A stretch of DNA of 64,000 bases, from the NCBI RefSeq assembly GCF_004310425.1, contig NZ_SIUB01000009.1:62001-126000 (forward strand), written 5' to 3'. This document shows positions 1-64,000 of this stretch, piece by piece (the stretch's first letter is position 1; each line of letters begins with the position of its first letter). The DNA is from Hansschlegelia quercus. GTDB taxonomy: Bacteria > Pseudomonadota > Alphaproteobacteria > Rhizobiales > Methylopilaceae. The notes beneath the pieces were generated by a model that saw only the letters and a list, made by a program, of their open reading frames with translations, did not search any database and was not told the DNA's origin. Both the position numbers and the translations under genes were made by a program.

Positions 1-1
1 A

Positions 2-127
2 ATGGCGCGTCGTCTGATCGCTCTTTCCATGCTTCTCGCCTTCTCCGTCACCGTCGCCGGTTGCGCGAACACCGTTCGCGGCGCGAAGCGCGACGTGCAG
101 GCGACCGGCAACGCAGTCGCACATTGA
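2..127 (+). CDS. Entericidin-like small lipoprotein
   Basis: A 41-residue protein with a positively charged start (MARR), a hydrophobic stretch and a lipobox ending VAGC, so the mature lipoprotein would begin at Cys21. The short tail reads ANTVRGAGR-like (here CANTVRGAKRDVQATG), which is the hallmark of the entericidin A/B family of tiny envelope lipoproteins linked to stationary-phase lysis or envelope stress. The ATG lies at the second base of the window, so an upstream ribosome binding site cannot be judged and a longer N-terminus is formally possible, but the signal peptide is complete as read. An intrinsic terminator follows at 185-216. Confidence 0.8.
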   Translation: MARRLIALSMLLAFSVTVAGCANTVRGAKRDVQATGNAVAH

Positions 128-184
128 TTTCGACGGCGCCGCTTCGCGAATCGCGATGACGGCGCCGCGGAGCTTGGATAGTGA

Positions 185-216
185 AGCGCGTCGGCTGCTC
201 GGCCGGCGCGCTTTTT
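185..216 (+). terminator. Intrinsic terminator after the entericidin gene
   Basis: Stem AGCGCG-T-CGGC (185-195) pairs with GCCG-G-CGCGCT (202-212) around a six-base loop, with a T.G pair in the middle, and runs directly into five Ts (212-216). It separates the entericidin gene from the phosphoesterase gene that starts at 233. Confidence 0.75.
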
Positions 217-232
217 CACGTCTGGATCCGAG

Positions 233-1054
233 ATGCGGCTACTTTTTCTAGGCGATGTCGTCGGTCGCGCCGGGCGTCTCGCTGTGACGGAGCGTCTGCC
301 GGAGCTTCGCGAGCGCTGGGCGCTCGATTTCGTCGCGATCAACGGAGAGAACGCCGCCGGCGGCTTCGGCATCACCGAGGCGATCTACCAGGATTTGCTC
401 GACGCCGGCTGCGACGCCGTCACCCTCGGGAACCACGCTTTCGATCAGCGCGAGGCGCTTGTCTTCGCCGAACGCGCAGACCGCTTGGCGCGGCCGCTCA
501 ATTTCCCGAAGGGGACGCCCGGCCGCGGCGCCGTGATGGCGGAGGCGCGCAACGGCGCGCGGGTGCTCGTCGTCAACGTCATGGGCAACGTCTTCATGGG
601 GACCTCGCTCGACGATCCGTTCCGCTCGATCGACGCCGAACTCGCCGCCTGTCCCCTGGGCGAGGCGGTCGACGCTATCGTGGTCGATTTCCACGCCGAG
701 GCGACAAGCGAGAAACAGGCGTTTGGCCATTTCCTCGACGGCCGCGCCAGCCTCGTGATCGGCACGCACACCCACACCCCCACCTCCGACCACCGCGTGC
801 TGCCGGGCGGCACGGCCTATATGTCGGACGCCGGCATGTGCGGGGATTATGACGGCGTTCTCGGCATGAAGAAGGATGAGCCGGTCCACCGCTTCCTGAC
901 CAAGCTCCCCTCCGGCCGGTTCGAGCCGGCGGAAGGCGAGGGCACGCTGTCGGGGCTTGCCGTCGAGATCGACGGCAGAGGGCTCGCGACCCGTGCGGCG
1001 CCGGTGCGGATCGGCGGGGCACTTAGCGAAGCGCTTCCGGACTTCTGGGAGTAA
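233..1054 (+). CDS. YmdB/TIGR00282-family metallophosphoesterase
   Basis: A 273-residue protein of the YmdB family of dinuclear-metal phosphoesterases, which in other bacteria hydrolyse cyclic nucleotides (2',3'-cNMP or cAMP). Metal-binding motifs are all visible: FLGDVVGRAGR at the N-terminus (Asp8), GENAAGG near residue 40, TLGNHAFD near residue 65 and a HTHTP cluster near residue 180, followed by the family's conserved DAGMCGDYDGVLG segment. Length matches the family (about 260-275). The ATG at 233 follows a GAG a few bases upstream; the gene appears monocistronic. In many alphaproteobacteria it sits next to a 5-formyltetrahydrofolate cyclo-ligase gene, which is not visible here. Confidence 0.9.
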   Translation: MRLLFLGDVVGRAGRLAVTERLPELRERWALDFVAINGENAAGGFGITEAIYQDLLDAGCDAVTLGNHAFDQREALVFAERADRLARPLNFPKGTPGRGAVMAEARNGARVLVVNVMGNVFMGTSLDDPFRSIDAELAACPLGEAVDAIVVDFHAEATSEKQAFGHFLDGRASLVIGTHTHTPTSDHRVLPGGTAYMSDAGMCGDYDGVLGMKKDEPVHRFLTKLPSGRFEPAEGEGTLSGLAVEIDGRGLATRAAPVRIGGALSEALPDFWE

Positions 1055-1063
1055 CGGGCCGGA

Positions 1064-1258
1064 TTAGCGCGCGGCCCCGGGCGTCTTACGAGACACCGCG
1101 CCGCGAGGCTGTGAGCCACCGATTTCCGACGCGTCGTTTCGAGAGCGGACAACGCTCAGCGGTTCGGGGCGCGTCGTAGCGTATCGGGCGAAACCATAGC
1201 CGCCAGCCACCATGATCGCCGGCAGGACGAAGTAGGTGATGATTTCGACGAGGCTCAT
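1064..1258 (-). CDS. Small single-span membrane protein
   Basis: A 64-residue protein starting MSLVEIITYF with one predicted membrane segment (about residues 5-25) and a basic, Ser/Arg-rich tail. Its ATG lies four bases after the stop codon of the upstream gene at 1263-1574, so the two are probably co-translated. I do not recognise the family. A longer in-frame opening exists upstream, but it would run inside the neighbour, and the hydrophobic N-terminus fits this start. Function unknown. Confidence 0.5.
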   Translation of the reverse strand: MSLVEIITYFVLPAIMVAGGYGFARYATTRPEPLSVVRSRNDASEIGGSQPRGAVSRKTPGAAR

Positions 1259-1262
1259 CGCT

Positions 1263-1574
1263 TCACGTCCCGTCTTTGAGGTCCGTAAGGACCATTCTCG
1301 CCACCAAATGTAATGCGATCCCCGCCGGAATCCAAACGAGCGACAGCAGGATCGTCCATTGCGACGCGCCTCCTGCGGCGAGCGCAGCGAGGGGCGCGAC
1401 AAAGCCGGCGATGATTGCGCCAGCGGCGATCGTGTTGAACCAGGTCGCGGTGTACTTCAGCTGCTCGTTGTAGACGAGAACGGACGGGCGCCCTGATCCC
1501 GTCAGCGTCTCTGAGGGAGGCTCGGGTGTTTCGCTGGCGGGAGGCGGAGAGCGATCGTCATCTTCTCTCGTCAT
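1263..1574 (-). CDS. Two-span membrane protein, unknown function
   Basis: A 103-residue protein: an acidic and proline-rich first 30 residues (MTREDDDRSPPP), a polar stretch with LKYTATWFNT, then two predicted membrane segments (about 45-68 and 72-92) and a short charged end. It precedes the small membrane protein at 1064-1258 by four bases and follows the isochorismatase-like gene by about 14 bases, suggesting one transcript. An earlier start is open but would overlap the upstream gene heavily. Family not recognised; the two-span layout suggests an inner-membrane accessory protein. Confidence 0.5.
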   Translation of the reverse strand: MTREDDDRSPPPASETPEPPSETLTGSGRPSVLVYNEQLKYTATWFNTIAAGAIIAGFVAPLAALAAGGASQWTILLSLVWIPAGIALHLVARMVLTDLKDGT

Positions 1575-1588
1575 GCGTCCGAGCCCGC

Positions 1589-2191
1589 TTACCTCGACAA
1601 GCCGCCAGCGTCCGGCACGACCACGGCGAACAGATCCGCCAGCCCAGCGAGCGCGCCGTCGTGCACCTCCTGCGCCGAACGTGCGGGCCGGCCGAGCACG
1701 CCCGGCAGCGGGCGGGTCGCCACCGCGTTCTCCACGATGGTGACGCCGTAGCCGATATCGACCGCGGCGCGAGCGGTGGAGTCGACGCACATATGCGTCA
1801 TGAAGCCAGTGAGGATGAGCTTGTCGCGGCCGAGCGCCTTGAGCGCGGGCCCGAACTCGGCATTGGTGAAGCCGTTCGGCAGCGTCTTCTCGAACACCTG
1901 CTCGTCGCCTGAAGGGGCGGCCTGCGGCGCGATCTCGGCGCCTTCCGTGCCGGGAACAAAGACGCCTTCGACATCGCGATGGACGAGATGGACGATCGGC
2001 GTTCCCGCCGCGCGCGCCTCAGCCAGCAGGCTTTCGATGGCGTCGAGCGCAGGCGCGACGCCCGGCAGCGCGAGCGGTCCGCGGACATATTCGTTCTGCG
2101 CGTCGATCACGACGAGCGTAGCGTCCTTGAGGGAGGCCGGCGCGGGCGCGCCGCCGCCGAGTTCAAGCAGGGTCTTTGGTTCGTCGCTCAT
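1589..2191 (-). CDS. Isochorismatase-like cysteine hydrolase
   Basis: A 200-residue protein of the isochorismatase-like hydrolase superfamily. The catalytic triad is visible: Asp in LVVIDAQNEY (around residue 30), Lys in the central part, and the nucleophilic Cys in GFMTHMCVDSTAR (around residue 135), followed by the usual GYGVTIVENAVAT strand. The superfamily includes nicotinamidases, N-carbamoylsarcosine amidases and true isochorismatases; the substrate cannot be told from sequence. A GAGGAG ribosome site stands seven bases before the ATG. It probably leads an operon with the two small membrane-protein genes downstream. Confidence 0.85.
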   Translation of the reverse strand: MSDEPKTLLELGGGAPAPASLKDATLVVIDAQNEYVRGPLALPGVAPALDAIESLLAEARAAGTPIVHLVHRDVEGVFVPGTEGAEIAPQAAPSGDEQVFEKTLPNGFTNAEFGPALKALGRDKLILTGFMTHMCVDSTARAAVDIGYGVTIVENAVATRPLPGVLGRPARSAQEVHDGALAGLADLFAVVVPDAGGLSR

Positions 2192-2248
2192 TGTTGCTCC
2201 TCGTTCTCGGCCGCCAGCATCGCGCGGCCGGGAGGAGCGGGAAAGGGC

Positions 2249-2332
2249 TCAGAGCAGGCCGACGACAACTGCAGCGATAAGGCCGAAGGCGGCGAAGGTC
2301 GCGAGCAGATTTAACTTGTAGGTCGCGTCCAT
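2249..2332 (-). CDS. Possible 27-residue membrane peptide
   Basis: A short open frame MDATYKLNLL... with one hydrophobic helix covering most of its length and ending VVVGLL. It lies alone between the isochorismatase-like gene and panB. Such orphan single-span peptides are common and under-annotated in Hyphomicrobiales. The ribosome site is weak, so it may be chance. Confidence 0.35.
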   Translation of the reverse strand: MDATYKLNLLATFAAFGLIAAVVVGLL

Positions 2333-2437
2333 TGAAGAAATCCCGGAGCGGCAGTGTGGGGATTTCACATAAATGCTAGTGACGCTATGGACAATACCCA
2401 CAGCCGCTTCTGCTGAGAGCGGTTGGAAGGGCGCCCA

Positions 2438-3301
2438 TCAGACCGCCGCGACCTTTGGACTTGGCACGCCGTAAAGATGCTCCTCGGCCGGGAAGCGCCG
2501 CGCGCGGACGTCCTCGGCATAGGCCTTTGCGGCCTCGCGCATGACATTCCCGACATCGGCGTATTTCCGAACGAATTTCGGGACATGCCCGAAGGTCGCG
2601 CCCATCATGTCCTCGGTCACGAGGATCTGGCCGTCGCATTCCGCCGAAGCGCCGATGCCGATGGTCGGCACGCGCACCGTCTCCGTGATGCGCGCCGCCA
2701 GCGGCGCCACAACGCCTTCGACCACGATCGCAAAGGCGCCGGCGTCGGCGACCGCGCGGGCGTCGGCGACGATGGCCTCGGCTTCCGCCGCCTGCTTGCC
2801 GCGCGCGGCATAGCCGCCGAGCGCGTTCACTGATTGCGGCTGTAGGCCGATATGGGAGAGCACGGGCACGCCGCGCTGGGTGAGGAAGTTGATGGTCTCG
2901 GCCATCACCGCGCCGCCCTCCAGCTTGACCGCGCCGCAGCCGGTCTCGGCGAGGATGCGCGCCGCGCTCTGGAAAGCCTGGCCGGGGCTCTCCTGATAGG
3001 AGCCGAACGGCAGGTCGACCACGACCAGAGCGTGGCGCGCGCCGCGGACCACCGCAGCGCCGTGCGCCGACATCATGTCGAGCGTAACGGGGATGGTGCT
3101 ATCCAGGCCGTAGACGACCATACCGAGCGAATCGCCGACCAGCAGCAGGTCGCAGGCCTCGTCGAGCGCCTGCGCGACGGGCGTCGTGTAGGCGGTGAGG
3201 CAGACAAGGGGCTCGCGCCCCTTGGCGTTGCGGATCGAAGAAACCGTAACGGGCTTCGACGCCTTGCCGCCCTCAACCGAGGTCGGTCGACGTGCGCTCA
3301 T
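2438..3301 (-). CDS. panB: 3-methyl-2-oxobutanoate hydroxymethyltransferase
   Basis: A 287-residue ketopantoate hydroxymethyltransferase, the first committed enzyme of pantothenate/CoA synthesis, which transfers a hydroxymethyl group from 5,10-methylene-THF to alpha-ketoisovalerate. Family motifs run in order: [23 protein letters not shown] (metal-binding Asp), [23 protein letters not shown] (catalytic Glu) and IGIGAS. Length is within the usual 265-290. No panC is adjacent, so the pathway genes are split in this genome. The gene is divergent from the TerB/J-domain gene at 3511. Confidence 0.95.
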
Positions 3302-3510
3302 GACCCAAACTCCTCAAGGCGATCGGACCAGACCCGCCTTCGTGATCGCGGTTTTATGACGATCGCTGCGCTCCGGTCGACCACGGAATTGGTCTTGGCC
3401 GCCGCGATGTTAAAGGGTCCTACTCGAAAGCCCTCGAAATAACGTTTTGCCGCGGAGGGCGGATGACGGCGCGCGTCTCGCCTATCATTCCCAGCGAATC
3501 GGAGGAGCCA

Positions 3511-4245
3511 ATGTCCTATTGGGGAAAGCTCGCGGGCGCGGCGGGCGGTTTCGCGCTCGGCGGCCCGCTCGGCGCCATCGGCGGCGCGCTGGCGGGGCAT
3601 CTGCTGATCGACCGGGAGACGCCGGCGGAGCATGAGGCCGAGGAGCGCGACCACCGCAACCTTGCTTTCACCATCGGCGTCATTGCGCTCTCCGCCAAGA
3701 TGGCGAAGGCGGACGGCGTCGTCGCGCCGGTCGAGGTCGCGGCGTTCGAAAAGACCTTCCAGATCGAGGAGAAGGACCGGCCGGAGGTCGAGCACGCCTT
3801 CAATCTGGCGGCGAAGGACATTGCGGGCTTCGACGCCTATGCGCGGCAGCTCGCCGAGATGTTCGCGAGCGAACCGGCGACGCTCGAGGACGTCCTGCAT
3901 GGGCTGGCGGCGATCGCTGCGGCGGATGGGGCGATCCACGAATACGAGCTCGGCTTCCTCGAGAAGGTCGGCGAGATCTTCGGCTTCGACCGCGCGCGCT
4001 TCCGCCGCGCGCTCGGCTTCCACGTGCGCTTTCCCGACAACGATCCCTACGAGGTGCTGGGCGCCGACGCCGCCTCGACCGACGAGGAGCTGAAGCGCCG
4101 GCATCGCTCGCTGGTCGCCGAGAACCACCCCGACCGCGCCGTCGCCCGCGGGTTGCCGGCGGCGGCCGTCCAGATCGCGACCTCAAAGCTCGCCTCTATC
4201 AATGCGGCGTGGGACGCGATCCGCGCCCAGCGGGGCATCGCGTGA
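3511..4245 (+). CDS. DjlA-like TerB and J-domain protein
   Basis: A 244-residue protein. The N-terminus (MSYWGKLAGAAGGFALGGPLG) is a glycine-rich hydrophobic segment like that of DjlA; residues about 45-150 form a TerB-like helical domain (motifs AKMAKADGVV and AIAAADGAIHEYE); the C-terminus is a J domain with the HPD signature (AENHPDRA) for DnaK activation. It is probably an inner-membrane-associated DnaK co-chaperone. The start at 3511 follows GGAGGA by five bases; an earlier in-frame ATG at 3463 lacks such a site. It overlaps the next gene by four bases (GTGA). Confidence 0.85.
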   Translation: MSYWGKLAGAAGGFALGGPLGAIGGALAGHLLIDRETPAEHEAEERDHRNLAFTIGVIALSAKMAKADGVVAPVEVAAFEKTFQIEEKDRPEVEHAFNLAAKDIAGFDAYARQLAEMFASEPATLEDVLHGLAAIAAADGAIHEYELGFLEKVGEIFGFDRARFRRALGFHVRFPDNDPYEVLGADAASTDEELKRRHRSLVAENHPDRAVARGLPAAAVQIATSKLASINAAWDAIRAQRGIA

Positions 4246-5003
4246 CCTTTTCGGCCGACAGCCCGCTGGTCGACGAGGTCCGCCCCGCCGCCAATCACGA
4301 CGAGCGGCGCGACGAGCGTTCGCCCGATATCCTGCTGCTGCACTACACCGGCATGGAATCGACCGAGGAGGCCTGCGTCAGGCTGTGCGAGGAGGCCAGC
4401 GGCGTCTCCTGCCACTACGTGGTCTTTGAGGACGGACGCGTCCTTCAGCTCGTGCCGGAGGAGCGGCGCGCATGGCATGCGGGCCTCTCCTCGTGGGAGG
4501 ACGAAACCGACGTGAACTCGCGTTCGATCGGGATCGAGATCGGCAATCCCGGCCACGAATTTGGCTATGTCGATTTTCCTCAAGGACAGGTCGACGCCGT
4601 GATCGCGCTTGCCCGCGACATTTGCGCACGACGCCAGATTGCGACGCAGCGCGTGCTCGCGCATTCGGACGTTGCGCCGCGCCGTAAACAGGATCCCGGC
4701 GAACGGTTTCCCTGGAACAAGCTTTTCGCGGCCGGAGTAGGCCACTGGACCGTGCCGACGCCGGTCGGCCGGCCGGGCCCTTCGCTCGCTCCGGGCGAGC
4801 AAGGAACCCCGGTGGAACAGCTTCAAACGCTGCTGTCCATGTATGGCTACGGCATCGAAATCGACGGCAGCTATGGGCCGCCCACGGTCGCCGTCGTGGC
4901 GGCCTTCCAGCGCCATTTTCGGCAAAGACTAGTCGACGGGATTGCCGATTTTTCAACAACCGACACGCTGCGCCGGCTGTTGAAGACGTTGCCGGCTATC
5001 TGA
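4242..5003 (+). CDS. N-acetylmuramoyl-L-alanine amidase, family 2 (AmpD/AmiD type)
   Basis: A 253-residue protein with an N-terminal Amidase_2 (PGRP-like) zinc domain and a C-terminal peptidoglycan-binding helical domain. Zinc ligands are seen in ILLLHYTGM (His), WHAG nearby, and VLAHSDVAPRRKQDPG (His and Asp), the last a strong AmpD/AmiD signature. It cleaves the bond between N-acetylmuramic acid and the stem peptide and probably recycles anhydro-muropeptides. No signal peptide is evident, so a cytoplasmic AmpD role or leaderless export is open. I chose the GTG at 4242 because it overlaps the preceding stop codon, which indicates coupling. Confidence 0.88.
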   Translation: MTFSADSPLVDEVRPAANHDERRDERSPDILLLHYTGMESTEEACVRLCEEASGVSCHYVVFEDGRVLQLVPEERRAWHAGLSSWEDETDVNSRSIGIEIGNPGHEFGYVDFPQGQVDAVIALARDICARRQIATQRVLAHSDVAPRRKQDPGERFPWNKLFAAGVGHWTVPTPVGRPGPSLAPGEQGTPVEQLQTLLSMYGYGIEIDGSYGPPTVAVVAAFQRHFRQRLVDGIADFSTTDTLRRLLKTLPAI

Positions 5004-5098
5004 CTGACGCGCCTTGTTGTCGACACTTCGGAGACAATCCAAGGTCATTTTTAGAAGGCTTTGGTCCCGCTGAACGTAATGTCATCGGGAGCGTGAAT

Positions 5099-5962
5099 AT
5101 GCGTAGATCGACGATCGTCGTCGCTTTTCTAGCGGCGACCGTCGCCTCGGCGGGAGCTGCGCCGATCAAAGAACGACTTGGCGCTCAGGCCGGCGTTCAC
5201 TCAAAGATCAGTCAGAAAAAGGTTTTGACTTCGGCTTCGGCCAACAATTCTCAACAGCGCATTAACGCGCCTTATGTCGCTTCGGTTCCCCGTGGCGGTT
5301 CTCCTTCCAAAAACGGCTCGGCCGCAGGCTGGATCGCGTTTCGCAGTGGTCCTCAGCCGCAGCAGCCCGCCGCAACCGCGCCGGCCCCGGTTAAGGTCGT
5401 GAAGGTCGAGCATCGCTCGCGCAAGATTGCTTCCATCCGCCGCTTCGAGCGCCAGCGCGTCGCCTCCATCCGCAAGCTCGCTTCCAGAAGCCGCCCGGTC
5501 TCTCTGCAGCGCGACATCGAGATCCCCATGCCGAAGACCGACGTCGCGGCGGCTCCGGCAGGCTCGATCCAGGCCATGGTCACCGCCGAGGCGCGGCGCG
5601 CCGGCGTGAGCCCGGCTCTCGCCCACGCCGTCGTCAAGGTCGAGTCGCGCTATCAGCCGAACGCCACTGGCCGCGGCGGCTATGTCGGGCTGATGCAGCT
5701 CAGCTATCGCACCGCGCAGGGCATGGGCTTCAAGGGCAGCCGCCAGGCGCTCTACCAGCCGTCCAACAACCTCACCTACGGCATGCGCTATCTCGCACAG
5801 GCCGTGAGGCTCGCCGGCGGCAGCACCTGCGGCGCGGTCTCGAAGTACCAGGGCGGCCACGGCGTGCGCGGCGTGACCCGCGCCGGCGCGGTCTATTGCG
5901 CCAAGGTGCGGCGCTACATGGCCGAAGGCATTCCGTCATCCGGCAAGGTCGCCTCGAACTGA
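5099..5962 (+). CDS. Lytic transglycosylase (SLT domain)
   Basis: A 287-residue exported protein: signal peptide (MRRSTIVVAFLAATVASAGA), a low-complexity basic and Ala/Pro-rich linker of about 130 residues, and a C-terminal SLT domain (about 155-280). The catalytic Glu sits in AVVKVESRYQPNA, followed by GLMQLSYRTAQGMGF and SNNLTYGMRYL, the classic goose-lysozyme-like motifs. It cleaves peptidoglycan glycan strands in the periplasm. GGGAG stands seven bases before the ATG at 5099; a GTG two codons upstream is the alternative. It is followed by the RNase P RNA gene. Confidence 0.88.
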   Translation: MRRSTIVVAFLAATVASAGAAPIKERLGAQAGVHSKISQKKVLTSASANNSQQRINAPYVASVPRGGSPSKNGSAAGWIAFRSGPQPQQPAATAPAPVKVVKVEHRSRKIASIRRFERQRVASIRKLASRSRPVSLQRDIEIPMPKTDVAAAPAGSIQAMVTAEARRAGVSPALAHAVVKVESRYQPNATGRGGYVGLMQLSYRTAQGMGFKGSRQALYQPSNNLTYGMRYLAQAVRLAGGSTCGAVSKYQGGHGVRGVTRAGAVYCAKVRRYMAEGIPSSGKVASN

Positions 5963-6023
5963 GAAGCGATCCTCCTGAGCGGCGTGCGCTTGACCGCGCG
6001 CGCCGCTTGGGCGACGACGTCCC

Positions 6024-6427
<404 letters not shown>

Positions 6428-6846
6428 ATTTTGTTTTGGCTCGGCTCGGCTGCGTTTGCTCCTGCTCGGAGCATGAGGACCGCCTTGCGTCGCAGCGGGC
6501 GGGAAAGCCGGCCAGAGATCGATCATGAGCGGCTGATTTCGAGCCGCCGAAACGCCTTCTTAACCCTAAGGAAGTTCTACTCACCTCGTCGCGCTGGCCG
6601 CGAGGCGGCTCTTGTCAGGTTCTGCGTCCTGAGCCGCATCGCGGGCCGCGACGAAGTTAACGTGTCGTTGACGCCCATAGGGCCCCATGCTATCCCAAGC
6701 CATCCCGTCGAGACGGCTCAGCGACGGCTTCCAAACAGGATGCTGGTCCTCAGTTCCCGCGGTCTCTGAGGCCGCGGCGCTGCCTTTCGACGCCCGCTCT
6801 CTTGCGGGATCGGCCTCGGGGGGAGGCGGTCGGCAGGCGGGGGCGT
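6428..6846 (+). promoter_or_regulatory. Leader region between rnpB and mraZ
   Basis: These 419 bases hold no convincing gene. They carry the presumed dcw promoter (TTGACG at 6668-6673, 17-base spacer, TATCCC at 6691-6696) and the MraZ-type repeats listed separately. A TTAACCCTAA element is at 6560-6569 and a GTTAAC at 6656-6661, which resemble CtrA half-sites. The mRNA leader would be about 145 bases long. Confidence 0.55.
6674..6707 (-). promoter_or_regulatory. MraZ box: TGGG repeats at 10-bp spacing over the dcw promoter
   Basis: On the minus strand TGGG occurs at 6674-6677, 6684-6687 and 6694-6697, each start exactly 10 bases from the next, with a degenerate fourth copy (CGGG, 6704-6707) in the same phase. 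MraZ of E. coli is known to bind TGGG direct repeats with this 10-bp period. The array lies within the spacer and -10 element of the presumed mraZ promoter, a position that suits repression by MraZ of its own operon. Confidence 0.75.
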
Positions 6847-7299
6847 ATGGACCGGTTCGTGTCCAATTTCACCAATCGGATCGACGCCAAGGGGCGGATC
6901 TCGATCCCTGCCTCGTTTCGCGCGACGCTCGCGCGCGGTGGGTTCGAGGGGCTGTTCCTGCATCCCTCTCTGGAGCTGCCGGCGCTCGACTGTGGGGGAT
7001 CGGCGCTGCTTTCGGAGATCGATGGCCTGCTCGGCCGGCTCGCGCCCTATTCGACGGAGCGGGACGCGCTCTCGACGGCGCTGCTTGGGGTGAGCGAAAT
7101 CCTGAAGGTCGACGCGGAGGGCCGCGTCATGCTGACGGAAAGCCTCAAGGCCTATGCCGGGGTGAAGGACGACGCGACCTTCGTGGGGCAGGGATCCAAG
7201 TTCCAGATCTGGGAGCCGGAGCGGTTCGCGGCGCATCTCGCGGCCTCGCGGGAGAGCCTGCGCGCTTTCCGCCGGCAATCGGCGGACGCGGCCTCGTGA
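6847..7299 (+). CDS. mraZ: Transcriptional regulator MraZ
   Basis: A 150-residue protein with two SpoVT/AbrB-like MraZ domains. The first carries FTNRIDAKGRISIPASFR (conserved DxKGR motif) and the second EILKVDAEGRVMLTESLK (second DxxGR). MraZ forms rings and represses the dcw operon by binding TGGG repeats, copies of which lie upstream at 6674-6707. The start at 6847 gives the typical N-terminus MDRFVSNF; the longer open frame is not family-like. The stop overlaps the GTG start of rsmH by three bases. Confidence 0.93.
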   Translation: MDRFVSNFTNRIDAKGRISIPASFRATLARGGFEGLFLHPSLELPALDCGGSALLSEIDGLLGRLAPYSTERDALSTALLGVSEILKVDAEGRVMLTESLKAYAGVKDDATFVGQGSKFQIWEPERFAAHLAASRESLRAFRRQSADAAS

Positions 7300-8324
7300 G
7301 CCCGCGCGGTCCGAAGCCGGAGGCCACCGAGCGTCACCGCCCGGTCATGCTCGCGGAAGTCCTCGAAGCGCTCGCGCCCAAAGACGGCGAAACCATCCTC
7401 GACGGCACCTTCGGGGCAGGGGGCTATACCAGCGGCATTCTCGGCTCGGCCGATTGCCAGGTCGTCGCGCTCGATCGCGACCCCACGGCGATCGCTGGCG
7501 GCGAAGCCCTCGTTCAGGCGAGCGACGGGCGCCTCCGCTTGGTGATGGAGCGCTTCTCCGCGCTTGAAGTCGCCCTTGATGGCCTCGGCCTCGACCTTAT
7601 CGACGGCGTCGTGCTCGACGTCGGCGTCTCTTCCATGCAGCTCGATCAGGCTGGCCGCGGCTTCTCGTTCCGCAATGACGGACCGCTGGACATGCGCATG
7701 GGCGGCGATGGGCCCACCGCGGCCGACCTCGTTGCCGATCTCGATGAGAAGGAGCTCGCCGCCGTGCTCAGGACGCTCGGCGAGGAGCGCCGCGCCGGCG
7801 CTGTCGCCCGCGCGATCTGCGCCGAGCGCGCGAAGGAGCCGATCATTACGACGCTCGCGCTCGCCCGGACGGTGGAGCGCGCCATCGGCCGGCCGACAGA
7901 TCCGATCCACGCCGCAACCCGCACTTTTCAGGCGCTGCGCATCGCCGTGAACGAGGAGCTAAGCGAGCTCGCTCTGGCGCTGTTCGCCGCCGAGAAGCGT
8001 CTGAAGCCGGGCGGCCGCCTTGTCGTGGTGGCGTTCCATTCGCTTGAGGACCGGATCGTGAAGACCTTCCTCACCGATCGCTCGCGCACGTCATTCGGTG
8101 GTTCGCGCCATGCGCCCGAGACGCCGGTGCCGCCCGCAACCTTCGAACTGCTCACCCGCGGCGTCGAAACGCCGGGCGAGGCGGAGGTCTCCGTCAACCC
8201 GCGCGCCCGTTCGGCGAGGCTTCGGGCGGCGGTCCGCACCGACGCGCCGGCGCGCGATGGCGATCCCTTCGCGTTCGGCGCCCCGCGGCTGCCCTTCGCG
8301 CTGCTTTCGGGAGGCGGCTCGTGA
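7296..8324 (+). CDS. rsmH: 16S rRNA (cytosine-1402-N4)-methyltransferase
   Basis: A 342-residue MraW/RsmH protein that N4-methylates C1402 in the 16S rRNA decoding centre. Motifs: RHRPVMLAEVLEAL, the SAM-binding TFGAGGYTSGIL, VLDVGVSSMQLDQAGRGFSF with DMRM, TFQALRIAVNEEL and VVAFHSLEDRIVK. The GTG at 7296 overlaps the mraZ stop codon and gives a natural N-terminus. The C-terminus overlaps ftsL by four bases. Confidence 0.94.
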   Translation: MSPRGPKPEATERHRPVMLAEVLEALAPKDGETILDGTFGAGGYTSGILGSADCQVVALDRDPTAIAGGEALVQASDGRLRLVMERFSALEVALDGLGLDLIDGVVLDVGVSSMQLDQAGRGFSFRNDGPLDMRMGGDGPTAADLVADLDEKELAAVLRTLGEERRAGAVARAICAERAKEPIITTLALARTVERAIGRPTDPIHAATRTFQALRIAVNEELSELALALFAAEKRLKPGGRLVVVAFHSLEDRIVKTFLTDRSRTSFGGSRHAPETPVPPATFELLTRGVETPGEAEVSVNPRARSARLRAAVRTDAPARDGDPFAFGAPRLPFALLSGGGS

Positions 8325-8878
8325 AGATCGCCCGCATCCTCAACGTGGTCGCCGTCGGCGCGCTGGTCGCGGCCGCGGTGAACCTCTACCGCATCAAATA
8401 CGACGCCACGATGCACGCCGAGCACGCGCAGAAGCTCAAGCGCGAGATCACGCTCGAGCGGGACGCCATCGCGACGCTCAAGGCGGAATGGGCCTATCTC
8501 GCGCGGCCTGACCGCGTGCAGACCTTCACCAAGCAGCACCTCGATCTGGCGCCGCTCGGTCGCGAGCAGACGGTGACGCTCGCCTCGCTTCCCGCGAGGC
8601 CGGCGCCGGTCGACGAGATCGGCAACAAGCTCGAGGCGCTCGGCCTGATGGGCCAGGACGCGAGCATCGCGGTCGACCCTCAGCCGACGGCGCCGACAGC
8701 CGCCAAGAAGCCTGTGGCGTCCGCGCCGAAGAAGACCACGATCGCCGTGAAGCCCGTGGCGCAGCTCAAGGCGCCGGACTCCCGGCCGATCCCTGCGCCC
8801 AAGCCTATGCCGGCGGAGCGCCGCAACGCGCCGTTCGGCATCTCTGATTTCCTGAAGAAGATGGGGCTCGCCCAATGA
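8321..8878 (+). CDS. ftsL: Cell division protein FtsL
   Basis: A 185-residue bitopic protein: short cytoplasmic tail, a membrane segment (ILNVVAVGALVAAAVNLY, about residues 5-22), then a periplasmic coiled coil (about 25-60) with a leucine-zipper-like pattern, the FtsL family LARPDRVQTF motif, and a long Pro/Ala/Lys-rich tail of about 85 residues. FtsL joins FtsQ and FtsB to activate FtsWI. The tail is longer than in E. coli FtsL (121 residues) but is usual in Hyphomicrobiales. Starts with GTG overlapping rsmH and ends four bases into ftsI. Confidence 0.85.
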   Translation: MKIARILNVVAVGALVAAAVNLYRIKYDATMHAEHAQKLKREITLERDAIATLKAEWAYLARPDRVQTFTKQHLDLAPLGREQTVTLASLPARPAPVDEIGNKLEALGLMGQDASIAVDPQPTAPTAAKKPVASAPKKTTIAVKPVAQLKAPDSRPIPAPKPMPAERRNAPFGISDFLKKMGLAQ

Positions 8879-10707
8879 CCGGGCAGGACGTCCTCGATGG
8901 AGCGTTCCGGGGCGGCGCCGTCGCCGGCGCAGCGCTCGGCCGCGGCCTCATCACGTTCGGCGCCGCCGTGGCGACCGCCTCGGTGGTCGGCTGGCGCACG
9001 CTCCGGCGCGTCGTCCGGCTGCTGATCGGCTCGGGCGAAGGGCTTGGGCTGACCACCGGGCGCCTGCGGATCGCCGCGATGGTGTTCGGCCTGATCTACC
9101 TCGCGGTCTGCGCCCGGCTGATGAGCTACGCCATCGCGCCCGGAACGGTCAGCGGCGAGGAGGTCGCGCAGACCGTCGCCGCGATTTCGCGGCCCGACAT
9201 CGTCGACCGCAACGGCGAAGTGCTGGCGACCGACGTCAAGGTCTCCTCGCTCTACGCCGAGCCCAAGAACATCATTGACGTCGATGAGGCGGTCGACCTG
9301 CTGACCCGCGCTCTGCCGGGGCTCGACGAGAAGGATCTGCGCGCGAAGCTCTCCACCAAGCGCGGCTTCGTCTGGGTGAAGCGCGAGATCTCGCCCGGCG
9401 AGCAGGTCGCGATCTTCCGCCTCGGCATCCCCGGCGTCGGCTTTGTCCAGGAGAACAAGCGCGTCTATCCGAACGGCTCGGAGGTCGCGCACATCCTCGG
9501 CTTCGCCGACGTCGACAACAAGGGCATCGCCGGCATCGAGAAGTATCTCGACGTCTCCGGCAAGACCGCTGAGGCCGCCGCCGCCGCCAAGCACGGCGAG
9601 CGCATGGCGCCGATCCGGCTCGCGCTCGACCTGCGCGTTCAGCACGCCGTTCGTGACGAGCTGATCGCCGGCATGCAGAAGTTCAAGGCGATCGCCGCCT
9701 CCGCCGCCATCGCCGACGTCGAGACCGGCGAGATCGTCAGCCTGGTGTCGATCCCGGATTATGACCCGAACAAGCCGACCGACGCGCTGAAGCCCGACGC
9801 GATCAACCGCATCAATGTCGGCGTGTTCGAGATGGGCTCAACCTTCAAGGCGCTGACGCTCGCCATGGCGCTGGACAGCGGCAAGGTGAACCTGCAGAGC
9901 CGCTTCGACGCGCGCGCCCCGCTGCAATACGGCCGGTTCCGCATCCACGATTTCCACCCGACGCACCGCATCCTGACGGTGCCGGAGGTGTTCGTGCATT
10001 CCTCCAACATCGGCACGGCGCGCATCGCGTTGACGATGGGCGTCGAGGCGCACAAGGCCTTCCTGAAGAAGATGGGGCAGCTCGACCGGCTGCAGACCGA
10101 GCTGCCGGAGAGCGCCCGCCCGATCGTGCCCGGACGCTGGGGCGAGCTGAACACGATCACCATCTCCTTCGGCCACGGCATCGCGATCGCGCCGATCCAG
10201 TCCGTGATGGGCGTGAGCGCGCTGGTGAACGGCGGCTACATGATGAAGCCGACCTTCCTGCAGCGGACCGCCGAAGAGGCGCGCGCGGAGTCGACGCAGG
10301 TGATCAAGCCGTCAACCAGCGTGATGATGCGCTACCTCATGCGCCTCAACGCGGAGAAGGGTTCGGCGAAGAAGGCAGACATCCCGGGCTACCGCGTCGG
10401 CGGCAAGACCGGCACCGCCGAGAAGGTGATCGGCGGCCGCTACTCCAAGACCAAGAACCTCACGGCCTTCACCGCCGTGTTCCCGATGGACAAGCCGAAA
10501 TACATGCTGCTCGCAGTGCTCGACGAGCCGAAGGCGCTGCCTGAGACCCACGGCTTCGCGACGTCGGGCTGGAACGTGGTGCCCGTCGGCGGCCAGATGG
10601 TCGAGCGCATCGCGCCGCTGCTCGGCGTCCAGCCGGATTTCAACGCGCCGTCCGCGATCGAACTGCTTGGCAACATCCCCACCGGCTCGGTGGATCCCGA
10701 TCATTGA
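8875..10707 (+). CDS. ftsI: Peptidoglycan D,D-transpeptidase FtsI (PBP3)
   Basis: A 610-residue class B penicillin-binding protein needed for septal cross-linking. One N-terminal membrane segment (about 65-85) is followed by the dimerisation domain ([16 protein letters not shown]) and the transpeptidase domain. Catalytic motifs are intact: STFK (Ser322-Lys325), SSN (376-378) and KTGT (511-514). The N-terminal region before the membrane segment is long (about 60 residues), as in other alphaproteobacteria. ATG overlaps the ftsL stop; the stop codon overlaps the TTG start of murE. Confidence 0.95.
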
Positions 10708-12157
10708 GCGCCACGCGGACCCTGGCGGAGCTGTTTCCCGGCGTCATCCTTTCGGGCGAGGCCGGGACGCTCGCTGTTTCGGGGCTGACTGCGGATAGCC
10801 GGGCGGTGAAGCCCGGCTTCGTGTTCGCGGCTCTTTCCGGCTCCAAGACCGACGGGTCGCGATTCGTCGACGCCGCGATCGCCGCGGGCGCGGTCGCGAT
10901 CCTGTCGGAGACGGCGATCGACGTCGCGATCCCGGTCGTGGCGGTTCCGGACACGCGTCGAGCGCTGGCGGACGCCGCGGCGAGGCTCCACCCCGGCCAG
11001 CCCAAGGTGATCGCCGCGGTCACCGGCACGTCGGGCAAGAGTTCGACCGTCACCTTTCTGCGCCAGATCTGGAGCTACGCGGGCTTCGACGCCGCAAGCC
11101 TCGGCACACTGGGCGTGACGAAGCCGTCAGGTGCGACCTACGGGTCGCTGACCACCCCCGATCCGGTGTCGCTGCACCAGACGCTCGACGGCTTGGCGCA
11201 AGAAGGCGTCACCCATCTCGCGATGGAGGCGTCGTCTCACGGGTTGGATCAGAAACGGCTGGACGGTGTGCGGCTTAGCGCCGTCGGCTTCACCAATCTG
11301 TCGCGCGATCACATGGACTACCATCCGACCGTCGAGCACTACCGAGACGCCAAGCTCCGTCTGTTCCGCGAGCTTCTGCCGACGGACGGAACGGCGGTGG
11401 TCTGGGCCGATGCCGCGGACGCCGCCTTCTTCATCGACGCCGCCCGCGAGCGCGGCGCGCGGCTGCTCACCGTCGGCGAAAAAGGCGATGCTATCCGGCT
11501 CGACGATGTCGCCTATGACGGGCTGACGCAGCGTCTCTCACTCACCATCGACGGCGCGGCGCATACGATCCGGCTACCGCTCGCAGGCGGCTTCCAGGTC
11601 GAGAACGCGCTTGTTGCGGCCGGCCTCGCCATCGCGACTGGCGTCGCCGCTGATGTCACGCTCAACGCGCTGGAGAAGCTCGAGGGCGTGCCCGGCAGGC
11701 TGGAGCTTGTCGGCGAGACCCGCGGCGCGGCGGTGTTCGTCGACTACGCCCACAAGCCCGACGCGCTGGCCTCCGTGCTCAAGGCGCTGCGGCCGTTCGC
11801 GACCGGGCGGCTGATCGTCGCCTTCGGCGCGGGCGGCGACCGCGATCCCGGCAAGCGCGCGCTCATGGGAGAGATCGCGGCGAAGGGCGCCGACGTCGTG
11901 ATCGTCACCGACGACAATCCCCGCAGCGAAGACCCGTCGGCGATCCGCGCCGCCATCATGAGCGCGGCGCGCGGCGCGCGGGAGATCGGGGACCGCGCTG
12001 CGGCGATCAAAGCCGCCATCGACGAGGCGGGCGAGGGCGATGTGGTGCTGATCGCGGGCAAGGGTCACGAAACCGGCCAGATCGTGGGCGATCGCATTCT
12101 TCCGTTCTCTGACCATGAGGTCGTTCGGGCGACGCTCGCATCGAGGGGAGACGCCTG

Positions 12158-12158
<1 letters not shown>
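10704..12158 (+). CDS. murE: UDP-MurNAc-tripeptide synthetase (meso-DAP adding)
   Basis: A 484-residue Mur ligase that adds meso-diaminopimelate to UDP-MurNAc-L-Ala-D-Glu in the cytoplasm. Motifs: ATP loop VTGTSGKSST (about residue 110), TTPDP with MEASSHGL, NLSRDHMDYH, DYAHKPDAL and the DNPRSEDP motif that marks meso-DAP-specific MurE (the Asn-Pro-Arg that reads the DAP carboxylate). It starts with TTG overlapping the ftsI stop codon and shares one base with murF. Confidence 0.95.
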
Positions 12159-13606
<1,448 letters not shown>

Positions 13607-13614
13607 CGCGCGCC

Positions 13615-14736
13615 ATGTTCTTCTTCCTCTCCGATCTGTCGGGCCACGTCCCCGGCTTCAACATCTTCCGCTACATCACCTTCCGCACGGGCGGGGCGGT
13701 GATGACCGCGGCGTTGTTCGTGTTCCTGTTCGGGCCGTTGATCATCGATCAGCTCCGGCTCAAGCAGGGCAAGGGTCAGCCGATCCGCAGCGACGGACCG
13801 GCCTCGCATCTCCTGAAGCGCGGCACGCCGACGATGGGCGGCTTGATGATCCTGTCGAGCCTGATCGTCACCACGCTGCTGTGGGGCAACCTCACGAATC
13901 CTTACGTCTGGATCGTGCTGTTCGTGACCGTCGGGTTCGGAGCGATCGGCTTCTACGACGACTATCTGAAGGTCACGAAGCAGAGCCACGCCGGCTATTC
14001 CGGCCGTATGCGGCTCGCCGTAGAGTTCGCGATCGCGATCGTCGCCGTCTATCTGATCGCGATCGCCGGCCAGCCCGGCGGCTTCCATGCGGCCAGCTTT
14101 CCGCTGCTCGACCTCGGCTTCTCGACGTCGCTCGCCTTTCCCTTCCTGAAAAACCTGCTGCTCGACCTCGGCTACGTCTTCGTGATTTTCGGGGCAGTGG
14201 TGGTGGTCGGCGCCGGCAACGCGGTGAACCTGACCGACGGCCTCGACGGCCTCGCGATCGTGCCCGTCATGATCGCCTGCGCGAGCTTCGGCTTCATCGC
14301 CTATCTCGCGGGCAACGCGGTGTTCGCGGACTACCTGCAGATCCACTTCACGCAAGGCACCGGCGAGCTTGCGGTCGTATGCGGCGCGGTGCTCGGCGCG
14401 GGCCTCGGCTTCCTCTGGTTCAACGCGCCCCCCGCCTCGATCTTCATGGGCGACACCGGCTCGCTCGCGATGGGCGGGCTGCTTGGCGTCGTCGCGGTCG
14501 CAACCAAGCACGAACTGGTGCTCGCGATCATCGGCGGCTTGTTCGTGCTCGAGGCGGTGTCCGTCATCGTGCAGGTGGTCTCGTTCAAGCTGACCGGCCG
14601 CCGCGTGTTCCGCATGGCCCCGATCCACCACCATTTCGAGCAGCTCGGCTGGTCGGAGCCGCAGGTGGTCGTGCGCTTCTGGATCATCGCCGTGGTGCTC
14701 GCTTTGGCGGGTCTCGCCACGCTGAAGCTGCGCTGA
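13615..14736 (+). CDS. mraY: Phospho-N-acetylmuramoyl-pentapeptide transferase
   Basis: A 373-residue multi-span membrane enzyme that transfers phospho-MurNAc-pentapeptide to undecaprenyl phosphate, making lipid I. About ten membrane segments are visible. Catalytic motifs: [16 protein letters not shown] (paired Asp), [26 protein letters not shown] and [11 protein letters not shown] near the C-terminus. Lies between murF (8-base gap) and murD (1-base gap). Confidence 0.95.
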
Positions 14737-14737
14737 C

Positions 14738-16048
14738 GTGACTCCAGCCACGTCCTTCAAGACCAAGCGCGTCGCCGTATTCGGCCTCGGCGGTTCGGGC
14801 CTCGCGACGGTGCGCAGCCTCGTCGCCGGCGGGGCGGAAGTGACGGCGTTCGACGATTCTTCTGCGAGCGTCGAGAAGGCGCGCGCCGAGGGTCTGCCGA
14901 CCGGCGACCTGCGCGAGGCCGACTTCTCCTCCTTCGACAGCTTCGTGCTCGCCCCCGGGGTGCCGCTGACGCATCCGAAGCCGCACTGGACGGTAGAGAA
15001 AGCCAAAGCCGCGGGCATTGAGATCATCGGCGACATCGAGATTTTCGTTCGCGAGCGCGCAGCCATTGCGCCGGGCGCGCCCTTCGTCGCGATCACGGGG
15101 ACCAACGGCAAGTCGACGACCACGGCGCTGATCGCCCATGTGCTGCGCGAGGCCGGCCGGGACGTGCAGATGGGCGGCAATATCGGCGTCGCGATCCTCG
15201 ACCTCGATCCGCCGTCCGAGACCCGGGTCCACGTCGTCGAGTGCTCGTCCTACCAGATCGACCTCGCGCCCGGCCTCGACCCCACGGTTGGGGTGATGAT
15301 GAACCTCTCCGAGGATCACCTGGAGCGCCACGGCACGATGGAGAACTACGCCGCGATCAAGCGCCGCCTTGTGGCGCGCTCGGGGACGGCGGTCGTCGGG
15401 ACCGACGATCCGCTCTCCGCGGCGATGGCGAAATCGCTTCAGGCGGACGGCGTAAACGTCGTCGCCATCTCGGAAAATGACGCGATCGACCTCGCCGGCG
15501 CGCGCGCTCTGCGTGGCGCGCACAACGTCCAGAACGCAAGCGCTGCGCTCGCCGTCGCGAGGGCGCTCGGCGTTCCGGATAAGGTCGCCCACAAAGCGCT
15601 GGCGACCTTCCCGGGTCTAGCGCACCGCATGGAGGAGATCCCGACCTCCGGCCGCGTGACCTTCGTCAACGACTCGAAGGCGACCAACGCCGACAGCGCG
15701 GCCAAGGCCTTGGCTTCGTTCCCAAAAGTGTTCTGGATCCTCGGCGGCAAGCCGAAGACCGGCGGCATAGAGGCGCTCGCGCCGTTCTTCCCGAAGGTCG
15801 AGAAGGCCTATCTCGTGGGTGAGGCGTCGGAAGCCTTTGCGAAGACGCTCGGCGGCCACGGCGTCGAGCACGAGTTTGCGGGCACGGTCGATAAGGCGGT
15901 CGAGATGGCGGCCGCCGATGCGGCGAAGTCAACCGACAAAGAGCCCGTCGTGCTGTTCTCGCCGGCCTGCGCCTCGTTCGACCAGTTCCGCAACTTCGAG
16001 GAGCGTGGTGAGGCGTTCCGGAAGGCTGTGCTCGCGCTGAAGCTCTGA
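14738..16048 (+). CDS. murD: UDP-MurNAc-L-alanine--D-glutamate ligase
   Basis: A 436-residue Mur ligase adding D-Glu to UDP-MurNAc-L-Ala. The N-terminal Rossmann motif [12 protein letters not shown] loop [13 protein letters not shown] (about 120), [20 protein letters not shown] and the C-terminal [16 protein letters not shown] and [11 protein letters not shown] are all present. The GTG start follows mraY by a single base. A gap of 91 bases separates it from ftsW, one of the few real gaps in this operon. Confidence 0.95.
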
Positions 16049-16139
16049 CCGCGGGCTCGCAGCGCGGGTCGCCTGGCGACATTTCGTTAACCCTAAATCG
16101 CCCATGCTCGGCGGCCAATGCTTCCCGGAGCGACCTCAC

Positions 16140-17315
16140 ATGCCCTCCCGCGCTGAACGCACGATTGTCGGCGAATGGTGGTGGACGATCGACCGCGCGC
16201 TGCTGTTCGCAGTCGCGGCGCTGATGGTGCTCGGCGTGGTGCTGTCGCTCGCGGCCTCGCCGCCGGTGGCCGAGCGCATCGGACTCGACATGTTCCACTT
16301 CGTGAACCGCCAGGCGCTGTTCTTGGCTCCGGCGGCCATCATCATGATCGGCGTCTCGTTTCTGAGCCCGCGGCAGGTGAGGCGGCTCGCCTGGGTCACG
16401 TTCATCGTCGGCATGGCCCTGCTCGCCGCCACGCTGTTCGTCGGCACCGAGATCAAGGGCGCGCGGCGCTGGGTGAGCTTCGCCGGCATCGTCGTGCAGC
16501 CCTCGGAGTTCGTGAAGCCGGCCTTCGTGGTGCTGGCCTCGTGGATGTTCGCGCAGGGCTCGGAGCGGCGCGACATGCCCGGCCATATCCTGGCGACGAT
16601 CCTGCTCGGCTGCGTGCTTAGCCTGCTCGTGCTGCAGCCCGACCTCGGGCAGACGATCCTGACCACCGCGATTTGGGGTGCGCTGTTCTTCCTCGCCGGC
16701 CTGCCGTGGATATGGGTGGTGGGCCTCGGCGGCGTCGGCGTCATCGGCCTGACGACGGCCTACGAGCTTCTGCCGCACGTGGCGCGCCGCATCGACCGGT
16801 TCATGGATCCGGAGACCGGCGACAACTTTCAGATCGAGAAGGCGACCGAGGCCTTCACCTCCGCAGGCTGGTTCGGCAAGGGGCCGGGCGAGGGCACCGT
16901 CAAGCGCATTATTCCGGACGGGCACACCGACTTCATCTTCGCCGTCACCGCGGAGGAGTTCGGCGTGCTGTTCTGCATCGCGATCGTGACCGTCTACGCT
17001 TTCATCGTGATCCGAAGCCTGATGCACGCGCGCCGCGAGCAGGACGGCTTCACCCGCCTCGCGATCGCCGGGCTGTCGATGCTGTTCGGCCTCCAGTCGG
17101 CGATCAACATGTCGGTCAACCTGCACATGATCCCCGCCAAGGGCATGACGCTGCCCTTCGTCTCCTACGGCGGCTCGTCGATGTTCGCGCTCGCGCTCGG
17201 GATGGGCATGCTGCTCGCGTTGACGCGTCGCCGGCCGCGCAGCGACGCGCTCGCCTCCGAGATCGCCCGGCATGAGCGCAGGCATGCGCCGCGGCCGGCC
17301 GGAGCGACGGCGTGA
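16140..17315 (+). CDS. ftsW: Septal peptidoglycan glycosyltransferase FtsW
   Basis: A 391-residue SEDS-family polymerase with about ten membrane segments. Motifs include VQPSEFVKPAFV, LQPDLGQT, FFLAGLPW, GPGEGTVKR, DGHTDFIFAVTAEEFG (with the catalytic Asp region) and LPFVSYGGSSM. FtsW polymerises glycan at the septum together with FtsI. The start at 16140 gives MPSRAERT before the first membrane segment; an upstream ATG at 16104 adds twelve unlikely residues. A TTAACCCTAA element lies about 44 bases upstream. Confidence 0.94.
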   Translation: MPSRAERTIVGEWWWTIDRALLFAVAALMVLGVVLSLAASPPVAERIGLDMFHFVNRQALFLAPAAIIMIGVSFLSPRQVRRLAWVTFIVGMALLAATLFVGTEIKGARRWVSFAGIVVQPSEFVKPAFVVLASWMFAQGSERRDMPGHILATILLGCVLSLLVLQPDLGQTILTTAIWGALFFLAGLPWIWVVGLGGVGVIGLTTAYELLPHVARRIDRFMDPETGDNFQIEKATEAFTSAGWFGKGPGEGTVKRIIPDGHTDFIFAVTAEEFGVLFCIAIVTVYAFIVIRSLMHARREQDGFTRLAIAGLSMLFGLQSAINMSVNLHMIPAKGMTLPFVSYGGSSMFALALGMGMLLALTRRRPRSDALASEIARHERRHAPRPAGATA

Positions 17316-18436
17316 GTTCTGACCGTCCGATCCTGCTCGCGGCGGGGGGCACCGGCGGCCACCTGTTCCCGGCGGAAGCGCTGGCCGTCGAACTCGCGAG
17401 CCGCGGCGTCCCCGTCGAGCTGATCACGGACGAGCGCGCGCTCGCCTACGCCACGCATTTCCCGGCGCGCGCGATCCACTCGACGCCCGCCGACACGCTA
17501 CGCGGGTCCGGCGCCGGCGCTTATCTGAAGCTCGCAGCGACGCTCTCTCGCGGGGTTCTCCGAAGCCGCGGCATCCTGAAGAAAGTGAGACCGGGCGCCG
17601 TCGTCGGGTTCGGCGGCTATCCCACCTTCCCGCCGCTGATCGCGGCCAAGCTCCTCGGCGCGCCCGTCATCCTGCATGAGCAGAACGCCGTAATGGGGCG
17701 GGCGAACCGCATGCTCGCGAAACTGGCCACGGCGATCGGTTCGGGCTTCCCGACGGTTGCGCATCTGCCAAAGGGCCTCGCCGCGACCCATGTCGGCAAT
17801 CCCGTGCGCCCACAGGTGCTCGCGGTCGCGGGCGCGCCCTACCGGGCCCCGGACGGAACGGAGCCGATCAACCTCCTGGTCTTCGGCGGCAGCCAGGGCG
17901 CGCGCGTGATGTCCGAGGTCGTGCCGGTGGCGCTCGCGATGCTTCAGCCGCAGCTTCGGTCCCGCATCCGCGTCGTGCAGCAGTCCCGGCCCGAGGACAT
18001 CGACGGCGTCCGGCGAATCTACGCCGCGGCGGGCGTCCAGGCCGAGCTCGCTTCGTTCTTTGACGACATGCCGGCGCGAATCGCAGCCGCCCATTTCGTG
18101 ATCGCGCGCGCCGGCGCCTCGACGGTCGCGGAGCTCGCGGTGATCGGCCGGCCCTCGATCCTTGTGCCGCTGCCGCACGCGCTCGACAACGACCAGCTCG
18201 CCAACGCCAACGCGCTGGCGCTCGCCGGCGGGGCGGTCGTCACCGCACAGGCCCGCTTCACGCCGGAAAGCTTGGCCGAAGAGCTGACGGCGAAGTTCGC
18301 CGACGGCCATGCGCTCGAAGCTTCCGCCGAAGCCGCCAAGCGCGTCGGCGCGCCGGACGCCGCCGCCCGCCTCGCGGACATGGTGCTCGCCGCCGCCAAC
18401 CGATCGAAGGGCGCGACGGCGCTGCCTGTTTCCTGA
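17312..18436 (+). CDS. murG: UDP-GlcNAc transferase MurG
   Basis: A 374-residue GT28 glycosyltransferase that converts lipid I to lipid II on the inner face of the membrane. Features: AAGGTGGHLFPAEAL at the N-terminus, VGFGGYPTFPPL, LHEQNAVMGRANR, VFGGSQGARVMSE and the donor site IARAGASTVAELAVIGRPSILVPLPHALDN-type region near residue 265-290. The GTG start overlaps the ftsW stop. murC begins 36 bases later. Confidence 0.95.
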   Translation: MSSDRPILLAAGGTGGHLFPAEALAVELASRGVPVELITDERALAYATHFPARAIHSTPADTLRGSGAGAYLKLAATLSRGVLRSRGILKKVRPGAVVGFGGYPTFPPLIAAKLLGAPVILHEQNAVMGRANRMLAKLATAIGSGFPTVAHLPKGLAATHVGNPVRPQVLAVAGAPYRAPDGTEPINLLVFGGSQGARVMSEVVPVALAMLQPQLRSRIRVVQQSRPEDIDGVRRIYAAAGVQAELASFFDDMPARIAAAHFVIARAGASTVAELAVIGRPSILVPLPHALDNDQLANANALALAGGAVVTAQARFTPESLAEELTAKFADGHALEASAEAAKRVGAPDAAARLADMVLAAANRSKGATALPVS

Positions 18437-18472
18437 TAAGTCCCGGCTCCCCGAACCTCTTCACGAAGAACG

Positions 18473-19891
18473 ATGCAGCTTCCCAAGGAAATCGGCCCCA
18501 TCCACTTCATCGGGATCGGCGGCATCGGCATGTCCGGCATCGCGGAGGTGCTGGCGAACCACGGCTATGTCGTACAGGGCACCGACGCGGCCGAGAGCGC
18601 CAACGTGAAGCGCCTGCGCGAGAAGGGCATCTCCGTCACGATCGGCCATGCGGCCGAAAACCTCGGCGAGGCCGAGGTCGTGGTGGTGTCTTCCGCGATC
18701 AAGCGGAACAATCCCGAGCTCTCCGCCGCCCGCGATAAGCGCCTGCCCGTGGTGCGCCGCGCGGAAATGCTGGCCGAGTTGATGCGGTTTAAGACCTGCG
18801 TGGCGGTGGCGGGCACGCATGGCAAGACCACGACGACCTCGCTGGTCGCGACCCTGCTCGACGCCGGCGGCCTCGACCCAACGGTGATCAACGGCGGCAT
18901 CATCAACGCCTATGGCGCGAATGCCCGGATGGGCGAGGGCGACTGGATGGTCGTCGAGGCCGACGAGAGCGACGGCACCTTCCTGAAGCTGCCGACCGAG
19001 GTCGCGGTCGTCACCAATATCGACCCCGAGCACCTCGACCATTTCGGCACGTTCGACGCGATCAAGACCGCGTTCCGCGCCTTCGTGGAGAACGTGCCGT
19101 TCTACGGCTTCGCGGTGATGTGCCTCGACCACCCGACCGTGCAGGAGATGGTCGGCCTGATCGAGGACCGCCGCGTCGTCACCTATGGTGAGAACCCGCA
19201 GGCCGACGTCCGCCTGCTCGACCTCGACCTCAAGGGCGGCGTCTGCCGGTTCAAGGTCGCGCTGCGCGACCGCAAATCCGGGGAGGTGCGGACGATCGAT
19301 GCGCTGGAACTGCCGATGGCCGGTCGCCACAACGCGCTGAACGCCACCGCTGCGATCGCAGTGGCGAACGAACTCGGCATTCCGGCGGACAAGATCCGCG
19401 CCGGGCTCGCCAAGTTCGGCGGCGTGAAGCGGCGCTTCACCCGCATGGGCGAATGGAATGGCGTCACGATCTTCGACGATTACGGGCACCACCCCGTCGA
19501 GATCGCCGCCGTGCTGAAGGCAGCCCGCGCCTCGACGGACGCCAAAGTCATCGCCGTCGTCCAACCCCACCGTTATTCGCGACTGAACGCGCTGTTCGAG
19601 GGCTTTTCGAGCTGCTTCAACGACGCCGACACGGTGATCGTCGCCGACGTCTACGCGGCCGGCGAAGCGCCGATCGAAGGCGCCGACAAGGATGGCCTCG
19701 TTGCGGCGCTCCGCGCCCGCGGCCACCGCCACGTCATCCCGCTTGAGGATCCGCAGGCGCTGGCCGGCGTGGTCACCGGCGTAGCGCGTCCCGGTGATTA
19801 TGTGGTTCTGCTCGGCGCCGGAAGCTCGACCTACTGGGCGGCAGCGCTGCCGGACGAACTCGCCGCGCTAGGACCAGGGGCGGCCGCGTGA
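18473..19891 (+). CDS. murC: UDP-MurNAc--L-alanine ligase
   Basis: A 472-residue Mur ligase that attaches L-Ala to UDP-MurNAc, the first amino acid of the stem. Motifs: [32 protein letters not shown] (ATP loop, about 117), [48 protein letters not shown] and QPHRYSR. It is the last gene before the first inverted repeat interrupting the cluster (19900-20005). Confidence 0.95.
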
Positions 19892-19899
19892 CGCCAGAG

Positions 19900-20005
19900 C
19901 CGTCATCCCGAACGGCTGCAAGCCAAGCCGGGATCGCGCGCAGCACAGTGCGCCTCTTCCTGAAGACGATCCCGGCTCTCCGTTTCGCCGCGGCCGGGAT
20001 GACGG
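19900..20005. repeat. Nested inverted repeat between murC and murB (GTCATCCCG type)
   Basis: Outer arms CCGTCATCCCG (19900-19910) and CGGGATGACGG (19995-20005) pair perfectly over 11 bases; inner arms AGCCGGGATCG (19926-19936) and CGATCCCGGCT (19967-19977) pair over another 11. The arrangement of two REP-like half elements in inverted order resembles a REPIN, and this GTCATCCCGG core is a familiar intergenic repeat in many alphaproteobacteria. It does not resemble the neighbouring coding sequence. Confidence 0.8.
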
Positions 20006-20015
20006 CCCGAGGCCG

Positions 20016-20927
20016 ATGACCGAACTCGCCGCCTCTCTCTCCGCCGCCATGCCCAAGCTGCGCGGCAAGCTCGCCGCCGAGCAGAGCCTGGCGGAATCGC
20101 TCTGGTTCCGGGTCGGCGGCAAGGCGGAAGCCCTGTTCCAGCCGGTGGATGAGGACGATCTCGCCTACTTCCTGAGTCGCCTGCCGAGCGAGGTCCCTTA
20201 CGTCGTCATCGGGCTCGGCTCGAACGTGCTGGTGCGCGACGGGGGAATTCCCGGCGTGACGATCCGGCTCGGAAAGCCCTTCGCGACGATTGCCCCCGGC
20301 AGGGACGCGACCATCTGGGCGGGAGCGGGCGCAGCCGACAAGCGGGTAGCGTTGGAGGCCATGGAGGCGGGGATCGGCGGCTTCGCCTTCTTCGCCGGCA
20401 TTCCCGGCGCGATCGGCGGCGCGCTCGCCATGAACGCCGGGGCGAACGGGACGGAAACCTCGCAGCGCGTGGTCGAGGTGTTCGGCTTTGACCGATCCGG
20501 CGACGCGGTGACGCTCTCGAACGCCGAGATGGGCTATTCGTACCGGCATTCCGCCGCGCCGACAGGCGTGATCTTCACCAGCGTCCTGATGCAGGGCGAG
20601 CGGCGCGAGCGCGAGACGATCAAGGCCGAGATCGACGCCGTCGTCGCGCACCGCGAGGCGACGCAGCCGACCAAGAGCCGCACCGGCGGCTCCACCTTCA
20701 AGAACCCGCCCGGCCATACCGCCTGGAAGCTGGTGGACGAGGCCGGCTGCCGGGGCTTGCAGATCGGCGGGGCGCAGGTCTCGGTGTTGCACACCAACTT
20801 CCTCCTCAATGTCGGCGGCGCCACGGCGGCCGATATCGAGGCTCTGGGAGAGGAAGTCCGTCGCCGGGTGCGGGAGACCTCCGGGGTGGAATTAGAATGG
20901 GAGATCAAGCGGATAGGGGTGGATTAA
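20016..20927 (+). CDS. murB: UDP-N-acetylenolpyruvoylglucosamine reductase
   Basis: A 303-residue type I/IIa MurB, an FAD enzyme reducing UDP-GlcNAc-enolpyruvate to UDP-MurNAc. Motifs: [14 protein letters not shown] (FAD domain start), [68 protein letters not shown] with the catalytic Ser of GGSTFKNP, and NFLLN. It is the one gene of the cluster isolated on both sides by inverted repeats instead of overlapping its neighbours. Confidence 0.95.
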
Positions 20928-20938
20928 GAACCGCCGCC

Positions 20939-21059
20939 TTCGCGTCCCGGCCGTGAGCCGGGACCCAGAACCGCTGGATCGAAAGAAGAAAGCGCCGGAT
21001 GTCGCCTGGCTCTGAGAGCCGGGCTGCATCTGGGTCCCGGCTCAAGGCCGGGACGCGAA
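20939..21059. repeat. Long inverted repeat between murB and ddl (GTCCCGGC type, REPIN-like)
   Basis: Outer arms TTCGCGTCCCGGCC (20939-20952) and its exact complement (21046-21059) are 14 bases; inner arms GAGCCGGGACCCAGA (20955-20969) and its exact complement (21029-21043) are 15 bases. Each side can also fold alone (GTCCCGGC with GCCGGGAC), so the element is two REP hairpins in inverted order, separated by about 60 bases. The sequence differs from the repeat on the other side of murB. Confidence 0.85.
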
Positions 21060-21082
21060 ATCTCTGCTGGGGGAACTGCCCA

Positions 21083-22003
21083 ATGTCCAAGCACGTCGCC
21101 GTCCTGATGGGCGGCCTGTCCTCCGAGCGACAGGTCTCGCTCTGGTCGGGAGAGGCCTGCGCCAAGGCTCTGGAGGGAGAGGGTTTTCGCGTCACGCGTG
21201 TCGACGCCAACCGCGATCTTCCCGACGTGCTTGCGCGACTGAAGCCGGACGTCGCCTTCAACGCGCTTCACGGTCGCTTCGGCGAGGACGGCACGGTCCA
21301 GGGCGTGCTGGAGGTGATGGCGATCCCCTACACGCATTCGGGCGTGCTGGCCTCGTCGCTCGCGATGCACAAAGAGCGCGCGAAGACGGTGATGGCCGCA
21401 GCGGGAGTTTCGGTGCCCCGTGGCAAAGTGGTCACACGAGCAGAAGCCGCGAAGGCCCATGTGCTGACGCCCCCTTACGTCCTCAAGCCTGTCGACGGTG
21501 GATCGTCGGTCGGTGTGCTGATTGTTAACGAAGACCATGGGCATCCGCCCCAGGAGCTCACGCGCGACGACTGGGAGCACGGCGAACTGCTGCTCGCCGA
21601 GAATTTCGTTGCTGGCAAAGAACTTACCTGCGCCGTCATCAAGGGCGAGCCCTCCGATGTCATCGAAATCCTGCCGACCGACGGCTGGTACGACTTCGAT
21701 GCGAAGTACGCCAAAGGCGGCTCCAAGCACGTTCTCCCGGCCGAAATTTCACCCTTTGTTTACCAACAGGTCCGAAAACTGACTGTCGCGGCGCACCACG
21801 CTCTCGGGTGCCGCGGGGTCAGCAGAGCCGATTTCCGTTTCGACGACCGCAAGGGCGGAACCGGCGAGCTCGTCTGCCTCGAAGTCAACACGCAGCCTGG
21901 CATGACGGAGACGTCGCTCGTGCCGGAACTCGCCGCATATGCCGGCATGGGGTTTGGTGAGCTCGTTAAATGGCTAGTGGAGGACGCCTCCTTAGATCGG
22001 TAG
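21083..22003 (+). CDS. ddl: D-alanine--D-alanine ligase
   Basis: A 306-residue ATP-grasp ligase making D-Ala-D-Ala for MurF. Motifs: VAVLMGGLSSERQVSLWSG, NALHGRFGEDGTVQG, YTHSGVLASSLAMHK, PYVLKPVDGGSSVGV (ATP lid), CLEVNTQPGMTETSLVPELAA. I chose ATG 21083 because it gives the family N-terminus MSKHVAVL; the earlier open frame runs back into the inverted repeat. Its last 34 bases overlap the start of ftsQ as called. Confidence 0.94.
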   Translation: MSKHVAVLMGGLSSERQVSLWSGEACAKALEGEGFRVTRVDANRDLPDVLARLKPDVAFNALHGRFGEDGTVQGVLEVMAIPYTHSGVLASSLAMHKERAKTVMAAAGVSVPRGKVVTRAEAAKAHVLTPPYVLKPVDGGSSVGVLIVNEDHGHPPQELTRDDWEHGELLLAENFVAGKELTCAVIKGEPSDVIEILPTDGWYDFDAKYAKGGSKHVLPAEISPFVYQQVRKLTVAAHHALGCRGVSRADFRFDDRKGGTGELVCLEVNTQPGMTETSLVPELAAYAGMGFGELVKWLVEDASLDR

Positions 22004-23007
22004 ACGAGCCGCCCTTTGCGGTCGCCGCCGGTCGCGCTCCGCGCAGCCGACCCGCGCCCAGACTGGTCTACAAGACCGACCCCAACATGCGCGCCACCCA
22101 TGAGGGCGGCCGCGTCCGCCGCTCGGGTTCTCAAGACTTCGACGAGATGCTGGGCGCCAGCCGCTCGACGAACCTTCGCCTCAAGCTCGCCCGTCTCGCG
22201 CGCAAGCGCCGCCTCGGCCTTGGCCTGACCGCGCTGTTCTACGCGTCAGTCGGCGTGCTCGGCATGATCGACGGCGGCCACTGGCCGGCGGTCAAGGAAG
22301 AGGCGCTGAACCTCCACATCACGACCGCAAACGCGCTCGGCTTCCGCGTGCTCGCGGTCCAAACCGAAGGCCAGAGCGCGCTGACCGACGACGAGGTCCT
22401 GCTCGCGCTCGGCATCAAGGACGATACGGCGCTGCCTTTCCTCGACGTGAAAGCGGCCCGCGAGCGGCTGATGGCGAACCCGCTGGTCGCCGAAGCCACC
22501 GTCCGCAAGCTCTATCCCGACCGCGTCACCGTCCATCTGACCGAGCGCAAGCCGTTCGCGCTCTGGCAGCACGACGGCAAGGTGCAGATCCTCGCCGATG
22601 ACGGCACCCCGATCGACGAATTCCGCGATTCGCGTTTCGCCCATCTGCCGCTTGTCGTCGGCCCCCTGGCGAACACGCGGGCGCAGACTCTCCTCGCAGC
22701 CCTCGACGCCGCCCCGAAGATCAAGGCGGAAACCTACGCCGCCGTGCTCGTCGCCGAGCGGCGCTGGAACCTGCGCCTGCGCTCCGGTGTGGAGGTGAAG
22801 TTGCCCGAGACCGGCTTCGCCGAGGCGCTCGGCCGCCTCGAGGTCATGCAGGACCGCGACAACGTCCTCGCCAAGTGGATCGACGTCGTAGACATGCGCG
22901 AAGCTGACCGGACCATCGTCCGACTGGCGCCCGAAGCCGCCGCGATGGCCGAAGAGGCCGACAAGGCCGCCGCCAAGGCCGCGAAGAAGAAGGGAGGCCA
23001 GACGTGA
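21970..23007 (+). CDS. ftsQ: Cell division protein FtsQ
   Basis: A 345-residue bitopic protein. A basic cytoplasmic region of about 75 residues precedes one membrane segment (LGLTALFYASVGVLGMI, about 79-95), then a POTRA domain (LAVQTEGQSALTDDEVLLALGI) and the FtsQ/DivIB beta domain (VRKLYPDRVTVHLTERKPFALWQ). It ends in a Lys/Ala-rich tail. FtsQ with FtsL and FtsB forms the trimer that licenses septal synthesis. The ATG at 21970 lies inside ddl; a later start such as ATG 22087 is possible. Confidence 0.88.
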   Translation: MASGGRLLRSVDEPPFAVAAGRAPRSRPAPRLVYKTDPNMRATHEGGRVRRSGSQDFDEMLGASRSTNLRLKLARLARKRRLGLGLTALFYASVGVLGMIDGGHWPAVKEEALNLHITTANALGFRVLAVQTEGQSALTDDEVLLALGIKDDTALPFLDVKAARERLMANPLVAEATVRKLYPDRVTVHLTERKPFALWQHDGKVQILADDGTPIDEFRDSRFAHLPLVVGPLANTRAQTLLAALDAAPKIKAETYAAVLVAERRWNLRLRSGVEVKLPETGFAEALGRLEVMQDRDNVLAKWIDVVDMREADRTIVRLAPEAAAMAEEADKAAAKAAKKKGGQT

Positions 23008-24329
23008 GCCAGCCCTTCCCCTACGGCGTCGTTCCCAAGATGCGGCCGTTGCCGGCGCGTCGCGCGGTAGTCGTGTCCGCGCTCGACGTCGGCACGTCGA
23101 AGATCGTCTGCATGGTCGCTCGGCTGCGCCCGACGGAAGCCGGCGACGCGCTGCCCGACCGCAGCCACACCGTCGAGCTCATCGGCGTCGGCCATCAGCG
23201 CTCGCGCGGCGTGAAGGGCGGCAAGGTCGTCGACATGGAGGCAGCGGAGCACGCCATCCGCCTCGCGGTCGACGCGGCCGAACGCATGGCCGGCGTTCAG
23301 ATCGAGAGCGTTATCGTCTCGATCTCCGCAGGCCGGCTTGCCAGCGAGACGTTCCATGCCGATGTCGGCATCGCCGGTCACCCGGTCGAGGACCGCGATA
23401 TCCGCCGGGTGCTGCAGGCGGGCTGCGCTCATTCGGTGCGGCCGGGCAGGGCGGTCGTGCACTCGATCCCGACCGGCTTCGGCCTCGACGCGACGCGCGG
23501 CGTCCGCGATCCGCGCGGCATGGTCGGCCAGCAGCTCGGCGTCGACATGCATATCGTCACCGCCGAGGGCGCGCCGCTCCGCAACCTCATGCTCTGCATC
23601 GAGCGCTGCCACCTCAACGTCGAAACGATGGTGGCGGCGCCTTACGCCTCTGGTCTTGCGGCCCTCGTCGACGACGAGAGCGAGATGGGCGTCACGCTGA
23701 TCGACATGGGCGGCGGCACCACTTCGATGTCCGTCTTCCAGGGCGGCAACCTCGTCCACTGCGACGCGGTCGCGCTCGGCGGCCATCACGTGACGCTCGA
23801 TCTCGCCCGCGGGCTCTCGACCTCGATCGAAGAGGCCGAGCGGCTGAAGACCCTGCACGCCAGCGTGTTCCCCTCGATCGCCGACGAGCGCGACCAGATC
23901 GCGGTCACTCCCGTCGGCGAGAACGAGCCGGAAGCCGCGAGCTATCTGCCGAAGTCGATGATCGTGAAGATCGTGAAGCCACGCGTCGAGGAGACGCTGG
24001 AGCTGGTGCGCGACCGGCTGAAAGCGTCCGGCTACGCCTCCGAGGCGCGCCGCGTGGTGCTCACCGGCGGCGCCTGCCAGCTCACGGGATTGCCCGAGCT
24101 TGCGCGTCGCATCCTCGACCGTCCGGTCCGCATCGGTCGCCCGTTGGGCGCCCGCGGGCTGCCGGAAGCCGCAAAGGGCCCGGCCTTCGCCGGTCCTGTC
24201 GGGCTGCTCGTCTTCCCCCAGGTCGCGGCGCTCGAGCATGTCGATCCCAAGCGGGCGCGCCGCGGCGGAGCGCCTGAGAAGAACACTTACATCCACCGGG
24301 TGGGCCGGTGGCTGAAGGAGAGTTTCTGA
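23004..24329 (+). CDS. ftsA: Cell division protein FtsA
   Basis: A 441-residue actin-like protein that tethers FtsZ to the membrane. Nucleotide-binding motifs: SALDVGTSKIVCMVAR (phosphate 1), TLIDMGGGTTSMSVF (phosphate 2) and VVLTGGACQLTGL (adenosine). The SHS2/1C domain lies between about 105 and 195. The C-terminus ends GRWLKESF, the conserved amphipathic membrane-targeting helix. GTG start overlaps the ftsQ stop codon by four bases. Confidence 0.95.
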   Translation: MSQPFPYGVVPKMRPLPARRAVVVSALDVGTSKIVCMVARLRPTEAGDALPDRSHTVELIGVGHQRSRGVKGGKVVDMEAAEHAIRLAVDAAERMAGVQIESVIVSISAGRLASETFHADVGIAGHPVEDRDIRRVLQAGCAHSVRPGRAVVHSIPTGFGLDATRGVRDPRGMVGQQLGVDMHIVTAEGAPLRNLMLCIERCHLNVETMVAAPYASGLAALVDDESEMGVTLIDMGGGTTSMSVFQGGNLVHCDAVALGGHHVTLDLARGLSTSIEEAERLKTLHASVFPSIADERDQIAVTPVGENEPEAASYLPKSMIVKIVKPRVEETLELVRDRLKASGYASEARRVVLTGGACQLTGLPELARRILDRPVRIGRPLGARGLPEAAKGPAFAGPVGLLVFPQVAALEHVDPKRARRGGAPEKNTYIHRVGRWLKESF

Positions 24330-24440
24330 GCGGCGGCGCGGCGGCCGTCGATCAGGAAGGGGGCCGATCGCGCCCCTCCGATCGCCGAACTTTCGAATTG
24401 GCGCCCGTCGGAATGGCGCGACAAACCTTAGAGGCACGCG

Positions 24441-26111
24441 ATGACCATCAACCTGAAGATGCCTGACATCCGGGAACTCAAGCCCCGCATCACCGTGTTC
24501 GGCTGCGGCGGCGCCGGCGGCAACGCCGTCAACAACATGATCGAGGCCGGCCTGATGGGCGTGGACTTCGTCGTCGCCAACACCGACGCGCAGGCCCTCA
24601 CCCTCTCCAAGGCCGAGCGCATCATCCAGATGGGCGTTCAGGTCACCGAAGGCCTCGGCGCGGGCTCGCAGCCGGAAGTCGGCCGCGCGGCCGCCGAAGA
24701 GGTCATCGACGAGATTCGCGACCACCTCTCCGGCGCGCATATGGCCTTCATCACCGCCGGCATGGGCGGCGGCACCGGCACCGGCGCGGCCCCCGTGGTC
24801 GCCCGCGCGGCCCGCGAGGCCGGCATCCTGACCGTCGGCGTCGTGACCAAGCCGTTCCACTTTGAAGGCATGCGCCGGATGAAGACGGCGGAAGCCGGCA
24901 TCGAGGAGCTGCAGAAGGCGGTCGACACCCTCATCGTCATCCCGAACCAGAACCTGTTCCGGGTCGCGAACGAGCGCACCACCTTCGCCGACGCCTTCGC
25001 GATGGCCGATCAGGTGCTCTATTCCGGCGTCGCCTGCATCACCGACCTGATGGTCAAGGAAGGCCTCATCAACCTCGACTTCGCCGACGTCCGCGCGATC
25101 ATGCGTGAGATGGGCAAGGCGATGATGGGCACGGGCGAAGCTTCTGGCGACAAGCGCGCCGTCCAGGCCGCCGAAGCCGCCATCGCCAACCCGCTGCTCG
25201 ACGACGTCTCGATGCGCGGCGCCCGCGGTCTGCTGATCTCGATCACCGGCGGCTCGGACCTCACGCTGTACGAAGTCGACGAGGCGGCCACCCGCATCCG
25301 CGAGGAAGTCGATTCGGAGGCCAACATCATCCTCGGCGCGACCTTCGACGAGAGCCTCGACGGCATCATCCGCGTGTCGGTCGTCGCGACCGGCATCGAC
25401 CACATCCTCGAAGCCGGCCAGCAGAGCCCGGCCGAGCAGCGCGTGGCGGAACTCGCCAACCGCATCAAGCAGCAGCAGGCCCCGGCGGCTCGCTCGCCTG
25501 AGCCGCAGCCGCTGCCGCAGTTCCGCGCCCCGGCTCCGGCCCCCGAGGCCGAGAACCACTACGACGCGCAGATCGTCGCCGCGATTGAGGACGTCACGAT
25601 CCGTCAGGCCGCGCCGAAGCAGGCCGTCATGGAGCAGCCGCTCCACGAGGAGGCGCATGCGGAGGAAGACCACGGCGTCGACCAGCCCTTCATCCCGCCG
25701 CACGCCGAACGCCCGGCCTCCCGCGCGCCCCGCATGCCGCAGATCGAAGATCTGCCGATGCCGGTCCAGCAGCAGCTCCGCGCGAACCGCGAGCAGGCTG
25801 AGGCCGCCGCCGGCGCGCCGGACAAGAAGCGCATGACGCTGCTGCAGCGCCTCGCGAATGGCCTGAGCGGCGGCAAGGAGGAGGGCCAATCGCCCCACGC
25901 TCCGCAGCAGCCGATGGCCCACGCCCCGCACCCGCAGGCGCCGCACGCTCCGGCCCCGAACCCCGACATGAACCGTCGCCCCCAAGCGCCGATCCATCGT
26001 CCGGCGCAGGGCCAGTTCGACCCACAGGGCCGCGCTCCCGTCTCGCACCCGCGCGGGCTCGAGGATGACCAGCTCGAAATCCCGGCCTTCCTTCGCCGTC
26101 AGGCGAACTGA
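24441..26111 (+). CDS. ftsZ: Cell division protein FtsZ
   Basis: A 556-residue tubulin homologue forming the Z-ring. GTP-binding [14 protein letters not shown], the tubulin signature [15 protein letters not shown] (about residues 110-124), [12 protein letters not shown]7-loop region, and the C-terminal conserved peptide [13 protein letters not shown] are all present. A long disordered Pro/His/Gln-rich linker (about residues 335-540) follows the core, as in other alphaproteobacteria, where FtsZ is 500-600 residues. GAGG lies before the ATG. A 111-base gap from ftsA leaves room for its own promoter. Confidence 0.96.
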
Positions 26112-26139
26112 GTCGGGGCTCCACGTCTGACTGAAAACG

Positions 26140-26167
26140 GGCCCGGATCGCGCCGCCGATCCGGGCC
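26140..26167 (+). terminator. Hairpin after ftsZ
   Basis: An 11-base perfect stem GGCCCGGATCG (26140-26150) with CGATCCGGGCC (26157-26167) around a six-base loop, 28 bases after the ftsZ stop, followed by a weak T-containing run (TCATCATTTCC). It is the likely end of the dcw transcript. Confidence 0.65.
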
Positions 26168-26197
26168 TCATCATTTCCAGCAGATGGACTTGTTTTG

Positions 26198-26521
26198 ATG
26201 GTTGTCGGGGAGCGCTCGCTTAGTCTCGGTGAGACGACTTTGGCCGTGCGCGTCCACGCTCCTGTTGAGGTCGGCAGTCACTGGGAGTGCCAGTACGAAA
26301 TCGACTGGCCCGATGGAGCGACGCTACGGGCCGCTTCCGGCGTCGACGCCCTTCAGGCGCTTCAGTTGACGTTTCAGATGATCGCTCTCGAACTCTACAC
26401 CAGTCCGTATCATGAGGCAGGCGAACTCAACTGGCCCGGAGCCGGAGGAGGCTATGGCTTTTCCGCGCCCAAAGATCTGAGGGACGTTCTCATCGGCGAC
26501 GATAAGCGCTTCGATGGCTGA
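26198..26521 (+). CDS. Conserved hypothetical protein (DUF6968-like)
   Basis: A 107-residue cytoplasmic protein with no signal peptide or membrane segment. It begins MVVGERSLSLGE and contains DWPDGATLRAASGVDALQALQL and a C-terminal GGGYGF loop. The layout (beta-rich start, an ALQALQLTFQMIALEL helix, glycine loop) recalls short proteins grouped as DUF6968, but I am recalling that family from memory only. It sits directly behind the ftsZ terminator and probably has its own promoter. A TTG one codon upstream is the alternative start. Confidence 0.6.
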   Translation: MVVGERSLSLGETTLAVRVHAPVEVGSHWECQYEIDWPDGATLRAASGVDALQALQLTFQMIALELYTSPYHEAGELNWPGAGGGYGFSAPKDLRDVLIGDDKRFDG

Positions 26522-26721
26522 GCTTCAGCAAGGTCGCGGGATAATAGCGGGGTTGGAGGAGATCTGAAGCGGGTGCGCGTCCAACTGTGGGTGGTTAACG
26601 CTCCGCGTGGCGTCCCTCCGGCCATTCCGCTATAGACATCGGCTGCGGCGTCTGCATCGTGCGCCCCGTGGATCGGCGAGCCGATCCGACTGATGTTTCG
26701 AATCGGATAGCGAGGCTCCCG

Positions 26722-27579
26722 ATGGTCGTGCGTACGCCCTCAACTCAGGCGCTTCCGGGCAGCCGCCGCACGGTTCGCTTCGCCGTGCTGCTCGCAGCCG
26801 CATTGCCGATCGCGGGCTGCTCGATGTTCGACAAGAAGGAAGAGGTTGCGCCCGACGAGCCGGCCGACAAGCTCTATGGCGAAGGCCTGGGCGGCATCGA
26901 GAAGGGCGACTACGAGGCGGCGAACAAGAAGTTCGCCGAGGTCGACCGCCAGCACCCCTATACGGATTGGGGCCGCAAGGCGGTCCTCATGACCACCTAC
27001 ACGAACTATCGGCGCGGCAAGTACACGGACGCGATCCAGAGCGGCCAGCGCTACGTCCAGCTGCATCCGACGAGCCCCGACGCGGCCTACGCCCAGTATC
27101 TCGTCGGCATGTCCTATTACAATCAGGTCCCGGACGTCAGTCGCGACCAGGACACCACCCGCAAGGCGGTCGACGCTTTCGAGGAGCTGGTGCGCCGCTG
27201 GCCGAACAGCGAATACGCCGCGACCGCGCGCAACCGCATCAGCGTCGCCCGCGACCAGCTCGCCGGCAAGGAGATGCAGGTCGGCCGCTTCTATCTCTCG
27301 CGGCGCGACTACACTGGCGCGATCAACCGCTTCCGTGTCGTCGTCAGCCAGTACCAGCAGACCCGCCACATCGAGGAGGCGCTGCACCGGCTTGTCGAGG
27401 CCTATATGGCGCTCGGCATCACCGGTGAGGCGCAGACCGCCGCCGCAATCCTCGGCCATAACTATCCGGACAGCGAGTGGTACAAGGCGAGCTTCGCGCT
27501 GATGAACTCCAACGGCCTTAAGCCGCAGGAAAATCAGGACTCCTGGATCAGCCGCGCATTCCGCGGCGTCGTCGGCTGA
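26722..27579 (+). CDS. bamD: Outer membrane assembly lipoprotein BamD
   Basis: A 285-residue lipoprotein of the Bam complex that inserts outer-membrane beta-barrel proteins. Signal peptide ends in LPIAGC (lipobox), then TPR-like repeats: KLYGEGLGGIEKGDYEAANKKF, YTNYRRGKYTDAI, YAQYLVGMSYYNQVPDVSRDQ and GRFYLSRRDYTGAINRF, the usual BamD signatures. The start at 26722 follows GAGG; a longer frame to 26659 would bury the signal peptide. recN follows 25 bases later, a conserved alphaproteobacterial order (ftsZ ... bamD-recN-ligA). Confidence 0.94.
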   Translation: MVVRTPSTQALPGSRRTVRFAVLLAAALPIAGCSMFDKKEEVAPDEPADKLYGEGLGGIEKGDYEAANKKFAEVDRQHPYTDWGRKAVLMTTYTNYRRGKYTDAIQSGQRYVQLHPTSPDAAYAQYLVGMSYYNQVPDVSRDQDTTRKAVDAFEELVRRWPNSEYAATARNRISVARDQLAGKEMQVGRFYLSRRDYTGAINRFRVVVSQYQQTRHIEEALHRLVEAYMALGITGEAQTAAAILGHNYPDSEWYKASFALMNSNGLKPQENQDSWISRAFRGVVG

Positions 27580-27604
27580 CTTAGAGCCCCGCGCGGGAGG
27601 ACCC

Positions 27605-31386
<3,782 letters not shown>

Positions 31387-31499
31387 GTGGAACGGGGTTC
31401 GGGCCCTGAACGTTGGATGAACAAGATGACAGAAACCCAGTTCCAGATTCTACTGACCCGCCAGCAGCGCGTTCTTGCGGTCCGGGGAGAGACCATCTG

Positions 31500-32915
31500 A
31501 TGGGCCGTCTCGTCGTCGTTTCGAACAGGGTTCCCACTCCAACGCCCGGCACGCCGCCTGCAGGCGGGCTTGCAGTTGCGCTCGCAGGCGCGATGCAGGA
31601 GCGCGGCGGGATCTGGTTCGGCTGGAGCGGACGCACGCTGCCAGCGACTTCCGCCGCCCAGGAAGAGCCGGAGATGGTCGAACAGGGCCGCGTCACCTAT
31701 GCGCTCGTCGACCTGACGGAGCGCGATCTCAACGACTATTACGCAGGTTTCTCCAACCGCATGTTGTGGCCGCTGCTGCATTACCGGATGGACCTCGCCG
31801 ATTTCACCCGCGTGGCGCTCGCGGGCTACTACCGGGTCAATCAGCTGTTCGCACGGCTGCTCGCGCCGAAGGTTGAGCCCGACGATCTGATCTGGGTCCA
31901 TGACTACCATCTGATCCCGATGGGCGGCGAGCTGCGCGCCAAGGGTCTGACCAACCGACTCGGCTTCTTCCTCCACATCCCGTTCCCGCCGCCGGACATC
32001 CTGACCGTGCTGCCGAATCACGCCGACATCGTGCGCGGGCTCGCGGCCTATGACGTCGTGGGCTTCCAGACGCCGAGCGACGTCGAGAATTTCGAGACCT
32101 ATATCCGCCGCGAGAAGGTGGGCCACCGTCTCTCCGACGGTCGATTCGTCGTGCATGGGCGCGCGATCAAGGTCGGGGCCTATCCCGTCGGGATCGAGAC
32201 CAAGGCGTTCACGGAGGCTGCGGAGCACGCCGCCAAGAACCCGCTGGTCAAGCGGATGAAGGAGAGTCTGCTTGGTCGACAGCTCATCATCGGCGTCGAC
32301 CGGCTTGATTATTCCAAGGGCATCGCCGAGCGCATTCAGGCTTACGAGACCTTCCTGACGCTCGACGAGGAGTGGCGCGGCCGCTGCACCTATCTCCAGG
32401 TGACGCCGAAATCGCGCGAGGACGTGCCGGAATACGCCGCCATGGAGCGCGAGGTCGCGGAACTCGCGGGCCGGGTGAACGGCGCGCACTCGGATCTCGA
32501 CTGGACGCCAATCCGCTACGTGAACCGCACCGTCGGCCGCAACGCGCTCGCGGGACTTTACCGGCTTGCACGCGTTGGTCTCGTCACGCCCTTGCGGGAC
32601 GGAATGAACCTCGTCGCCAAAGAATATGTGGCGGCTCAGGATCCGGCGGATCCGGGCGTCCTGCTGCTGTCGCGCTTCGCCGGCGCCGCCCACGAGCTCG
32701 ACATCGGAGCGTTGCTGACGAACCCTTACGACGTCGACGGCACCGCCGGAGCGCTTGCCAGGGCGCTTGAAATGCCGCTCGACGAGCGTGTTGACCGCTG
32801 GCGACGCATGTATGACCGCATCTCAAAGTTCGACGTCACGGACTGGAGAAAAGCCTTCATCGGCGCGCTTGAGGAGCCGGAACGGACGACGCCGAAGATC
32901 GCAGCGGTGCGTTGA
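31500..32915 (+). CDS. otsA: Alpha,alpha-trehalose-phosphate synthase
   Basis: A 471-residue GT20 enzyme making trehalose-6-phosphate from UDP-glucose and glucose-6-phosphate, for osmotic and desiccation stress. Motifs: VVVSNRVPTP, GGLAVAL, FSNRMLWPLLHY, VHDYHLIPMGGELR, LGFFLHIPFP, VDRLDYSKGI (phosphate binding) and LVTPLRDGMNLVAKEY. A GGGGAGAGA site precedes the ATG at 31500. No otsB (phosphatase) is adjacent, so it must be elsewhere. The last residues before the end, after a helix, match the family length (about 470). Confidence 0.94.
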   Translation: MGRLVVVSNRVPTPTPGTPPAGGLAVALAGAMQERGGIWFGWSGRTLPATSAAQEEPEMVEQGRVTYALVDLTERDLNDYYAGFSNRMLWPLLHYRMDLADFTRVALAGYYRVNQLFARLLAPKVEPDDLIWVHDYHLIPMGGELRAKGLTNRLGFFLHIPFPPPDILTVLPNHADIVRGLAAYDVVGFQTPSDVENFETYIRREKVGHRLSDGRFVVHGRAIKVGAYPVGIETKAFTEAAEHAAKNPLVKRMKESLLGRQLIIGVDRLDYSKGIAERIQAYETFLTLDEEWRGRCTYLQVTPKSREDVPEYAAMEREVAELAGRVNGAHSDLDWTPIRYVNRTVGRNALAGLYRLARVGLVTPLRDGMNLVAKEYVAAQDPADPGVLLLSRFAGAAHELDIGALLTNPYDVDGTAGALARALEMPLDERVDRWRRMYDRISKFDVTDWRKAFIGALEEPERTTPKIAAVR

Positions 32916-33046
32916 GGCTCAGAATTCAAGAAACCGCGCAGGCTGCTCGATCTTGAGCCGTGAAACGGCTGCTTTGTCTCGCCCTGTGTGCTGATCGCAC
33001 AGCCGCGACGGCGGTCCTCGCCGTGTCGGATCAGAAGGTCCCGTGA

Positions 33047-33352
33047 ATGGCGCGTCGTCGTGGTCGCAACTTCATCGAACGGTTCATCGGCCGCTTTTCC
33101 AACTCACTGTCGAGTTCGGCCGGCTTCCTGATCGTCAACGCGATCATGGCGGTCGGCCTGGTTTTGACCTGGCTCGATCTCCTCCACGACGACGTTTACA
33201 CGCTCGCTCTGTCGATCGCCGCCATCACGATCACCAATGCGGTTCTGGTCGCGCAACGGCGTGACACAGAGGCGGTGCACGCGAAGCTGGACGAGCTCGT
33301 CAGGTCCTCCGAGGCCCGGAACCAGGTCATCGGTATCGAGAAGGACGAGTGA
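33047..33352 (+). CDS. Low-affinity iron permease-family small membrane protein
   Basis: A 101-residue protein with a basic N-terminus (MARRRGRNF), two membrane segments (about 25-45 and 50-68) and a cytoplasmic end carrying AKLDELVRSSEARNQVIGIE. That last motif is typical of the PF04120 family, named after the fungal low-affinity iron permease Fet4, although a transport role for the short bacterial members is not shown. It is followed 12 bases later by the convergent moaA. Confidence 0.75.
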   Translation: MARRRGRNFIERFIGRFSNSLSSSAGFLIVNAIMAVGLVLTWLDLLHDDVYTLALSIAAITITNAVLVAQRRDTEAVHAKLDELVRSSEARNQVIGIEKDE

Positions 33353-33364
33353 CGCTTCGGGCGC

Positions 33365-34387
33365 TCAGCCGCCCGTGGTCGACATATGCCGCGCCACTGC
33401 GGGCTTGGCGTTGCGCCGGTCGATGATGAAGTCGTGGCCTTTGGGCTTGCGGGTGATGGCCTCGCGGATCGCCTCGACCAGCAGGTCGTCGTTCGCGCTG
33501 GCCCGCAAGGGCTCCCGCAGATCCGCGGCGTCCTCTTGGCCGAGGCACATGTAGAGCGTGCCGGTGCAGGTCACGCGGACGCGGTTGCAGCTCTCGCAGA
33601 AATTGTGGGTCATCGGCGTGATGAAGCCGATGCGCCCGCCGGTCTCGGCGACCGAGACGTAACGCGCCGGCCCGCCGGTGCGATAAGGAATGTCGTTCAG
33701 CGTCCAGCGCTGGCCAAGGCGGGCTTTCACGAGGCTGAGCGGCAGATACTGGTCGGTGCGATCGCCGTCGATATCGCCGAGCGGCATGGTCTCGATCAGC
33801 GAGAGGTCCATGCCCTTGCCATGCGCCCATTCCGCGATCGAGGCGATCTCGTCCTCGTTCACGCCACGCAGCGCGACGGTGTTGATCTTGATCTTGAGGC
33901 CGGCCTTCAGCGCGGCGTCGACGCCGGCGAGCACGACAGAGAGGTCGCCGCGGCGGGTGACCTCACGAAACTTGTCCGGGTCCAGCGTGTCGATCGAGAC
34001 GTTCAGCCGGCGCACGCCCGCGGCGTAGAGCTCTTCAGCGTAGATACCGAGGCGGCTGCCATTGGTAGTGAGCGTCAGCTCCTCCAGTGCGCCTGTCTTG
34101 ATCTGGCGGCCGAGCGAACGGATCAGCGTCATCAGGTCCCGCCGGACGAGCGGTTCGCCGCCCGTGAGGCGGAGCTTGCGCACGCCGAGCCCGATGAAGG
34201 CGGTGCACAGCCGGTCGAGCTCCTCAAGCGTGAGCAGGTCGCGCTTGGGCAGGAAGGTCATGTTTTCCGACATGCAATAGACGCAGCGGAAGTCGCAGCG
34301 GTCGGTGACCGACACGCGCAGATAGGAGATCGCGCGCTGGAACGGATCGATCAGCGGAGCGGGGGCGAGAGAAGGAATGGCGTCCAT
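33365..34387 (-). CDS. moaA: GTP 3',8-cyclase MoaA
   Basis: A 340-residue radical-SAM enzyme that starts molybdenum cofactor synthesis. The N-terminal cluster motif is [11 protein letters not shown] (CxxxCxxC) and the C-terminal cluster is held by [18 protein letters not shown]; the last residues are the conserved double Gly needed for activity. The start at 34387 gives MDAIPSLAP before the core; longer frames extend into the divergent gene region. It supplies cofactor for the formate dehydrogenase in this window and others. Confidence 0.94.
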
Positions 34388-34532
34388 CAGGCGCTTCAGC
34401 AGCTTTCGCGTTTCGCGCGGCGCGCCAAAGGTCCGCTTAGCGGGGGCGCTTGCGTCGAAAGGGGTGGTCCGCGACAAGCTAGGCGCCCGGACCCCTTCCG
34501 TAAAGGGTCCGGACGCTTCGGGAGGTATGACG

Positions 34533-34892
34533 ATGGCGGATGACGCGACCTGGCCGACCGAGCTCAGGCTGTCGCCGGACGGGCGGACGCTGACCGTCGC
34601 CTGGGGGGACGGAACGCGCCACGCGATCACGGCCGAGCTGCTGCGCGTCGAGAGCCCGAGCGCCGAGGTGCAGGGTCATTCGGCCGAGCAGAAGACCGTT
34701 GTTCCGGGCAAGCGGAACGTGACGATCCGTGACGTGCAGGAGGTCGGCTCCTACGCGGTGCGCCTGGTGTTCGACGACGGCCACGACACGGGCATCTACA
34801 CCTGGCCCGCCTTGCGCCGCTTCGGCGAGGAGGGCGACGAGATGTTCCGGGATTACGAGGAGGCGCTGGAGGCGAAGGGCCTCAGGCGCTGA
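34533..34892 (+). CDS. DUF971 protein (GBBH-like N-terminal domain)
   Basis: A 119-residue protein with the GBBH-like N-terminal/DUF971 fold: [39 protein letters not shown], a [32 protein letters not shown] core. In eukaryotes this domain precedes gamma-butyrobetaine hydroxylase; standalone bacterial forms are linked with Fe-S or Mrp-type proteins, role unclear. ATG 34533 lies eight bases after GGGAGG; ATG 34527 is too close to it. Divergent from moaA, and its end overlaps the convergent kinase-like gene by 11 bases. Confidence 0.85.
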
Positions 34893-35655
34893 GGCCGGCA
34901 GGTCGCCGCCTCGTCAGGGGCGACCACGCCGGCGAGAGCAGCACGAAGGATGTGATCGGCAGCCCGAGCGCGCGAAATGCGAGACAGCGGTGCGCCAGGA
35001 TGATCGCCGGCGCGGTCACGCGGAGGCGCAGGGGCGTGCTGCGCTGAAACAGCGTACGCCGCAGCGCGCGGTTCGCGACGGTGACGTCCGCGAGCAGCGG
35101 CCCGTATCCGGCCGATCCCCAATCGAGGATGGTCGTCCGCCCCGCAGCGTCGATCATGAGGTTTTCGAGCGAAAGATCGCCGTGGCTGAAGGCGCGCCGC
35201 GCCATCAGCCGGGGATCGACGGGGGAGGGGCCGATGGTCCTCGATAGCGGACGCCCGATTCCGGCAAGTTCCATGGGGATGCTCAGGCCGGCGATCGTTC
35301 GTTGAGCGACGACGAGGGCCTCGAGCGCCTGACGAGCCGAAACGCGGCCCGCGCGCAGAGCGTCCGCGTAAGTCTCGCCCGCGACGCGCTCGCCGATGAT
35401 CGCGAGCCGCCCGTCGAGGCGGACGATCTCGTCCACCCGCCAGGCCGCCGCCCCAGCCGCGCGTGCGGCGCGGGTTACGTCGAACTCGCGGGCGACGCGA
35501 CGCAGCTTGCGCGAGCGCCTGAAAATCTTCGCTACGCGGCCATCGCAGAGCGCGTGCACCTCAGACCTGAGGCCGCGGCCGATTCGCGGCCCGAGCTCCG
35601 TTACGGCTAGGGTCCGCAGGACCGTCCGTTCATTGGTCGCGACATGCTGGATCAA
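34882..35655 (-). CDS. Putative phosphotransferase (APH/choline kinase-like)
   Basis: A 257-residue protein with the aminoglycoside phosphotransferase fold. The catalytic loop reads SHGDLSLENLMID (Asp about residue 164) and is followed by TILDWGSAGYGPLLADVT, the metal-binding DFG-equivalent. The N-lobe has GRGLRSEVHALCDGRVAKIF with the likely ATP Lys. The substrate is not apparent: it may be a small molecule, a sugar or lipid. Basic overall, with a hydrophobic C-terminal segment that may touch the membrane. Ends over the DUF971 gene tail. Confidence 0.7.
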   Translation of the reverse strand: MIQHVATNERTVLRTLAVTELGPRIGRGLRSEVHALCDGRVAKIFRRSRKLRRVAREFDVTRAARAAGAAAWRVDEIVRLDGRLAIIGERVAGETYADALRAGRVSARQALEALVVAQRTIAGLSIPMELAGIGRPLSRTIGPSPVDPRLMARRAFSHGDLSLENLMIDAAGRTTILDWGSAGYGPLLADVTVANRALRRTLFQRSTPLRLRVTAPAIILAHRCLAFRALGLPITSFVLLSPAWSPLTRRRPAGLSA

Positions 35656-35711
35656 GGCGCGCGACTTCGAGCGCGAAACGCCTCCGACGTCAAACCCGCG
35701 GCGCGATCAGC

Positions 35712-35951
35712 CTAGTTCGGGACGGCCAGCCTGTCGGCCTCGGCGTCCTTTCGCGAGACCCAGCCGCAGTCGCACATCTTCTGCAGGATCTCTTCCGGCG
35801 TCTCAACGACGCCGACGCAGTGAGTCCGGTCCATCGAGCTGGTCAGCATGTCGATCGTCGTCTTGTCGCCGTAACGGCGCATATGCACCGCGAGCGACAT
35901 GTTCACGAAAATCTCGTGCTTGCCTGGTGTGGTGAGCTGAAGCCATTGCAT
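35712..35951 (-). CDS. Small conserved-looking protein, unknown
   Basis: A 79-residue soluble protein, MQWLQLTTPGKHEIFVNMSL..., with two Cys near a CDCGW motif, and an acidic C-terminal half. A very strong GAGGAGGA site lies seven bases before the ATG, so it is translated. I do not recognise a family. The beta-rich opening (HEIFVNMSLAVHMRRY) and spacing suggest a small regulatory protein. It is flanked by the kinase-like gene and the helicase gene, both on the same strand but with gaps. Confidence 0.65.
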   Translation of the reverse strand: MQWLQLTTPGKHEIFVNMSLAVHMRRYGDKTTIDMLTSSMDRTHCVGVVETPEEILQKMCDCGWVSRKDAEADRLAVPN

Positions 35952-36086
35952 GGCGGTCCTCCTCGCGCATCTTGTCGTGCCGATGCGTCAACTTGGAAAG
36001 CTAGCGCGTCGCCCAAGTCTCGGCCAGCCGAAACCTTGCTGCGCCGCAAGAAGAGCGCGTAGCAATAAGTAGCGCGCCCGGCCGTT

Positions 36087-38189
36087 TTATCGGAACATCG
36101 CGCGCATCCTGGCGCCGATATCGACCCGCGGGAGAGGACCGCGCGCGGCCTCGTTCTCCGCCGATGGCGGCGGCCAGCGCAACTGCTCGAATCGGTCGAG
36201 CATGGCCTTCGTGATGAAACGCGTGCGGGCGGCGTAGACGTGGCGGTCGCCATGCGCCCGCTGCTGGTGGGTGAAGAAGCGCTGCGGCAGCAGGATGCGC
36301 AGATCATCCTTCGCCCGCGTCATGGCGACGTAGAGGAGCCGCCGCTCTTCCTCGAGGTCGGCGGATGCGCCGACGCCGAGGTCCGAGGGCATGCAGCCGT
36401 CGACCCCGTTCAGCACGAACACCGAGCGCCATTCCTGGCCCTTGGCGGAGTGGATGGTGGACAGGATCAGATAATCTTCGTCGCGGGACGGCGGCCCCGC
36501 CTCGTCGCTGGTCGCGTCCGGCGGGTCGAGCGTGACTTCGGTCAGGAAGCGCTCGCGCGAGGGATAGCTCGCGGCGATCTGCTCGAGTTGAGCGAGGTCG
36601 AGCGCGCGAACGCCTGCATCGTCGTGGATGCGTTCGAGATGCGGCTCGTACCATCGTCGCGCGAGGCCGATCTCCGCCGGCCAGCCGCCCTGACCGTGCG
36701 CGATGGCTGCGACGGCCGCGACGAAGCCCGTCCAGTCGGCGCCTGCGCGGGGAGGGGCGGGCTGGGCAAGCAGGGTTTCAAGCGGGGCGGGGGAGGCGAC
36801 CACGGCGTCGAGGATCTTCGACGCCGATCCCGGCCCGACGCCCGGCAGCAGCTGCGCCGCACGAAAGCCCGCCACGCGGTCGCGTGGGTTCTGGGCGAAG
36901 CGCAGGATCGAAAGCAGATCCTTGACGTGCGCGGCGTCGAGAAATTTCAGGCCGCCGAACTTTACGAACGGGATATCGCGCCGGACAAGTTCCAGCTCCA
37001 GCGCCGCGCTGTGGTGCGAGGTGCGAAACAGCACGGCCTGCGACTTCAGCGTCGCGCCGGCTTCGCGGTTCTCCAGCACGGAGTCGGCGACATAGCGGGC
37101 CTGTTCGGCCTCGTCGCGAATCGAGACGAGGCGCGGCAGCGCGCCATCGCCACGCTCCGAGCGCAAATTCTTGGTGAAGCGCTCCTGGGCGAGCGAGATG
37201 ACGGCGTTCGCGGCGTCGAGGATCGGGGCAGTCGAGCGATAGTTGCGGTCGAGGGTCACGATCTCGGCGGGAGGCGAGAACGTTTTCGGAAAGTCGAGGA
37301 TGTTGCGTACTTCCGCCGCCCGAAACGAATAGATCGACTGCGCGTCGTCGCCGACCACCGCAAGGCCGCGCCCGTCGGGCTTGAGGCCGGTCAGGATCGA
37401 GGCCTGAAGGCGGTTGGTGTCCTGGTATTCATCGACCATCACGTGGTCGAACAGCGCGCCCATTTCGGCCGCGATCGCGGGCTCCGCCGCCATCTGCGCC
37501 CAGTAGAGCAGCAGGTCGTCGTAATCGAGCACGTTCTGGCGCTGCTTGGCCTCGACATAAGCCTGGAACAGCGCCTTCAGCTCCGCCGTCCAGCCGGCGC
37601 ACCACGGGAAGGCGGCGGCCAGCGCCTGCTCGACTGAGCTCTCGGCGTTCACGGCGCGCGAATAGATCGCGAGGCACGTTCCCTTGGTCGGAAACCGCTT
37701 GGGCGCCTTCGAGAGGCCGGCCTCGTGGCGGACGAGGTTCATCAGGTCGCTAGCGTCCTCGCGGTCGAGGATCGTGAACTGCTGGTCTAGCCCGATGGTC
37801 TCGGCGTAGCGGCGGATGAGGCGGGCGCCGATCGCATGGAAGGTGCCGGCCCAGGGCAGGCTGTCGGCGATCCCCGCCTTCGGCCCGAGCGCCTTGATCG
37901 CAATCCGCTCCGCCCGCCGGGTCATCTCGGCGGCCGCGCGGCGGGAGAAGGTCAGCAGCAGGATGCGGCGCGGGTCGGCGCCGCAGGCGACCAGATGAGC
38001 GACACGGTGGGCGAGCGTGTTGGTCTTTCCCGAGCCCGCGCCGGCAATCACCAGCAGCGGCGCTCCGGCCGCGCCCTTCGGCCCGACGCCATGCTCGACC
38101 GCACGCCGTTGCTCGGGGTTGAGCGTCTCGAGATAGGCGGCTGCAGGCACGAATCGACGCTCCGGAACGACGGTTCGAGGAGGCGCCAT
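36087..38189 (-). CDS. UvrD/PcrA-like superfamily 1 DNA helicase
   Basis: A 700-residue ATP-dependent 3'-5' helicase. Motifs in order: LNPEQRRAV (Q motif), GAGSGKTNTLAHR (Walker A, about 51-58), TFSRRAAAEM, VMVDEYQDTNRLQ (Walker B), VVGDDAQSIYSFRAAEV, LDRNYRSTAPIL, STIHSAKGQEW and VAMTRAKDDLRI. The Walker B Tyr in place of Phe and the 700-residue length fit a paralogue of UvrD or PcrA/Rep type, not AddA. Likely acts in repair or clearing replication obstacles. Its C-terminal region lacks the usual long UvrD tail. Confidence 0.88.
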   Translation of the reverse strand: MAPPRTVVPERRFVPAAAYLETLNPEQRRAVEHGVGPKGAAGAPLLVIAGAGSGKTNTLAHRVAHLVACGADPRRILLLTFSRRAAAEMTRRAERIAIKALGPKAGIADSLPWAGTFHAIGARLIRRYAETIGLDQQFTILDREDASDLMNLVRHEAGLSKAPKRFPTKGTCLAIYSRAVNAESSVEQALAAAFPWCAGWTAELKALFQAYVEAKQRQNVLDYDDLLLYWAQMAAEPAIAAEMGALFDHVMVDEYQDTNRLQASILTGLKPDGRGLAVVGDDAQSIYSFRAAEVRNILDFPKTFSPPAEIVTLDRNYRSTAPILDAANAVISLAQERFTKNLRSERGDGALPRLVSIRDEAEQARYVADSVLENREAGATLKSQAVLFRTSHHSAALELELVRRDIPFVKFGGLKFLDAAHVKDLLSILRFAQNPRDRVAGFRAAQLLPGVGPGSASKILDAVVASPAPLETLLAQPAPPRAGADWTGFVAAVAAIAHGQGGWPAEIGLARRWYEPHLERIHDDAGVRALDLAQLEQIAASYPSRERFLTEVTLDPPDATSDEAGPPSRDEDYLILSTIHSAKGQEWRSVFVLNGVDGCMPSDLGVGASADLEEERRLLYVAMTRAKDDLRILLPQRFFTHQQRAHGDRHVYAARTRFITKAMLDRFEQLRWPPPSAENEAARGPLPRVDIGARMRAMFR

Positions 38190-38227
38190 TCACTGTCTGT
38201 TCGCAAGGGCGTCAAGTCTGCGTCGCC

Positions 38228-38458
38228 TCATCCGGGCTTTCGCATGGTGAAGCGGGACGCCGCTCCATCCGGCTCGACAGAGACAATTTCGCCACCGGCC
38301 TCCCGCGCGGCGTTCGGGACGTCGATACCGGCGAGAGGATCGTCACTGATCACGACAATTTGCTCTCCCGTCCGAGCGCGGCCGAGCGCGCGCTTCGCCT
38401 TGAGCGCCGGGAGCGGACAGCGCAGTCCGCGGAGGTCGAACCCGCAGCCGCGGCTCAT
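38228..38458 (-). CDS. TusA/SirA-family sulfurtransferase-like protein
   Basis: A 76-residue protein with the signature FDLRGLRCPLPALKAKRAL: the reactive Cys of the CPxP motif is at residue 14. TusA-type proteins relay persulfide sulfur to thiouridine, molybdenum cofactor or other sulfur acceptors, and YedF-like relatives are tied to selenium metabolism. Here it is divergent from the selenoprotein formate dehydrogenase operon and may supply sulfur (or selenium) for its cofactor, by inference from position. No fdhD, the usual FDH sulfurtransferase, is seen in the window. Confidence 0.85.
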   Translation of the reverse strand: MSRGCGFDLRGLRCPLPALKAKRALGRARTGEQIVVISDDPLAGIDVPNAAREAGGEIVSVEPDGAASRFTMRKPG

Positions 38459-38708
38459 CAGCGTCGGTCACGGACAACCCATTGATTGGAAACGTTTTGC
38501 AATCGGAGCGACGGTATCTTGCGAAGCGGCATGCTGCGCATGCTAACAGCCTCTGTTAACACGATTTTCTTGCTCGGCGACGACTTGGAATAGTTTGACA
38601 TTGAAAGCAGGCGAGTCGTAGCCTCATACCCTGAAGCTGGCATGGAGCCGGTTGTCGAGCGCTTCGTCCGATGGAACGCGAGCGCCTATAGGGGAGGATG
38701 CATCCCTC
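38459..38708. promoter_or_regulatory. Divergent control region between tusA-like gene and formate dehydrogenase
   Basis: About 250 bases without a gene. A 15-base dyad TAACAG-CCT-CTGTTA lies at 38544-38558, preceded by two GCATGC copies (38529-38534 and 38538-38543). These are candidate binding sites for a regulator of formate or oxygen response. GGGGAGG at about 38691-38697 is a ribosome site for the dehydrogenase. No clear sigma-70 promoter could be placed with confidence. Confidence 0.5.
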
Positions 38709-41700
38709 ATGATCGGCGAATTTTCCCGCCGCCAGTTCCTTCGGACTGCGGGCGCAGGGATCGCCGGGACAACGCTCGGAGCGATGGGCTTTGGCGGCGC
38801 TGAACAAGCGCTCGCCCAGGCGGTGCGGCCCTTCAGGCTCGCCCAGACCACCGAGACCCGGAACACCTGCCCGTATTGCTCTGTCGCGTGCGGCATCATC
38901 ATGTACGGTCTCGGCGACCGTTCCAGGAACACCCAGGCGTCGCTCATCCATATCGAGGGCGACCCGGACCATCCGGTGAACCGAGGCACGCTTTGCCCCA
39001 AGGGCGCCGCGCTGCTCGACTTCGTGAAGGCCGACACGCGGCTGAAGCACCCGATGTACCGCAAGCCCGGCTCGGACAAGTTCGAGCGGGTGACGTGGGA
39101 CTTCGCGCTGGACCGCATCGCGCGCCTCATGAAGGACGACCGCGACGCGAACTTCATCGAGAAGAACAAGGACGGCGTAACCGTCAACCGCTGGACGACG
39201 ACGGGCTTCCTGGCGGCGTCCGCGACCACGAACGAAACGGCGACGCTGACCTACAAGGTGGTCCGCTCCGCCGGCATGCTGGTGTTCGACAACCAAGCGC
39301 GCGTCTGACACGGACCTACGGTGGCGAGTCTCGCCCCTACGTTCGGTCGCGGCGCCATGACGAACACATGGCAGGACATCAAGAACACCGACCTCGTCGT
39401 CGTCATGGGCGGCAACGCGGCGGAGGCGCATCCGTGCGGCTTCAAATGGGTGATCGAGGCGAAGGCCAATCGCGGCGCGAAGCTCGTGGTCGTCGACCCG
39501 CGCTATACGCGGACCGCGTCGGTCTCAGACTTCTACTGTCCGATCAGGCCGGGCACGGACATCGCCTTCCTCGGCGGCGTCATCAACTATCTGCTGGCGA
39601 ACGACAAAATTCAGCATGAGTACGTGAAGGCGTTCACCAACGCCTCCTACCTGATCAAGCCCGAGTTCGGCTGGAACGAGGGGCTGTTCACGGGCTACGA
39701 CGAGACCAAGCGCGGCTACGACACGTCGAGTTGGGACTATCAGCTGGGCGAGGACGGCTTCGCCAAGATCGACGACACGTTGCAGGACCCGCAATGCGTC
39801 TACCAGCTCATGAAGAAGCATTTCGCGGTCTACACGCCGGAGATGGTGGAGCGGATCTGCGGTTCGCCTAAGGACAAGTTCCTGAAGGTGGCCGAGATGA
39901 TGTCGGAGTGCTCCACCCCGACGAAGACCATGACGTCGCTCTACGCGCTTGGATGGACCCAACACTCCAAGGGCGCGCAGAACATCCGCGGCATGGCGAT
40001 GATCCAGCTCTTGCTGGGCAATATCGGCGTTCGCGGCGGCGGCATGCAGGCTCTGCGCGGCCACTCGAACATCCAGGGCCTGACCGACCTCGGCCTGATG
40101 TCCAACCTGATCCCCGGCTACCTTAACATGCCGACGGACAAGGAGAAGGACCTCGGGGCCTACATGTCGACCCGCGGCTTCAAGCCGCTGCGGCCGGGCC
40201 AAACCAGCTACTGGCAGAACTACAAGAAGTTTTTCGTCTCGTTCCAGAAGTCGATGTGGGGCGACGCCGCCAAGGTCGAGAACGACTGGGCCTATGACTG
40301 GCTGCCGAAGCTCGACGTCACCTACGACGTGCTGCGCGCCTTCGACCTGATGGCGAACGGCAAGATGAACGGGTACTTCTGCCAGGGGTTCAACCCGCTG
40401 ATGACCTTCCCGGACAGGGGCAAGATCACCAAGGCGCTGTCGAAGCTCAAATTCCTGGTGACGATGGACCCGCTGGAGACGGAGACCTCGCGCTTCTGGG
40501 AGAACCACGGCGAATATAACGAGGTTAAGTCGGCCGACATCCAGACCGAGGTGTTCCAGCTCCCGACGAGCTGCTTCGCCGAGGACGAGGGCTCGCTGGT
40601 TAATTCGAGCCGCTGGCTGCAGTGGCACTGGCCGGCGGTGAAGCCGCCGGGCGAGGCGAAGCTCGACACCGAGATCATGGCGCAGATCTATCTGCGGCTG
40701 AAGGCGATGTACCAGGAGGAGGGCGGCAAGCTCCCCGACCCGATCGTCAACCTGCGCTGGCCCTACGCCAATCCGGAGGACCCGACGCCTGAAGAGCTCG
40801 CGAAGGAGATGAACGGCGCCGCGCTCGCCGACGTCACCGATCCGACCGACCCGACCAAGATTCTTGTCGCTAAGGGCAAGCAGCTCGACACCTTCGCCCA
40901 GCTCAAGGACGACGGTTCGACCTTCTCGTTCTGCTGGATCTACGCCGGCTGCTTCACCGAGTCCGGCAACCAGATGGCGCGCCGCGACGTCTCCGATCCC
41001 GGGGACGCGGGCCTTGCGCCGAAATGGGCGTGGGCGTGGCCGGTCAACCGGCGCATCCTCTACAACCGCGCCTCGTCCGACGTGAACGGCAAGCCGTGGG
41101 ATCCCTCGCGCAAGCTCGTCTACTGGACGGGCGAGAAGTGGGGCGGGTTCGACGTGCCCGATTACGGTCCGACCATCAGGCCGGAACAGTCCGTCGGGCC
41201 GTTCATCATGAACCCGGAAGGGGTCGCGCGACTGTTCAGTCGCGGGATGATGCGCGACGGGCCGTTCCCGAGCCATTACGAGCCGTTCGAGTCGCCGGTC
41301 GCGAACGTCATCGCTCCGAAGATCCGCGGCAATCCCGCCGCGCGCATCTTCAAGGACGATCTCGTCGCGCTCGGAACGCCCGACAAATACCCGTACGTCG
41401 CGACGAGCTACCGCCTGACCGAGCACTTCCACCAGTGGACCAAGCATGTCTGGGTCAACGCGGTGCTGCAGCCCGAATTCTTCGTCGAGATCTCCGAGCA
41501 GCTCGCGAAGGAGAAGGGCATCGATAAGGGCGGCTGGGTCCGGGTCTGGTCGAACCGCGGCTCGGTGAAGGCCAAGGCCGTCGTCACGAAGCGCATCAAG
41601 CCGCTGATGGTCGACGGAAAGCCGGTTCACGTCGTCGGCATTCCCCAGCACTGGGGCTTCATGGGCAAGACGAAGAAGGGCTTTCACCCGAACTCGCTGA

Positions 41701-41792
41701 CCCCGTTCGTCGGCGATGCGAACATCGAGACGCCCGAATACAAGGCGTTCCTCGTCAACATCGAGGCGATCGCCTCGGGTCCCGTGGCGTGA
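38709..41792 (+). CDS. fdnG: Formate dehydrogenase-N/O alpha subunit, selenoprotein
   Basis: One gene of 1028 codons, read through an in-frame TGA (39306-39308) as selenocysteine at residue 200; a conventional caller splits it in two. It is the periplasmic catalytic subunit that oxidises formate to CO2 at a molybdenum or tungsten bis-MGD centre. A Tat signal (SRRQFLRTAGAGIAG) opens the protein; the first Fe-S cluster is bound by C54-x2-C57-x3-C61 (CPYCSVACG) and C96 (LCPKG). The segment around the UGA, ARV-Sec-HGPTVASLAPTFGRGAMTN, is the family active site. E. coli FdnG has Sec196 and 1015 residues. Symbol could equally be fdoG. Confidence 0.95.
39306..39350 (+). promoter_or_regulatory. UGA selenocysteine codon and bacterial SECIS-like hairpin
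   Basis: The UGA at 39306-39308 is followed by a hairpin with stem GGCGA (39323-39327), loop GTC and TCGCC (39331-39335), extended by GG/CC pairs past a T.C mismatch. Position (15 bases after the UGA) and apical GUCU resemble the E. coli fdhF/fdnG element, whose loop is recognised by SelB. The hairpin lies inside the coding sequence, as expected for bacteria. Confidence 0.8.
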
Positions 41793-41806
41793 GGGAGGGC
41801 TGAACC

Positions 41807-42748
41807 ATGTCTAGCTACCAGTCCCTCGACATCAAGCGGCGCTCGGCGACGGAGTTCACGCCGCCGGCCATCCGCTCCACGGGCCTCGAGGTCGCCAAGC
41901 TCATCGACGTCTCGAAGTGCATCGGCTGCAAGGCCTGCCAGTCGGCATGCCTGGAGTGGAACAATTTGAAAGAGGACGTCGGCGTCAATGTCGGCGTCTA
42001 CGACAACCCGCACGACCTGACGCCGCACAGCTGGACGCTGATGCGGTTCAGCGAGTGGGACAATCCCGACACCGGGAACATGGAATGGCTGATCCGCAAG
42101 GACGGCTGCATGCACTGCGAGGATCCGGGCTGCCTCAAGGCGTGCCCGGCCCCCGGCGCGATCGTTCAGTACACGAACGGCATCGTCGACTTCATCTCGG
42201 AGAACTGCATCGGCTGCGCCTATTGCGTGAAGGGCTGCCCCTTCAACATCCCGCGCATCTCCGCCGTCGACCGCAAATCCTACAAATGCACGCTTTGCTC
42301 CGACCGTGTGGCGGTGGGGCAAGGGCCGGCCTGCGCCAAGGCCTGCCCGACGGCTGCGATCATGTTCGGCTCGAAGACGGACATGCAAGAACAGGCGGCG
42401 CGGCGCGTCGAGGACCTGAAGTCGCGCGGCTACGCCAATGCCGGCCTGTACGATCCGGCCGGCGTGGGCGGCACGCACGTGATGTACGTGCTGCACCACG
42501 CCGACAAGCCGGAAATCTACCACGGTCTCCCGAACGACCCGAAGATCAGCCCGCTCGTGAACGCCTGGAAGGGCGGGGCGAAGCTGCTCGCCCTCGGGGC
42601 GATCGCCTTCGCGGCGGTCGGGGCCTTCTTCCACCACACCGTGGTCGGCCCCAACAAGGTGTCGCCGACTGATGAGGAGAATGCGGCTGATCTGGTGGAG
42701 GAGGCCGAGAACGGCTCGCCTCAGCCCGAACCGACGAGGGCAGGCTGA
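41807..42748 (+). CDS. fdnH: Formate dehydrogenase-N/O iron-sulfur subunit beta
   Basis: A 313-residue electron-transfer subunit with four 4Fe-4S clusters. Cysteine motifs: [11 protein letters not shown] (about residue 38), [13 protein letters not shown] (about 100), [11 protein letters not shown] (about 135) and [20 protein letters not shown] (about 160). A single membrane segment near residue 262 anchors it in the inner membrane, after the catalytic subunit is exported. A strong GAGGGAGG site precedes the ATG; it overlaps the gamma-subunit start by one base. Confidence 0.94.
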
Positions 42749-43434
42749 TGGCGATCGACGTCGAACGCACCTCCGTCCGTCCGCTCGTCGAGCATACGGT
42801 GATCGACCGCTACCACGCCAAGGCGCGGGTGAACCACTGGGTGACGGCCATCACCTTCACCCTCCTCACTTTGAGCGGCCTCGCGCTCTTCCACCCCGGG
42901 CTCTACTGGCTCACCGCGTTCTTCGGCGGCGGGTCGGGCACGCGGGCGATCCATCCTTGGTTCGGCGTGGTGCTGCTGATGAGCTTCTCGCTGCTCTTCA
43001 TCCAGTTCTGGAAGCACAACTTCTGGAACCGTGACGACACGCAGTGGGTGAAGCAGATCGACGATGTCGTGAAGGGCGACGAGGAGCACTTGCCAGAACT
43101 CGACAAATACAACGCCGGCCAGAAGATCGTGTTCTGGCTGATGGCGCTGTTCATCCTGATCCTGTTCTGCACCGGCCTGGTGATCTGGGACCAGTACTTC
43201 CACGGAATCGTCACGATCGAGACCAACCGCTTGGCCGCGCTGGTGCACTCAGCGATCGCGATCTGCGCGATCCTGCTGCTGATCGTGCACGTCTATGCCG
43301 GTATCTGGGTGAAGGGCTCGGTGCGCAGCATGACGCAGGGCAACGTCACGGGCGGCTGGGCCTGGCGGCACCATCGCAAATGGCTGCGGCGCGAAGTCAG
43401 AGGCGCGGAGCCCGGCGGGAGCACCGAGGGTTGA
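42748..43434 (+). CDS. fdnI: Formate dehydrogenase cytochrome b556 gamma subunit
   Basis: A 228-residue membrane subunit with four membrane helices (about 30-52, 65-85, 130-150, 168-190) that binds two b-type haems and passes electrons to quinone. Histidines in ARVNHWVTAITF, the second helix region and LLLIVHVYAGIWVKGS fit the family's haem ligands. The last gene of the operon; a strong terminator stem begins six bases past its stop. With the alpha and beta subunits it forms a periplasm-facing formate:quinone oxidoreductase. Confidence 0.93.
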   Translation: MAIDVERTSVRPLVEHTVIDRYHAKARVNHWVTAITFTLLTLSGLALFHPGLYWLTAFFGGGSGTRAIHPWFGVVLLMSFSLLFIQFWKHNFWNRDDTQWVKQIDDVVKGDEEHLPELDKYNAGQKIVFWLMALFILILFCTGLVIWDQYFHGIVTIETNRLAALVHSAIAICAILLLIVHVYAGIWVKGSVRSMTQGNVTGGWAWRHHRKWLRREVRGAEPGGSTEG

Positions 43435-43439
43435 AAACA

Positions 43440-43478
43440 AAGAACGGCGGCGGGGATTTCTTCCCGGCCGCCGTTCTT
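43440..43478. terminator. Bidirectional terminator between fdnI and a small minus-strand gene
   Basis: A 12-base stem AAGAACGGCGGC (43440-43451) pairs perfectly with GCCGCCGTTCTT (43467-43478). On the minus strand it is followed by TTTGTTTTC, so it ends the small gene at 43500-43643; it also closes the formate dehydrogenase operon on the plus strand. Confidence 0.8.
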
Positions 43479-43499
43479 AGTCAGTCTATGTCGGACGGC

Positions 43500-43643
43500 T
43501 CAGAGGCCGCCGAGGCCGTAACGGTGCGCCTCGTAGGTGGCGCGGCCGGACTTTTCGAGGTTCGCGACGATGTCGCGGAAGAGGTTCGCGAGGGTGTCGA
43601 ACAGGCTGGACTTCGAGGCGGCCTGGAAGAAGAGAGCGGTCAT
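43500..43643 (-). CDS. Small DUF1127-like protein
   Basis: A 47-residue protein, MTALFFQAASKSSLFDTLAN..., with amphipathic helices and the pattern NLEKSGRATYEAHRYG. This recalls the short Arg-containing DUF1127-like proteins common in alphaproteobacteria, some of which act in stress or phosphate response, but the match is loose. AAGGTG stands six bases before the ATG. It is opposed to the formate dehydrogenase operon and followed by the shared terminator at 43440-43478. Two palindromes lie upstream in its control region (43689-43743). Confidence 0.6.
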   Translation of the reverse strand: MTALFFQAASKSSLFDTLANLFRDIVANLEKSGRATYEAHRYGLGGL

Positions 43644-43688
43644 GACGTGCACCTTGGATGCGGCGGCTTGGGACCACCGTGTTTCGTG

Positions 43689-43743
43689 TCTGGTATGTGG
43701 CATACCAGAGGTACGCGCAGAACTCGGCTTCTGGCATGCCAGA
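43689..43743. promoter_or_regulatory. Pair of related palindromes in a 300-base intergenic region
   Basis: CTGGTATG-TGG-CATACCAG (43690-43708) and CTGGCATGCCAG (43731-43742) both start TCTGG and end CCAGA; the centres are about 37 bases apart. They stand upstream of the small minus-strand gene and upstream of fdhE on the other side. They look like a doubled operator for one dimeric regulator. The TGGT...ACCA form is used by some GntR-family proteins, but the regulator is not identified. Confidence 0.55.
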
Positions 43744-43952
43744 TTTGCGAAAACCGCATCGCGACGTTCAGAATTTCTTAGCACTCGCCTAAAGTAGCAC
43801 CTATCATTGATTCAACTGCGTTTTTCCTGAAATTCTTGCCTTCGATAGCCGCTGCCTGCCGCCGACCATTCATGATCCGCGGCGCCGCAGCCGCCGGACG
43901 AAGCGTGGCGTATCCGCGCACGCGCCAACGCGTTAAGCTTCCAACACATCGC

Positions 43953-44924
43953 ATGCGGAGCCGTCTCCTGGTCGATTTCTCGTCCATCTCGCCCCAGCCC
44001 GACATCATCGGCGGCGTATCGGAGCCCGACTTCGCGGTCGCCCCGAAGCCCGAAACGATGTTCGCCGTCCGGGCCATGCGCTTCCGCTCGCTCGCGGAAG
44101 GCCATCCGCTCGGCGATTATCTCAGCTTCCTCGGCCGGCTCTGTGATGCGCAGCACGCGATCCAGCAGGGCTTGGCGCTGCCCGAGAGTCCGGACGAAGC
44201 CGCGCTGGAGCGCTCGGCTGAATTCGGCATGCCCCCGGTCGATCGCGCCCGCATCGAGCTCGGCGCGCTGCTCGACGAGACCTTCCTGCGCCTGCTCGCC
44301 GACATGGAGACCGTCGCCGCGCCCGCGCAGACTATGGCGGCCCGCGCCCGGCTCGCGGCCGATCCGGCGCTTCGCCGGACGGTGCTCGCCGAAGCTCTGG
44401 AAAATTCCGCGTCGGTCGACGCGCTCGCCGAGCATGTCTTCGCCGCGGCGGCGCTGCAGGTTCATTTCGCACGACTCGCGGCCGCAGTCGGGGCTTCGCG
44501 GCTTGTTCCGGTCGGCGCGGGGGCCTGCCCGTGCTGCGGCGGCGCGCCGGTCTCGAGCCTGCTGGTCAGCTGGTCGGCCACCCACGGCTCACGCTACGTC
44601 GCCTGCGGCCTTTGCGGCACGCTCTGGAATCAGGTCCGCGTGCGCTGCGTGATCTGCGAGAGCACCAAGGGCATCGCCTATTACGCGCTGAGCGAAGAGG
44701 GCGAAGCGGTCGAAGCAAAGCCAGCGAAGCGGCGCGAGGACGAGGCGACCGCCAAGGCCGAAACGTGCGACGCCTGCAAGAGCTACCTCAAGATCTTCTA
44801 CCAGACGCTTGATCCGCAGGCGGATCCGGTCGCCGACGACGTCGCGACGCTTGGCCTCGACCTCAAGGTCCGGGAGGGCGGCTGGGGCCGCGCCGCTTTC
44901 AATCCCTTCCTTCTCGGCTATTGA
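43953..44924 (+). CDS. fdhE: Formate dehydrogenase accessory protein FdhE
   Basis: A 323-residue protein required to mature or stabilise respiratory formate dehydrogenases, known to bind the catalytic subunit. The rubredoxin-like zinc/iron sites are ACPCCGGAP (about residue 190), ACGLCGTLW (about 213), RCVICEST and CDACKSY. E. coli FdhE has 309 residues. The start at 43953 (MRSRLLVDF) is a guess; an upstream ATG at 43872 and TTG at 43836 would add N-terminal basic residues. Four-base overlap with the possible early selA start. Confidence 0.88.
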   Translation: MRSRLLVDFSSISPQPDIIGGVSEPDFAVAPKPETMFAVRAMRFRSLAEGHPLGDYLSFLGRLCDAQHAIQQGLALPESPDEAALERSAEFGMPPVDRARIELGALLDETFLRLLADMETVAAPAQTMAARARLAADPALRRTVLAEALENSASVDALAEHVFAAAALQVHFARLAAAVGASRLVPVGAGACPCCGGAPVSSLLVSWSATHGSRYVACGLCGTLWNQVRVRCVICESTKGIAYYALSEEGEAVEAKPAKRREDEATAKAETCDACKSYLKIFYQTLDPQADPVADDVATLGLDLKVREGGWGRAAFNPFLLGY

Positions 44925-44959
44925 TGGTTCCCACGCGTTTCCGCGAGGGCCGAGGAGCC

Positions 44960-46378
44960 GTGACCGACGCGAGCTTGATCGAGCGCAAGGCGCAGTTGCC
45001 GTCCGTCGACCGCGTGATGGCGACCGATGCCGCGCGGGTGGCCGCCGAGACCTATGGCCGGACCGCTGCGGTTGCGAGCGTCCGTGCGAGCCTCGATGAG
45101 ATTCGCCCGGCATGGCTCGCGGGCGCATCCGTTGATGTCGCGCCGGAGCGGATCGCGGCGGCCGCGACGCTTCGGCTCGAGGGCGCGGAGCAGCCCAGCC
45201 AGCGGCGCGTGATCAATCTCACCGGCACGGTGCTGCACACCAATCTCGGCCGCGCCCTCTTGGCGGAGGAGGCGATCGCCGCCGTCACCGCCGCGATGCG
45301 CAGCCCAACCGCGCTCGAGTTTAATATTGCGAGCGGGCAAAGGGGCGAGCGCGACGACCATGTGCGCGGTCTGCTGCGGGAACTTACCGGCGCGGAGGAT
45401 GCGGTCGTCATCAACAACAACGCTGCCGCCGTTCTACTAACGCTGAATTCGCTGAGTGAGGGGCGCGAGACCATCGTCTCGCGCGGCGAGTTGATCGAGA
45501 TCGGAGGCTCGTTCCGGCTGCCCTCCATCATGGCGCGCGCCGGCGCGAAGCTCGTCGAGGTCGGCACGACCAACCGCACCCATCTCTCGGACTATGCGGA
45601 AGCCGCCGGCCCCGACACCGCGCTGATGATGAAGGTGCATCCCTCGAACTACCGGATCGAGGGCTTCACCAAGGAGGTTTCCGCGCGCTCGCTTTCGCCA
45701 CTCGCGCGCGAAAAGGGCGTGCCGCTCGTCGACGATCTCGGCTCAGGCGTCCTGGTCGATCTCTCCAACCACGGCCTCGCCCGCGAACGCACGGTTCAGG
45801 AGGCGGTGGCCGACGGCGCGGACCTCGTCACATTTTCCGGCGACAAGCTGCTCGGCGGTCCGCAGGCTGGGCTCGTCGTCGGCCGGGCCGATCTCGTGAA
45901 GCGGCTCGCCAAAAATCACCTCAAGCGCGCGTTGCGCCTCGACAAGCTCCGCCTCGCCGCTCTCGAGGCCACTCTCAAGCTCTATCGTGACCCGGACCGG
46001 CTCGCCGGCCGCCTGCCGACGCTCGCTTTGCTGACGCGGCCGCCGGAAGCGCTGAAGGCGCAGGCCGCGCGGCTGCTGCCCGCGCTCGCGCGCGCCGTAG
46101 GCGCCGATTACGAAACGGCGGTCACGGACACGCGAAGCCAGATCGGCTCCGGCGCGCTGCCGCTGGAGACGATCCCGAGCGGCGGCTTCGCCATACGCGC
46201 GCTCTTGGGGGGATCGTCCGCGCTGATCGCGCTCGCAGCCGCGTTCCGGGCGCTGAGCGTTCCGGTCATCGGCCGCATCGCGGAGGATCGCCTGGTTCTA
46301 GACCTCCGCGCGCTTGATGACGAAGCGGTCTTCGTCGCGGCGCTCGACGAGATGACGCGCGCGAGGGCCGCGACTTGA
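44960..46378 (+). CDS. selA: L-seryl-tRNA(Sec) selenium transferase
   Basis: A 472-residue PLP-dependent enzyme that turns Ser-tRNA(Sec) into Sec-tRNA(Sec) using selenophosphate. N-terminal AQLPSVDRVM, GTVLHTNLGRALL, VINNNAAAVLLTL, VGTTNRTHLSDY, VDDLGSGVL and the PLP Lys296 in FSGDKLLGGPQAGL are present. The size matches E. coli SelA (463). I chose GTG 44960 because it gives MTDASL..., close to the E. coli N-terminus; an ATG at 44924 overlapping the fdhE stop is the alternative. Followed by a Sel1-repeat gene and selB. Confidence 0.93.
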   Translation: MTDASLIERKAQLPSVDRVMATDAARVAAETYGRTAAVASVRASLDEIRPAWLAGASVDVAPERIAAAATLRLEGAEQPSQRRVINLTGTVLHTNLGRALLAEEAIAAVTAAMRSPTALEFNIASGQRGERDDHVRGLLRELTGAEDAVVINNNAAAVLLTLNSLSEGRETIVSRGELIEIGGSFRLPSIMARAGAKLVEVGTTNRTHLSDYAEAAGPDTALMMKVHPSNYRIEGFTKEVSARSLSPLAREKGVPLVDDLGSGVLVDLSNHGLARERTVQEAVADGADLVTFSGDKLLGGPQAGLVVGRADLVKRLAKNHLKRALRLDKLRLAALEATLKLYRDPDRLAGRLPTLALLTRPPEALKAQAARLLPALARAVGADYETAVTDTRSQIGSGALPLETIPSGGFAIRALLGGSSALIALAAAFRALSVPVIGRIAEDRLVLDLRALDDEAVFVAALDEMTRARAAT

Positions 46379-47205
46379 GCTGGTTCGGCAAGTTCTTCGG
46401 CGACAAGCCGGAATCCGAGGAGGAGCAGGACGCGGCCGATGTCGAGGCGCTGCTCGATTCCGCCTATTCCGCCGCGGAGAGGGGAGACTACGAGAGCGCG
46501 ATCGCGATGTGGAGCGAACTTGCGGAAGCCGGCGTGCCGCGTGCGCAGAGCAATCTCGGCGCCTGCTATGCGGAAGGGTTCGGCGTCCTGCGCGACCTTG
46601 AGGTTGCCGCGTCGTGGTTCGCACGCGCGGCGGAGGCGGGCGACGCCGTCGGCCAGCGCAATCTGGCGGCGCTGCACTTCAAGGGCGAGGGCGGCGCGCA
46701 GCAGGATGACGCCACGGCCTACGCGCTCTACCTCGCGGCGGCGGAAGCTGGCGACGCGGCGGCGCAGGACATGCTGAGCTGGATGCTGTTGGAGGGGCAT
46801 GGCGTGGAGCCCGATCCCATCGAATCCCGCCGCTGGGCGCTCGCCGCCGCCGAACGGGAGGTCGCGACTTCGATGACGCGGCTCGGCCTGATCGCGCACA
46901 ACGCGCTCGGCATGGAGCGCGACCCGGAGGAAGCCGCGCGCTGGTGGTACGAGGCGGCGCGCCGGGGCGATCCAGACGGTCAGGCGATGCTCGGCGCGGC
47001 GCTGCATATGGGCGGAGGCGTCGAGAAGGACGACCGCGCCGCGCTCGTCTGGCTCACGCGCGCGGAGGATGGCGGCAGCCTGCTCTCCGCGCCGTTCCTC
47101 GGCGCCGTCAGGGGCGCGCTCGACGAAGAGCAGATCGCCCAGGCCGAGGCGATTGCCCGCAAGCCTCTGGTCGAGGAGGCTGAGGAGCCGGGAGCCGCGC
47201 AGTGA
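46375..47205 (+). CDS. Sel1-repeat (TPR-like) protein
   Basis: A 276-residue protein with at least six Sel1-like repeats (for example ARAQSNLGACYAEGFGV, GDAVGQRNLAALHFKGEG, ALGMERDPEEAARWWYEAA), each 36-38 residues long, after a short hydrophobic and charged start (MSWFGKFFG). No signal peptide. It lies between selA and selB with overlaps at both ends (TTG over the selA stop; GTG of selB over its stop), so it is co-translated with the selenocysteine machinery. Its role is unknown; it may scaffold, or be a passenger. The name Sel1 has no link with selenium. Confidence 0.85.
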   Translation: MSWFGKFFGDKPESEEEQDAADVEALLDSAYSAAERGDYESAIAMWSELAEAGVPRAQSNLGACYAEGFGVLRDLEVAASWFARAAEAGDAVGQRNLAALHFKGEGGAQQDDATAYALYLAAAEAGDAAAQDMLSWMLLEGHGVEPDPIESRRWALAAAEREVATSMTRLGLIAHNALGMERDPEEAARWWYEAARRGDPDGQAMLGAALHMGGGVEKDDRAALVWLTRAEDGGSLLSAPFLGAVRGALDEEQIAQAEAIARKPLVEEAEEPGAAQ

Positions 47206-49160
47206 TCGTCGGCACGGCCGGCCACATCGATCACGGCAAGTCGGCGCTGGTGCGCCGGTTGACGGGGGTCGATCCGGACCGGCTCAAGGAAGAGAAGGCC
47301 CGCGGCGTCTCGATCGACCTCGGCTTCGCCTACCTCCCCCGGCCGGACGGCGCGACGCTGGGCTTCGTCGACGTGCCCGGGCACGAGCGGTTCGTCCGCC
47401 ACATGCTGGCCGGCGCGAGCGCGATCGACTTCGTGCTGCTCGTCGTCGCGGCGGATGACGGGCCGATGCCGCAGACCCGCGAACATCTCGCGATTCTCGA
47501 CATGCTGGGCGTCTCCCGCGGGCTCGTGGTGATGACGAAGAGCGATCTCGCCGACGCCGAGCGCCGCGCCACCGTCGAGGCCGAGATCTCGGAGCTGACG
47601 CGCGGCGCCGCGCTCGAAGGCGCCGACGTGCTGCCGTTCTCCTCGATTACGGGGGAAGGCGAGGGCGAACTGCTCGAACGGCTCGACGCCGAGCGCGCCC
47701 GGTTCATCCGCCCTGCGCAGACCGGCCGTTTCCGGCTCGCCATCGATCGCTGCTTCACGCTCACCGGCGCCGGCGTTGTGGTCACTGGCGCCGTGCGCGA
47801 CGGCGTGGTGCGGGTCGGCGATCAGATCGTGGTCTCGCCCTCAGGAATCACGGCGCGAGTGCGCGGCATCCATGCCCAGAATCGGCCGGCGGAGGAGGGC
47901 CGTCCCGGCGAGCGCTGCGCGCTGAATCTCGCCGGACCCGGCGTCTCGAAGGAGGCGATCCGGCGCGGCGACGTGGCGCTCGATCCTCATCTGCACGCGC
48001 CGACGGACAGGATCGACGTCGAGCTCCGGGTGCTCGCCTCCGAACCGAAGGCCCTCGCCGCTTGGGCGCCGCTGCGGCTGCATTGCGGCTCTGCCGAGCT
48101 CGCCGCCCGGCTGGTCCCGATCGAAGGCGATGCGATCAGGCCGGGCGAGATGGCGCGCGCGCAGCTCGTGCTGGAAAAGCCGATCGCGGCAGTCGCGCTC
48201 GATCGTTTCGTCCTTCGCGATGGAGCCGGGGGCCGCACCATTGCGGGCGGCCGCATCCTCGATCTGCGCGCTCCTGCGCGAAAGCGCCGGTCGCCGGAGC
48301 GGCGCGCCCAGCTCGATGCGCTGGCGATCTCCGATCATGGCGAGGCGTTGCGGGCCTTAATGGCCGTGCCGCCTCACGCGGTCGAGCTCGACGCCTTCTT
48401 CCGCGACCGCAACGTCGCGCCGGATGCGCAAGGGGCGATCGTCGCCAGGCTCGGCCTCGTTCGCCTTGCTCGGGGAACTGCGGCGCTCAGCGCCGCGACC
48501 TGGGCGGCGTTCGGCCAAGCCATCGCCGCCGCGCTCGCCCTCCACCATGCCGAAAACCCGGACCTGCAGGGGATCGGCGCGGAGCGGCTGCGGCTCTCGA
48601 TCGAGCCCGTGCTGCCGGGCCGTGTGTTCCTCGCAGGCCTCGCGACCCTGCAGAAATCCGGCGCGATCGCGGTCGAGGGCGCGTGGATAAGGCTGCCCGG
48701 CCACGAGGCGCGGCTTGCGGAGGGTGATGAGGCGCTGTGGGCTGACATCGCGCCGCGGCTCGGCGGCGAAACCCGCTTCCGCCCGCCGCGCGTGCGCGAC
48801 CTCGCGACCGAGACCGGAGAGGATGAGGCTGACGTTCGCCGCGTCCTCAAGCTGCTCGGCCGTCTTGGCCGGGTCGACGAGATCGCCCACGACCATTTTT
48901 TCCTGCGCGAGGTGACCGCCGAGATGGTCGCCACCGCCGAAGACGCCGCGCTCGCGGATCCCGGCGCCGTGGTGACGGCCGCGCGCTTCCGCGACAGGCT
49001 GGACAACGGTCGCAAGGTGGCGATCCAGATCCTCGAATTCTTCGACCGCCACGGCGTCACCATCCGGCGCGGCGACGAGCGGCGCATGAACAAAGCGAGG
49101 CGCAACCTCTTCCGCCGCGCCGACGTCACGGCGGGGATCGGCGCCGAGGAGGACGCTTGA
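47202..49160 (+). CDS. selB: Selenocysteine-specific elongation factor
   Basis: A 652-residue GTPase that brings Sec-tRNA to the UGA by binding the SECIS hairpin. G1 [13 protein letters not shown], the Sec-type [12 protein letters not shown]3 [10 protein letters not shown]4 TKSDLAD, then two beta-barrel domains and four C-terminal winged helices (WHTH domains; last segment [16 protein letters not shown]) that bind SECIS RNA. E. coli SelB has 614 residues. GTG start overlaps the Sel1-repeat stop. A long inverted repeat follows 20 bases after the end. Confidence 0.95.
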
Positions 49161-49180
49161 TAGGTGCGACGATACGTGAT

Positions 49181-49286
49181 GCGTGCTTCGAGACGCTCGT
49201 AAACGCGGGCTCCACAGCATGAGGAGCGTTTGAGCCATCTCAACCCTCCTCTGCTGAGGAACGCGCAGGCGCGTCTCGAAGCACGC
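49181..49286. repeat. Long intergenic inverted repeat after selB (CTTCGAGACGC type)
   Basis: A perfect 16-base arm GCGTGCTTCGAGACGC (49181-49196) is matched by its complement at 49271-49286. Inner arms TCCACAGCATGAGGAG (49210-49225) and CTCCTCTGCTGAGGA (49246-49260) pair with few mismatches. The whole 106 bases can form one extended hairpin. This kind of repeat, with a CTTCGAGACGC end and a CAGCATGAGGA inner part, is familiar in intergenic DNA of Hyphomicrobiales. It is not a tRNA-Sec gene. Confidence 0.82.
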
Positions 49287-49305
49287 AGCACCTGTGAGAG
49301 CCGTC

Positions 49306-49695
49306 TTGGCGAGCACTGAAGAATTTCACTTCGACGGTTGGCTGAAGGCGGCCTTCGCGGAGACTGGCGCGTTCACCGCCTTGGTTGTCCTCGTCGATAT
49401 CGGCAGGAAGGACGCGACCCCCGTCGCCTCCACCTTCTTCCACGTCATTGGGGACGAGGCCGACTGGGCGGAGATGAGCCGCCTGTTCGCAGGCGCGCCG
49501 AACCGATGGAACGGCGCGGCCTTCTTTGCCGAGACCGCGCGGGACGGCGGGCCGCTCGACGAGCCGCTCGCCCGCATCGAGCTCCGCCGCGTCGAGCAGA
49601 TGATCGACGACGACCGGATGGCGCTGAACGAGGCTGCGTTCTTCAACCGTAAAGGCCAGCGTCTACGGATCGACGAAGATGGAGACAGCGCGTGA
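49306..49695 (+). CDS. Conserved hypothetical protein between selB and moeA
   Basis: A 129-residue soluble protein with one long beta/alpha domain: ASTEEFHFDGWLKAAFAETGAF, a hydrophobic VVLVDIG strand, FFHVIGDEADWAEMSRLF, and a C-terminal half with RIELRRVEQMIDDDRMALNEAAF. No Cys pair or known motif. A TTG at 49306 follows GAGAG; a GTG at 49294 is an alternative. It overlaps moeA by four bases, so it is probably expressed with it and belongs to the selenium/molybdenum group by position. Confidence 0.65.
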   Translation: MASTEEFHFDGWLKAAFAETGAFTALVVLVDIGRKDATPVASTFFHVIGDEADWAEMSRLFAGAPNRWNGAAFFAETARDGGPLDEPLARIELRRVEQMIDDDRMALNEAAFFNRKGQRLRIDEDGDSA

Positions 49696-50936
49696 GCGTT
49701 CTCGCCCGCGACCTCTGCGCCGACCCTGCGCTGCTGTCGATCGCCGCCGCGCAGGAGCAGGCGGCGGTGCTCGTGGCGGGTCCCGTCGAGGACGAGCTTG
49801 TTCCCCTTCGGGAGCTCGCGGGACGCGTCTCGTCCGAGTCGGTCGCCACGCCAACCCCTCTGCCGCCCTTCGACCACTCCGCCATGGACGGATATGCGCT
49901 CGCTGGTCTCGGGCGCAGCCATGTGGTGCGAGCGCGGCTCGCCGCCGGGGCGGAGGAGACGCCGACGCTGGTTCCAGGCGAAGCTGCGCGCATTCTCACC
50001 GGCGCGCCGATGCCGGCGGGCGCGATCGCTGTCGTCATGCAAGAGCGGGTGCGGCGCGAAGGCGACCGGATCACCCTCGAGGCGGATGTCGAGGCCGGCG
50101 CCAACATCCGTCGGCGCGGCGAGGACGTCGCTGCAGGCGAAGTCATCGTCCCCGCCGCCGTGCGGCTTGACGCGCGCCACATTGCGATATTGGCCGCGGC
50201 CGGCGTCACCCAGGCGCGTGTCCGGCGACGTGTCCGGATTGGCGTGCTTTCGACCGGCGACGAACTCGCGCGTCCTGGCGAGCCGCTGACGCCCGGCCGC
50301 ATTCACGACGCCAACCGGCCGATGCTGATGGCGATCCTCAATCGACCGAGCCACGAGATCGTCGATCTCGGCGTCGCGCCGGACGAACCCGCGGCGCTGC
50401 GGCGTCTGCTGCTCGACGCCGCTGCCCGCTGCGACGCGATCGTCACCTCCGGCGCGACCTCGGTTGGCGACGAGGACCATCTCGCCGCCGCGGTGTTTGC
50501 CGGCGGCGGTAGGCTGGAGCTCGCTCGTGTCGCTCTGAAGCCGGGCAAGCCGGTCGTCGCGGGAACGCTGAGGGGCGCGGTGCTGATCGGTTTGCCGGGC
50601 AATCCGTTCGCCGCGCTCGTCGCCCATGTCCTTGTCGGCCGCGTCGCGCTGGAGCGGCTCGCCGGACTGGCGCCGAAGCCGCTCCGACCGCTGCCGGCCT
50701 CCGCAGGCTTTTCGCAGAAGGGCCCGGGCGGCCGGACCGAGTTCGCGCCGGCGGCTTTGCGCGGCGTCGATGAGCGGGGGCTCATGGTGGTCGAGAAGCT
50801 TGGCCGCGGCGGCTCGGCGCGGCTCGCCCCCCTCATCGCTGCCGACGGGCTCGCGGTCATTCCCGCTGGCCGGGCCGATATCCGCATCGGCGATCCGATC
50901 GGGTTCCTGCCTTTCGAAGCCGCGGCCGAGCTCTAA
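49692..50936 (+). CDS. moeA: Molybdopterin molybdenumtransferase
   Basis: A 414-residue MoeA/GEPH-E protein inserting molybdate into molybdopterin, the last step before MGD formation. Motifs: PFDHSAMDGYAL, ILTGAPMPAGAIAVVMQE, RIGVLSTGDELA, ILSNRPSHE-like region, VTSGATSVGDEDH and IGLPGNPFAALV. The GTG start overlaps the upstream gene stop. Complements moaA (33365) in making cofactor for the dehydrogenase. A C-terminal domain IV of about 70 residues completes it. Confidence 0.94.
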   Translation: MSVLARDLCADPALLSIAAAQEQAAVLVAGPVEDELVPLRELAGRVSSESVATPTPLPPFDHSAMDGYALAGLGRSHVVRARLAAGAEETPTLVPGEAARILTGAPMPAGAIAVVMQERVRREGDRITLEADVEAGANIRRRGEDVAAGEVIVPAAVRLDARHIAILAAAGVTQARVRRRVRIGVLSTGDELARPGEPLTPGRIHDANRPMLMAILNRPSHEIVDLGVAPDEPAALRRLLLDAAARCDAIVTSGATSVGDEDHLAAAVFAGGGRLELARVALKPGKPVVAGTLRGAVLIGLPGNPFAALVAHVLVGRVALERLAGLAPKPLRPLPASAGFSQKGPGGRTEFAPAALRGVDERGLMVVEKLGRGGSARLAPLIAADGLAVIPAGRADIRIGDPIGFLPFEAAAEL

Positions 50937-50952
50937 CCGACGCCTCTCGGCT

Positions 50953-50987
50953 TAAAAAAAGCCGCTCGTCGAGAGAGACGAGCGGCT
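50953..50987 (-). terminator. Terminator serving opgGH from the minus strand
   Basis: Stem AGCCGCTCGTC (50960-50970) with GACGAGCGGCT (50977-50987) around GAGAGA. On the minus strand it is followed by seven Ts (50953-50959), making a textbook intrinsic terminator about 110 bases after opgH. It may also end the moeA transcript on the plus strand. Confidence 0.9.
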
Positions 50988-51096
50988 GGGAATTGCGACC
51001 GCCGCGACCTGATTTGGGCGCAACGCCTAAGGGATGTTTACACAACCATCGAATTACGGCCGAGTTTCGGCGGGTTTCGTCGCCTTCACGTCTCCG

Positions 51097-53280
51097 TCAG
51101 AGAGCGGTTGGCGCCGGGGTGATCGGCAGCCGGGCGAGAAGGCCGAGCAGAGCGCGGTCCTGCAGCACGATCGTCTTTTCTTTCGTCGTCAGCCAAGCCT
51201 TTGCGTCGTCGAGCGTCTCCGCCTCCGAAAGCTTCGCCGCAGCCATCACGCGATCGGCTTCGATGACGCCCTTCTTGCGGGCCGGAGCGATCGCGAGCAT
51301 GCGTTCGTGGGCCGCGAAAAATTTCTCGTCCGCATGGACGGTAGCCAGCGCGTCGCCTTCGTCCACGCCAGCCGCAGCGAGGCGTCGCCCGTTTTCGCGC
51401 GCAGCGGTGGCGATCTCCGGGATATTTGTCTCCTCGGGAATCAGCATCAGCCCGAGCCGCTTTAGAGCGAGGCCGGAGCCGAGGTGACCGGAGAGCCAGG
51501 AGAGCGGAATGGCGAGAAGAAGGCCGGCGATCGTCGGCGACATCCAGGCGACCAGCGAGGGCGCGATCGCGGCGCCCGCGCCGAGCGCCACGACGCCGAG
51601 CACGGTGTGCCAGCGGTGGCGGCGGACGATATCGGCGAACGGGATCGAGCCGTCGTCGCGCCGCTGCGGGTTCCAGCCTGTCGCCCCCCCGGCCAGGATC
51701 TGGAACACCGAGCCGGACTGCACCAGCATCATGATCGGCGCGAACAGCGAAGACAGGATGATCTCGAGGATGGCGGAGATTACAATGCGAATGGTCCCCC
51801 CGCCGGCGCGCCGCGAAGGTCCGTGCAGGAGGTGGACGATCAGCCCAAAGATTTTCGGCGCGATCAGGATCGCCATGGTGATTCCGAACAACGCCAGCGC
51901 ACGTTCCGCGTCGAAGCGCGGCCAAGCCGGGAACAGCGAGAACTCGTCGGTGAAATATTCCGGCCGGATGAACTTCGATTGCAGCGCCAGTGCGATGCCG
52001 CAGAGCAGCATGAACATCCAGAACGGCGAGGCGAGATATGAAAAGATGCCGTTGAGGAAGTGGTGGCGGCTCAAGGGGTGCAGGCCGGCGGTTCCCAGCA
52101 AAGCGGAGTGCTGAAGATTGCCTTGGCACCAGCGCCGGTCGCGCTGGCTGACGTCGATCAGCGAGGGCGGGCTCTCCTCATAGGAGCCCTCGATCTGCGG
52201 CAGCATGTAGACCGCCCAGCCCTTGCGCCGGATAAGCGCGGCTTCGACGAAGTCGTGGCTCAGGATCAGCCCGCCAAAGGGCGGCTTGCCCGGCAGATCC
52301 GGCAGCCCCGCGCCTTCCGCGAAGGCGACCGTCCGGATGATCGCGTTGTGGCCCCAGTAATTGCCGTCGCGCCCGTACCAGACGGCGATGCCAGCTGCGA
52401 TCACCGGGCCGTAGACGCGGCTCGCGAACTGCTGGACCCGCGCGAACAGCGTGTTGCGATTGATGACGAGCGGCAGCGTCTGGATGATGCCGGCGTCGGG
52501 ATCGGCCTCCATGGCGGCTGCGAGCGCGATCACGGCGTGGCCGGTCATCAGGCTGTCCGCGTCGAAGATCAGGAGGTGATCGTAGGCGCCGCCCCAGCGC
52601 GAGACGAAATCCTCGATATTGCCGGCCTTGCGGCGGTGGTTCTTCGCGCGGTGGCGATAATAGACGCGGGCGTCCGGCCCAAGCGTCTCGCGCAGTTCGA
52701 GGAAGGCCCGCTCCTCGGCGATCCAGACGTCCGGATCGGTTGTGTCGGAGAGCAGGAAGCAGTCGAAATGGTCGGCGAAGCCCAGCCGCTTGACGTCGTC
52801 ATAGGCGGCCTGCACCGCTCCGAACACGCGGCTCGGCTGCTCGTTGTAGATCGGCATCACGAGCGCAGTCTGGGTCGTCAGCTTTTCCGGCAGCTCCGGC
52901 CGGGACAAGGCAGGCCGGCCGATCAGCGCGAAAAAGCCGATGATGCCGCTCGCGAAGGCCAGCGCGATCCATGCGAAGTTCACGAGGAACAGCGCGAGCA
53001 GCGCCCATTCGAGCACCGTGACGCCGCCGACCTCGACGACCCCGTACATCTCACGCGCGCCGAAACCGGTCGCGAGCACGGAGACGGTGAACACCACGGC
53101 GCGGCTGCCCCATGGCGTCTTCCAAGCCTCAGGGCGGATACGCGAGCGCTCGTCGCCGCGCGACCACGTCTTGAGCGGCTGCGGCGGCATGGCGATCGGC
53201 CGCTCGGGCGGCATCGCCGCCGGCGTGGACACGGGCGGTGCGGCTGTCTGGTCGTTCACGGGGTCCATCGGTACAGCCAT
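51097..53280 (-). CDS. opgH: Glucans biosynthesis glucosyltransferase OpgH
   Basis: A 727-residue membrane glycosyltransferase (GT2 family) that polymerises the backbone of osmoregulated periplasmic glucans from UDP-glucose. Catalytic motifs: VMPIYNEQPSRVF, FDADSLMTGHAV, and QRDRRWCQGNLQHSAL (RRW motif). At least six membrane segments flank the central domain. A GTG (about 53261) or ATG at 53268 are other possible starts; I took ATG 53280. It overlaps opgG by 25 bases. E. coli OpgH is longer (847), mainly at its ends, which in E. coli include an FtsZ-binding segment. Confidence 0.92.
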   Translation of the reverse strand: MAVPMDPVNDQTAAPPVSTPAAMPPERPIAMPPQPLKTWSRGDERSRIRPEAWKTPWGSRAVVFTVSVLATGFGAREMYGVVEVGGVTVLEWALLALFLVNFAWIALAFASGIIGFFALIGRPALSRPELPEKLTTQTALVMPIYNEQPSRVFGAVQAAYDDVKRLGFADHFDCFLLSDTTDPDVWIAEERAFLELRETLGPDARVYYRHRAKNHRRKAGNIEDFVSRWGGAYDHLLIFDADSLMTGHAVIALAAAMEADPDAGIIQTLPLVINRNTLFARVQQFASRVYGPVIAAGIAVWYGRDGNYWGHNAIIRTVAFAEGAGLPDLPGKPPFGGLILSHDFVEAALIRRKGWAVYMLPQIEGSYEESPPSLIDVSQRDRRWCQGNLQHSALLGTAGLHPLSRHHFLNGIFSYLASPFWMFMLLCGIALALQSKFIRPEYFTDEFSLFPAWPRFDAERALALFGITMAILIAPKIFGLIVHLLHGPSRRAGGGTIRIVISAILEIILSSLFAPIMMLVQSGSVFQILAGGATGWNPQRRDDGSIPFADIVRRHRWHTVLGVVALGAGAAIAPSLVAWMSPTIAGLLLAIPLSWLSGHLGSGLALKRLGLMLIPEETNIPEIATAARENGRRLAAAGVDEGDALATVHADEKFFAAHERMLAIAPARKKGVIEADRVMAAAKLSEAETLDDAKAWLTTKEKTIVLQDRALLGLLARLPITPAPTAL

Positions 53281-54800
53281 GTCTCGCTGATCGGGCCGCC
53301 GTCCGTTTCGAGCAGCATGCGCAGTTCGCAAAGATCGTCGTCGCCGGGGTCGAGGTCGAAGGTTACCCGGTAGCCCTTCGTCTCGGGATTATAACGTCCG
53401 AGAGGTTCGCGGATCTGGCCGACCGAGGTCGACACGTTGACGCGCACCCCTGGCGCCTTGGCGGGATCCGCGACGGCCTCGCCGACGAAGTCGACCACGA
53501 ACCGCCGTCGCCTGCCGCCTCCGCTCCCAATGACGGTCTGGCCGACGACCGCATTGGTCGGCCGGTCCGGGGGCGTCCAGCACCAGTTCATGCGGTAGGC
53601 CATCGATAGCCGCTGGCCGCCCTCAAGCGGCTGTTTGGGCCGCCAATAGGCAACGATGTTCTCGTTGATGTCGGTGTCGGTTGGGATTTCGAGTAGCTGG
53701 AGCTGTCCAGGCCCCCAATCGCCGATCGGCTCGATCCATGCGCTTGGCATCCGGTCGTAGCGGCGACCGAGATCGTTATAGGCCGGGAAGAAGCGCTCGC
53801 GCTGCAGCAGGCCGAAGCCGCGCGGGTTCTGGTCGGTGAAGACGCTGATCTGCAGATCGCGCGGATTGGTGAGCGGTCGCCACAGCCATTCGCCGGCGCC
53901 CGTCCACATCTGCAGGCCGTCGGAGCGGTGGACCTGCCCGCGAATATCGTCGACGCCTGCCCGGTCGTTGGGGCCGAACAGGAACATCGAGGTCATCGGC
54001 CCGACGCCGATATGCGTCAGCGTCTCGCGCGCGAACAGCGTCAGCTCGACGTCGACGACGGTGATCTCGCCCGGCCTCAGCGTGAATCGGTAGGCGCCGG
54101 TCAGCCTGCGGCTGTCGAGCAGCGCGTGAATGACGAGCGCGTTCGAGCCGGGCGTCGGCCGTTCGATCCAGAAGGCCCGGAACATCGGGAATTCTTCGCC
54201 GTTCGGCTCGCCAGTATCGATCGCGAGTCCGCGTGCGGAGGTGCCGAAGATCTGGCCGCGCGCGAGCGCGCGGTAGATTGTAGCGCCCTGGAACACCGCG
54301 GCTTCCCGCATCTCATCCGGTCTATCGAGCGGCGTTCGGACGGCGAATCCCGAGAGCGGATAAGGCTGATCTGGATTGGGCTTGGGCGCGCGGCCGAAAT
54401 CGAACCATGAGCCCCGGACGTCGAACGGCCTGACCTTGCCGTCGTCGACCGAGGCGATCCGGACCGGCTGGCGATAGATCGAACCGCCGGGCATGAGGTC
54501 GAGCGTGAAGCCCCGGTTCTCCGAACCCCAGGGCGTACGCTCCGGCAGCATGCGGATCGTGTTGAAGACGTCGCGCGGCAGGTCGGCGAAGCCGTTCGGC
54601 AGGGTCGAGCCCGGCGCTTCATGGCCGCGCGTCGCGAGCAGCCGCGCGTGCTCCTCCAGCGCCTCGCGCGAGAACGGCGCGCCGTTCGCGAAGATGTCGG
54701 CCGGGGGCGGGGACGGGGCGGGCTGCTGCTCCTGCGCGCCAGCGGCGGCGCCGAGGCAAGGCAGGATCGCGACGCCGAGGAGGAACTCTCTACGCTTCAT
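53256..54800 (-). CDS. opgG: Periplasmic glucan biosynthesis protein OpgG
   Basis: A 514-residue exported protein needed for OPG synthesis, forming a two-domain beta fold of the MdoG family. The start MKRREFLLGVAILPC has the twin-Arg-like RRxFL and a hydrophobic segment, so Tat export is likely. Conserved features: SAWIEPIGDWGPGQLQLLEIPT, NENIVAYWRPK and the C-terminal LETDGGPISETWLYRW. E. coli MdoG has 511 residues. The gene is upstream of and overlaps opgH. Confidence 0.92.
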   Translation of the reverse strand: MKRREFLLGVAILPCLGAAAGAQEQQPAPSPPPADIFANGAPFSREALEEHARLLATRGHEAPGSTLPNGFADLPRDVFNTIRMLPERTPWGSENRGFTLDLMPGGSIYRQPVRIASVDDGKVRPFDVRGSWFDFGRAPKPNPDQPYPLSGFAVRTPLDRPDEMREAAVFQGATIYRALARGQIFGTSARGLAIDTGEPNGEEFPMFRAFWIERPTPGSNALVIHALLDSRRLTGAYRFTLRPGEITVVDVELTLFARETLTHIGVGPMTSMFLFGPNDRAGVDDIRGQVHRSDGLQMWTGAGEWLWRPLTNPRDLQISVFTDQNPRGFGLLQRERFFPAYNDLGRRYDRMPSAWIEPIGDWGPGQLQLLEIPTDTDINENIVAYWRPKQPLEGGQRLSMAYRMNWCWTPPDRPTNAVVGQTVIGSGGGRRRRFVVDFVGEAVADPAKAPGVRVNVSTSVGQIREPLGRYNPETKGYRVTFDLDPGDDDLCELRMLLETDGGPISETWLYRWTP

Positions 54801-54921
54801 GGATGCCGGGCGATCGACTCCGGCGGGGCCGGACGACGGAATGACGGTGGTTCGGTCAGCCGGGATGATGTCGCGCTCCCGTCACAAGTCCAGCGGAGTC
54901 TTGCAGTCCCCGACCGCTCCG

Positions 54922-55566
54922 TCAGGGCGTCGCGAGAGGCTCGCCCGCGAAGACCGTCGTATCGCAGGGGAAGCCCTGGTCCGCAAGCGTGGCGCAGGCG
55001 CGTTCCGCTTCCGAGCGCGTCGCAAAGGGTCCGGCGACGAGGTCGTAGGCCCCTTGTCCGTCCTGCCCTTTGGCGGCCCGCCCGGTCAGTTGCGCAAGCG
55101 ATTGCGGGTAGCGCGCCACCAGCGCCGCCCAGCGCCGGCGGACGGCTTCGACCGAGACGTCCGGGCCGAGCGAGAGCGCGAACGTCCCGGACGGAGCGGT
55201 CTTCACGCTGTGCGCGATCGAACCCGTGACGTCGACCTCGGTCGCCCGAGCCGCGATCTTGAGTTCTCCGACGCCGCGCTCCAGCCGGCTCACCCGGTCG
55301 AGAAGCTGGGTGCGCTGCTCCGCGAGCAGGGCGACCTCGCGGCGCAGGCCCTCGCCGTCGCTCGCGACGATCCGTTCGCTGCTGCTGTTCCGCGAAACCC
55401 AGGCGGTTGTGCAGGCCGCAAACAGCGCCACCATCATCAGCGCGCCCCAGATCAGAGCGGGCGACGCCGGGGCGAGCCGGATGTCGGTGACCGAGTGATG
55501 GTCGTAGTCGGAGTGGTTCAAGGACGCTCTAGCCCAAGCCTGCAGGGAGACGATGGGCGGAAGCAT
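54922..55566 (-). CDS. SPOR-domain membrane protein
   Basis: A 214-residue bitopic protein: short cytoplasmic N-terminus, a membrane helix (ALIWGALMMVALFAAC, about 35-52), a coiled coil (REVALLAEQRTQLLDRVSRLERGV) and a C-terminal SPOR domain (about 140-210, with AYDLVAGPFATRSEAERACATL). SPOR domains bind denuded septal glycan, so the protein probably localises to the division site, though its partner is unknown. The start at 55566 was chosen because it precedes the membrane helix directly. Confidence 0.82.
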   Translation of the reverse strand: MLPPIVSLQAWARASLNHSDYDHHSVTDIRLAPASPALIWGALMMVALFAACTTAWVSRNSSSERIVASDGEGLRREVALLAEQRTQLLDRVSRLERGVGELKIAARATEVDVTGSIAHSVKTAPSGTFALSLGPDVSVEAVRRRWAALVARYPQSLAQLTGRAAKGQDGQGAYDLVAGPFATRSEAERACATLADQGFPCDTTVFAGEPLATP

Positions 55567-55694
55567 AGCTGAGTCGCGGGTTTGCGCAGGCGGCGCATGA
55601 TCCGCCGCTGTTGCGAAGGCGCGCGCGAGCCGCCACTGTCCGGCCGGCTGGATTCCCTCCTTCTCCGTCCTGCCTCCATGCCAGAGCTCACCCG

Positions 55695-57056
55695 ATGAAC
55701 GCCGCCCGCTCATGCCTCACGATCGTGCTCGCTGCAGGCGAGGGCACGCGGATGCGGTCGACGACGCCGAAGGTGCTGCACAAGGCGGCCGGGCGCTCGA
55801 TGCTCGCTCACGTCCTGGCGGCGGCGCGCGAAGCCGGCGGAGACGCGATCTCTGTCGTCGTCGGGCCTGGTCGCGAGGACGTGGCTGCGGAAGCCGAGCG
55901 CGTCGTCCCGGGCGCGCAGGTCTTCGTGCAGGCGGAGCGGCGCGGCACGGCCCACGCCGTCCTTGCAGCCGCCGAGGCGATCCAGTCCGGGTATGACGAC
56001 GTCCTGATCGTCTATGGCGACACGCCGCTGATCCGGCCCGAAACGCTGAAGCGTCTTCGCGCGCCGCTTGCGCACGGGGCCTCGGTCGTCGTCCTCGGCT
56101 TCGAGGCGGAAGACCCCACGGGCTATGGACGGCTGATCTCGAAGGGGCAAGATCTCGTCGCGATCCGCGAGGAGAAAGACGCGACCGACGAGGAGCGCGA
56201 AATCCGGCTGTCGAACGCGGGCCTGATTGCGATCGCTGGCGCGCGCGCGCTCGAATTGCTGCGCGGGATCGGCGACCGGAACACGAAGCGCGAATTCTAT
56301 CTCACCGACATCGTCGAGGTGGCGGTGGCGAACCATCAGGCGGTCGCAGTGGAGGCCGCTCCGGAAGCGGAGGTGCAGGGCGTCAACGATCGCGGTCAGC
56401 TCGCGGTGGTCGAGGCCGCGCTTCAGCAGCGCCTGCGCCGCGCGGCGATGGCCGGAGGCGCGACCCTGATCGCGCCGGAGACCGTGTTTTTCTCGCACGA
56501 CACCGTGGTCGGCCAAGACGTGCTGATCGAACCTAACGTGGTGTTTGGACCCGGCGTCACGCTGGCGGACGGCGCGGTGATCCACGCCTTCAGCCATCTC
56601 GAAGGCGCTCGCGTCGGCCCCGGCGTCTCCGTTGGCCCGTTCGCCCGGCTGCGGCCGGGTGCAACGCTCGCGGCGGGATCGCGCGTCGGCAACTTCGTCG
56701 AGGTGAAGAACGCGGCGATCGGCGAGGGCGCCAAGCTCAACCATTTGACTTATGTCGGCGACGCCGAGGTTGGGCCCCGCGCCAATCTCGGGGCCGGAAC
56801 GATCACCTGCAATTACGACGGCTTCGCCAAGCACCGCACCACGATCGGCGCGGACGCGTTCATCGGCGTGCATTCCGCACTGGTCGCTCCCGTGACGATC
56901 GGCGACGGCGCCTTCGTCGCGACCGGGAGCGTCGTCACGGAGGATGCGCCCGCCGATTCGCTGGTGATCGCGCGGGCGCGGCAGGTGACGAAACCCGGCC
57001 GCGCCTCGAAGCTGAAGGCGCAGTTCAAGGCTGCGAAAGCGGCGAAGGAAAGCTAA
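55695..57056 (+). CDS. glmU: Bifunctional UDP-GlcNAc pyrophosphorylase/acetyltransferase
   Basis: A 453-residue bifunctional enzyme making UDP-GlcNAc, substrate for cell wall and LPS synthesis. The N-terminal pyrophosphorylase domain has [23 protein letters not shown] and the [10 protein letters not shown] site. The C-terminal left-handed beta helix (about 250-430) has hexapeptide repeats and the acetyltransferase motif [20 protein letters not shown]. The gene is divergent from the SPOR gene. Confidence 0.96.
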
Positions 57057-57087
57057 CGTTTGGAGAAACCCTGCTGCGAGCTTCGAT

Positions 57088-58317
57088 CTAGCGCTTCACC
57101 AAGCGCATAATGCCCTCCGCCGCCGCGACCGCCGTCGCGAAACTCGCCTGCAGGAGGTAGCCGCCGGTCGGCGCCTCCCAGTCCAGCATCTCGCCGGCGA
57201 CGAAGGTTCCCGGTCGCCGCTTCAGCATGAACGCATCGTCCAGCGCGTCGAACGTCACGCCGCCCGCGGTCGAGATGGCGCGGTCAAGACCCGTGGGCGC
57301 GACCAGCCTCAGCGGCGTCGCCTTGATGCGGCGGGCGAGCGCCGCCGGGTTCTCGTCGAGCGGACCGCCTTCTCGCAGGACCGCAACCGCCGCAGGGCTG
57401 AGCGAGGCGGCCTTCCTCAGATGTGTGGAAAGTGAACTCTTGCCGCGGCGCTCGGCGAGCTTCGCGGTGAGCGCCTCCTCCGAGAGGTCGGGCCGGAGGT
57501 CGAGCATGGGCCTGATCTCGCCATTTCGGGCGATGGCGTCGCGGAGCCGGCCCGAAAGCGCGTAGATCAGCCCGCCCTCGATCCCGTCGGACGTCACCAT
57601 CGCCTCGCCCCGGGCGGTCTCCCCTTCGAAGCTCAGCGCCGCTCGCTTGATCGGCTCGCCCGCGAAGCGTTCGGAGACGAACGGCGTCCAGGGAACGACG
57701 AAGCCGCAATTCGCCGGCTGAAGCGGGGCGACGGAGATTCCGGCGCCGGCAAGCGGGCCGACCCATGAACCGTCGGATCCGAGCCGCGGCCAGCTTGCGC
57801 CGCCGAGCGCGAGGACGCTGGCGTCGGGCGTCCTGACAAAGCGTCCGCTCGGACCTTCGAGGGTGAGCCCGCGATCGCCCTCGAAGCCGACCCAGCGCGT
57901 GCGCGTCTCGATCGCGACGCCGAACTCCGCAAGCCGTCGCAGCCAGGCCCGCAGCAGTGGCGACGCCTTCAGGCTTTTCGGAAAGACGCGCCCGCTCGTG
58001 CCGACGAAAGTCTCGACGCCGAGGCTCTCGCACCAATCTCTGAGCGCCGTCGCGGGCAGAGCGGCGAGGGCCAACTCAAGCGCCGAGGCCGCCGCGCCAT
58101 AGCGCGCCAGCAGGCGCTCGTGCGGCTCGGAATGGGTGAGGTTCAGCCCGCCGCGCCCCGCCAGCAGGAATTTGCGTGCGACGCTCGGCATGCGCTCATA
58201 GACGGTCACCGCGCAGCCGGCGCCCGCCAGTCGCTCAGCCGCGGCGAGCCCCGCAGGACCGGCCCCGACGACCGCTATTTCGGGCCTCGCTCCGTCGCTC
58301 ACATCATGCTCCGCCAT
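57088..58317 (-). CDS. BaiN/HI0933-type flavoprotein (TIGR03862-like)
   Basis: A 409-residue NAD(P)/FAD-dependent oxidoreductase of the HI0933/BaiN family. FAD-binding GAGPAGLAAAERLAGAGCAVTVYERM at the N-terminus, KFLLAGRGGLNLTH (family signature), and a C-terminal GGVTFDALDDAFMLKRRPGTFVAGEMLDWEAPTGGYLLQASFATAV region. The reaction is unclear in most members; some reduce bile-acid intermediates or tRNA-related substrates. A longer N-terminal frame exists; start chosen by the fold beginning. Confidence 0.85.
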   Translation of the reverse strand: MAEHDVSDGARPEIAVVGAGPAGLAAAERLAGAGCAVTVYERMPSVARKFLLAGRGGLNLTHSEPHERLLARYGAAASALELALAALPATALRDWCESLGVETFVGTSGRVFPKSLKASPLLRAWLRRLAEFGVAIETRTRWVGFEGDRGLTLEGPSGRFVRTPDASVLALGGASWPRLGSDGSWVGPLAGAGISVAPLQPANCGFVVPWTPFVSERFAGEPIKRAALSFEGETARGEAMVTSDGIEGGLIYALSGRLRDAIARNGEIRPMLDLRPDLSEEALTAKLAERRGKSSLSTHLRKAASLSPAAVAVLREGGPLDENPAALARRIKATPLRLVAPTGLDRAISTAGGVTFDALDDAFMLKRRPGTFVAGEMLDWEAPTGGYLLQASFATAVAAAEGIMRLVKR

Positions 58318-58409
58318 CTTGAACTGGCCGGCAGGTCGAGCGCGCCGGGCTGGCCAAGTCAACGACGGATGCGTGACGGACCCCACCAATCTGCGCTAGA
58401 TATCGCCTG

Positions 58410-59471
58410 ATGAGTGCGACCGAAAAAACCCTGAGCCCGCTGCGCTGGCTTCTTGCCCCGGTATGGGCGGCGCAAATCTTCACGGGCGCAAAGTCCTTTG
58501 CGGACAATGGCGTGCTCGGTAGCGAACAGCTGAACCGCCGCGGCCTGCATGTCTGGCGGGTGAAGCTTGCTTACGCTATGGCCGAGCGCCGCCGCGCGAA
58601 GCTCGCGCACCGGGTCGCCGCCGAAGACCGTGCGGCCTTCGCTCAGAACGGCTTCATCGAGAAACGGAATTTTTTGCCCGAAACGCTGTTCCGTGACCTC
58701 GTCGCCGAGCTCGACAGCGTGCAGGCGCCGGCCCGCGAGATGAAGCAGGGCGACGCCATCACCCGGCGCATCGCTCTCGATCCGGATACGTTGAAGCGCA
58801 TGCCGGCCTGCGCCGCGGTGCTGGACCTGCCCGAATTTCAGAATCTCACGCGCTATGTCGCGAGCTTCGACATCGAGCCCGTCGTCTATATCCAGACGGT
58901 GTTCGCCCAGGTCGATCGCTCGAAGACCGACCCGCAGACCGCCGTCCACGCCGACTGCTTCCACCCGACCATGAAAGCGTGGCTCTTCGTCCACGACGTC
59001 GAAGAGGACCTCGGCCCCTTCGTCTACGTTCCCGGTTCGCACAAGCCGACGCCCCGCAAGCTCGCCTGGGAGCGGCGCATGAGCGTGGCCGCCTCCAGCC
59101 TAGACCGGCTGTCCGCCCGCGGCTCCTTCAGGGTGGCCGGCGAGGACCTGACGCGGATGGGGCTGCCGCAGCCGAAGAAGTTCGCGGCGCCCGCCAACAC
59201 GCTGGTCGTCGGCGACACCTGCGGATTTCACGCGCGGGGAAAGAGCGAGCGGCCATCGACCCGGGTCGAGATTTGGGCCTATTCGCGCCGCAACCCGTTC
59301 ATCCCGTGGGTCGGCGGCGATTTCTGGTCGCTCGGGCCGCTGCGCCGCCGACAAGCCCCGCTTTTCTGGGCGGCGCTCGACCGGCTGGAGAAGTTCGGCC
59401 TCAGCCGCAGCCCGTGGCGTAAGGCGGGGACGGTGACGGCCGCGTCCCCTCCGATCTCGCGCGCGCCCTAG
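58410..59471 (+). CDS. Phytanoyl-CoA dioxygenase-family protein
   Basis: A 353-residue Fe(II)/2-oxoglutarate-dependent dioxygenase candidate. Metal-binding motif HADCFHPTMKAWLFV (His and Asp, about residues 179-181) and a distal His in the DTCGFHARGK region are consistent with the family. The substrate is unknown. It starts 20 bases after the opposing flavoprotein's region and ends convergent with glyoxalase I. Function beyond the fold cannot be stated. Confidence 0.78.
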   Translation: MSATEKTLSPLRWLLAPVWAAQIFTGAKSFADNGVLGSEQLNRRGLHVWRVKLAYAMAERRRAKLAHRVAAEDRAAFAQNGFIEKRNFLPETLFRDLVAELDSVQAPAREMKQGDAITRRIALDPDTLKRMPACAAVLDLPEFQNLTRYVASFDIEPVVYIQTVFAQVDRSKTDPQTAVHADCFHPTMKAWLFVHDVEEDLGPFVYVPGSHKPTPRKLAWERRMSVAASSLDRLSARGSFRVAGEDLTRMGLPQPKKFAAPANTLVVGDTCGFHARGKSERPSTRVEIWAYSRRNPFIPWVGGDFWSLGPLRRRQAPLFWAALDRLEKFGLSRSPWRKAGTVTAASPPISRAP

Positions 59472-59481
59472 GCCGCGCCCC

Positions 59482-59901
59482 TCACCACTTGCCGGTGTTC
59501 GCCATCGAGGCCCATGGCTCGGCGGGCGCCTTCGCCGCGCCCTTCTGCAGCAGCTCGATCGAGATGTTGTCGGGCGAGCGTACGAACGCCATGCGGCCGT
59601 CGCGGGGCGGGCGGTTGATGGTCACGCCCTCGGCCATCAGCTTTTCGCAAAGCGCGTAAATGTCGTCGACCTCATAGGCGAGGTGCCCGAAGTTCCGGCC
59701 CTCGCCGTAGGTCTCCGGATCCCAATTGTAGGTGAGCTCGATCTGAGCTTCCCGCTGGCCCGGGGGCGCGAGGAAGATCAGCGTGAAGCGGCCCTGTTCG
59801 CTTTCGCTGCGGCGGACCTCCTCCAGCCCGAGCTTGCGGCAATAGAAGTCGAGCGAGGCGTCGACGTCGGTCACGCGGACCATCGTATGGAGGTATTTCA
59901 A
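59482..59901 (-). CDS. gloA: Lactoylglutathione lyase (glyoxalase I)
   Basis: A 139-residue glyoxalase I that isomerises the methylglyoxal-glutathione hemithioacetal. Metal ligands are visible: His5 (YLHTMVRV), Glu in IELTYNW, His in NFGHLAYEV and Glu in [27 protein letters not shown] and [10 protein letters not shown] are signature stretches. Ten-base convergent gap to the phytanoyl-CoA dioxygenase-like gene; an open stub with sirtuin character lies just upstream on the opposite strand. Confidence 0.93.
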
Positions 59902-59933
59902 GGCCGGTCTCCGTCTGGCGGGAGGACGTAGCT

Positions 59934-60014
59934 ATGAGCCTCGACGACGATCGCAAGATCGAGCGCCTCGCCGCGACGCTCGCTGGCGCGGGTCGCGTGT
60001 TCAGCTCCTTTTGA
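59934..60014 (+). pseudogene. Possible N-terminal remnant of a Sir2-type deacylase gene
   Basis: A 26-codon frame MSLDDDRKIERLAATLAGAGRV then FSSF and a stop. The first 22 residues resemble the opening of bacterial sirtuins, where the Gly-Ala-Gly-Arg turn is followed by a FITGAG NAD loop; here the frame diverges and stops just before that loop. GGAGGA lies eight bases before the ATG, so it may still be translated. Resemblance is from memory and needs alignment. Confidence 0.35.
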
Positions 60015-60045
60015 CCTTGAAACATGTGAAGTGATGCGTCCGTGC

Positions 60046-60075
60046 CTCAATCGTTAACGTAGCGCCACGATTGAG
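60046..60075. repeat. Short inverted repeat in the cold-shock gene leader
   Basis: CTCAATCGT (60046-60054) and ACGATTGAG (60067-60075) are perfect 9-base complements with a 12-base spacer. It lies 105-135 bases before the cold-shock gene start, so it may be an operator or form a leader hairpin. Confidence 0.6.
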
Positions 60076-60180
60076 CCATTTTCCGCTTTCCCGTGAGGGA
60101 TCGGATGCTATCGTTTGAAGGGACCGAGTCGAGGGCTTCGTTTCCTCGGTTTGGTGGGTGTATCCGGGCGGGCGAATCGT

Positions 60181-60771
60181 ATGGGCGTTGACAGGGCCGG
60201 GGACATTTCCCCCGACACGTTCGACCACGGCGACGCGGAGGGCGTAGACCTCTACGAGGTCTCCGGCGTCATCAAGTGGTTCGACGTCGCGAAGGGCTAC
60301 GGCTTCGTCGTGCCCGACAATGGCGGTCCCGACGTCCTTCTCCACGTCACCTGCATGCGTCGCGACGGATTCCAGACCGCGACCGAGGGCGCGCGCGTGG
60401 TCTGCGAGGCGCAGCTGCGCCCCAAGGGCGCGCAGGCCTTCCGCGTGATCTCGATCGATGAGAGCACCGCCCGTCACCCCGGCGAGATGCCGCCGCCGCG
60501 CACCCATGTCTCGGTGACGCCGACGAGTCCGCTCGAATTGGTCGAGGTGAAGTGGTTCAACCGGCTGCGCGGCTTCGGCTTTCTGACGCGAGGCGATGGC
60601 TCGCCCGACATCTTCGTGCATATGGAGACGCTTCGCCGCTTCGGCATCATGGAGCTGAAGCCCGGCCAGCGCGTCTATGTGCGCTACGGTCCCGGCGCCA
60701 AGGGACTGATGGCGGCAGAAGTGCGGCCCGAAGGCCCCGACGGACCGGCCGGCGTCCCGTCCTCACACTGA
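60181..60771 (+). CDS. Tandem cold-shock-domain protein
   Basis: A 196-residue protein with two cold-shock domains (about residues 23-88 and 120-188), each with an RNP1-like motif ([34 protein letters not shown]). Such double-domain CspA-family proteins are frequent in alphaproteobacteria; they bind single-stranded RNA or DNA and act as RNA chaperones in cold or stress. The start at 60181 drops a longer frame that begins inside the leader. It probably is transcribed with the DUF192 gene 20 bases downstream. Confidence 0.9.
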
Positions 60772-60791
60772 CCGTCAAGGCGTCCGCGTCG

Positions 60792-61247
60792 ATGCAGCTC
60801 CGCATGCGCCTGTCCGTCGCGCTCGCCTTCGTCGCCGTGGTGACGGCGCTCGCCGCCGTCGCCGCCCCGAGGTTGGAGAGCCTCGCCTTCGAGACCTCGT
60901 CTGGGCGCCACGAATTTCAGGTCGAGGTCGCGGCCAGCCCGCAGGAGCGGGAAGTCGGCCTGATGTACCGCCGCTCGCTCGATCCCGACCACGGAATGCT
61001 GTTCGATTTTGGCAAGGTCGACAGCGTCTCGATGTGGATGGAGAACACCTACGTCTCGCTCGACATGGCCTTTGTCGGCGAGGACGGGCGGGTGACACGG
61101 GTGGAGGAGGACGCCCAGCCGCTCTCGACCCGCATCATCTCGTCGGGCTCTCCCGTGAAATTCGTTGTCGAGCTGCTCGCGGGGACGGCGAAGCGCATCG
61201 GCCTCAAGCCGGGCGACCGGGTGATCCACCCGAGGGTGGGCGCGTAA
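60792..61247 (+). CDS. DUF192 secreted protein
   Basis: A 151-residue exported protein with a signal peptide (MQLRMRLSVALAFVAVVTALAAVA) and a DUF192 domain: EVAASPQEREVGLMYRRSLDPDHGMLFDF, VSMWMENTYVSLDMAFV and VKFVVELLAGTAKRIGLKPGDRV. The family is a compact beta-barrel, often encoded beside cold-shock or transport genes, function unproven. It follows the cold-shock gene by 20 bases and precedes the DUF2177 gene by nine bases, so co-transcription is likely. Confidence 0.88.
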   Translation: MQLRMRLSVALAFVAVVTALAAVAAPRLESLAFETSSGRHEFQVEVAASPQEREVGLMYRRSLDPDHGMLFDFGKVDSVSMWMENTYVSLDMAFVGEDGRVTRVEEDAQPLSTRIISSGSPVKFVVELLAGTAKRIGLKPGDRVIHPRVGA

Positions 61248-61255
61248 GCGCAGTC

Positions 61256-61660
61256 ATGCGCATCCTGATCGCCTATGTCGCCACCGCTCTCGTCTTCCTC
61301 GCCGGGGACATGATCTGGCTCGGCTACGTCGCCCGCGACTTCTATCGCAACCAGATGGGCGAGCTTATGGCGCCGAACGTCAGCCTTACGGCAGCGGTTG
61401 CGTTCTACCTGATCTACATCGTCGGAGTGGTCTACTTCGCTGTCCTCCCTGCTCTAAATGCAGGCTCATGGACGACGGCGCTGGTATCGGGGCTGATGCT
61501 CGGCCTGATCGCCTACGCGACCTACGATTTGACGAACCTCGCCACAACTCGCGACTGGCCGGCGGCGCTCGCCTTTGCCGACCTCGCATGGGGCGCGACG
61601 CTGACTGCCGTCGCCTCGACCGCAGGCTTCTTCATCACGCGAGCGCTGACCTCGAACTGA
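61256..61660 (+). CDS. DUF2177 membrane protein
   Basis: A 134-residue protein with four membrane helices (about 5-25, 40-62, 70-90, 108-128) and the family motif AYATYDLTNLATTRDWP. Members occur across proteobacteria with unknown function. The start at 61256 gives a natural hydrophobic N-terminus MRILIAYVATALVFLAGDMIWLG. Last gene of the cold-shock/DUF192/DUF2177 group; convergent with the gene at 61667. Confidence 0.88.
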   Translation: MRILIAYVATALVFLAGDMIWLGYVARDFYRNQMGELMAPNVSLTAAVAFYLIYIVGVVYFAVLPALNAGSWTTALVSGLMLGLIAYATYDLTNLATTRDWPAALAFADLAWGATLTAVASTAGFFITRALTSN

Positions 61661-61666
61661 GGCCGC

Positions 61667-61945
61667 TTAGACCGACAGCCGCTTGACGCCGCCCGGGAGC
61701 ACGCCGAGCCGCTCGAGATCCTGAGCGGACAGGGCTTGAAGCGGCGCGCTTGGCACCGCGGCGCCGTACGGAATCGCTTTCCGCGCAGCCGCCTTGTCGG
61801 CGATCGCCGCAGCCCACGAGCCGCCTTTGGCGCGGTCCTCGCCCTTCAGATTCGCCAGCGGCAGCGTCAGCCGCCACCCGGCCGGCGTGCTGGTTCTAAC
61901 GTCCATCACCGCGCCGCCGGTCTCCGGCATCTTAGCCTGCGCCAT
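61667..61945 (-). CDS. Small protein paired with a BrnA-like antitoxin
   Basis: A 92-residue soluble protein, MAQAKMPETGG..., with TPAGWRLTLPLANLKGEDRAKGG and a helical C-terminal half. Not recognised. GGGGAGA lies seven bases before the ATG at 61945. It overlaps the BrnA-like gene's end by 14 bases, so both are one transcript. It is not of the BrnT toxin type (which is about 90 residues with a barnase-like fold); no HEAT- or RNase-like motif is visible, but a distant toxin cannot be excluded. Confidence 0.6.
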   Translation of the reverse strand: MAQAKMPETGGAVMDVRTSTPAGWRLTLPLANLKGEDRAKGGSWAAAIADKAAARKAIPYGAAVPSAPLQALSAQDLERLGVLPGGVKRLSV

Positions 61946-62225
61946 CGTCGTTCTCCCCGCTCAGCTTGTCGACGGACGTGAAAGCCTGGCCCGAAGCCAC
62001 CGCGAGCCGCCCTGCCATCGCCTCGCGCAGTGTGGCGTTGATGCGGTCCTGCCAGCCGGCCCCGTCCTCCTGGAACAGCTCCAGAACGTCCTTGTCGATC
62101 CGGATCGAGACCAACTCCCGCGCGCTGGGAACGCCCGCCGGCTTCGGCGGCGTCGCGAGCGGCGCAGGCTTCGGACGGAACGCAGCCTCGGCCGCTGCGC
62201 GTGGATCGGTCGGTCGGCGGGCCAT
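61932..62225 (-). CDS. BrnA-family antitoxin-like protein
   Basis: A 97-residue protein whose C-terminal half carries the BrnA signature VSIRIDKDVLELFQEDGAGWQDRINATLREAM, a ribbon-helix-helix-like DNA-binding and toxin-contact region. The first 40 residues are Ala/Pro-rich. Real BrnA lies next to a BrnT RNase toxin gene, usually just upstream; here neither neighbour is BrnT. It may be an orphan antitoxin or a DNA-binding regulator. AAGGAG stands six bases before the ATG. Confidence 0.75.
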   Translation of the reverse strand: MARRPTDPRAAAEAAFRPKPAPLATPPKPAGVPSARELVSIRIDKDVLELFQEDGAGWQDRINATLREAMAGRLAVASGQAFTSVDKLSGENDDGAG

Positions 62226-62414
62226 GGAAGCTCCTTATTCGTTCGGATCGTCCTTGACGATAGATGGCAGGACGCGACAAGGCGGTCCAGAGCATCCTCG
62301 CCGTCCGCAGGTCGTTGCGCCTATTACCCCAGGAGCGCACTTTCAAACGGCGTCAGCGTTTCGGCTGTTGTCGGGCGGAGCCCGTCGAGGCATAAACGCG
62401 GCGTTCGTTGGTCT

Positions 62415-62491
62415 CGGGGCGTAGCTCAGCCTGGTAGAGCGCCTGCTTTGGGAGCAGGGGGTCGCATGTTCGAATCGTGTCGCCCCGACCA
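62415..62491 (+). tRNA. tRNA-Pro (anticodon UGG)
   Basis: Acceptor stem CGGGGCG with CGCCCCG, a D arm, an anticodon loop TTTGGGA on stem CCTGC/GCAGG (anticodon TGG), a TTCGAAT T-loop and an encoded CCA end. 77 bases in all. Confidence 0.97.
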
Positions 62492-62523
62492 ATGTCTTCG
62501 TTCATGCTGCGGAGGATGATCTT

Positions 62524-62829
62524 TTGGCCGTTCGCATCTTCAAGCCCGCGCGCACCGCAATGCAATCGGGCGTGGCGAAGACCAAACGCTGGATCCTTGA
62601 GCACGAACTCACAGAGGCCCGCCGGGTCGAGCCGCTGATGGGCTGGACCTCCTCGGGGGACATGAGCCAGCAGGTGCGCCTGTTCTTCGACACCAAGGAG
62701 GATGCGATCGCCTATGCGGTCCGAGAAGGCCTCGCTTACCGCGTCGAGGAACCGAAGAAGGTCGCGCCGCGCACGGCCGCCTATTCCGACAATTTCCGGG
62801 CCAACATCGCCGAGCCCTGGACGCACTGA
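62524..62829 (+). CDS. NADH dehydrogenase accessory subunit (NDUFS4-like)
   Basis: A 101-residue ETC complex I subunit conserved region (PF04800) protein, bacterial counterpart of NDUFS4, found as a supernumerary subunit of alphaproteobacterial complex I. Motifs: VRIFKPARTAMQSG, WILEHE, PLMGWTSSGDMSQQVRL and FDTKEDAIAYA. TTG start with GGAGG eight bases upstream. Set between two tRNA genes. Confidence 0.92.
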   Translation: MAVRIFKPARTAMQSGVAKTKRWILEHELTEARRVEPLMGWTSSGDMSQQVRLFFDTKEDAIAYAVREGLAYRVEEPKKVAPRTAAYSDNFRANIAEPWTH

Positions 62830-62842
62830 ACTAGACCATCAA

Positions 62843-62919
62843 GGCCCCGTAGCTCAGTTGGATAGAGCGTCAGCCTTCTAAGCTGAATGTCGCTGGTTCG
62901 AATCCAGCCGGGGTCGCCA
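62843..62919 (+). tRNA. tRNA-Arg (anticodon UCU)
   Basis: Acceptor GGCCCCG with CGGGGTC (one G.T pair), anticodon loop CTTCTAA on stem TCAGC/GCTGA (anticodon TCT), T-loop TTCGAAT and CCA end. 77 bases. Confidence 0.97.
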
Positions 62920-63168
62920 CCGGAATCTCCGAAGATTTAAGCGTCCTTAGAGTCAATCCAATCGCTGGAAGCCCGCCCGCGACAGCGATTGCAGCAAGAA
63001 AAGGTGCGGTCTTCAGAAACGCGCTTAGACGGCGCCGCCGGCGCTAAGCCGCAGGTTGATGATTGTCATTAAAGCAACAAGCGTTCCGAAGGTTATCAAT
63101 GGACCCGGAGCCCCTCGTGATGTCTTACGGGGCTGTATCTCTCACCACCTGTTCGTCGCAGGCGCTCC
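62920..63168. other. Gene-free stretch between tRNA-Arg and a broken nuclease gene
   Basis: No supported gene. A minus-strand frame at 62930-63045 reads a hydrophobic FLKTAPFLAAIAVAGG but has no start codon before an upstream stop. Base composition is less GC-biased than the window average. tRNA genes are common integration points, so this may mark the edge of an acquired segment. Confidence 0.4.
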
Positions 63169-63787
63169 TTAGCGTCCGGCGGCGAATGCGCGATCAGTTA
63201 TCGTCTTCGTCGGGCTCATTGTCGTTGGCGCGCGTTGGCCGACGATTGCGTGCTTCGACACGGTGAGGCGGCTCTTCCAGTTTCTGAGGTAAGCCTCCAC
63301 GAGCGATGGATAGTCCTCGATCAGCAGCAGGTTCTCTGCATTTCGCTTATCAGCGTTATACGTGAAATTATAGCTGCCGGTGGTCACCGCGCGCCGATCG
63401 AAAATCATGACCTTGTTGTGCGCGACGCCTGCAGATTTATCAATGAACACGGGGATGCCGCCCGCGACCAGCATCTTGAGTGCGCTTTGCGTGTCTTGGT
63501 GGGGCGCTTTCAGGATACGCGGACGTTACCCCCGCGCCGCTTGGCTATAACGAGCGCCTTCATTATCGGCCAGTTAGTAAAGTTGTGGCCGTTGACGAGG
63601 ATTTCGTCTTTGGCGGCTCGATCTGGCGGACATGAATCGGTGCGCAGCTCTGCTGCGGCGTAAAGTAGACACTCAAATGCGCCATCGCTGGCGCAGGGTA
63701 TTCTTGTAGGCTTAGAGCAGGCTGCGCCTCCGCATGTGGAATAGCGAAGACTAGTGCGAGGGCAGCGTACAGGATTTGCTTGGCCAA
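63169..63787 (-). pseudogene. Frameshifted phospholipase D-family nuclease gene
   Basis: Three reading frames together spell one exported PLD-type endonuclease of about 205 residues: signal peptide (MAKQILYAALALVFAIPHAEAQ), YFTPQQSCAP, then after a -1 shift near 63615 AKDEILVNGHNFTNWPIMKALVIAKRRG, then after another -1 shift near 63515 ILKAPHQDTQSALKML and the catalytic HNKVMIFD...SYNFT (HxK(x)4D) box, ending AENLLLIEDY. Each shift is explained by one missing base. The active-site half at 63169-63474 is intact. A read error at two places is the alternative. Confidence 0.75.
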
Positions 63788-63897
63788 GAAGTTGATCAGC
63801 GATTAGAGCAGGTTGCTCAACACTTTTGTCACTTACAGGCTGAAGTATGAACCCATCTAACTGGTTCCGCCTGCCATCGCTTAGACGATGTTCTCAT

Positions 63898-64000
63898 CTA
63901 CTCGTCGATCGGTGGCAGCTCGAAGTCTGCAGCGGGGCCGGCGGCTTCCGAAAGATAACGCAGTGCGTCGGGCACCTTAGATTCGACAGGCTCGAAGTAG
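63898..64000 (-). CDS. C-terminal end of a gene running off the right edge
   Basis: The last 33 codons of a minus-strand frame ending FELPPIDE and a TAG at 63898-63900; the rest lies outside the window. Acidic end with VPDALRYLSEAAGPA. Too short to name. Confidence 0.5.
   Translation of the reverse strand, partial: YFEPVESKVPDALRYLSEAAGPAADFELPPIDE

Follow-up and report, generated by a model that had tools for sequence, protein, structure and literature searches.

Organisation of the formate dehydrogenase locus

In the window, by which we mean the whole 64,000-nucleotide stretch of DNA that was analysed, the plus strand carries at 38709-41792 the frame of a formate dehydrogenase-N/O alpha subunit (fdnG/fdoG, hereafter fdnG), which runs from an ATG at 38709 to a final TGA at 41790-41792 and contains one internal stop only, the TGA at 39306-39308. 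Under translation table 11, this codon splits the frame into ORF 1 at 38652-39308 (TTG start, 218 aa; 199 codons when counted from the ATG) and ORF 2 at 39321-41792 (GTG start, 823 aa), both being in the same reading frame. The first-pass annotation had described two same-frame ORFs meeting at this TGA and a joined product of 1027 residues with the TGA at position 200; its coordinates proved exact and the joined protein was reproduced by translation, confirming the split frame with its internal TGA as a real observation. By eye, AGGGGAGGA at 38690-38698 was picked out as a putative ribosome-binding site 10 nt 5' of the ATG, and a twin-arginine motif, SRRQFLRT, is located close to the N-terminus of the protein.

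Downstream on the same strand, fdnG is followed by fdnH for the iron-sulfur beta subunit at 41807-42748 (TIGR01582, 460.7 bits; cut-off 334.7), fdnI for the cytochrome b gamma subunit at 42748-43434 (TIGR01583, 185.4 bits; cut-off 115.85) and fdhE for a formate dehydrogenase accessory protein at 43836-44924, as counted from the mechanical ORF start (TIGR01562, 257.3 bits; cut-off 187.65). The nearby selA and selB genes that had been reported for this region were both recovered directly downstream, with selA for L-seryl-tRNA(Sec) selenium transferase at 44921-46378 (TIGR00474, 569.8 bits; cut-off 267.9) and selB for the selenocysteine-specific elongation factor at 47202-49160 (TIGR00475, 383.4 bits; cut-off 242.25). 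Between them, at 46375-47205, lies a gene for a Sel1-repeat protein (PF08238, 114.2 bits in five stretches), and the ORFs of fdhE, selA, the Sel1-repeat protein and selB overlap successively by 4 bases. A Sel1-repeat ORF in this position was also seen in 41 of the 67 named relatives having both selA and selB. Further downstream, a MoeA-like gene at 49692-50936 scored below the curated cut-offs of all families that it matched.

Identity of the alpha subunit

The joined FdnG translation matched TIGR01553 (formate dehydrogenase-N alpha) with 1442.6 bits, i.e., 628 bits above the cut-off of 814.2, the match covering residues 5-1019 and profile positions 2-1008 of 1009. Alignment to the FdnG family, which had been proposed as a check, revealed FdnG of E. 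coli (chain 1kqf_A) as the best solved relative with an E-value of 0 over residues 5-1019. In this alignment, residue 200 lies opposite an X that is followed by His in the context ARV-X-HGPT; we take the X in 1kqf_A to be selenocysteine, and further matched solved chains carry selenocysteine-containing names. This agrees with the assignment of the ARV/HGPT context to the catalytic site of the FDH-N/O alpha subunit. Also aligned with 1kqf_A were Cys54, Cys57, Cys61 and Cys96, presumably the iron-sulfur cysteines, His201 directly after the selenocysteine position, Arg450, presumably an active-site residue, and Arg7-Arg8, which we take to be the twin-arginine motif. Full-length score, key residues and adjoining beta and gamma subunit genes agree in placing the protein in the TIGR01553 family.

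SECIS element at the internal TGA

A SECIS element, comprising an apical stem-loop with AGUCU, was predicted at 39303-39361 on the plus strand with the Rfam family RF01989 (SECIS_3; 78.6 bits, gathering score 63, E 7e-17), so that the in-frame UGA has a SECIS element immediately on its 3' side. Across the genome of 3.58 Mb, a search that used the SECIS_3 family alone and scored 150 of 1868 first-look candidates reported no other match. Taken by itself, the 59-nt element did not have an exceptional folding energy (z -1.17; 27 of 200 shuffles folded equally well) and, this measure giving no strong signal, the assessment relied on the covariance model and on pair counts.

Pair counts were obtained from 81 aligned sequences, 56 of them distinct, and compared with 500 shuffles, a comparison that yields no true probabilities because the sequences are related to one another and their structure was taken from the Rfam consensus. 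For three of the five measures, namely the proportion of cells paired (91.8%), the cells changed on both sides (48) and the covariation score (0.192), the observed value was above that of every shuffle. Pairs changed on both sides and further pair types were not clearly above the shuffles, of which 286/500 and 60/500, respectively, scored at least as high. Helix 2 was paired in 100% of the lettered cells with both-side changes in three of its seven pairs, and the lower helix, paired in 85.5% of the cells, received weaker support; covariation support for the predicted element is carried by helix 2. Columns 24 and 30 hold C-G in 40 distinct rows and G-C in 16. Since these columns join codon 206 to codon 208 at their third positions, the pair can be swapped without protein change in the Ala206 form. 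At columns 22 and 32, a change from G-C to U-G is accompanied by a change of the protein from VASLA to VSSLG.

Selenocysteine machinery in the genome

Outside the window, a tRNA-SeC gene (selC) with anticodon TCA was called by ARAGORN on contig 7 (L009), and selD was found on contig 15 with 428.3 bits. Three matches to the Rfam tRNA-Sec family exceeded the cut-off, the best being the tRNA-SeC and the other two being tRNA-Ser according to ARAGORN. The genome also encodes the formate dehydrogenase accessory protein FdhD (203.2 bits). Absence of selC and selD elsewhere in the genome had been named as an observation that would speak against selenocysteine; with the tRNA-SeC on contig 7 and selD on contig 15, this objection is excluded, and selA, selB, selC and selD are all present.

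This gene set also bears on a reading in which a non-canonical tRNA inserts Cys or some other residue at the UGA. UGA recoding of this kind is reportedly described in work that PMC8124441 cites (Vargas-Rodriguez 2018); here, selA, selD and a tRNA-Sec whose anticodon is TCA all occur, and since cysteine decoding would presumably need neither selA nor selD, their presence speaks against it and makes such a tRNA a very improbable explanation.

Conservation of the TGA codon in relatives

Scanning of named genomes yielded 233 confirmed relatives, of which the best, i.e., the closest, 80 were analysed; the nearest named organisms belonged to Methylopila and Hansschlegelia. The scan did not select for TGA, as none of its six peptide patterns spans residue 200. 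Among these best 80 of 233, codon 200 was TGA in every case, the aligned region contained exactly one stop in every case, and Cys54, Cys57, Cys61, Cys96, Lys98, His201, Arg450 and Arg7-Arg8 were unchanged throughout, with residue 6 being Ser in 76 of the 80. A Cys codon in close relatives, put forward earlier as a possible refutation, was found at residue 200 in none of the 80 closest of the 233 named relatives.

Across all loci L022-L114 (n = 93), TGA was read in 91, which are not independent because L022-L030 probably include species recurring among the named loci. For L033 and L034, both pieces of the fragmented genome G007, no codon was obtained, one TGA being listed inside the L034 match. 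In G007 (88% complete; L032-L034), fdnG occurs in three pieces at two places, with TGA in two of the pieces, reflecting either a poor assembly or two copies.

With author-set thresholds (E up to 1e-250 for fdnG, 1e-60 for selB and 1e-11 for tRNA-Sec), fdnG was detected in 12 of the 61 genomes searched, the window's own included. Among the 18 closest genomes, a single set of 12 had fdnG, selB and tRNA-Sec together and the other six lacked all three, and ARAGORN called a tRNA-SeC in all 12 genomes holding fdnG.

These data can be set against a pseudogene or sequencing error, in which translation would really end at the TGA or the codon would have been misread, the enzyme being dead or carrying another residue there. 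Table 11 does end the frame at 39308. Against this stand the retention of TGA, with no other stop in the aligned region, in all of the best 80 of 233 relatives, the location of the SECIS element at this very codon and the conservation of the half after the TGA including Arg450, leaving this reading with a minimal probability. Equally improbable is separate translation of two proteins with a second start at GTG 39321, where the mechanical ORF indeed begins. This GTG lies within the SECIS element and is the codon of Val205, for which the best 80 of 233 relatives have GTG in 72, GTA in four and GTC in four; with GTA or GTC in eight of 80, it is not an obligatory start, which speaks against the independent second ORF start envisaged as a counter-argument. 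Moreover, splitting would leave the iron-sulfur cysteines on the N-terminal piece and the bulk of the remainder on the C-terminal one; the solved chains matched by FdnG are each single (1kqf_A with 1015 residues; 8cm4_A with 1013). Conservation, the SECIS element and the complete sel gene set led us to reject the pseudogene, read-error, two-protein and cysteine-decoding readings as very improbable.

Interpretation of the locus

The split frame is beyond chance, since the joined protein aligns with FdnG, SECIS_3 matches over the TGA and the codon is kept in the analysed relatives. We conclude that the locus is almost certainly an FdnG/FdoG-type respiratory operon (fdnGHI-fdhE) with selA and selB, in which, by analogy with E. 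coli, the UGA at 39306-39308 would be decoded as Sec200. The SECIS element, the full sel gene set, the TGA conservation and the FdnG alignment all support the earlier proposal of a UGA read as selenocysteine, and we strongly infer this residue at position 200.

Established knowledge of the E. coli family suggests how the system would operate. SelA would make Sec-tRNA(Sec) using selenophosphate from SelD; SelB would bind Sec-tRNA(Sec) and the SECIS hairpin at the UGA, whereupon the ribosome would insert Sec200. In the enzyme, Sec200, adjoining His201, would help to coordinate the molybdenum or tungsten ion. The protein would be exported via the Tat pathway, and electrons taken from formate would travel via FdnH and then the cytochrome b subunit FdnI into the quinone pool. 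For the present organism, as a relative of Methylopila and Hansschlegelia, oxidising formate would be a natural way to gain energy. For annotation, the locus offers exact Sec and SECIS coordinates of an intact-looking selenoprotein gene that plain ORF calling splits.

Comparison with known systems

The likeness to E. coli FdnG (FDH-N alpha, PDB 1kqf) extends, with an E-value of 0, over query residues 5-1019 and includes the X (Sec) at the same position; a SECIS_3 match was also obtained in the E. coli control genome, and here the beta and gamma subunit genes follow fdnG. The loci differ in that selA and selB are directly downstream of the formate dehydrogenase genes here, whereas in E. coli, as far as we are aware, they are located away from them.

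Closer parallels exist in Alphaproteobacteria. PMC8124441 describes an fdoGHI-selABCD cluster on pSymA of S. meliloti and in others, with selC nested in selB and, in Methylopila, a stop before selC. The present locus resembles this cluster in having fdo/fdn GHI followed downstream by selA and selB, and the copies on S. meliloti plasmids share about 72% identity with the query across 99% of its length; it differs in that selC and selD are found on other contigs. Parting of the sel genes as such is not new, given that the same paper reports selAB and selCD of S. meliloti to be separated by a transposon. According to PMC1794560, members of the Alphaproteobacteria that decode Sec possess a selA-selB-selC operon, next to which fdhA encodes their sole selenoprotein, and Sec-to-Cys changes do occur across the FdhA family at large; PMC1242214 lists a formate dehydrogenase for one species. 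Measured against these papers, a Sec-decoding fdnG with a readthrough UGA is already well known and ordinary, nothing here going beyond the published descriptions: the gene encodes the selenoprotein that Sec-decoding Alphaproteobacteria usually have, in this instance in an organism related to Methylopila and Hansschlegelia.

Of 148 plasmid records covering at least 80% of the query, codon 200 was read in one, the Phyllobacterium zundukense plasmid NZ_CP104969.1. Its cluster consists of fdnG, fdxH, the gamma subunit gene, fdhE and selA, matches the query with 75.5% identity over 100% of its length, has the same gene order through selA and carries TGA at the same fdnG codon; unlike in the present genome, selD is nearby on the same plasmid. 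On this record, fdnG is annotated as one full-length CDS across the TGA, and the first-pass annotation was too general in expecting two fragments or a pseudogene from automatic annotation. Of the 15 plasmid records listed, two showed fdnG at the match and 11 showed no fdnG there, annotation being absent in two; the plasmid gene table describes itself as incomplete, so that an entry of 'none' says little.

Position of selC and a repeat downstream of selB

Among 69 named selB loci, some of which are cut by contig ends, tRNA-Sec was present in 64, and in 63 its start lies anywhere from 9 bases short of the selB match end to 248 bases past it. In the window's genome, selC does not adjoin selB, a point that counts against the selenocysteine reading, and no tRNA was found in 49161-49293, 3' of selB. 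The tRNA-Sec is off its usual post-selB place in six of the 12 close system-bearing genomes, mostly at unlike sites (L009; L133-L137). It lies away from selB in G000, G001, G007, G008, G010 and G012 with a matched stretch of 94 bases, and beside selB in G003, G004, G006, G009, G011 and G017 with a matched stretch of 92 bases. When some 1.5 kb of flanking DNA on each side of the relocated selC genes was compared, long shared DNA was seen in G008/G010 alone, on one side; in the other pairs, the match extended no more than some 30 bases beyond the tRNA.

A tentative reading, which we regard as possible rather than probable, is that the Sec machinery is undergoing rearrangement in the genus, at least six genomes carrying selC outside the operon, mostly in unlike places. 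The literature searches, which were aimed at other questions and covered listings and the papers cited here, returned no report of a selC move in this genus. For clusters with selC inside selB, PMC8124441 proposes alternative expression of selB and tRNA-Sec; if the relocation reading were true, selB and tRNA-Sec would be separately controlled units.

At 49176-49291 of the window, an inverted repeat whose 21-nt arms are separated by 74 nt belongs to a dispersed family, its 14-base core having 37 copies in the genome versus one for the reversed control. This repeat may have replaced selC 3' of selB in the window's genome. It does not explain the selC move generally, as the core is absent from the selB loci of the five other genomes with relocated selC. 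Elsewhere in the window, an RNase P RNA of class A was located at 6026-6429 with 316.6 bits.
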